Positions 1-34,055 of a stretch of DNA of 34,055 nucleotides are shown piece after piece; within the stretch, counting starts at the first letter, position 1; the number at the start of each line of letters is the position of its first letter. This stretch comes from Armatimonadota bacterium (GTDB taxonomy: Bacteria; Armatimonadota; UBA5829; DTJY01): NCBI GenBank assembly GCA_025358205.1, contig JANYKG010000093.1, positions 1 through 34,055 on the forward strand, in the 5' to 3' direction. The position numbers and the translations under genes were made by a program. Under the pieces are notes generated by a model, which saw nothing but the letters and a program-made list of their open reading frames with translations, searched no databases and had not been told where the DNA came from.

Positions 1-1169
1 GTGTTCATAATGTCATGAGACTGGACAGTTACATGTTTGAAGTGTACGTTCCCTACAGGGCGGTTGACCAAGTTAACGCCCTGCAAGTAGAGCGGCGGAA
101 AGAACGTATCATTGCGAGCACTGTTCCTAAGAACTGAATCCTCCATGTCAATCCGTATAGCATCATACGGGTTGAACTGAACGGCGAGTCCGGCCATGGA
201 GTCGTTCTCCGAGAGGAAGCTGGTGACACGCAGCAGCCCTGCCGGCGGATCTTTCGGATTGCTGCACAGATGAATGCCATGCTGTGCGTTGCCTCGCGAA
301 ATGCAGTGATCGAGATGGATCGAAATGCGTTTTGTGCTGCTGTTCATGGATTGCGGACAAACCTGATAGCCAGTACCGGCGTTGTTTTCCGAGATGCAAT
401 TGCGCATGACGCACTTGATGAGAGAATCGCCAGGGGAGTTCGGCTCGAAGTCAATGCCCGCCTGCGGGGCGGTTCCGCGTGTGTTGCGCAAGAGACAGTC
501 TTCGATGAGCAGGTTCACCGCACTGATGACACTGATTCCCTGGCGGTGGTTGTCGTTGCAGTCTACTCGTCGGATCACCACATTTCGATTGGGAACGTTG
601 CCCCATGCCGCGCCAAGATAGATGCCGTCCCCTCCCGTCTTCTCGATGGTAAGATCCTGAATCAGTACGTTTCGGCATCCGGACAAGTTCAACCCATGCC
701 GCCATTCTGACTTCTGGTAGGCATCGGACTGATAATCAGCCTTGTTCATGCGAATCCTGGCCGACTTGCCGCCATCCGCTTTCTCGCCGCGAATCGTGAT
801 GTTCTCGCATCGGTCAAACGAAAGAAGACAGTCCCCTTTCGACTGGAAAGCGCCTTTCATCGCAACCAGCTCCGTGCCCTCTTCGAAAACAATCTCCTGA
901 TTGCTCACACCCCTCAGCGGCTGTGTAGACCATGCTGACTCCTGCCGGTCAATTATCAGCTTCCTGACCTTAGAGTTGATAGCCTTCTGCAGGTATTGCG
1001 TGGAGTCCTTTGCGTCAAATCCCCACCACGATACGCGTGCTTCGTGCCGTTTGCCGTCGAGAACTTCTTGAACCAGCTCCGGACGAGCGAAACCGTGTGT
1101 TTCTGCGAGAGCCGGGACATGGAGCAGACCGGTCAACAGGAGGCAGATGCTTAGGAGAACGGGTTTCAT
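1..1169 (-). CDS. Secreted right-handed parallel beta-helix protein (3' end outside window)
   Basis: The reading frame is open from an ATG at 1169 to the window edge (389 codons), so the C-terminus is missing. A GAGGAG ribosome binding site lies about 8 nt upstream. Residues 1-22 form a signal peptide (MKPVLLS, hydrophobic core, then PALA before ETHG). The mature part begins with a WWGFDAKDSTQYLQKAIN stretch, as in pectate-lyase-superfamily N-termini. It continues with short beta-strand rungs of the kind NVLIQDLTIEKTGGDGIYL and NLLIEDCLLRNT, where Asn/Asp and aliphatic residues alternate. This pattern is typical of the PbH1 parallel beta-helix repeats found in polysaccharide lyases, hydrolases and epimerases. 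No catalytic residues can be assigned, so an extracellular carbohydrate-acting role is an inference from fold. Confidence 0.8.
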   Translation of the reverse strand, partial: MKPVLLSICLLLTGLLHVPALAETHGFARPELVQEVLDGKRHEARVSWWGFDAKDSTQYLQKAINSKVRKLIIDRQESAWSTQPLRGVSNQEIVFEEGTELVAMKGAFQSKGDCLLSFDRCENITIRGEKADGGKSARIRMNKADYQSDAYQKSEWRHGLNLSGCRNVLIQDLTIEKTGGDGIYLGAAWGNVPNRNVVIRRVDCNDNHRQGISVISAVNLLIEDCLLRNTRGTAPQAGIDFEPNSPGDSLIKCVMRNCISENNAGTGYQVCPQSMNSSTKRISIHLDHCISRGNAQHGIHLCSNPKDPPAGLLRVTSFLSENDSMAGLAVQFNPYDAIRIDMEDSVLRNSARNDTFFPPLYLQGVNLVNRPVGNVHFKHVTVQSHDIMN

Positions 1170-1255
1170 TTTGAGACTCCTCATCATTTGGTTGGAAATG
1201 ACTTTTTTGCAAGGCGCTGGGCAAACCGAAAACCTGGACATGGATTGCCAATCCG

Positions 1256-1936
1256 TCAGTGCGCCCATCCCAACATCTTGGCATAGAACTTGGAGTCGGA
1301 CGGTATGCCATAGCCTGCCAGATGTTCGCGAAGCATATCGGATGCCTGCTTGCGACCAAGGCGATCCGCTGCGACCAGCACCTCGGGCGCAAACCGCTCC
1401 ACCAGGTTCCAGACATAGCTGTAAGTGCCGCGCGTGCGGCCGGTGATGTCGGTCTTGGTGACCAGGAACTTGCGCTCCAGGTCTATCAGCACGCGGTCGG
1501 CGCGGTGTTTTGCATCAGGGGTGAGGCAAGCCTTCAGGTTTTTGGTAGGGATGGGGCCGTGCGCTTCAACGGCGTGATAGATTTCCTGCGCCTCGGTGGA
1601 CAGCGTTCCGTTGAAAATGAGCTCATCGGCCACCGCGCCGTTCGTCGCCATCAGTGCGGGCAGGAGCGCATAGGATACAAATCCCGGCTGACCACCGAAG
1701 ACGCGCGTGTAGTAGATTCGCTTTTCGGTGTGCAGGTCGTCCTTCCAGAACCAGAGATCAGGGGCGGCCGGGTCCAGCTCGCCGAGCACCGCGTACTGAC
1801 TCGGAAACTCAGGATAGGCCGGCAGCGGCTCTTTCGTGCAGCAGCCGACCGCATCCACGAAGCACACCATATCATCCGGCGCGCGCACTTTCCCCGCCCA
1901 CTGCTCGCGCCATTGTAACAACTGGATGTCCGACAT
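1256..1936 (-). CDS. AlkZ/YcaQ-like winged-helix protein (putative)
   Basis: This is a 226-residue soluble protein. I chose the ATG at 1936 because GGAGG lies about 8 nt upstream; an upstream TTG (2020) would extend the frame but has no ribosome site. The C-terminal third contains a basic, winged-helix-like segment (VTKTDITGRTRGTYSYVW, then NLVERFAPEVL). It resembles the part of the HTH_42 (AlkZ/YcaQ DNA glycosylase) family where the chain turns into the PERVLP-like motif. The N-terminal part (SDIQLLQWREQWAG, then FWKDDLHTEKRIYY) is also reminiscent of AlkZ-related proteins. It is shorter than E. coli YcaQ (about 400 aa) and I do not see the QxQ catalytic motif, so glycosylase activity should not be assumed. 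It is transcribed divergently from the membrane protein at 2083. Confidence 0.5.
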   Translation of the reverse strand: MSDIQLLQWREQWAGKVRAPDDMVCFVDAVGCCTKEPLPAYPEFPSQYAVLGELDPAAPDLWFWKDDLHTEKRIYYTRVFGGQPGFVSYALLPALMATNGAVADELIFNGTLSTEAQEIYHAVEAHGPIPTKNLKACLTPDAKHRADRVLIDLERKFLVTKTDITGRTRGTYSYVWNLVERFAPEVLVAADRLGRKQASDMLREHLAGYGIPSDSKFYAKMLGWAH

Positions 1937-2082
1937 AGTCAGTCCCTCCGCTTGAGGTATGGCGTAATGGTTATTATCATACCACACATACGGCGATTGC
2001 GGATTGGCTGGATTCGTCAAGCGAAGATGTGGGAATAATGTAGCGAATGAGCGGTTTCCGACTCATTGAAAGGGGGATTCTT

Positions 2083-2550
2083 ATGGTCAGAACGCATATC
2101 AAGAGGTTCCTGATCTTCGGTCTGTTTCTCGTCTCGCTGGGTGGATTTGGCCTGCATTTTCTCATCCACAGCCCTTCGAAGGTGGCCTATGGGTACGTGC
2201 CCTTCTGCGCCGGACTGATCAGCGTGATACTCATACCGGTGTTCTTCAGCTTCAAACGGACGCTGCACCTGGCGCACCTGCTGAACGGCTTTACGGCGAT
2301 AATCGGCATCATCACGATGGGATATTACTCGCTCGTTATGAGGCCGCTCTACCCGGACCTCGCGTTTTTGTTGTCGAAGTTCGTAATCGGTAGAGCGATA
2401 TTCGAATTCGAGCTGTATCAGAATCTCGACACTCAGATGTCTGCGCCTGGGTGGAAGATCATACGTTACCCGAACATGGGCTTCTGGTACGTACACCTGG
2501 TAGTGCTGTCGGTGGTATACGCGCTCGGACACATGCTGTGGACTCGCTGA
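2083..2550 (+). CDS. Small polytopic membrane protein, unknown function
   Basis: This is a 155-residue protein starting at the ATG at 2083, preceded by AAGGGGGA at 2070-2077. An in-frame codon at 2047 would add 12 residues without a ribosome site. It has about four hydrophobic segments: residues 9-27 (FLIFGLFLVSLGGFGLHFL), about 36-55 (YVPFCAGLISVILIPVFF), about 66-82 (GFTAIIGIITMGYY) and a C-terminal one (FWYVHLVVLSVVYALG). Short charged loops separate them. I recognise no family. It is followed by an intercistronic hairpin and then by a 33-codon membrane peptide gene, so the two probably form one short operon. Confidence 0.7.
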   Translation: MVRTHIKRFLIFGLFLVSLGGFGLHFLIHSPSKVAYGYVPFCAGLISVILIPVFFSFKRTLHLAHLLNGFTAIIGIITMGYYSLVMRPLYPDLAFLLSKFVIGRAIFEFELYQNLDTQMSAPGWKIIRYPNMGFWYVHLVVLSVVYALGHMLWTR

Positions 2551-2596
2551 TGAGACTTCTCGCACCGTCCGCCGGGGGGCGGTGACGCCAGTCTCA
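2551..2596 (+). other. Intercistronic hairpin
   Basis: TGAGAC (2551-2556) pairs with GTCTCA (2591-2596), and inside this CACCG/CGGTG or CCGCC/GGCGG arms can pair. The structure starts immediately after the stop codon of the membrane protein gene. There is no T-run behind it, so it looks more like an mRNA processing or stability element than a terminator. Confidence 0.4.
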
Positions 2597-2644
2597 CCGC
2601 GATGGGAACGCAAATGCTCTGCATGTTCGTAGGAGGTAAGGCAG

Positions 2645-2746
2645 ATGAACTACATCAAGCTATTCAAACCACTGTGGTGGCTACTTCACGTGGTGGCGAT
2701 ATCATTCATATTCTGGCTCGGCCACTTTGTGAACTTCACTCGATAA
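2645..2746 (+). CDS. 33-residue single-pass membrane peptide
   Basis: A short ORF starts with ATG at 2645 and ends with TAA at 2746. It has an optimal Shine-Dalgarno sequence, AGGAGGT at 2631-2637, 7 nt before the start. The product begins MNYIKLFKPLWWLL and continues with a hydrophobic stretch (HVVAISFIFWLGHFV) to a short polar tail (NFTR). That is one transmembrane helix with a positively charged N-terminus and several Trp and aromatic residues at the interface. It lies about 95 nt behind the polytopic membrane protein and just before a terminator hairpin, so it is the last gene of that operon. A role as a small accessory subunit is an inference from position and size only. Confidence 0.65.
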   Translation: MNYIKLFKPLWWLLHVVAISFIFWLGHFVNFTR

Positions 2747-2752
2747 GAATGT

Positions 2753-2780
2753 GGGGGCCGTCCGACTGATGCCGGCCCCC
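2753..2780 (+). terminator. Intrinsic terminator-like hairpin, possibly bidirectional
   Basis: GGGGGCCG (2753-2760) pairs with CGGCCCCC (2773-2780) around a 12-nt loop. It lies between the end of the small peptide gene and the converging gene ending at 2794. The T-content behind the stem is weak, so termination efficiency is uncertain. Confidence 0.55.
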
Positions 2781-2793
2781 GCTCAAATAATCT

Positions 2794-4020
2794 CTATTTC
2801 AGCTTTCCGGCCGTGATCGGCGCGCGAAGCGGAGGGTACAGGAACGGCTTGATGTCTCGGCATGCTCCGTGGAAACTGGGGATTACTTCTCCGGTTGAGA
2901 GGTTTACCGTGTACGCGGCCTGTGCTGAACCCTTGTCGCCCCAAACGAACACGTAACCGCCCAGCAGGTCATATCCGCGCATCGTGAGGGCGACGATCTT
3001 TGCCGTCACGTCACGATCTCCTGTGAACCAGACTCGCGCGATTTCGACAGTCGGCTTGGCGTTCTCGGTTATCTGGGTTATTTCCAGTGTCTGACTCTTG
3101 TTCAGCACATAGTCCGCCAATCCCGGGAAGGTGTTGACTCCCACAGCCTTCCATTCCGGTGTGGCGGCTTTGGGAGACGTCTCGAAGCAGATCTGCCCCT
3201 CGCCCTTCTTGGCAAGTATCATCACGTTTTCGCCCGACCATGCGATGCGCCCGGACTGCACACCTTCGGGCAACGCCAGAGTCCGCGCATGAGCGCCCTT
3301 CGGTCCGATACCGGCGACGACAATGCCCCACGGTCCGCCCACCATCGGCCTGACGAAGCCCGCCCATTCGGTCTGAGCGTCGTTCATCGCCGCGTCGCCG
3401 AGATCGAAAGCGGAATACAGAGGCTTTTCTTTCTTCTTGCCATCCGCCTTGACGTAGAAGAGGTCATGACCGGAGCGCGAGGTCCTTCGCTTGCAGATCA
3501 CCAACCCCTTCGCCTGTGGGTAGAAGTCAGACACGCCTGAAACCAGTAGCACAGGGTTCGTTCCCACGAGTGAGCACTGGTACAGGTTACCGTTCAGGTT
3601 CGGTTCGTTGTGTACCGCATTGGAATAGAGGATCGAATATGACCACGTGGAAATCGGTCCACCGTACTTGAAGGCAGTCCTGCTTGTCACGTACAAATAC
3701 CGGGTGCTCTGAGCTTCGATGATGATCTTCAGGCCGGGGGTGAGTACCTGCGCGTACATCTTGCCGGATTCAGGCATGCCCATCGCGGCGTCCGGCCAGG
3801 TGGTAGGCTTCACTTCGATGGCATTGATGTCCTGTATCGGCAGCTTAAGCCTTTTCGCCAGATCAGCCTTGCATTTGGCGACGATGGGAGATTGAGCCTT
3901 TGACCGTGCGACAACCGCTGCATTGGCCTTCGCGCCGATCAACCCGCAGCCGATAGCCGCAAGCGTCATGACCATGAAAATTCTTGATACCCTTTGTCCG
4001 TTGCCGTTGGAATCTCTCAT
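2794..4020 (-). CDS. Secreted protein, unknown function
   Basis: This is a 408-residue protein with AGGAGG 6 nt before the ATG at 4020. A signal peptide covers about residues 1-35 (basic start, then VMTLAAIGCGLIGAKANA). Residues about 50-110 carry a small domain with the pattern CKADLAKRLKLPIQDI, then WPDAAMGMPESGKMYAQV, then PGLKIIIEAQSTRYLYVT. I know this WPD-(A/S)-x-G-x-P-(E/Q)-x-G-x-x-YAQV-x-x-PG pattern from secreted bacterial proteins of unknown function. The remainder is beta-rich without a recognisable catalytic motif and is probably a propeller-like or sandwich domain. The next minus-strand gene upstream (5' end 5545) is also secreted, but a 97-nt gap separates them, so co-transcription is possible but not shown. 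Confidence 0.75.
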   Translation of the reverse strand: MRDSNGNGQRVSRIFMVMTLAAIGCGLIGAKANAAVVARSKAQSPIVAKCKADLAKRLKLPIQDINAIEVKPTTWPDAAMGMPESGKMYAQVLTPGLKIIIEAQSTRYLYVTSRTAFKYGGPISTWSYSILYSNAVHNEPNLNGNLYQCSLVGTNPVLLVSGVSDFYPQAKGLVICKRRTSRSGHDLFYVKADGKKKEKPLYSAFDLGDAAMNDAQTEWAGFVRPMVGGPWGIVVAGIGPKGAHARTLALPEGVQSGRIAWSGENVMILAKKGEGQICFETSPKAATPEWKAVGVNTFPGLADYVLNKSQTLEITQITENAKPTVEIARVWFTGDRDVTAKIVALTMRGYDLLGGYVFVWGDKGSAQAAYTVNLSTGEVIPSFHGACRDIKPFLYPPLRAPITAGKLK

Positions 4021-4117
4021 CTCGATCCTCCTGTAGTTTCATACGGGCATAGCTGCTTATACCCTGTGGCTGGGAAACCTATCTGCGCGCAGGATGATCG
4101 GCAAGCGTTCAGCGTTG

Positions 4118-5545
4118 CTAGAGAGCCGGCATCTCTGCGCCCAGGTACTTGGCGAGAACATCGCGGACGGACTTGGCGGTCTCCGTGCGCGCAGATTGCA
4201 GCAACGCATCGTGGACTGTTGCGTTGGCTTTCAGCAGCCCAAGGGTTTCCGCAGCTACCGAGCGCATGGTCTCGTCTCGATCATTGAGAAGTATCTGAAT
4301 CACGTCCGGTATGCCCTGCTCGTCCGCGCTTCGGCCGATCACGTAGGTGCATGGCCAGCGCTGGTACACGTTCACGCTCTTGTCGTTCATCGTGGATATG
4401 AACAGCGCCAGTATTACTCTCTTGCTCGGGAGATCGGTCTCCCTGCAAACTTTCGCAACGGCGTCTATGGCGTCGAACTTGGCCTTTCCCGGACCGGCTT
4501 TCCAGAGCTGCTGCAGCAAGTCCTCTGCAAATTTGCGCTGGGCGTCGGTTCCGATGATCGGCTGAAGAGCGGGCATTTCTTTGCCAAGGTAGCGAGTCAG
4601 CACGTCGCGGACGGACTTGGCGGTCTCGGTGCGGGCAGCCTGAATCATCGCATTGCGGGCGGCCATGTTGGTCTTCAGTGGTCCAAGTGTTTCAGCAGCT
4701 ACCGCGCGCATAGTCTCGATCTGATCGTTAAGCAGCACCTGGATCACATCCGGCAGTCCTCTCTCGTCTGCACTGCGGCCGATCACATAACAGCACGGCC
4801 AGCGCTGATTTACCCTGAAGCTCGTGTCGTGGATTGTGGATATGAAAAGCACCAAGATGACTCTCTTGTCCGCAGCATAGCTTTCCCTGCACGTTTTCGC
4901 TACGGCGTCTATGGCGTCAAACTTGGGCTTTCCAGGGTCGGCATCCCAGACCTGGCGTCGCAAGTCCTGTGCCATCTTGCGCTGGGCATCGGTAGCAGCC
5001 ACCCACTCCGGAGGTGCCATAACTCTGCTCATACGATGGTCAATCACTTCAAGTACTCTTGGACTCGTCTCGGTACTGGCCGCAAGTAACAGAGCATCGT
5101 AGGCTTCCTTGCTTCTTGGGAAACCGGCAAGAGCCTCAGCCGCAACAGAACGAATGACTTCAGACGGGTCGTGCAGGAGTATTTGGACTAGAGCGGGTAC
5201 CCCACGTTCGTCGCCTGATCCACTGATCACATAGCAGCACTGCCAGCGCTGAGAACTATCGCGGGTGGTATCGTTCATCACGCTGATGACCAGATCGAGA
5301 ATAGCCCCGCGGGTATCGGTATCGCTTCCTTTGGCTTTTGCCGAGAGTGCGTTCATCGCGGCGAACTGCCAGTACCCAGGCTCGGGCGTCTGCATTCGGC
5401 TGAGGAAGATCTCCGCCGAAGTGTTCGCGATCTGCTCCGGCGTGTACGATAGCTCACCGGGGTTCGGCGGCAGGGCGTAAGCCGGAGTCAGCAGCAAGAC
5501 GGAGAGAGCGACAAAGCATACTGCGAAACAGCAGATACTACGCAT
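4118..5545 (-). CDS. Exported HEAT-like repeat protein with internal triplication
   Basis: This is a 475-residue protein. The ATG at 5545 is chosen for AGGAGG 6 nt upstream and because it opens a signal peptide (MRSICCFAVCFVALS, ending in TPAYA). The mature protein consists of one diverged and two close copies of a unit of about 130 residues. Each unit contains a QRWxCxYVI motif, a SxDExGxPxxxQxLLxD motif and a MRxVAAETLGxLK helix pair, which is HEAT/armadillo-like. Units 2 and 3 are joined by TDAQRKFAEDLLQQLW-type linkers, and their DNA is clearly alike (for example, both contain TCGCGGACGGACTTGGCGGT). HEAT-like solenoids normally serve protein binding; no enzyme motif is visible. A role in periplasmic protein interaction is an inference. 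Confidence 0.75.
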   Translation of the reverse strand: MRSICCFAVCFVALSVLLLTPAYALPPNPGELSYTPEQIANTSAEIFLSRMQTPEPGYWQFAAMNALSAKAKGSDTDTRGAILDLVISVMNDTTRDSSQRWQCCYVISGSGDERGVPALVQILLHDPSEVIRSVAAEALAGFPRSKEAYDALLLAASTETSPRVLEVIDHRMSRVMAPPEWVAATDAQRKMAQDLRRQVWDADPGKPKFDAIDAVAKTCRESYAADKRVILVLFISTIHDTSFRVNQRWPCCYVIGRSADERGLPDVIQVLLNDQIETMRAVAAETLGPLKTNMAARNAMIQAARTETAKSVRDVLTRYLGKEMPALQPIIGTDAQRKFAEDLLQQLWKAGPGKAKFDAIDAVAKVCRETDLPSKRVILALFISTMNDKSVNVYQRWPCTYVIGRSADEQGIPDVIQILLNDRDETMRSVAAETLGLLKANATVHDALLQSARTETAKSVRDVLAKYLGAEMPAL

Positions 5546-5605
5546 GTTATCCTCCTGTACTCTTTCCGAAATGTTAGGCTTCTGTCGCACATATCATAGG
5601 ACGCC

Positions 5606-5611
5606 ATTATA
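5606..5611 (-). promoter_or_regulatory. Candidate -10 box of the HEAT-like gene
   Basis: On the minus strand a perfect TATAAT occurs about 60 nt before the start at 5545. No good -35 hexamer is present at 16-18 nt; the closest is TTGCCC at about 20 nt. The call therefore rests on the -10 alone. Confidence 0.35.
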
Positions 5612-5688
5612 CCCTATTTAGTTACAAGACGGGGCAAATCCTTCATCCGGAGTTTTGTAGTCAGATTCAGCCTCTGCTGCATTGGCAC

Positions 5689-5717
5689 TTGACCACCGGG
5701 TTTCAGCACGGTAAAAT
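5689..5717 (+). promoter_or_regulatory. Sigma-70-type promoter of the Ig-like secreted protein
   Basis: TTGACC (5689-5694) and TAAAAT (5712-5717) are separated by exactly 17 nt. They lie about 70 nt upstream of the ATG at 5786, in an otherwise gene-free 240-nt divergent region. Confidence 0.6.
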
Positions 5718-5785
5718 AGCAATTGGTGGACGCAAGGACGATTTGGAGAACACAGACTCGATCAATATGCTGAGGAGGTTAGGAC

Positions 5786-7363
5786 ATGGAGTACATCGGC
5801 AGGAGATGGGTTCAGAGGCTGTTCTTGTTAGCGTTTGTGCTGGTGTTTGCAGGCAGGGTATACGCACAAGGTCCGGCGCTGGACTTCAAGTTCAACAACG
5901 TACCGCCCAAACTCGAGAAGGGAGCGGCTGTGCCTGGCTCCGTGAGCATCACTCTCTCAGGGTTCAGCAAACCGGTTGACCTCAATGTCATTCTCTCTTT
6001 CGTCCACAACCAACACCCGGTGGCACACTCCAAGGTGGTCAAACTGACCCAGCGGAAGAACGGCACATACACTCTCTCGATACCTACGGACTTCGGCTTC
6101 AGAGCCGACGCCAATCCGGAGCTTTACGGGCTGGTTGTATTCGCAAACACCACGTCAGCGGGCGAGTCAGTCGAAGGCCAAGGCTCTCACTTGGTAGAGA
6201 TTGTTGACCCGGAGTCGGACATAGCCCTGCAACTTAAATCGGCCGGGTTCAACAAGCCTGGAGTCACGGGCAAGACAAGCGTCCTTGCCCTCAACTACAC
6301 TATCACGAACTACAGCAATGTCTCCAAGAAACTTGAGGTAACGGAGAGCATCAGCGTCCTCGGCGCGCCGGAGATGGTCGTCAAACCGGTTACGCATGTG
6401 ATCTCGTCTATCGCTGCCGGTGACAGCGCGGATTCGGGCGACACTTTCCCGCTGGTCTTCAAGAAGCCAGGCAAGTACGCTGTGCAGTTCACGGTTAGTT
6501 GTGCCGGTGCAAATCCGATCACCAGTGTGGTGGGTATCGAAGTCAAGGGGGAGATCAAGGGCACGAAATCCCTGCACTGGCTGGACGCAAGTTGCAGCCC
6601 AAACTCGCCGGCGGCCGGTAAGCCGTTCATGATTTACCTCAAGTACAGCGCGGACGATGTGCCGATCACGGACTTGGATGTACGTGAATCGGTTGACATA
6701 ACCGGCCCTGAGGCTCTGAACTCCTCCAAGACCCGAACGCTCGAGTTGGTGAAGGGGGGAGAGCAGAGGTCAACATTCCAATGCGTGGTGAACAGTCCCG
6801 GCGATTACACTATGAAGGCTTACCTCCTGGCCAACGGATATGTCGGTGCGGGCAAGGCGCTAAAGATCCACGTGACACCGAAGACCAAGGTTGCTACCGC
6901 AGGCGACTGGGTGCGCGGAGAACCGAAGTTCAACAAGACCCCGCCCGGCGATGAGTTTACCACCCAGAGCTACACGTACACTGAAGGCGATAAGAGTGCC
7001 ACAGCAAGCTGGAACGCGCCTCCAGCGGTGTTGCATAAGGGCGATATCATCAACTGCTCAGTCACGTTCACGGGCGACGCTAGCCTGCCGATCAATACGC
7101 ACTGGGACTTCGGTGGTTGTGACGCTCCTAATGGAGAGGAGTATGCAAAGAACAGCGCAGTTCCATCGTCGTCATACTCATTCCGTTGTGCGGTCGCCAC
7201 ACCGAAGGATACTCTGGCCCCTCTGTGGATTCGCATGTACTCAGGCCCGGGGCGAGTGGCAGGCAACTGGGATAACGCAGTGCTGTGGGAATACACGCAG
7301 AGCGGCCCGGCCGGCAGTGCGCCCAGGCTCGATTCAAAGCTGGTAGACAAAACAGGCACATAG
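5786..7363 (+). CDS. Secreted multi-domain protein with Ig-like beta-sandwich repeats
   Basis: This is a 525-residue protein. The start at 5786 follows GAGGAGGT by about 6 nt. The signal peptide is MEYIGRRWVQRLFLLAFVLV with a VYA-QG cleavage site near residue 27. The mature chain is a series of segments of about 100 residues with alternating hydrophobics and recurring features: GxVSITLSGFSKPVDLNV, GKYAVQFTVSC, RSTFQCVVNSPGDYTMKAY and INTHWDFGGCDAPNG. These look like Ig-like or CARDB-like sandwiches that mediate adhesion or binding outside the cell. I see no C-terminal sorting signal or membrane anchor. Specific function is unknown. The gene is monocistronic in appearance, and the TonB receptor gene converges on it. 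Confidence 0.7.
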   Translation: MEYIGRRWVQRLFLLAFVLVFAGRVYAQGPALDFKFNNVPPKLEKGAAVPGSVSITLSGFSKPVDLNVILSFVHNQHPVAHSKVVKLTQRKNGTYTLSIPTDFGFRADANPELYGLVVFANTTSAGESVEGQGSHLVEIVDPESDIALQLKSAGFNKPGVTGKTSVLALNYTITNYSNVSKKLEVTESISVLGAPEMVVKPVTHVISSIAAGDSADSGDTFPLVFKKPGKYAVQFTVSCAGANPITSVVGIEVKGEIKGTKSLHWLDASCSPNSPAAGKPFMIYLKYSADDVPITDLDVRESVDITGPEALNSSKTRTLELVKGGEQRSTFQCVVNSPGDYTMKAYLLANGYVGAGKALKIHVTPKTKVATAGDWVRGEPKFNKTPPGDEFTTQSYTYTEGDKSATASWNAPPAVLHKGDIINCSVTFTGDASLPINTHWDFGGCDAPNGEEYAKNSAVPSSSYSFRCAVATPKDTLAPLWIRMYSGPGRVAGNWDNAVLWEYTQSGPAGSAPRLDSKLVDKTGT

Positions 7364-7436
7364 GCCCGATGATCTGCATGCTCCAAACCGAGCTTCGGCG
7401 GTTCAGTTATCTGGGTCGCGGCGCCGTTATACTATG

Positions 7437-9485
7437 CTAGAACTGCCAGCCCAACTTGGCATACACACTGCGGGGGACGTCGTTGACGTTGTCGCCGCGG
7501 CTCGTAGTGAACTCCGTGTGCTGAGAATCGAGCAGATTCCGCACTCCGATACTCACATCTATGCCTGATGGCAGCCTCCGTCCCAGCCGCAAGTCCAGCC
7601 GCGTATAGCCCGGCACATCTCCGTCGCGAAGCTTGCCGACGCAGTAGAGCATTGTGTCGAACTCCCACCCTTTGCTCAGGTCCAGATAGGATCTGAGGTT
7701 GAACTGCCACCGAGGAGAGCCCCCTTCTGTACGGTCGAACGTTGCGGATGGCGGACCGTCCATGCTGATCCCAATCAGCGAACATGAACCGGACACCTTC
7801 CATCGGTTGGACGGCACAATGGTTGAAGTAACCTCTACGCCGTAGGTGGAGCCGTGCATGTCGCTTCGATACGTTATCGGTATCACGAGATGCGGCACTG
7901 GGTCTATTGTGAAGTATTCATCGTCGTGTTCGACGACCGCGAGATGATCATACACGTTGTAGAACGCGGCAACGTCGTGAGAGACCTTGGGACTTGGATT
8001 GAACCGGTATCCGAGTTCGTAAGCAAGCAGATCCTCAGCCACAACACCCGGATCGCCTCGCACTTCCACAATTCCGCCATTACCGCCGCCGATCGGGAAC
8101 GACGATTCGTTGAGCAAACCACCTCGTTCGAAGCGGGACGGTGTACGGACGGCGCGCGACACGGACGCCCACGCCATACGCTTCTCATCTAACGTCCACT
8201 GCGCGCGGGCATTGGGCTGAATCTGGAACCCCGTAAAGTTGGTGTGCTCGAACTTCGATCCCAGTGTCAGACTGAACTTGTCATCTTTGGAGCGCGACTC
8301 TTGCTGCACAAATGCGCTGTAGATGTGAGTGTTGATATTGGGCGGATCGAATGAAATCCTATACGTGTTGTCAATATTGCTATCCACCAGGCGACACCCA
8401 AAACCGTAGATGAGCGACCGGCGTGCGCTTGGCTCCAGGCTGTGCTGGAAGTCCAGATCCACAGTGCTCTCCATCTCGTGATATGATCCGTCCCTCCGCT
8501 CGGCCCTATCGTAATAGATCTGCAATCCGGTGTTTTCGGTTTCCCCGATTGTACGATTCCAATGCGCCAACAAGTGCTCGCCCTTTACCGGAGTTCGGCG
8601 CGTAACCTCTTCTCCGAATGGATCAACAAGGGATGGCTCCATGTAGGTTTCAGTGGACGTACCATTGTAAAGACCGCCTTGCACAGAGAAGTCGTTGCTC
8701 TCAGAGCCTTTCCAGTCCATGCGGAACCCGGCGCTGCTCTGATTCCATCCATCGGCGGCGGCGTCTCCATTCGGAAGAAGGAACTCGTCTCGATTCAGGT
8801 ACTTCCCATATATCCGGTAGTGGCCATCTTTCCCAAATCCGCCGCCGTACCGAAGGGTATCAATGGACTTGTCTTCGTCTCCCACCAGCGCGGTCGCTTG
8901 TACACCCTGGGTTAGTTCGGAGCCTTTGGTGATGATATTGATGAGGCCGTTTACAGCATTCGCCCCCCACATAGCCGCACCGGGACCACGGATGACCTCG
9001 ATCCTGTCAACGTCTTCGAGCAGGGTGTCTCTAACATCCCAGTACACCCCTGAGTTTAGCGGCGTGTACACCGTTCGTCCATCAATCAGGACAAGCAGGT
9101 GCCTCGCCCACCGGTCATTCAGACCACGGCTGTTGACAGCCCACTTGTTCGAGTCTATGCTGGCAACGTCCATACCCGGCACCAGCCGCAGCAGTTCCGG
9201 TATGCTCGTCAGGCCGGACCTTCGAATATCCTCCTGGGTTATCACGTAGACGGCTGACGCAGCGTCCCTTATGTTCTCCGGGCGGCGTGATACCGATGTC
9301 ACAGTGATGTTCATCAGGTCTTCGAGGCTCAACCCTGATAGATCACCGCCGGCTATCCCGGTCTGGGCGCCGTCGTCCGCTCCAACGGCAATTGTTGGGG
9401 CAAACAAAACCGCAGCAATTGCGATCAGGCATGGGAAAAGCAATCGGAGTAACGAGTATCTGGTGCTGGTTGCGTGAAATTTCAT
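7437..9485 (-). CDS. TonB-dependent outer-membrane receptor
   Basis: This is a 682-residue protein with a signal peptide (about residues 1-35, ending in AVGA). After a short linker (SLEDLMNITVTSVSRRPENI) comes a plug domain with the hallmarks AVYVITQEDIRRSG, LLRLVPGMDVA, VNSRGLN, LVLIDGRTVY, RIEVIRGPGA and MWGANAVNGLINIITK (about residues 55-190). The rest is a beta-barrel with repeated amphipathic strands, ending in a C-terminal aromatic residue (KLGWQF), as outer-membrane barrels do. The motif set is that of the iron/cobalamin/oligosaccharide receptor family. The substrate cannot be read from the sequence, and no ABC transporter or TonB gene is adjacent. AGGAG is 11 nt from the ATG. The gene is preceded by a structured leader (9517-9602) that may control it. 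Confidence 0.92.
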   Translation of the reverse strand: MKFHATSTRYSLLRLLFPCLIAIAAVLFAPTIAVGADDGAQTGIAGGDLSGLSLEDLMNITVTSVSRRPENIRDAASAVYVITQEDIRRSGLTSIPELLRLVPGMDVASIDSNKWAVNSRGLNDRWARHLLVLIDGRTVYTPLNSGVYWDVRDTLLEDVDRIEVIRGPGAAMWGANAVNGLINIITKGSELTQGVQATALVGDEDKSIDTLRYGGGFGKDGHYRIYGKYLNRDEFLLPNGDAAADGWNQSSAGFRMDWKGSESNDFSVQGGLYNGTSTETYMEPSLVDPFGEEVTRRTPVKGEHLLAHWNRTIGETENTGLQIYYDRAERRDGSYHEMESTVDLDFQHSLEPSARRSLIYGFGCRLVDSNIDNTYRISFDPPNINTHIYSAFVQQESRSKDDKFSLTLGSKFEHTNFTGFQIQPNARAQWTLDEKRMAWASVSRAVRTPSRFERGGLLNESSFPIGGGNGGIVEVRGDPGVVAEDLLAYELGYRFNPSPKVSHDVAAFYNVYDHLAVVEHDDEYFTIDPVPHLVIPITYRSDMHGSTYGVEVTSTIVPSNRWKVSGSCSLIGISMDGPPSATFDRTEGGSPRWQFNLRSYLDLSKGWEFDTMLYCVGKLRDGDVPGYTRLDLRLGRRLPSGIDVSIGVRNLLDSQHTEFTTSRGDNVNDVPRSVYAKLGWQF

Positions 9486-9516
9486 TAGCGTATGCGCTCC
9501 TCTTGTGCAATCAGAC

Positions 9517-9602
9517 GGTACGAATCAGGCATCTGGGTAGAGCAAACCGGGGAACTACCCTCGGAAGCTCTCCGGTGTACCTTTTGGGACCATTCCACTG
9601 GT
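9517..9602 (-). promoter_or_regulatory. Structured 5' leader of the TonB receptor gene (riboswitch-like, unidentified)
   Basis: On the minus strand four helices can form in order: ACCA/TGGT (9589-9602), a closing helix GGTACA/CGTACC (9576-9581 with 9517-9522, one wobble), a small CGGA/TCCG hairpin (9562-9574), and GGGTAG/CTACCC (9535-9540 with 9555-9560). The last two sit inside the closing helix, giving a three-way junction. The structure ends about 30 nt before the start codon. It does not match the cobalamin, TPP, FMN or c-di-GMP consensus sequences I know. The rest of the gene-free interval 9486-9812 shows nothing else I can name. Confidence 0.35.
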
Positions 9603-9812
9603 AAGAATACAGATAATCTTAAGTCTTATTGTCGGGTGGTCTAGGGGTTATCTATAGGGAGTATGATACCGCGCCCCGATGCACCAGAATCCATGCTTGC
9701 TCGCTCTTGAGAGGGTTTGCACAACCGCAAACTGGGTAAAAAAGACCACAAATACGCACTCCAGGTAACTACCACCGATGCGGCAAGTGACTGGACAAAA
9801 CAGGAGATAGAG

Positions 9813-10169
9813 ATGGCAAGCGCTGAACACAAGAATTTCAAATCACCGGACGACGTTCGGGCCTTCGAGAAAGGCAAGTTGGAGCTTTTGCAGATAGGCG
9901 GCGGGGTCGTGGGGAAACTCACTCTCCAGCCCGGTTGGCGGTGGTCGGAGCACGTCAAGCCGCTTGTAGGAACGGAGTGGTGCGAGGCTCCTCATTTTCA
10001 GTACCATGCCGCCGGACGCCTGCATATCGTGATGTCCGATGGCACTGAATTCGACGCTGAGCCTGGAATGGTAACAAAGCTGCCATCAGGGCACGATGCC
10101 TGGGTGCTGGGCGACGAAGATGTCGTACTCATAGACTTTGCTGGAGCAGGAAACTATGCGCAGGAGTAG
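9813..10169 (+). CDS. Small cupin-domain protein
   Basis: This is a 118-residue protein. The ATG at 9813 follows CAGGAG by about 7 nt; an in-frame TTG at 9717 has no ribosome site. The order of strands fits a single cupin barrel: GKLTLQPGWRWSEHVKP (motif 1, with one His), then FQYHAAGRLHIVMSDGTEF and a second half, EPGMVTKLPSGHDAWVLGDE, with a motif-2-like PxGHDAWVxG. Cupins of this size often act as metal-binding sensors or small dioxygenase-like proteins; the substrate is unknown. It converges with the nuclease gene, with 5 nt between the stop codons. Confidence 0.7.
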   Translation: MASAEHKNFKSPDDVRAFEKGKLELLQIGGGVVGKLTLQPGWRWSEHVKPLVGTEWCEAPHFQYHAAGRLHIVMSDGTEFDAEPGMVTKLPSGHDAWVLGDEDVVLIDFAGAGNYAQE

Positions 10170-10174
10170 CTTGG

Positions 10175-11350
10175 TTAGGGCTGCCCCAATGACGATTCTG
10201 CTCTCGCGCACTCAAGTACTTGTGCAAGTAAGCTATCCTGCACAAAGAGATTGATGCCTTGGCACATCGTTTCAAAAAGCCGTTCAAGCTGTTCTCTTTC
10301 TGTGTTTGCCCCTCGCAAGACTATCGCAAGGGGTTTCTGTAATACTAAAATTCGCCAACGACTTTTTGGAAGCTCTTGAGAGAAGTGGAATCCAGCACCA
10401 ACCGCAGTTGAGCGCAGACGAGTACACAACGCCTGGTAGCTAGGATGATGCAATAGCACTCGACGGTGCTCGCGTATGTTGCGTTCGTAGTCATTCTGCG
10501 GATTTGCATAGTAGTCGTATTCGAACATAAGTACAACGTCAGGACCAAGCTCCTTATGGGATGGTTTGAGCGAGAGTATTTGCTTATAATCTAACATCAC
10601 ACCGGCAAACAAGCCTGGAGACATTGAGTCAAACATTTCCACACCGACACGCCCCCAGCGGAACTTCTTGAAAGATGGAGAGTAATGCCCAGGGCTAAGT
10701 TCTTGCACACCGGGACACTTTTTCATCCAACCCATAGACTGCAGTTGCGACGACAAGGTTTCCAGCTTTGTCTGCAACTCCTGTCCAGGAAAGAAACCAA
10801 GGATATTCTCCATATCCAATGGCTCCATACGTCCCAGCCCTTGTTCTCGAAGATATCGGATCAGTTGATCTAGGAGAAATCCTTGCTCGTTCTCATATTG
10901 AGTTTGTGCTGCGATCAAGAAATCAGAAACATCCGCCCAAGTTAGACTGATATCCGCGTCCTGGGTATGCTGAAAGGTGTTTGCAGTCACTAGCACAGTG
11001 TAGAAATCGCCAGCATGTGAGGAAAAAGAAGCCGCATATTTGTTGATCTGTTGCTCTCCAAGGTTGCTATACACCTTATGTTCACATACAAATCCATGCT
11101 TCCCAACCCCAAGAAATAAGTCAATCCTTCCGTGTTCTACAACCACCTGCGTCTGTACACTGATCTCCTCTTCACCTTTGATGTCAAACGCTGGATTCAG
11201 AATTTCCGTAAGCAGAAATTGACAATACTTTGTGCTTAATTCCGGTATACTCACTAACAGCCAGGCAAATAGTTGGGTAAGATAATCCTCTTGCGGATCG
11301 CGAGTCGTTGATGGAACATATGATTTGATGAAAGAGAATAATGAATCCAT
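10175..11350 (-). CDS. PD-(D/E)XK nuclease family protein
   Basis: This is a 391-residue protein if the ATG at 11350 is used; an alternative ATG at 11410 adds 20 residues. Neither start has a strong ribosome site. Near residues 65-100 there is a clear nuclease core: GRIDLFLGVG, then VCEHKVYSNLGEQQINKY. This gives the metal-binding D, the E-x-K pair and the following Q-x-x-x-Y helix typical of the PD-(D/E)XK superfamily (PDDEXK_4-like). The rest is predicted alpha/beta without a known domain. Base composition is visibly more AT-rich than the flanking genes (one 60-nt line at 11281 is 40% GC), suggesting horizontal acquisition. It may be a stand-alone defence or DNA-processing nuclease; no partner gene is adjacent. 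Confidence 0.7.
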   Translation of the reverse strand: MDSLFSFIKSYVPSTTRDPQEDYLTQLFAWLLVSIPELSTKYCQFLLTEILNPAFDIKGEEEISVQTQVVVEHGRIDLFLGVGKHGFVCEHKVYSNLGEQQINKYAASFSSHAGDFYTVLVTANTFQHTQDADISLTWADVSDFLIAAQTQYENEQGFLLDQLIRYLREQGLGRMEPLDMENILGFFPGQELQTKLETLSSQLQSMGWMKKCPGVQELSPGHYSPSFKKFRWGRVGVEMFDSMSPGLFAGVMLDYKQILSLKPSHKELGPDVVLMFEYDYYANPQNDYERNIREHRRVLLHHPSYQALCTRLRSTAVGAGFHFSQELPKSRWRILVLQKPLAIVLRGANTEREQLERLFETMCQGINLFVQDSLLAQVLECARAESSLGQP

Positions 11351-11433
11351 GTGGTGTTTCTCGCTTTCATAATGGTAAAATCGCAACAGCTTCGCTGTAG
11401 TAATACTCATAGGCAGAGCAGGTGCTGAACTTA

Positions 11434-12597
11434 CTACCGCCAGGAGAGCACGCGGCAAACTTCTTCCGCAGTCACCAGGCCGTCCAGTACCGCTCGCTTG
11501 CCGTCCTCTATCATCGGCTTGAAGCCGTGCTGGACGGCGGTGTACAGCAGCACGTCTGAGCGAGTCTCTCCTCCGCAGATCATATCGCTCAGGTTCTTGT
11601 CTATCACCAGTATCTCGTGCAGTTGCTGGCGTCCCTTGTGGGCGGTTCCGCCGCATTGCTCGCAGCCCGCGCCGTGGTAGAACGGCACACTGCCGACCTT
11701 ATCTCTCAACCCCAGAATCTCAAGCGATTCCGCTGATGGTGTGTACTCTTCCCTGCAGTCCTGACAGACCTTCTTCACCAGCCGGCAAGCTACTACACCA
11801 GGCAGGTTTCGGCCCACTATCCACGGGTCTACTCCCAAATCCACCAGTTCCTGCGGGACGGATATAGCGTCTTCCACCAACATCTGGCTGAGGATGAGGT
11901 GTCCGGTCATGGCGGAGTGAGCGGAAAGCGCCGCCGTTTCCGTGTCTCTCATCTCGCCAACCAGAATCACGTCCGCGTCCTGCCGCATGTACCCACGCAG
12001 GGCAGTGCCGAACGTGAAGTCGGTCCACGGGCTGACCTGAGCTTGCTGCACGCCCGGAAGAGCCATCTCAATGGGGTCCTCTATCGTCACCAGGCTCTTT
12101 TCTGGGTCGGCGATCTCGGTTATCATAGAGTACAGCAGAGTGGTTTTGCCCGATCCGGCAGGGCCGGTGGAGATGATCATACCACTCGGCGTCTTTAGCA
12201 GCCGTTTGACGGTTTCCAGTTGCTCATCGGTAAATCCCGACTTGTCCAGACCGAGCAGCACACCGGCCTGGTCGAATATCCTCATCGCCACCTTTTCGCC
12301 GAAGAGCATAGGCATGATGGAGACTCTCAGGTCGTATTCCTTGCCATCCGCACTGATGGACAGCCGTCCATCCTGCAGAGAACGTGGTTCGGTGGGCGGA
12401 AGATCGGCCATTTGCCGGAGTTGGGTGATAACCGCGTTTTGCTCCGCTGATGAGAGATGCTGCACAGCATGGAGCGCACCGTCTATCCTGTATCGGATGT
12501 CCAGCCCCTCGCGCGCCGGATCAAGGTGGATGTCAGTCGCCTTCGCCGTGATGGCGCTCTCGATAATATCATTGACCAATCGTCCGCTCTGTTCCAT
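11434..12597 (-). CDS. Diverged GspE/PilB-type secretion ATPase paralogue
   Basis: This is a 387-residue protein with GGAGG about 10 nt before the ATG at 12597. It lacks the usual N1 domain and begins directly in the N2-like domain (TDIHLDP, YRIDGAL). Walker A is GPAGSGKTT (about 145-153; the family norm is GPTGSGKTT). Asp-box material (TIEDPIE) and Walker B (VILVGEMRD) are present, and so is the four-Cys zinc site (CQDC, CEQC). The His box, LHT-(N/D)-D in the family and LHTDD in the neighbouring paralogue, is replaced by MLVED. It aligns without gaps to residues 64 onward of the upstream paralogue, so the two arose by duplication. It may be a regulatory or weakly active subunit of a type II secretion or type IV pilus motor. 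A terminator-like hairpin separates it from the upstream gene. Confidence 0.85.
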   Translation of the reverse strand: MEQSGRLVNDIIESAITAKATDIHLDPAREGLDIRYRIDGALHAVQHLSSAEQNAVITQLRQMADLPPTEPRSLQDGRLSISADGKEYDLRVSIMPMLFGEKVAMRIFDQAGVLLGLDKSGFTDEQLETVKRLLKTPSGMIISTGPAGSGKTTLLYSMITEIADPEKSLVTIEDPIEMALPGVQQAQVSPWTDFTFGTALRGYMRQDADVILVGEMRDTETAALSAHSAMTGHLILSQMLVEDAISVPQELVDLGVDPWIVGRNLPGVVACRLVKKVCQDCREEYTPSAESLEILGLRDKVGSVPFYHGAGCEQCGGTAHKGRQQLHEILVIDKNLSDMICGGETRSDVLLYTAVQHGFKPMIEDGKRAVLDGLVTAEEVCRVLSWR

Positions 12598-12782
12598 CTG
12601 TGTTCATCCTCCGTGAAGACTGATGTCCGCTCTTGCGTTCAGCATGCCCAGTTTCGGCTAAGGCAAGTATACGCAGTCGCCCGCAGTAAGTTTACACATT
12701 ATGGTGCCAAATCCTGCAAGAATGGCATGAGCCTCGGGGAACGGCCCATCGGCGTCCCCGGTGGTGCGGACCAGATGACAAA

Positions 12783-12810
12783 GACCGCAGCCCGGTTTCG
12801 GACTGCGGTC
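12783..12810 (-). terminator. Terminator-like hairpin between the two ATPase genes
   Basis: GACCGCAG/CTGCGGTC (12783-12790 with 12803-12810) is followed on the minus strand by TTTGT. It lies 27 nt behind the stop codon of the upstream ATPase gene and would reduce transcription of the second copy. Confidence 0.55.
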
Positions 12811-12836
12811 TCCCGCGTCGAGTCTATTATCGTGTC

Positions 12837-14159
12837 CTATCGCCAGAGAACCCGATACACTTCTTCCGGCGTGGTAACGCCCTCCAGTATCGCGCGCCTG
12901 CCGTCATGTATCATCGGTTCGAAGCCGCTCTTGACCGCCTCAGCCAGCAGGACATCGGGATCCTTCTCGCCGCGACAGACCAATTTGCCGAGATCCTTGT
13001 TGATGACCAATACCTCGTGAAGCTGGCGTCGTCCACGATAGCCGGTGCCTTGGCATTTCTGGCACCCTTTGCCGTGGAAGAACTTCATGTCCGCGGCTTT
13101 GTTCTGCCATCCCATGAACTCAAGCGCTTCGGCAGACGGCTGATACTCGGACTTACAGTCCGCGCAGATTTTCCGCGCCAGTCTGCATGCGATAACGCCC
13201 AGGATGGTCCGCCCGACCAGATACGGCTCCACACCCATATCCAAGAGCCGTGCGAGAGCGCCCGGAGCGTCATCCGTGTGCAGGGGAGCGAACACCAAGT
13301 GCCCGGTGACTGCCGCCGCGACTGCGACCTCCGCCGTCTCCAGGTCCCTTATCTCTCCGACCATCAGCACATCGGGGTCCTGCCGCAGGTACCCGCGCAA
13401 CGCCGTCGCGAAGGTGAATCCCGACTTGACGTTCACCTGTGACTGCTGCACGCCTCGAAGCCGGTACTCGATCGGGTCTTCGATCGTGACTATGCTGATG
13501 TCCGGCTTGTTGATCTCCATGACCATGGAATAGAGCAGAGTTGTCTTCCCCGATCCGGTGGGACCGGTCGGCAAGATCAGTCCGTTTGGCTGGTGTACGA
13601 GGTGCTTGACCACGGCCATCTGCTCGTCGCTGAATCCCATCTTGTCCAGGCCCAGTGTCGGCGTAGATCGGTCCAATATCCTCATCACGATCTTCTCGCC
13701 GTACAAAACGGGCATGATCGCGATCCTCACATCAAAAGTATTGTCGTCCAGAACGGTCTCCAGCCGGGCGTCCTGCAGCATGTGCGTCTCCATCTGCGGA
13801 AGGCTTGCCATCTGCCTCAGCCTCGCGACCACGGCATCGCGTTCGGGGATGGACAGACTCCGCATCAGACGCAGTACACCGTCTATCCTGTACAGGATGT
13901 CCGCGCCCTCAGCGGTCGGATCAAGGTGGATGTCGCTGGCGCCATCGGTTATCGCCTTCTCGATGATATCCTGGGTCATGCTAATCACGCCCGCTTCGTT
14001 TGCCGACTGGGTCTGATGGAGCACCTTCTGCGAGGTCTCCAGTTCACGTCGGCAGCCCTGGCACCTGGCCAGATGCTCGTCTACCTCGTTCTTGCGAGTT
14101 TCATCCAGCTCGCCTTTCAGGTATGCAATCATCTCATCGCGTACTTCTTCGCATTTCAT
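12837..14159 (-). CDS. zf-HC2 zinc finger fused to GspE/PilB-type ATPase
   Basis: This is a 440-residue protein with GGAGGATACC before the ATG at 14159. Residues 1-40 form an anti-sigma-type zf-HC2 domain with C3, H29-x3-C33-x2-C36. After a 20-residue linker comes a secretion ATPase without an N1 domain: SDIHLDP (75-81), YRIDGVL, Walker A GPTGSGKTT (199-207), TIEDPIEYRL, Walker B VLMVGEIRDLE, the His box PLHTDD and a four-Cys zinc site (CADC, CQKC). All catalytic elements are present. ATPases of this family drive type II secretion or type IV pilus assembly at the inner membrane. The gene lies directly behind an ECF sigma gene, where an anti-sigma factor is normally encoded. The fusion suggests that sigma control and the secretion motor are coupled; that is an inference. 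Confidence 0.88.
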   Translation of the reverse strand: MKCEEVRDEMIAYLKGELDETRKNEVDEHLARCQGCRRELETSQKVLHQTQSANEAGVISMTQDIIEKAITDGASDIHLDPTAEGADILYRIDGVLRLMRSLSIPERDAVVARLRQMASLPQMETHMLQDARLETVLDDNTFDVRIAIMPVLYGEKIVMRILDRSTPTLGLDKMGFSDEQMAVVKHLVHQPNGLILPTGPTGSGKTTLLYSMVMEINKPDISIVTIEDPIEYRLRGVQQSQVNVKSGFTFATALRGYLRQDPDVLMVGEIRDLETAEVAVAAAVTGHLVFAPLHTDDAPGALARLLDMGVEPYLVGRTILGVIACRLARKICADCKSEYQPSAEALEFMGWQNKAADMKFFHGKGCQKCQGTGYRGRRQLHEVLVINKDLGKLVCRGEKDPDVLLAEAVKSGFEPMIHDGRRAILEGVTTPEEVYRVLWR

Positions 14160-14174
14160 GGTATCCTCCGTTCC

Positions 14175-14256
14175 GGGGGAGACTTATGAGTGATTAGTGA
14201 TGAGTGAGCTTGTTCGGTAGCATATCACTCATCACTCGTCACTTATCATGTCCCCC
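14175..14256. repeat. Word-repeat island with inverted arms between sigma and ATPase genes
   Basis: The arms at 14175-14207 and 14225-14256 are built of repeated TGAGTGA/AGTGATGAGTGA words on one side and their complement on the other. They are capped by GGGGGA and TCCCCC and can pair over about 25 of 32 positions around a 17-nt loop. The right arm encodes the last codons and stop of the ECF sigma gene. Confidence 0.6.
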
Positions 14257-14817
14257 AGCCATCTCTTCCCTAAGTTCTTCTCTCAGCATTCTTACTGCGG
14301 TTGACATCCGGGACTTCACAGTCCCGACCGGTATCTCCAGAACCTCCGCGATTTCCGCGTATTTCATGTCCTGGAAATGGCTCAGCACGAAGACCAGTCG
14401 ATAGCGATCAGGCAGCTCGGAAACCGCCTGCCTGATCCTGCGGTCCACGTATCTGCTGATTAGCAGACGTCCCAAGTCGTCCTCAGACGCCTCGGCTTGC
14501 CACGTCTCCTCCAGATACAGCGGTTCGGGCCTGCACTTCCGCGTTCGCAGGGTGGCAAACCAATGGTTTCTGGCAATGCGAAACAAGTATGTCGAAAACT
14601 TGGCTGCAGCCTCATACCTGTCTCTCGCCAGCCACACCTTCAGCAGCACCTCCTGCGCGCAGTCCTCCGAGGCGTGATAGTTCCAGCAGAGTGAGTAGAA
14701 GAAGCCCGTGAGTTGCCGGCGAAACTGCTCGCACAACAGCTCGAATGCTTCTTCATCCCCTCGCTTCACCCGAAGCATCAACTCGATGTTCGGATCGTCT
14801 GGAACCTGCATGCACAT
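14239..14817 (-). CDS. ECF-type RNA polymerase sigma factor
   Basis: This is a 192-residue protein from the ATG at 14817, chosen because GAGGTG lies about 8 nt upstream; ATGs at 14832 and 14811 are alternatives. Region 2 is present (AFELLCEQFRRQL, then ASEDCAQEVLLKVW for core and -10 recognition), and so is region 4 with the helix-turn-helix AEIAEVLEIPVGTVKSRM. Only sigma regions 2 and 4 are present, as in ECF (group 4) factors. No separate anti-sigma gene follows. The next gene carries a zf-HC2 domain at its N-terminus and is the likely regulator. The target regulon probably includes the adjacent ATPase genes (inference). Confidence 0.9.
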   Translation of the reverse strand: MCMQVPDDPNIELMLRVKRGDEEAFELLCEQFRRQLTGFFYSLCWNYHASEDCAQEVLLKVWLARDRYEAAAKFSTYLFRIARNHWFATLRTRKCRPEPLYLEETWQAEASEDDLGRLLISRYVDRRIRQAVSELPDRYRLVFVLSHFQDMKYAEIAEVLEIPVGTVKSRMSTAVRMLREELREEMAGGHDK

Positions 14818-14934
14818 TACATCGCACCTCATGTATATGAATGCATTTCACACAAAAAGGTTCACTCTACCTTCATGGCGATATGCAACAAAGCGATGAA
14901 GACACAATTTGACAAGCAAAAGATTGCGGTTTCC

Positions 14935-14963
14935 TTGACAACAGTTTGCCCTTGCATTAGAAT
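14935..14963 (+). promoter_or_regulatory. Sigma-70 promoter of trxA
   Basis: TTGACA (14935-14940) and TAGAAT (14958-14963) lie exactly 17 nt apart, about 105 nt upstream of the thioredoxin start. A second TTGACA at 14909 has no matching -10. Confidence 0.7.
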
Positions 14964-15019
14964 ATGTTTTGTGCGTTGAGTGCGTGTGGGCCTATGGTGG
15001 GTAATAAAGCTCAAAAGGC

Positions 15020-15050
15020 CCGGCATTGTACCCTTCGAACACAATGCCGG
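15020..15050 (+). promoter_or_regulatory. Leader hairpin in front of the trxA ribosome site
   Basis: A perfect 10-bp stem, CCGGCATTGT (15020-15029) with ACAATGCCGG (15041-15050), closes an 11-nt loop and ends 3 nt before AGGAGGA. There is no T-run, so it is not a terminator; it may stabilise the mRNA or tune translation. Confidence 0.5.
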
Positions 15051-15068
15051 CTGAGGAGGAACCAACGA

Positions 15069-15395
15069 ATGAGCAATGCAGCAAATGTAACCGCACAAGA
15101 TTTCGACAAGGAAGTTCTTCAGTCGGACATCCCGGTATTGGTGGATTTCTGGGCTGAGTGGTGTGGCCCGTGCCGCATGATCGCACCCGCTGTGGACGCA
15201 ATCGCCGGAGAGTATGCCGGCAAGCTGAAGGTTCTCAAGCTCAACATAGACAAGGAAGCCTCGGTAGCAGGCAAGTATGGCGTCATGAGCATCCCGACCC
15301 TCATTGTTTTCAAGAAGGGTCAGGTTGCCGAGCAGATTGTGGGCGCGCTGCCCAAGCAGAAGATCGAGGAGAAGATCGCTCCTCATCTGGGTTAG
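15069..15395 (+). CDS. trxA: Thioredoxin
   Basis: This is a 108-residue protein of normal thioredoxin length. AGGAGGA lies 8 nt before the ATG at 15069. The redox centre WCGPC (C32, C35) sits in the usual [10 protein letters not shown] context. The buried Asp is present (VLVDFWA), as is the cis-Pro loop ([12 protein letters not shown]), and the C-terminal helix ends in [11 protein letters not shown]. It reduces protein disulfides in the cytoplasm with electrons from thioredoxin reductase, which is not encoded here. It has its own strong promoter. The MalK-type ATPase gene follows after about 50 nt in the same direction, but functional linkage is not evident. Confidence 0.96.
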
Positions 15396-15446
15396 TCATA
15401 AGTAAGTTATTCAGTCGCTTTGCACACACTAGGAGGTAGAGCAACC

Positions 15447-16553
15447 ATGGCCAGTGTTCTCCTGAAAGACCTGACTAAGACATTCAAGAACGTAATCGCC
15501 GTGAACAATATGAATCTGGAGATCAAGGACAAAGAGTTCCTTGTTCTAGTCGGCCCATCCGGCTGCGGAAAAACCACCGCCCTCCGCATGGTGGCCGGAC
15601 TGGAAGAGGCGACATCGGGCGAGATATTCATCTCAGATCGCCTCGTGAACGATGTCTCCCCCAAAGATCGTGATATCGCAATGGTCTTTCAGAACTATGC
15701 GCTCTATCCTCACATGACCGTATACGATAACATGGCATTCGGCCTCAAGCTGCGCAAGGTTCCCAAGGACCAGATCAAGAGCCGCGTACAGGATGCGGCG
15801 AACCTGCTGGGACTGGGCGAACTGCTTGAGCGCAAGCCGAAGCAGCTCTCCGGTGGACAGCGGCAGAGAGTCGCCCTCGGGCGCGCAATCGTCCGTGAGC
15901 CTAAGGTCTTCCTTATGGACGAGCCGCTCTCCAACCTAGACGCAAAGCTGAGGGTTCAGACCCGCGCCGAGCTGATCAAGCTTCACCGCCGCCTGGGCAT
16001 CACCACCATCTACGTAACCCATGACCAGGTTGAAGCCATGACCATGGGCGATAGAATCGTCGTAATGAAGGACGGACTTGTTCAGCAGGTGGATTCACCC
16101 ATGGGCCTGTACAACAAGCCGGTCAACATGTTCGTCGCAGGGTTCATCGGCACCCCGTCCATGAACTTCATTGACGCCAAGCTGGTGAAGACCGAAGGCA
16201 GATATACCGTGGACGCCGGATCGTTCAAGGTCATGATTCCCGAGAGCAAGACCGGTAAGGACTGGGACAAGTACGACGGCAAGGCGATAGTCTTCGGCGT
16301 TCGCCCCGAGGACATCTTCGATAAGGCGATTGCCATGGTGCCTCCGACCGTTGAGAATACCATCACCGCGCTGGTGGACGTGATTGAGCCGATGGGCGCG
16401 ATCGTTACGGCGTACCTGACGGTGGGCGATCATTCTCTGGTGGCTACCATTGACGCTGAAACCAAGATGATCGAGGAGAAGGACATGGAATTCGTCCTCG
16501 ACATGGAGAAGACCCACGTATTCGACAAAGACACCGAGCAGGCGATCTACTAG
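15447..16553 (+). CDS. MalK/MsmK/UgpC-type sugar ABC transporter ATP-binding protein
   Basis: This is a 368-residue protein with AGGAGG about 10 nt before the ATG at 15447. In order it has Walker [10 protein letters not shown], the Q-loop [10 protein letters not shown], signature [14 protein letters not shown], Walker [13 protein letters not shown] and the switch His in [11 protein letters not shown]-terminal OB/TOBE regulatory domain of about 130 residues follows ([10 protein letters not shown], then FGVRPEDIF), which is diagnostic for the CUT1 carbohydrate importer ATPases. No permease or binding-protein gene is nearby. It is therefore an orphan ATPase that may serve several sugar transporters, as MsmK does in other bacteria (inference). 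A terminator follows. Confidence 0.93.
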
Positions 16554-16556
16554 TCG

Positions 16557-16580
16557 AGGAGTGATGAGTGATACGTGACC
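16557..16580. repeat. Short-word repeat (GTGATGAGTGATACGTGA family)
   Basis: Degenerate repeats of GTGAT/ACGTGA words start immediately after the ABC ATPase stop codon. The same words recur behind groEL (24317-24350) and between the sigma and ATPase genes (14175-14256). Confidence 0.5.
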
Positions 16581-16619
16581 GGGAGGGACAGACCCGGAAG
16601 ACTGAGCAGAAACATCGAG

Positions 16620-16651
16620 GACCTTGCCTGGAGACGGGCAAGGTCTTCTTG
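16620..16651 (+). terminator. Rho-independent terminator behind the ABC ATPase gene
   Basis: GACCTTGCC (16620-16628) pairs with GGCAAGGTC (16637-16645) around an 8-nt loop and is followed by TTCTTGTT. Confidence 0.75.
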
Positions 16652-16689
16652 TTGGTCATGTAGAACGTACCTTCGGTTTGAGGCGGTAG

Positions 16690-16759
16690 AACCTATACGT
16701 CCTATGAGTCCTATAGGTCCCATTTCATCTGAAACCCGACACCCGAAACCTGAAACCCT
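16690..16759. repeat. Two further short-word repeat tracts
   Basis: At 16690-16721 the tract is made of CCTATAcg/CCTATGag/CCTATAgg units. At 16729-16759 it is made of CTGAAACCC/GACACCC/GAAACCTGAAACCC units. They fill the gap between the terminator and the reductase gene and are unlike the coding sequence around them. Confidence 0.5.
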
Positions 16760-16781
16760 TTTGAACCAGGATCCCTAGACC

Positions 16782-17687
16782 ATGAAGATACTCGTCACCG
16801 GCGGAAGCGGAATGCTCGGCAGCTATACGGCGACTCAAGCGGCTGAGCGCGGCTGGGATATCTCTGCGACATACTCGGCTCACGAGGTCGAGCTGCCCGG
16901 CGTGAAGATGATTCAGCTTGATCTCAGTGATCCGGGCAGCACGCTGGCCGCGATTGAGCAGATCGGGCCGGATGCCATCATCCACACTGCCGCCAATGCC
17001 AAGCCGGATGACTGCGAACTACACAAAGACCGCGCGTTAGCCAACGTCCTCAGCGCACAGAACGTCTTCTCCGCCGCTGAGAGAGTCGGGGCGCATATCG
17101 TACACGTCTCGACCGACCTGGTTTTCGACGGTGAGTGTAACCCCTACAAGACCGACGACACCCCCGGGCCGGTGAACTACTATGCTCTGACAAAGCTTGC
17201 CGCCGAGGTGGCCCTGTTCGCTTCTAGCGCCACTTGGGCGATTGCGCGAACCTCCATCATCTTCGGGCCGAGGAAGTTCCCATTCCTGGCATCGTTCTCG
17301 GACAACGTGATTGACTCTCTGAGAGCCGGCAAGATGGTTAACGCTTTCGAGGATCAGGTCCGCGCGCCGATACCCGCGTGGAATCTGGCCGACGTGCTGC
17401 TGGAACTGGCCGAGCGCCAATTGAAGGGTATATACCACGCTGTCTGCCCGGAGTCCTGCACACGCCTAGAGTTCGCGCAGAAGGTGGCGGAGGTCTTTGG
17501 CCTTGACGCATCGCTGCTGAACCCGACAGCTATGGACAATGTGCATACGCCCGCCCGCCGCCCGAAGGCGCTTGTGCTCGACACCCATTCCACCCAAGCT
17601 GCCCTGAACACGCGACTTCTGGGTTTTAAGGAAGGTGTTCTCGAGTTATTGAACCGCCAAGACGCCTCGGGGAAAGAAATCCTATAA
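16782..17687 (+). CDS. rfbD: dTDP-4-dehydrorhamnose reductase-like SDR (RmlD family)
   Basis: This is a 301-residue extended short-chain dehydrogenase. The nucleotide-binding motif GGSGMLG is at residues 7-13, followed by DLSDPG and IIHTAANAKPDDCE. The RmlD-typical HVSTDLVFDG and NYYALTKLAAE supply the catalytic Thr/Ser, Tyr and Lys, and RTSIIFGP follows. The family reduces dTDP-4-keto-L-rhamnose with NAD(P)H in dTDP-rhamnose synthesis. No rmlABC genes are adjacent, so the substrate may be another nucleotide-linked or methionine-cycle-related keto compound. AGGA lies 11 nt before the ATG, a rather weak site. Repeat tracts occupy the upstream gap and no promoter is obvious. Confidence 0.85.
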   Translation: MKILVTGGSGMLGSYTATQAAERGWDISATYSAHEVELPGVKMIQLDLSDPGSTLAAIEQIGPDAIIHTAANAKPDDCELHKDRALANVLSAQNVFSAAERVGAHIVHVSTDLVFDGECNPYKTDDTPGPVNYYALTKLAAEVALFASSATWAIARTSIIFGPRKFPFLASFSDNVIDSLRAGKMVNAFEDQVRAPIPAWNLADVLLELAERQLKGIYHAVCPESCTRLEFAQKVAEVFGLDASLLNPTAMDNVHTPARRPKALVLDTHSTQAALNTRLLGFKEGVLELLNRQDASGKEIL

Positions 17688-17705
17688 GGAATCCAGGAGA
17701 AGGCC

Positions 17706-18113
17706 TCAGGCGTCAAGGTATTGCCGTAATTCCTGCATCAAGGAATCTGCATCACGAATCTGGCACTCCCACACAATATGAACATCCCAGCCCATTGACT
17801 TTAGCGCAGTGATGTTCTCGGCGTCACGCAATACGTTTCGGTCTAGTTTGCTGTTCCAGTACTCACAGTTGGATGCAGGCCGGTCGGCATTCTTGCAGCC
17901 GGTATGCTGATGCCAGAAACACCCATGTACAAAGATTACCTTTCGACGAGATGGAAATGTGATATCGGGCTTTCCAGGGAGGGTCTTCACATGGAGTCTG
18001 TACCTGTATCCAGCCCCATGCAGCATTCTGCGGACCGTCATTTCCGCACCAGTGTCAGATGATCTCACGGCTCGCATAGTCGCGGACCTGGTGGCGCCGT
18101 CATAGATGTCCAT
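17706..18113 (-). CDS. vsr: Very short patch repair endonuclease Vsr
   Basis: This is a 135-residue protein of normal Vsr length. The start MDIYDGATRSATMRAVRSSD matches the usual family N-terminus. The core PGKPDITFPSRRKVIFVHGC gives the catalytic Asp. HGCFWHQH and the Cys/His residues around CKNADRPASNCEYW form the structural zinc site, and GWDVHIVWECQI closes the fold. Vsr nicks 5' of the T in T:G mismatches that arise when 5-methylcytosine deaminates, so it protects sites modified by the adjacent C5 methyltransferase. It is transcribed divergently from that gene from a promoter that shares its -10 box. The ribosome site is weak (AAGGTAG). Confidence 0.95.
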   Translation of the reverse strand: MDIYDGATRSATMRAVRSSDTGAEMTVRRMLHGAGYRYRLHVKTLPGKPDITFPSRRKVIFVHGCFWHQHTGCKNADRPASNCEYWNSKLDRNVLRDAENITALKSMGWDVHIVWECQIRDADSLMQELRQYLDA

Positions 18114-18127
18114 ATTACTTCACTACC

Positions 18128-18156
18128 TTGCGTTCAGAGTTCAGAACCATTATAAT
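18128..18156 (+). promoter_or_regulatory. Promoter of the methyltransferase gene
   Basis: TTGCGT (18128-18133), 17 nt, then TATAAT (18151-18156). Its -10 overlaps the -10 of the divergent vsr promoter in the palindrome ATTATAAT. Confidence 0.65.
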
Positions 18157-18177
18157 GCGTATGTCACGGTTGCGCAA
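18149..18177 (-). promoter_or_regulatory. Promoter of vsr
   Basis: On the minus strand TTGCGC (18177-18172), 17 nt, then TATAAT (18154-18149). This mirrors the methyltransferase promoter. The -35 lies in the palindrome TTGCGCAA. Confidence 0.6.
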
Positions 18178-18196
18178 GAAAAAACAGGAGGAGCAT

Positions 18197-19207
18197 ATGA
18201 CCGTCAAGTACATTGACCTTTTCTGCGGTATAGGTGGTTTTCGCCTAGGCGCGGAGCGTGCTCTCCACTCCAGAGGAGTAGACTGTGAATGTGTTTTCTC
18301 CTCAGACATAGATAAAGACGCCCAACAGGTCTACCATACGAATTTCGGTGAACGTCCCGCTGGAGACATCACAAAAATCGAGGCGGAAGAAATACCCGAC
18401 CACAGCCTTCTTTTGGCAGGATTTCCGTGTCAACCCTTCAGCATCATTGGTTCGTCGAAAGGCTTTGACGATACCCGCGGCACACTGTTCTTCGACATAG
18501 CAAGAATCCTCGAGGCAAAGAAACCTGAAGCCTTCGTTCTGGAAAACGTGAAGCAGTTGGCTGGACATGACAGCGGACGCACCCTAAGCAGGATTCTGGA
18601 AACACTCGACGAACTCGGCTACACTCATGCCCACCGTATCCTCAACGCACTTGATTTCGGCCTGCCTCAAAAACGGGAGCGCATCATCATTGTGGGTTTC
18701 CGTTCCGCGAGAAGCTTCGCTTGGCCGCTTTCGCCTGTCCCAATGGCGCCGCTGGCCGACATACTAGAGCAGGATGTTCCGCCTGAATACTATTTGTCGG
18801 ATCGGATAAGGCAGAACCGACTCAAAGCATGTAGTCCGTCCGATGAACCAACAATATGGCATGAGAACAAATCTGGGCATGTAAGCAAATACCCTTACAG
18901 TTGCGCACTGAGGGCCGCAGCCAGCTACAACTACTTGGTAGTGGATGGTGTTCGGCGCTTAACACCGCGTGAAATGATGAGACTTCAGGGATTCCCTGAT
19001 TCCTTCCAAATAACATCCAAGTACACCCAGGTACGACGGCAAGCTGGAAACGCCGTACCAGTGCCATTGGTGCAGGCTGTAGTCGAAAGGGTCGTTGATG
19101 CTATGGGATGGGGCACTTGCCACGAAACAACCTACATCTCAGTGCCAGACCAATACATGATGGTGATAGAGGAGAAGGCGGAGTATGGAACCCCCCAGAA
19201 TACGTAA
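18197..19207 (+). CDS. DNA (cytosine-5-)-methyltransferase
   Basis: This is a 336-residue protein. The ATG at 18197 has AGGAGGAG 4-6 nt upstream; an in-frame ATG at 18128 lies in the promoter and is rejected. The conserved motifs occur in order: I (DLFCGIGGFRLG), IV with the catalytic Cys (GFPCQPFS), VI (VLENVKQL), VIII (LPQKRERI), IX (RRLTPREMMRLQGFPDSF) and X (RRQAGNAVPVPL). The target-recognition region between VIII and IX is short (about 80 residues), typical of simple type II enzymes. The recognised sequence cannot be read from this. It overlaps the next gene by 23 nt and faces vsr, so the three form a type II restriction-modification locus. Composition is somewhat more AT-rich than the housekeeping neighbours. 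Confidence 0.96.
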   Translation: MTVKYIDLFCGIGGFRLGAERALHSRGVDCECVFSSDIDKDAQQVYHTNFGERPAGDITKIEAEEIPDHSLLLAGFPCQPFSIIGSSKGFDDTRGTLFFDIARILEAKKPEAFVLENVKQLAGHDSGRTLSRILETLDELGYTHAHRILNALDFGLPQKRERIIIVGFRSARSFAWPLSPVPMAPLADILEQDVPPEYYLSDRIRQNRLKACSPSDEPTIWHENKSGHVSKYPYSCALRAAASYNYLVVDGVRRLTPREMMRLQGFPDSFQITSKYTQVRRQAGNAVPVPLVQAVVERVVDAMGWGTCHETTYISVPDQYMMVIEEKAEYGTPQNT

Positions 19208-19913
19208 CGCCAATAAGGTGCAGCCTCCTTACGGTCTTGGAGAGTTTCCGTCGAACTCCGTGTACCACATAGCCGCAGGTATAGTTTATCTACTGGCAAC
19301 CCGCGGAGAACCAAGGTTGGAGGGTCCGGACTGGGAAAGGATATTTGCTGAGAGCATTGGCGCAGAGTGGACTCCATCGAATATCGGACTCGATGATGTC
19401 CGTCTAGGTTGCTGCTGCTGGGGAGCAAAAACCGTGAAGGCCGGAAAACCGGCCAATGCAAAGCGCGTACGACTCATTTCCGGCAGAAACTCTCTCGACT
19501 ATTCTTACAAGCGTAGCGATTCACGTGGGCAGACACCAGATAAGATCGGCGCCATGGTAATGGGCATCTGGAATGAACGAGTTTCGTCTGTTCGCAACAG
19601 GTTCGCCCATGTGCGAACCGTAGTACTGGTCAAATCGAATGAGCTGAGTGAGTGTGCTGTGTTTGAGCATGAGACTATCCGTTACGATGCGGATCAGTAT
19701 TCGTGGGACTGGAATGACCGAAACAACCTTGAAGGAGTCGACAGGAACGGCGTTCACCGGTTTACGTGGCAGCCGCATGGTTCACAGTTCACAATAATCG
19801 AAGACATACCTGAAAACAGAATTGCATTTCAGTTGCAGAAGCCTCCGATGTTGTCCCATGATCAGGTTTTGCGAGATATCGGATTCGACGAGTCGTGGAT
19901 TAAGATCATCTGA
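19185..19913 (+). CDS. Probable type II restriction endonuclease (family not recognised)
   Basis: This is a 242-residue protein whose ATG at 19185 lies inside the methyltransferase gene (23-nt overlap) with GGCGGAG just upstream. It is therefore translationally coupled. I do not recognise the family from sequence. Striking segments are LGCCCWGAKTVKAG, RVRLISGRNSLDYSY and GIWNERVSSVRNRFAHVRTV, which are rich in Arg, Lys and Trp as DNA-binding nucleases often are. A candidate metal site is D69/D70 with K80-K84, but no orthodox D-(E/D)xK triad is visible. The assignment as the cognate endonuclease rests on position behind a C5 methyltransferase and vsr. A helper or unrelated protein cannot be excluded. 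Confidence 0.65.
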   Translation: MEPPRIRNANKVQPPYGLGEFPSNSVYHIAAGIVYLLATRGEPRLEGPDWERIFAESIGAEWTPSNIGLDDVRLGCCCWGAKTVKAGKPANAKRVRLISGRNSLDYSYKRSDSRGQTPDKIGAMVMGIWNERVSSVRNRFAHVRTVVLVKSNELSECAVFEHETIRYDADQYSWDWNDRNNLEGVDRNGVHRFTWQPHGSQFTIIEDIPENRIAFQLQKPPMLSHDQVLRDIGFDESWIKII

Positions 19914-20079
19914 TAGTGCGAGCTTGTCACGAAAAAGCGCTCTCAACCATCCACAACCCAGTGGGATGTCGGCATTACTGGCTTCACTAGAGCCAATCCA
20001 GAATTCCCATCGGCGTCAATCTGCGTTCCCTATCGCATTCGCAATAGCGAATGCTGTCGGGTAAGACATCGGCGGCTGA

Positions 20080-21996
20080 TTACTCCGCCACCCGCAGCAC
20101 CACCTGGGATTTCTGGGCGCGGATGGCGTCTTCGTAGAACTTCTTGACCTCCGCGTACCTGGCCACGGGGATCCGCGCGTCCTGGCGGATGAGCTTCTCC
20201 GTGATCTTCAGCACGCCGCCGGTCAGCGCATACGTCCGATCGAAGGTCGCAAAATCGGTTTTGAGCGAGACGTTCTCAGGCACTTCTTCCACAGTGAACC
20301 CCTGCGGGAAGGTTATCTGCGTTTCCGAAATATCGGATGATTTCGCGTTGAAAACCACGTCATGCTTCCGCTGGCTCTTGGAGAACGGCGTCTCGCTCAG
20401 CGCGCTCTGATAGAGGCTGGGGCGAAAGATCAGGAACTTGCGCGTGCGGTCCGCCCACCCACCGGCCTGGAACTCATACGACAGCTTGAGCGGCTCGTCC
20501 CTGCGGCTGGGGTCGCCGATCGAGTAGTTGACCAGCCTGGCGTCCGGGCTGATGGCCGCGATGGTGCCCTCGAACCCCTCCTTGATCTGGCTGGGCTTTG
20601 CGTACTTGTACGAGGAGCGGGCGGTGAGATCGCTTGCGCCGGCCGATGTCCACACCACTGATGCGGAGATGCCGCCGTCCGTACCCAGCTTGATATCCGC
20701 GCTCTGATAGGTGTTGTTGTCGTCCACCGTATAGTCAGGGGTTCGGACGAACTCGCCCTTGCCGTCCCGAATGATAAACACCTCACGGCCTTTGTCCGAC
20801 TCGGGCAACTGGCCGAACGGGCAGACTTCCACGGTAGAATCCATCCACACCTTCTTGCCGTCAATTTCCGCTACCACGATGGCGTGATCGAAGATCCCCG
20901 GCGAGGGCAGCCGCTTGCTGGTGGCGCCTTTCAGCTTGGCGGAGACCAGCACGGGGTACGCTTTGACGTCGGCGGCGCGGAGCATGGTGATGAGCAGCGT
21001 TGCCTGATCCTTGCAGTCACCGTACCGATTGTTAAAGACCGCCTTGGCGCTGTGCGGCTCATACGCCCCGGCGCCGAATTCCAGCGCCACATAACGTATG
21101 CGGTCCTCCACCCAATAGAAGATGGCTTTTGCTTTGTCGGCGGGGTTCTTCTTACCCTTGGTCAGATCGCTCACAGCCTGGTTGATCTCAGGCGATGACT
21201 TCATCTGCGGCTCCACAAGCTGCCAGTACCACTGCGCCACGTCGTCCCACGATGCCACGGAGCTTAGCTCCATCCATGGGCAGATGTCCACCAGCGACGG
21301 CATGTACGGCTCCGGCTCCACTGCGGGATAGTCCCTGCCTTCCCATACATAAGTGATGGTTTTGCTGTCTTTTGAGATAGTCTTGGTCGGCACGACATCG
21401 CCGTTGACGGTTACGAACTTGAACTCATTGGCGGTGGGAACCTCCAGCGTGTATCTGGAGATCAGGGTCGGTTCCTGAGACTGGAAGTACCGGATCGTCC
21501 AGAACTCCCCTGGCATGACGCCGAACCGTCCGCTGATCTCGTATTCGTAGTCAATCACACACCCGTCCTCAACGGCGGGCATGATTATCACCTTGGTCTT
21601 GGCGGACGAGTACATGGAATAGCTGACGAACGGGCTTACGTCGCGCATGTCCTCGCCTGGCACGTTCACCACCCCGCCGTCGGGCCTGATTGTGCGTGCG
21701 CGGATAATTTTGAGGGTCTCGAAAGCTGAGTTATAGGGGATATGCACGTTGGCGACACGGCGGCCTCGCTCGTTCATTATTTTAGCTGCGAATCGGGTTG
21801 TCAGCGTCCAGTGACCGTCAGGTTTGATGATCTGCACGGCCTCATCTACAAGGTTTACATACCCTGCATTGGGGTATGCTGACTGCTGAGGGGCGCTATC
21901 CAGCAACGCCCTGGCATCTTCACACCGGGCGCAAGGATTCGCGCAAATCAGCAGCACGCATATAAGGAGTAGAGACGCTCCGAATCTCGCATTCAT
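20080..21996 (-). CDS. Secreted DUF3857 / transglutaminase-like protein
   Basis: This is a 638-residue protein. The ATG at 21996 has GGAG 7 nt upstream and opens a signal peptide (NARFGASLLLICVLLICAN); an upstream ATG at 22041 has no ribosome site. The N-terminal half is a DUF3857 domain (IRARTIRPDG, YEYEISGRF, WTIRYFQSQEP). The transglutaminase core follows, with the catalytic Cys in NNRYGDCKDQATLL (near residue 327), His in GIFDHAIVVAEIDGK and Asp in VWMDSTVE. A beta-rich C-terminal domain completes the chain. Proteins of this DUF3857-transglutaminase architecture are exported and are thought to act on peptides or proteins in the periplasm; the substrate is unknown. The start lies about 145 nt from the divergent groES promoter. 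Confidence 0.88.
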   Translation of the reverse strand: MNARFGASLLLICVLLICANPCARCEDARALLDSAPQQSAYPNAGYVNLVDEAVQIIKPDGHWTLTTRFAAKIMNERGRRVANVHIPYNSAFETLKIIRARTIRPDGGVVNVPGEDMRDVSPFVSYSMYSSAKTKVIIMPAVEDGCVIDYEYEISGRFGVMPGEFWTIRYFQSQEPTLISRYTLEVPTANEFKFVTVNGDVVPTKTISKDSKTITYVWEGRDYPAVEPEPYMPSLVDICPWMELSSVASWDDVAQWYWQLVEPQMKSSPEINQAVSDLTKGKKNPADKAKAIFYWVEDRIRYVALEFGAGAYEPHSAKAVFNNRYGDCKDQATLLITMLRAADVKAYPVLVSAKLKGATSKRLPSPGIFDHAIVVAEIDGKKVWMDSTVEVCPFGQLPESDKGREVFIIRDGKGEFVRTPDYTVDDNNTYQSADIKLGTDGGISASVVWTSAGASDLTARSSYKYAKPSQIKEGFEGTIAAISPDARLVNYSIGDPSRRDEPLKLSYEFQAGGWADRTRKFLIFRPSLYQSALSETPFSKSQRKHDVVFNAKSSDISETQITFPQGFTVEEVPENVSLKTDFATFDRTYALTGGVLKITEKLIRQDARIPVARYAEVKKFYEDAIRAQKSQVVLRVAE

Positions 21997-22140
21997 TGGT
22001 GATCTCCGAGACGGTGCATAGATGAGTCCGTATGACTTCATTATATCATACTTTCAACGGAGTCCGGCAGTTCCGCATAACCAACATGCGTTGCGCGGTA
22101 GACACATAGAGCAGGCTATATGTTTTTGACGCAGAAACAC

Positions 22141-22170
22141 TTGACAATGTTTCGCTCAAGCGTGTACCAT
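22141..22170 (+). promoter_or_regulatory. groES-groEL promoter
   Basis: TTGACA (22141-22146) and TACCAT (22165-22170) are 18 nt apart. The CIRCE operator begins 10 nt after the -10 box and so covers the transcription start. Confidence 0.65.
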
Positions 22171-22179
22171 AGTGAGGAT

Positions 22180-22206
22180 TTAGCACTCGGCTGGCGCGAG
22201 TGCTAA
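22180..22206 (+). promoter_or_regulatory. CIRCE operator (HrcA binding site)
   Basis: This is a perfect inverted repeat, TTAGCACTC (22180-22188), 9-nt spacer, GAGTGCTAA (22198-22206), identical to the CIRCE consensus. It places the chaperonin operon under the HrcA heat-shock repressor. hrcA is not in this window. Confidence 0.97.
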
Positions 22207-22310
22207 ACTCATCTATCACATACAGCGTGCATGCTGACGACGGAGCCGTTCGATGAATGCTCTGCGCAAAGCGAACGCATATACTATCACACAAGGGGGT
22301 GATTTACTCA

Positions 22311-22592
22311 ATGCTTAAACCGATTGGTGACAAGGTAATAGTGAAGCCAAAGGCCGAGGAAGAGAAGACCTCAGGCGGAATAATCCTTCCGGATACCGCG
22401 AAGGAGAAGCCCCATGAGGGCACCGTCATAGCCGTGGGACCAGGCTCAGTGCTGGACAGCGGCGACCGCAGATCAATGTCCGTCAAGGAAGGTGATAACG
22501 TCATCTACTCCAAGTACGGCGGCACGGAGATCACAGTGGACGGAGAGGAATACATCATCCTCGACGAGGATTCAATCTACGCTATCAAGTAA
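22311..22592 (+). CDS. groES: Co-chaperonin GroES
   Basis: This is a 93-residue protein of standard length. The ATG at 22311 has AGGGGGTGA about 9 nt upstream; the leader between promoter and start is about 130 nt. Typical features are LKPIGDKVIVKP at the start, the mobile loop EEEKTSGGIILPDTAKEKP, GTVIAVGPG, and the end VDGEEYIILDEDSIYAI. The heptameric lid closes the GroEL folding chamber in the cytoplasm. It is the first gene of a CIRCE-controlled operon with groEL. A hairpin-forming repeat lies between the two genes. Confidence 0.97.
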   Translation: MLKPIGDKVIVKPKAEEEKTSGGIILPDTAKEKPHEGTVIAVGPGSVLDSGDRRSMSVKEGDNVIYSKYGGTEITVDGEEYIILDEDSIYAIK

Positions 22593-22594
22593 GA

Positions 22595-24311
<1,717 letters not shown>

Positions 24312-24316
24312 TTGGG

Positions 24317-24350
24317 CGTGACGCGTGATACGTGATGAGTGACACGTGAT
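24317..24350. repeat. Short-word repeat behind groEL
   Basis: The tract is made of GTGACGC, GTGATAC, GTGATGAGTGACAC and GTGATA words in tandem. It belongs to the same word family as 16557-16580 and the arms at 14175-14256. Confidence 0.5.
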
Positions 24351-24355
24351 AAGGG

Positions 24356-24393
24356 AAGGGACTGGTCCGGCATGAAGGGCCAGTCCCTTTTTG
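24356..24393 (+). terminator. Rho-independent terminator of groES-groEL
   Basis: AAGGGACTGG (24356-24365) pairs perfectly with CCAGTCCCTT (24380-24389) and is followed by a run of T. Confidence 0.9.
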
Positions 24394-24578
24394 TATGCCC
24401 GCTACTTGGCAGGGAGTGTCCCAACCCTCGTGCGTCTCCTCGTCAACCGGATGCCAATCGATCCGCGTTCTCCTCTGCGCCAAAAAAGGAGTCTTTACTG
24501 TAACCGAAGAATGTGACTATGGCAGCAAGGTGCGAGCAGTATCCGATATCTGCACGCGCCAGATCACAGGGGGTAACA

Positions 24579-25994
24579 ATGACAGTGCTCACTCGCAGGC
24601 AATTCCTCGGCGGAGCGGCGGCTACCGCATCATTTGTCATCAGCAGCAGGTTCAGTCCGGTTCTAGGGGCAAACGATACCATTCGCGTGGCGGTCGTCGG
24701 CATCCACGGCAGAGGCGGGGCTCACATAGACGCCTATGCGAAGATGAAAGGAGTCGAGATCGCGTACCTGGTGGACCCGGACTCCCGGCTCTTCGCCAAC
24801 AGGATAGCGCAGATCGAGAAGCTGGGAGGGCGAGCGCCGAAATGCGTCCAGGACCTCCGCACGGCGCTGGATGACAAGAACCTGGATGCGATCTCCATCG
24901 CCTCCTGCAATCATCAGCACTGCATCCAGACGATATGGGGATGTCAGGCGGGCAAGGATGTGTACGTAGAGAAGCCGCTGAGTCAGAACATTCACGAGGG
25001 GCGCATCGCGATCGAGACGGCGCGCAAGTACAACCGGGTCGTCCAGTACGGCACGAACAAGGGGGCCAAGGGAGACATGGCCGCCGCGCTCGCACGGAAG
25101 GGAACCTACGGCAAGCTGCTTGTATCGCGCGGGCTCTGCTACAAGCGCCGTGACAGCATCGGCTTCAAACTGCCTGCCACTCCGCCGAACGAACTCGATT
25201 TCAATCTCTGGTGCGGCCCGGCACCGAAGAAAGATTACCATGAGAACCTGGTCCACTACAACTGGCACTGGTTCTGGGACTACGGTTGCGGCGACATCGG
25301 CAATCAGGGCGCCCACGAGATGCATGCGGCGCTCCACGCCATCCCAGGCGCCACGCTGCCGCACGGTGTCGTGAGCATCGGCGGAAGATTCGGCTATGTG
25401 GACCAGGGTCAGACCGCCAATACGCAGGTGACGATGTTCGACTTCGGCGACACACAGCTCATATTCGAAGTCCGCGGGCTGAAGACTGACGGATACTACG
25501 GAGAGAGTATAGGCAACACCTTCCACTTCGAGGACGGCGTGGTTGCAGGCGACAAGTTCTACCCCAATGGCGGCAAAGCCCCGGAGCCAGTGGCCCAAGT
25601 CAAGCCCGACAGGGTGAGCAAGGGCGGAAACTTCGAGGAGTTCATCAAGGCGATACGCACCCGCAATAAGGCGCTGCTCGACTGGGACATCGAGATGGCT
25701 CACTACTCGTCCGCGCTCATCCACATGGCGAACATCTCGTATCGTCTGGGGAAGAGAGTCACGTTCACCGGCATATCGGACCCCTTCGAATCAGACAAAG
25801 TTGGAAACGAGGCATTTGCCCGCATGTCCGATCATCTGAGAAACAACGGACTGCAGGTCGAACGTTCGTCGTACCGTCTGGGCCGCGAGATGGCGTTTGA
25901 TCCGGCGAGGGAGAGGTTCATCGGCGACGAACAAGCGAATGCTCTGTTGACCCGCGCGCCCAGGCCGCCTTTTGTGATCCCAGACAAGGCCTAG
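24579..25994 (+). CDS. Tat-exported Gfo/Idh/MocA-family oxidoreductase
   Basis: This is a 471-residue protein. The ATG at 24579 has AGGGGGT 5-6 nt upstream. A twin-arginine signal (TRRQFLGGAAATASF) precedes the Rossmann fold, which starts IRVAVVGIHGRGGAHIDAY. The family's EKP motif is present (DVYVEKPLSQN), and so is a His-containing stretch (HYNWHWFWDYGCGDIGNQG) in the place of the substrate-binding His/Asp motif. Members use NAD(P) to oxidise or reduce sugars and related polyols. Tat-exported versions carry the folded protein with its cofactor to the periplasm and are common in planctomycete- and armatimonad-like genomes. Substrate unknown. Terminators stand on both sides, so it is probably monocistronic. 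Confidence 0.93.
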   Translation: MTVLTRRQFLGGAAATASFVISSRFSPVLGANDTIRVAVVGIHGRGGAHIDAYAKMKGVEIAYLVDPDSRLFANRIAQIEKLGGRAPKCVQDLRTALDDKNLDAISIASCNHQHCIQTIWGCQAGKDVYVEKPLSQNIHEGRIAIETARKYNRVVQYGTNKGAKGDMAAALARKGTYGKLLVSRGLCYKRRDSIGFKLPATPPNELDFNLWCGPAPKKDYHENLVHYNWHWFWDYGCGDIGNQGAHEMHAALHAIPGATLPHGVVSIGGRFGYVDQGQTANTQVTMFDFGDTQLIFEVRGLKTDGYYGESIGNTFHFEDGVVAGDKFYPNGGKAPEPVAQVKPDRVSKGGNFEEFIKAIRTRNKALLDWDIEMAHYSSALIHMANISYRLGKRVTFTGISDPFESDKVGNEAFARMSDHLRNNGLQVERSSYRLGREMAFDPARERFIGDEQANALLTRAPRPPFVIPDKA

Positions 25995-26003
25995 TCAGTA
26001 CAA

Positions 26004-26040
26004 AGAGGGACTGGCCGCTGGACCAGTCCCTCTCCTGTTT
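26004..26040 (+). terminator. Rho-independent terminator of the oxidoreductase gene
   Basis: AGAGGGACTGG (26004-26014) pairs perfectly with CCAGTCCCTCT (26023-26033), followed by CCTGTTT. Its stem shares the GGGACTGG/CCAGTCCC core with the groEL terminator. Confidence 0.85.
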
Positions 26041-26045
26041 GGCCA

Positions 26046-27077
26046 CTACCGGGGAGGTAGAATGCCCCAACCCGCACACATGATGTCTATTGAATCTGCG
26101 TCAATGATCTTCTCGCCGTTTTCGGTTGCCACTTTGCCGTGGATGTAGATGAAGTCTCCGACATTCGGCTTGGTGTCTGATGTTTTGATGTGGATGCCGA
26201 CACGCGAGTCGGGGTGTTCGGCCAGCAGGAAGCCATCAGACTTCTTCGTCACCACCAGATGCCCGAAGTTCGCAGGTGTTCCATCGGCCTGGCTCTTGGC
26301 CCAGACCGCGCCAGGATGACCGCCCGTCGTAGTGCGCAAGATGTCCCCGCCGAACGTCCAGCCGTTGTTCGCATCGGAGAAGTACATCGCCCACATGCCG
26401 AGCGATCCGAAGTCCTGGACCGTCCAGGTGTGGCCGCCGTCGCTCGTGTGAACCATCGCATTGCCGGCGATCCAGCCTTCCTTGTCGTTGGCGAAGCATA
26501 TCACGCCGATCGGGGTCTTGGTCCCGGAGTCCTGCTTGACCCAGGTGTCGCCGCCATCGGTGGTCATGAGCACCGTGCCGGAGTTGCCGGCCGCCCAGCC
26601 GGTGTTCTCATCCCGGAAGTAGACGCCGCCCAGGCCAACCGTTACTCCGGTAGCCTGGCGCTTCCACGTCTTGCCACCGTCGGTAGTCTTCATCACGCGG
26701 CCGTTCGCACCGGAGATCCAACCTGTGTTCTTGTTCAGGAAGCAGATTCCGACAAGCGGATCCATGGTGCCGGTGCTGAGCTTGGTCCAGGTCGCCCCGC
26801 CATCGGTTGTCTTGATCACGGTGCCTTCCTGGCCGACCGCCCATCCGGTGTTCGTGTCAACGAACTTCAGGCCGTACAGCATGGCCTTGTTCCCGGTATC
26901 CTGCATCTGCCAGGTCTTGCCTCCGTCTTTGGTGGCCGCCACTTCGCCGGACATGCAGGTAGCCCAGCCGTGCTTCTCATCCGCGAAGCAGGTCTGTATG
27001 AGCTGGCCCTTAGCCGGAAGCACCTGGCGGGTCCAGGTCTGCCAGGCATCCTCCGTCCTCATCACCATGCAGCCCAC
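26046..27077 (-). pseudogene. C-terminal part of an amber-interrupted YCF48/BNR-repeat gene
   Basis: This part is 343 residues if started at the GTG at 27077. However, it is in the same reading frame as the upstream part and the frame is open all the way back to the TAG at 27177-27179, with no other stop. It continues the same repeat pattern: ACAVGYSQ-type strand, RTEDAWQTW, TKDGGKTW, TTDGGATW, TTDGGKTW, TTDGGDTW and TSDGGHTW, each followed by a GWAxG strand. The last 70 residues are not repeats (PNVGDFIYIHGKVATENGEK). No good ribosome site precedes the GTG. It is therefore best read as the second half of one exported propeller protein that would be translated only by readthrough of the TAG, unless reinitiation occurs. 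Confidence 0.75.
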
Positions 27078-27176
27078 GTCAGATCCGTTCTGAGAGTAGC
27101 CGACGGCACAGGCTGCCTTCGGGCCAAGTGAGGCTCCCCCAAGCAGGCAGCGGTCCAGTCCTTTGGACAGCGCCTG

Positions 27177-27179
27177 CTA
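27177..27179 (-). other. In-frame TAG at a conserved Trp position
   Basis: The codons around it read DGGVT-TAG-QALSKG, while all neighbouring repeats have DGGxTW. A single G-to-A change (TGG to TAG) explains the stop. Confidence 0.85.
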
Positions 27180-28241
27180 GGTCACTCCGCCGTCTGATGT
27201 CTTGAGGATCGAGTAATCGCCCACGGCCCAGCCGGTTCTCGCGTCAACCATGTGCACCCGGGGGCGAATGCCGCCAAACCCCGGCGCTCTGGTGGAAGTC
27301 CAGGTCTTGCCGCCGTCCGTGGTCCTCAGCACTCCGTCGTCCGCCGTGATGGCGATGCCATTCTGCGCATCCGAGAAGTGGAAGCTGTATATGTACTTAG
27401 CCTTTCCCAGGCTGGAGTCCGCCCAGGTCTTGCCGCCGTCCGTCGTCTTGAGGATGAGCCAGTTGGTGAGAACCCAGCCGGTGTTGGCGTCCATGAACTG
27501 GACCCCCGCGGCATGGCCTTTGTTCTGCATCGCGGTGTGTGACCAGGTCTTGCCGCCATCCGCTGTCTTGTATATGTCGAGGTCGCCACCGGTGGTGCCC
27601 ACAACATAGCCCGTGCTCTCATCTACGAACCAGACGCCCTCAAATATCCTCATCTGCTTGTCCGTTAGTGAGACGCCGCAGTCCTGACGGTACCACGTTT
27701 CTCCGCCATCGGTGGTCTTGAGGATCAGGCCTGCCTTACCGGGCATTCCCCCGACTGCCCAGCCGATGTTGTTGTTCACGAAGCAGACTGACCTCAGGCC
27801 GTCAGTCCTGCGGTCCAGCACTGTCTTCCACGTAGCTCCACTGTCGGACGTCTTGAGGATGATGCCGGTCTCGTCGCCCAGACTCGACATCCCTGCGCCG
27901 ACGGCCCAGCCGTGGTCCTTGTCCGTGAAATCCATATCATACATGAACTTGTCGGGAAGCCGTGGGCCCTGGGGGGCCCAGTTCTTGCCACCATCGGTGG
28001 TCTTCATGATGACACAGTGGTTGCCGATGATCCATCCGGTCTTGTCGTCAATGAACTGCACAGCCGACCACTGCCGGGCGCTCGGCTTCGGCATCACGGA
28101 CTCCCAACCGCCGTCACCTGTGGAAATGAACGACGCGGCGCAAGCGTTCTGTGCAAGATTCAATGAACTGAGCAGCAAGGCAAGCAAGAGAAATACAACT
28201 GAAGCAAGTACCGCCGAACTGAATCTTAGTATCTTACGCAT
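27177..28241 (-). CDS. N-terminal part of an exported YCF48/BNR-repeat protein (ends at TAG)
   Basis: This part has 354 residues before the TAG. AGAGGAG lies about 8 nt before the ATG at 28241. A signal peptide spans residues 1-36 (MRKILRFSSAVLASVVFLLL, ending NACAASF). The mature part is a string of YCF48-like/BNR propeller units: MKTTDGGKNW, LKTSDSGATW, LKTTDGGETW, YKTADGGKTW, LKTTDGGKTW and LRTTDGGKTW, each followed by a GWxxG strand. It stops inside the seventh, LKTSDGGVT, before its Trp. In Synechocystis and plants YCF48 (Hcf136) assists photosystem II assembly, but in other bacteria such propellers are general extracellular binding folds. It is the last gene of the minus-strand cluster after the sigma, anti-sigma and STN-like genes. 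Confidence 0.85.
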   Translation of the reverse strand: MRKILRFSSAVLASVVFLLLALLLSSLNLAQNACAASFISTGDGGWESVMPKPSARQWSAVQFIDDKTGWIIGNHCVIMKTTDGGKNWAPQGPRLPDKFMYDMDFTDKDHGWAVGAGMSSLGDETGIILKTSDSGATWKTVLDRRTDGLRSVCFVNNNIGWAVGGMPGKAGLILKTTDGGETWYRQDCGVSLTDKQMRIFEGVWFVDESTGYVVGTTGGDLDIYKTADGGKTWSHTAMQNKGHAAGVQFMDANTGWVLTNWLILKTTDGGKTWADSSLGKAKYIYSFHFSDAQNGIAITADDGVLRTTDGGKTWTSTRAPGFGGIRPRVHMVDARTGWAVGDYSILKTSDGGVT

Positions 28242-28303
28242 GCATGCATCTCCTCTACCATGGCAGTTCTGTACCTGGCTGATAGCACGGTCACAGCCTT
28301 GCG

Positions 28304-29470
28304 CTACTTCGGTGTGGATGCGCCATCAGACGATGCCGGGACACCCAACGCTCCCTGAGATGGTAGCGGGAGCGTCTCTATCATATACGTGGGGCTGCTC
28401 GCCAGGCCGACTTTGCGGTACTTCAGCCGACATGCAGGCAGCAAATTGTCCAGCGCCTGTTCCAGTGTTACATCTCGGAGTTGCGCTGTGATCGCCTTTG
28501 GTTTGGCAAATACCAACTCGCTCTTCACGTCTTCGCTACGAGCGGCCGATGACGACTTGTCATAGTACTCCACCTGAACGTCCGGACGTAGGCTTAGATC
28601 GCCCATCACATAGCTCTTGCCGCTCAGTGAGAGCAGCCGCTCCAGCAGCACGGTGTCCACTGCGCCGTTTGCCAGGATAGTGAACTGCTGCTGGTTTCCG
28701 CGCATGTAGGCCGCCAGTGAAACACCTTCCTTCTGAGCCTGGGAGATGCCGCCCGCCGCCTGGTTGGCATTGAGATAGTTCTGCGGCGCATATCCGCCTT
28801 GAGGCGAGTTGCTCTGAACCTGTGCTTTCTGCGGCATGTACTGGTAGGTTTGCGCCAAATCGGTCTTGCCCTTGCTGGTAACTTGAGCGCCCTTGCCCGA
28901 CGGAGGAACGAGGCCCGCTGCGGTAAGCAGGACGGCAGCAGCCATCTCGCGCGGGAACTGGTAGAACTTGGCGCCCGGCATGCGCATCCGTCCAAGGTTG
29001 TCGCCGAAGGTCCAGCCGCACGCGGGGCAGACCAGTGCGAGAGCATCCTTCACGGGCATCGGCAGGACGTTCAGAGTCACCAGATCGGGTGGCGCGATAA
29101 CTGCCGGCGCCATCGCCACCTGTGCCTGTGCCGATTTGGGAGACGGTATCGGCTGAACGATTCCCTTGTTCTCACCAGTGCTGACGATCTCAAGGTTGTT
29201 CGTCCGAAGCACGTTGGTCAGCACGTCGTTCCAGCTCGCGTTCTGCACTCGCAGGTTGACGACAATCTTGTCATAAGGCGGCGCGTCCAACGCGGGTGAC
29301 AGGGTGTACTCCCCTCCCATGTACTGAAGCATCTGCTGGATCGCCTGCTTCAGGGGCATGTTCTCCAGGTTCGCGTTGGTAGTCTGCTGTGACGTTATCA
29401 CCGGCACCTGCTGAGCCATCGCCGCGGTTCCAAGAACAAGGCATAGAATGATAATGGCTATGGTTTTCAT
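28304..29470 (-). CDS. Exported STN/secretin N-domain-like protein
   Basis: This is a 388-residue protein with AGGAGG 8 nt before the ATG at 29470. The signal peptide is MKTIAIIILCLVLGTAAMAQ. Three segments have the secretin/TonB short N-terminal domain (STN) pattern of a beta strand, a PL-x-x-A-(I/L)-x-x-(L/M) helix and another strand. They are LENMPLKQAIQQMLQYMGG with NASWNDVLTNVLRTNNLEI (35-105), VLPMPVKDALALVCPACGW (about 130-160) and AQLRDVTLEQALDNLLPACR (about 330-360). A Gln/Asn-rich linker separates them. The secretin pore domain itself is absent. Such domains sit in the periplasm in secretins and in FecA-type receptors, where they signal to anti-sigma factors. Here the gene follows an anti-sigma gene by 12 nt, which makes a signalling role possible (inference). 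Confidence 0.7.
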   Translation of the reverse strand: MKTIAIIILCLVLGTAAMAQQVPVITSQQTTNANLENMPLKQAIQQMLQYMGGEYTLSPALDAPPYDKIVVNLRVQNASWNDVLTNVLRTNNLEIVSTGENKGIVQPIPSPKSAQAQVAMAPAVIAPPDLVTLNVLPMPVKDALALVCPACGWTFGDNLGRMRMPGAKFYQFPREMAAAVLLTAAGLVPPSGKGAQVTSKGKTDLAQTYQYMPQKAQVQSNSPQGGYAPQNYLNANQAAGGISQAQKEGVSLAAYMRGNQQQFTILANGAVDTVLLERLLSLSGKSYVMGDLSLRPDVQVEYYDKSSSAARSEDVKSELVFAKPKAITAQLRDVTLEQALDNLLPACRLKYRKVGLASSPTYMIETLPLPSQGALGVPASSDGASTPK

Positions 29471-29482
29471 AAATACAGCCTC

Positions 29483-30313
29483 CTAAGACCCCATGGGTCT
29501 GCTTGATGTGGTTTCTATGATCTCTTCGCTGCCTTCGCTGTCGCGAGTATACTCGTAGACCGCGGTGGCCCCGGTTGATCTGTCGGTTGATGTTATGCTT
29601 ATCTCTGTCGGCACGGGCACGTCCGGCTGCGGGCTATCGTCAATATCGCAGGCCAATACGATGACCGACCCTTCAGGTTTCGTCTCCTTGCCTCCCGCTG
29701 AGTCGAACGCCCACGTCCCTGATGCACGACCAGGGATCGGCGCGGATGCGGGTGCCATGGCCTTCATAGCCATCGCTTCGCTGCCCGATGAATCATTGTC
29801 ATACGCCAGACCCAGAGCCGGTGGAGGCGCGGGCCTCCCCGGTGTGCGGATATCGGCCAGCGCAACCATGTTGTGTCGCACTCTGGGGCGAGACGACTCA
29901 GTAGGCTTCTTAGGCTCGGGCGCGGTCGTCGGTTCTGGCGGTGGGCCAGCCTCAGGAAGAACCGTCCGATGCTCAGAAACCTTGCTCGCAAGCTGCGGCT
30001 GAGTTGACTCGTGGGTCCTCGGCATAAGCATGATGCCCGCCAGCACGGCTGCTAGTGCGGCAGTGGCAAACACCGGACGCGCCCACGACCATCCTCTCCT
30101 CGGCTCCGGCAGGCGCAGGACGTCCAGCGCAGTCGGACATTCGACTGACTCACGCGGCTGAGCAAGTGCGCACAACGCGGCCTGATACCCCGCATACTCC
30201 GATGCGCACGCCGGGCACAAAGCCATATGTGCATGCGCCAGAGCGGCGGTCTTCTCATCTATCTCACCGGAAACCATTTCCGGCAGGATTCTTTCTATTT
30301 GACGGCAGTTCAT
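29483..30313 (-). CDS. Anti-sigma factor with zf-HC2 domain and one transmembrane helix
   Basis: This is a 276-residue protein. The ATG at 30313 overlaps the TGA of the sigma gene (ATGA), so translation is coupled. Residues 1-45 form a zf-HC2 domain (MNCRQIERILPEMVSG, then HAHMALCPAC), with Cys3 and the H-x3-C-x2-C cluster. One transmembrane helix follows at about residues 77-95 (RPVFATAALAAVLAGIMLMP). A Pro/Ala-rich extracytoplasmic region with a beta-rich tail (TEISITSTDRSTG) lies outside. In this family the cytoplasmic zinc finger holds the ECF sigma factor and the outer part senses envelope signals. The next gene, 12 nt on, encodes an STN-like exported protein that could be its partner. 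Confidence 0.85.
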   Translation of the reverse strand: MNCRQIERILPEMVSGEIDEKTAALAHAHMALCPACASEYAGYQAALCALAQPRESVECPTALDVLRLPEPRRGWSWARPVFATAALAAVLAGIMLMPRTHESTQPQLASKVSEHRTVLPEAGPPPEPTTAPEPKKPTESSRPRVRHNMVALADIRTPGRPAPPPALGLAYDNDSSGSEAMAMKAMAPASAPIPGRASGTWAFDSAGGKETKPEGSVIVLACDIDDSPQPDVPVPTEISITSTDRSTGATAVYEYTRDSEGSEEIIETTSSRPMGS

Positions 30314-30873
30314 TTCTCTATTGCCTCGTACTTCTTCTTGAAGGCGGCTCTTGCCCGATGCAGCCTGGTGCGAGCAGCGCCTTCGGAACAGCCCAGCGCA
30401 TCCGCCAACTCCACGCAGTTCAGCCCCTCGAAATAAAAGAGTACCAGCGCGCCCCGCATGTCCGGGCTGAGCTGAAGGATAGCATCCCACACCTCGTCCC
30501 TAGGCTCATCATGCACCGGCGGCTCACTCACCGCCTCGACCTTCCGCTGCAGGCTCATCTCCTGCCGGAGTATCCCTGTGCAGGAGTTTACCGCTATCCG
30601 GTACAGCCACGACCTGAATGCCGAGTCACCCCGGAACCTGTTCAACGCGCGATAGGCCTGGATGAATGTGGTCTGGGTGGCGTCCACCGCGTCATCCGGC
30701 GAGCCGAGCATGCGGTAACAGACGTTGTAGACAAAGCGTTTGTGCTGCTGAAAGAGCGAATCGAAGGCGGCACGAGACCCATCGCGTGCCTGCCTTACCA
30801 ACTCCGCGTCACGACCATACTGATCAGCAGCCAGTTCGCTCGTCATATCCAACGTGTTTCGCATTCGCCTCAT
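30310..30873 (-). CDS. ECF-type RNA polymerase sigma factor
   Basis: This is a 187-residue protein from the ATG at 30873; there is no good ribosome site there, and ATGs at 30864 and 30846 are alternatives. Sigma region 2 is seen as AAFDSLFQQHKRFVYNVCYR, DDAVDATQTTFIQAYRAL and FRSWLYRIAVNSC. Region 4 is seen as ELADALGCSEGAARTRLHRA. It is a group 4 (ECF) factor of the RpoE/SigW kind. It overlaps its anti-sigma gene by 4 nt and probably controls this operon itself. No sequence matching a known ECF promoter motif could be fixed in the 95 nt upstream. Confidence 0.93.
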   Translation of the reverse strand: MRRMRNTLDMTSELAADQYGRDAELVRQARDGSRAAFDSLFQQHKRFVYNVCYRMLGSPDDAVDATQTTFIQAYRALNRFRGDSAFRSWLYRIAVNSCTGILRQEMSLQRKVEAVSEPPVHDEPRDEVWDAILQLSPDMRGALVLFYFEGLNCVELADALGCSEGAARTRLHRARAAFKKKYEAIEK

Positions 30874-30967
30874 GATTGAGATGCGTCCTGTGCGGGATTT
30901 GTTACAGCGGAGATACAGATGTTTGTTCGGCGTGGGGTGGAGGTTTTTCCTGCTGCGTGCGGGTTGA

Positions 30968-31091
30968 ATAAAAAGAGAGCCGCTCAGCTAGGCCGAGCGG
31001 CTCATGGCAAAGGAGATGGGTTGTGACACGCGCATTTATATTATGGGGCGTTTGACGGGCGACGGTTACCTGTTATTTGTACGGGGTTTTC
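30968..31091 (-). ncRNA. Tandem structured element, left copy
   Basis: In minus-strand order the element has conserved blocks TAACAGGTAA (31075-31066), ATAATATA, TGCGCGTGTC (31034-31025), CTCCTTTGC, then a perfect stem GAGCCGCTC/GAGCGGCTC (31003-30995 with 30985-30977) and T5. The end is a rho-independent terminator. Each block recurs exactly 148 nt away in the right copy, while the sequence between blocks differs. A short RNA ending in the terminator, with an anti-Shine-Dalgarno-like CUCCUUU, is possible. A repeated 3'-UTR element is the alternative. Confidence 0.4.
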
Positions 31092-31116
31092 GGTGGATTC
31101 CGGTGGAACCGGTAGA

Positions 31117-31239
31117 AAGTAAAAGAGCCACCCGGTGTTCTGGGCGGCTCGTAGCAAAGGAGGTAATTCTTGGACACGCGCAATATATTATCTGGTAAAT
31201 CGCCTAGTCCCGATTACCTGTTAAATTTACCGGGTTTTT
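31117..31239 (-). ncRNA. Tandem structured element, right copy
   Basis: Same block order as the left copy: TAACAGGTAA (31223-31214), ATAATATA, TGCGCGTGTC (31182-31173), ACCTCCTTTGC, stem GAGCCGCCC/GGGTGGCTC (31150-31142 with 31133-31125), then TTTTACTTT. The sixth stem position is a G-U pair in a minus-strand RNA but would be A-C in a plus-strand RNA, which supports transcription from the minus strand. GGTAAAT and ATTTACC also pair within it. Its first block contains the stop codon and last codons of the radical SAM gene. Confidence 0.4.
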
Positions 31240-32686
31240 CCGCAGAGGGCGGATTCACGCTCGGCGGAAGGCCTTCGTTAATCCTACGAAGTATATCCCA
31301 GTACGCGCCACGGTGACCCGCGGCTATCGCCTGCACCAACGGCCCGTTGTCATTGTAGTTGTAGTTCCCATCGATCTCATCCATTGAGGCATGCAGAAAC
31401 CGAGGATCGTCCTTCACCAGGGCGGTAATGAAGTCCACTACGCCGATGCCTATCTCCGGCGATATGAAGTACATCGGACGCAGGAAGTCATCGTTGTCCT
31501 CAATGGCTCCGTGGAGCGCGGGATTGGAGGTCGAGACTCCTTGCGCGCGAACCATGTTCGCCAACCCCGTGCCGTTGTAGATACGCACGCCAACCGACAC
31601 TCCGACCCTCGACGGGCTGATCTCTTTCATCAGGTTGATGGTACGGCTGACGGAATCGAATGTCTCACCCGGTCCGCCCAGCAGAAGATCGTACATGAAC
31701 GTGATGCCGTGCCGGTGGCAGATTTCGGCGGTTCGACGAACATCCTCAGACGTGAAGTTACGGCCAAGGGTACGAAGCATCACGTCATCACCGTGGTCCG
31801 CGCCGAAGTCTATCCCCGCACAGCCCGCCCGCACCATCAGGTCGGCGAGTTCATCGGTGAACGGGGCAGGCGAGGCATATGTGTACCAGCGAATCCTGCC
31901 CGCCAAACCGGAAGATATGATCTCTCGGCAGACGGCTTGGGCGTGGCTGATCGGCATGTTGAACTCCGCGTCGCAGAGATGAAAGCAGTCTATCCCCTGC
32001 TCCAGCAGCGCATTCATCTCAGCGACCACATGAGATGGAGGACGCAGGCGGCACACGCTGCCCTTGCCTATGGGATCAGCGCAGTAGGTACACTTGCCGT
32101 CGCACCCGCGCTTGGTCTCTATCCCGGCCTGACCGCCTTCGCGGAAGTATCGGCGACTGTCGAGCCACTTGCGGGATCGGGCGGGCACCTGGGCGAGGTC
32201 TATCCATTCGGGGGCATTGGAAGCGAATCCGTGTTGGGTGCGGTAGACCAGGCCCGGTACGCTGGCGGCATTAGCCCCGCCTGCCAGCATCGGCAGCACG
32301 GCCTCGCCATCGCCGACCACCGCGTAGTCCGCCCCTGTGTACTCCAGCATTCCCTTCGCAGCAACGGAGAGTCCCGCCCCGCCTAGCACTATCGGCGCAT
32401 CCGTCCCTCTGCGAATCTGGGCGACAACCTCTTTGTAGAACGGCGCGAAGAAATCCTGGCTGGCGAAGTAGCAGTCGTCCGTATTGCGAACGGTCATGCC
32501 GACGAGATCTGGGGAATGCGAGGCGAAATACTCGTCCACATCCGCGCGCCAGTCCTTGGAGAAGCAGAGGTCGAGTATCTCGGGCTGGTGTCCGGCCGCG
32601 GCCAATGAATCAGCCAGATAGTCGAGCGCGATTGGCGCGACAGCGGGCTTCATGCGGTTCGGATTAATGAGTGTGACTACCGTCAT
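31214..32686 (-). CDS. B12-binding-domain-type radical SAM protein
   Basis: This is a 490-residue protein. I use the ATG at 32686 (GAGG 6-7 nt upstream), because the 14 codons of the longer frame lie in a repeat. The N-terminal 130 residues are a Rossmann-like cobalamin-binding-type domain (TLINPNRMKPAVAPIALDYL, GMTVRNTDD, PIVLGGAGLS, YAVVGDGE), but without the DxHxxG His ligand. The radical SAM core follows, with the cluster motif CDGKCTYC, the AdoMet GGxPGET-like motif (LLGGPGETFDS) and the barrel strand ending DFGADHG. Enzymes of this class use AdoMet radicals for methylations or rearrangements in secondary metabolism, hopanoids and lipids; the substrate is unknown. The last residues (EKPGKFNR) are encoded inside the right tandem element. 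Confidence 0.9.
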   Translation of the reverse strand: MTVVTLINPNRMKPAVAPIALDYLADSLAAAGHQPEILDLCFSKDWRADVDEYFASHSPDLVGMTVRNTDDCYFASQDFFAPFYKEVVAQIRRGTDAPIVLGGAGLSVAAKGMLEYTGADYAVVGDGEAVLPMLAGGANAASVPGLVYRTQHGFASNAPEWIDLAQVPARSRKWLDSRRYFREGGQAGIETKRGCDGKCTYCADPIGKGSVCRLRPPSHVVAEMNALLEQGIDCFHLCDAEFNMPISHAQAVCREIISSGLAGRIRWYTYASPAPFTDELADLMVRAGCAGIDFGADHGDDVMLRTLGRNFTSEDVRRTAEICHRHGITFMYDLLLGGPGETFDSVSRTINLMKEISPSRVGVSVGVRIYNGTGLANMVRAQGVSTSNPALHGAIEDNDDFLRPMYFISPEIGIGVVDFITALVKDDPRFLHASMDEIDGNYNYNDNGPLVQAIAAGHRGAYWDILRRINEGLPPSVNPPSAEKPGKFNR

Positions 32687-32701
32687 AGGCGCCTCGCGCA
32701 T

Positions 32702-32839
32702 GGAGAATGGTTGATGGTTCATGGTCAATGGGAGACGGAACGTCAGACCTCCGGGTAGTTGGGCGTTGGATGTTGGACGTTGGACGTTGGACGTTTCTCT
32801 TCACTCCGCCATCATCCATTAGCCATTCCCTCATTCTCC
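32702..32839. repeat. Word-repeat island with 8-bp inverted ends and GTTGGACG octamers
   Basis: Terminal inverted repeats GGAGAATG (32702-32709) and CATTCTCC (32832-32839) enclose ATGGTTG/ATGGTTC/ATGGTCA words on the left and their complement (CCATCATCCATTAGCCATT) on the right. In the middle stand four to five copies of the octamer GTTGGACG (32758-32793). It fills the gap between aroF and the radical SAM gene. Confidence 0.65.
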
Positions 32840-32841
32840 CC

Positions 32842-33864
32842 CTAGACCGTCCGGTCAACCGCCTCGGCCACGCGGCGGAGTTGGCGCATAAGGTCATCGA
32901 ACTGCTCTGGGCGAAGAGACTGCGGGCCATCGCTGAGCGCGCGTTTCGGGTCGTTGTGTACTTCCACCAGCAGACCATCGGCGCCCGCCGCTACTGCCGC
33001 CTTGGACACGGATGAGACGTAACGCCAGTCGCCGGTGGCATGACTCGGGTCCACCATCACGGGCAGGTGGGTCCACTGCTTCAGCACCGGCACGGCGTTG
33101 ATATCGGTAGTGTTCCTGGTTGAATCCTCAAAGGTCGTGATGCCCCGCTCGCATAGAATCACGTTCGGGTTACCCTCGGCGATGATGTACTCCGCGGACA
33201 TAACCTGGTCGCGCAACTTGCACCCCTGGCCGCGTTTCAGCAGGACAGGGTGACGGGTCTGCCCCACGCGCTTGAGGAGCGAATAGTTCTGCATGTTGCG
33301 TGTGCCGATCTGCAGGACGTCTGCATACTCAGCAACCAGCTCCACGTCGTGCGTATCCATGACCTCGGTGACGACCGGCAAACCGGACTCGTCCCGTGCC
33401 TTCGCGAGTATCTTCAGCCCCTCCTCACCCAGACCCTGGAACGCGTAAGGCGAGGTGCGCGGCTTGAAAGCGCCTCCGCGGATGAGGTGCGCGCCTGATG
33501 CCTTAACAGCCAGTGCGATCTCTATCATCTGCTCTTCCGACTCCACACTACATGGACCCGCCGAGACCACCACCTGAACGCCGCCGATCTTCACGCCGCA
33601 CACGTCCACGATCGTATCCTCTGGATGATATTCGCGAGAGGCCAGCTTCCACAGATGCGAGATCAGGTCCACCCGATCTACGCCGGGAAACGAGTAGAAG
33701 TGCTCGACCAGGTCGGCCTTCTTCGCGTCAAGCGCGCCCAACACGGCGATGACCTTGCGTTCTACGCCGGGGTTCATGAACGGCCGCAGCCCTATCCGCT
33801 GGATTTCGTCCTCCACCGACTGGATCTGGTCCGAGGTGGCCTGAGTCTGCATTATGATAATCAC
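32842..33864 (-). CDS. aroF: 3-deoxy-7-phosphoheptulonate (DAHP) synthase, ferredoxin-like-domain type
   Basis: This is a 340-residue protein. The start is a GTG at 33864 ([15 protein letters not shown]), with AGGAG 8 nt upstream; this matches the family's usual MIIVM start, and the ORF extension beyond it is promoter. Residues 1-70 are the ferredoxin-like regulatory domain ([18 protein letters not shown]). The catalytic barrel has [67 protein letters not shown] and GLLVEVH, which include the metal-binding Cys, His and Glu. The enzyme condenses PEP and erythrose 4-phosphate in the first step of the shikimate pathway. The N-terminal domain is the usual site of feedback control by aromatic amino acids. 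Confidence 0.96.
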
Positions 33865-33898
33865 TGGTGTATCTCCTGAACGACAATCGTATTGTGAG

Positions 33899-33907
33899 AT
33901 TATACCA
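33899..33907 (-). promoter_or_regulatory. Extended -10 promoter of aroF
   Basis: On the minus strand TGGTATAAT, an extended -10 with a perfect TATAAT hexamer, lies 35-43 nt before the GTG start. No strong -35 is seen, as is usual with extended -10 promoters. Confidence 0.55.
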
Positions 33908-33958
33908 GATTCTGCCTCACTCAGCACGAGCAGACCGATACGCCGGTACAATTACCAG

Positions 33959-33986
33959 TTGACTTACGGCTGATGGATGTTATAAT
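33959..33986 (+). promoter_or_regulatory. Strong promoter reading out of the window
   Basis: TTGACT (33959-33964), 16 nt, then TATAAT (33981-33986). No start codon with a ribosome site is visible in the remaining 69 nt, so its gene lies beyond the window. Confidence 0.6.
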
Positions 33987-34055
33987 GGAAGAAGTCCACA
34001 ATTGCCCTGCCACAGGTATGGCTGCGAAAGCGAATAATGAAGTATTACCACAGTT

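Follow-up and report, generated by a model that had tools for sequence, protein, structure and literature searches.

A single in-frame TAG at the Trp codon of an Asp-box repeat interrupts a YCF48-like gene of an Armatimonadota bacterium, probably as a recent nonsense mutation

Within the window, i.e., the whole stretch of 34,055 nucleotides that was analysed, a minus-strand reading frame running from 28241 to 26046 comprises 731 codons and contains a single internal stop, a TAG at codon 355 (27179-27177; Table 1). In the ORF list this frame appears as two minus-strand ORFs, an ATG-started ORF of 354 aa (27177-28241 including the stop) and a GTG-started ORF of 343 aa (26046-27077), and none of the 33 codons that separate the GTG from the TAG is a stop, in agreement with a sequence-only reading that had described same-frame ORFs with an open interval, the strand being left unstated there. 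The ribosome-binding site preceding the ATG of the gene is good (AGAGGAGA). Translation revealed neither a further stop nor a frameshift in the 376 codons following the TAG, and no compensating frameshift was found near the TAG, since the alignment with the ortholog described below is gap-free across codons 355-403.

The Pfam profile PF14870 matches the read-through protein with an E-value of 4.1e-55 (187.6 bits, compared to a curated cut-off of 27) and the separate halves with E-values of 2.4e-28 and 1.9e-29 (99.7 and 103.3 bits). An ortholog with 53% identity over 731 residues is present in another genus of the same family (genome G003, contig C18), where it forms one ORF and carries TGG opposite the internal TAG. 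Due to the fact that both halves match PF14870 separately and that a relative from another genus has a single frame with TGG, the frame match is not a matter of chance. The views that one gene is split by a TAG, and that this TAG occupies a conserved Trp codon one base away from TGG, are thereby borne out, the latter through the TGG of the ortholog at the site.

Synteny with G003 comprises upstream genes encoding a DAHP synthase and a radical-SAM/B12 protein and a downstream, convergent gene encoding a Gfo/Idh/MocA oxidoreductase, with the window genes identified via Pfam and the G003 genes recognised from their translations. Both the propeller gene and the adjoining Gfo/Idh/MocA gene stop at TAG; their G003 orthologs stop at TGA. 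Directly upstream and on the same strand (28304-30490, minus), genes for an STN-domain (secretin/TonB N-terminus) protein and a zf-HC2 protein (putative anti-sigma factor) are situated, which possibly form one operon with the propeller gene. Farther away in the window, a C-5 cytosine DNA methylase gene occurs on the plus strand (18128-19207; PF00145, E 3e-90). Further matches from a set of 28 genomes in the class and 291 in the phylum are more distant than G003, and none of them contains an internal stop. With regard to strain variants, no match was observed in viral contigs or plasmids, and the scan of genome contigs returned only a distant WOR-1 relative. Another distant relative of 858 aa (genome G008, locus L091, 4285-6858) has two copies of the C-terminal domain behind its Asp-box repeats.

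Table 1. Positions in the window of the interrupted gene and its parts
Feature	Position	Strand	Basis and remarks
Whole gene, exported two-propeller YCF48/Asp-box protein (predicted)	26046..28241	minus	731 codons with one internal TAG; single frame; Pfam; uninterrupted ortholog
Shine-Dalgarno-like AGAGGAGA 5' of ATG	28249..28256	minus	sequence before ATG
First ORF, probable signal peptide and repeats 1-7 (putative propeller 1), 354 aa	27180..28241	minus	ORF list, Pfam, repeat positions
Internal TAG, codon 355, Trp of Asp-box repeat 7	27177..27179	minus	translation; TGG in ortholog
Part after TAG, repeats 8-14 (putative propeller 2) and C-terminal domain, 376 codons	26049..27176	minus	translation, Pfam, repeats, ortholog alignment
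C-terminal domain, codons 646-731	26049..26306	minus	85% identity to ortholog; without Pfam family
Terminal TAG of gene	26046..26048	minus	translation, ortholog comparison; ortholog stop is TGA

The read-through protein contains 14 Asp-box/YCF48 repeats, seven on each side of the TAG, which end at residues 88, 138, 183, 233, 273, 314, 355 (the TAG itself), 403, 444, 485, 526, 567, 606, and 647. According to the sequence-only reading all other units carry DGGxTW; this applies to most of them but was slightly overstated, as repeats 1 (DGGKNW), 2 (DSGATW), 8 (DAWQTW), and 14 (TGGHPGAVW) deviate. Its observation that both sides keep their repeat structure stands, given the 7 + 7 repeats and the PF14870 match of each half. 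Stretches of the two halves share about 35% identity. The count of 7 + 7 suggests that the repeats probably fold into two 7-bladed propellers; single-sequence AlphaFold models, with pLDDT values of 32 and 35, are too poor for judging propeller closure. A signal peptide, judged by eye, probably covers approximately residues 1-35, and the C-terminal domain of 86 residues matched no Pfam family. Judged by sequence, the protein resembles the Ycf48/HCF136-like Asp-box propellers (PF14870; PDB 2xbg, 5ojp) in repeat type and fold family, but these consist of one propeller, whereas the gene described here encodes two 7-repeat halves and an extra C-terminal domain. Its two-propeller architecture also sets it apart from Ycf48 of cyanobacteria, the photosystem II assembly factor.

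Compared to the G003 ortholog, dN/dS is 0.36 (0.447/1.26) before and 0.32 (0.343/1.07) after the TAG. In the latter part, propeller 2 has a value of 0.41 and the C-terminal domain, which is 85% identical to that of the ortholog, one of about 0.085. Thus, in dN/dS, identity and openness of the frame relative to the ortholog, no decay is detectable after the TAG. Since a pairwise value spans the entire divergence from G003 and is blind to a short, recent relaxation, dN/dS cannot date the stop. Identity drops to 26% over 35 codons behind the TAG, but this dip ranks 36th among 686 alignment windows and is therefore not unique. With 115 stop-creating single changes in the 376 codons and an indel rate taken as 5% of that of substitutions, a stretch of this length free of selection would still be intact with a chance of 15% at 2% divergence and of less than 1% at 5%. 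Because the downstream part is without decay, further stop or frameshift, the stop is either young, polymorphic, erroneous, or subject to readthrough.

The location at a conserved Trp, which had been regarded as special, loses this status when mutational targets are counted. The gene holds 31 remaining TGG codons in addition to the ancestral one, and 64 of the 86 transition-type stop-creating changes fall at TGG, so that a Trp codon is the likeliest place for a nonsense mutation by transition.

Regarding the decoding of TAG, the genome encodes RF1 (515.6 bits, over the cut-off) as well as another release factor, evidently RF2, both with the GGQ motif; prfA and prfB each terminate in TAG. Around the start of the RF2 gene (locus L017, G000:C177), the classic programmed +1 frameshift seems to be retained, as GGGAGGCATCTTTGACC occurs there and ...NELGRHL* in one frame is continued by ...FDLPKRQ in the next. 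No PylS was found in the genome, which is 97% complete, and none of the 41 tRNA matches, all typed with ARAGORN, carries the anticodon CUA; the only tRNA-Trp has the anticodon CCA. In a 428-kb sample evaluated with crude ORFs (n = 304), TAG terminates 116 (38%), TGA 117, and TAA 71. Coding-like continuation past the stop was observed for 11 of 116 TAG and 16 of 188 TAA and TGA ends (Fisher p 0.84), i.e., without a TAG-specific surplus in these 428 kb, and the inspected TAG cases resemble ordinary adjacent genes, each with its own start codon.

The reading we favour, with a probability of roughly 0.75, is a recent TGG to TAG nonsense mutation that cuts the protein down to its first propeller. 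The ancestral product would have been a single exported protein in which two Asp-box (YCF48-like) propellers of 7 repeats each are followed by a conserved C-terminal domain. TAG would then have replaced the Trp codon of repeat 7 through one change in the sequenced strain or population. RF1 should then end translation at codon 355, leaving a secreted product of 354 aa that would stop where strand 4 of repeat 7 would start and comprise propeller 1 only, without propeller 2 and the C-terminal domain. This product may still hold every strand of propeller 1. The change would be recent or still polymorphic, since the downstream part is undecayed. For this reading we infer a real base, efficient termination, the direction of the change, and the functional effect. 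Readthrough would, however, likewise predict an intact and conserved downstream half. According to a study of premature stops in bacterial genes (Int J Mol Sci 2021, PMC7918605), such stops are widespread and for the most part short-lived, and the cases described there are alike in that one in-frame stop lies in a gene which is otherwise intact and conserved. The cited study, however, stresses stops common to at least two species, whereas the TAG described here occurs in no relative. As expected for a young nonsense-interrupted gene, the G003 ortholog is an intact single ORF with a sense codon, TGG, at this site.

The premature TAG would be an ordinary event, and the main rival of this reading is a consensus error. 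The assembly is a draft of 200 contigs, and a sequencing error or a base from a minority strain, with the gene intact in the living cell, has a modest chance of being the correct explanation. One base would explain everything, and the undecayed downstream half, including the 85% identity of the C-terminal domain to its ortholog, would follow. Isolated wrong bases in a short-read consensus, however, are rare, which counts against this explanation. It is unlikely that the TAG stems from a misjoin between repeat units, because no exact repeat of at least 9 bases within the gene covers position 27178, and the longest one measures 21 bases.

Programmed readthrough is unlikely. We give only a small share of probability to a real TAG that is passed at low but useful frequency by a near-cognate tRNA (Gln, Tyr or Lys), yielding one- and two-propeller proteins. 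Leaky stops in bacterial genes are on record (PMC7918605, PMC11126739), the sequence after the TAG is intact and looks selected, and the cut coincides with the boundary of the two 7-repeat halves. Reporter assays in E. coli place the leakiness of TAG above that of TAA but below that of TGA, with insertion of Tyr, Gln or Lys (PMC11126739). Tyr is the only one of the three that would suit the site well, as the Trp position is always aromatic in known Asp-box structures (PMC2716378); Gln or Lys would place a non-aromatic residue there. Furthermore, the stop is common to no relative; conservation among orthologs, which programmed readthrough would lead one to expect, is lacking, with TGG in G003 and no stop in the distant matches. 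The absence of a TAG-specific surplus of coding continuation in the 428-kb sample likewise speaks against readthrough. No stem-loop follows the TAG, and the structure of the next 120 bases does not exceed that of shuffled sequences (z -0.20), although not every readthrough site has a downstream stimulatory structure. Low-level leakage at the TAG is possible, but unsupported. Even less probable is a real, tolerated leaky stop at the propeller boundary, through which the gene would yield a single secreted propeller along with, via amber readthrough at a low level, some two-propeller protein with the conserved C-terminal domain. Only if the TAG were shown to be read through would the finding gain in importance, as the cut at the domain boundary would then mean that one gene yields two forms of the protein.

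That two separate genes exist, the second starting at an internal GTG or ATG, is very improbable. In-frame start codons are available, namely a GTG at 27077 closely followed by ATG codons, and the coding signal remains high past the TAG, but a Shine-Dalgarno sequence before the GTG is not evident, the second product would be without a signal peptide and start within repeat 8, and the ortholog is one ORF. Reassignment of TAG as a sense codon, pyrrolysine, or a suppressor tRNA, an option raised by the sequence-only reading and favoured by nothing except the in-frame TAG itself, which recalls pyrrolysine and amber-suppressor systems in lying inside a conserved gene, is ruled out for practical purposes, because RF1 is intact, PylS and a CUA tRNA were not found in the 97% complete genome, and TAG, far from being rare, is a usual terminator of crude ORFs and of homology-anchored gene ends; the site, in addition, corresponds to the Trp of a structural repeat, unlike in those systems.

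In case of the favoured nonsense mutation, the function of the protein is probably lost at least partly, since propeller 2 and the C-terminal domain would be missing. For annotation, the two adjoining YCF48 ORFs represent one gene with an internal stop.
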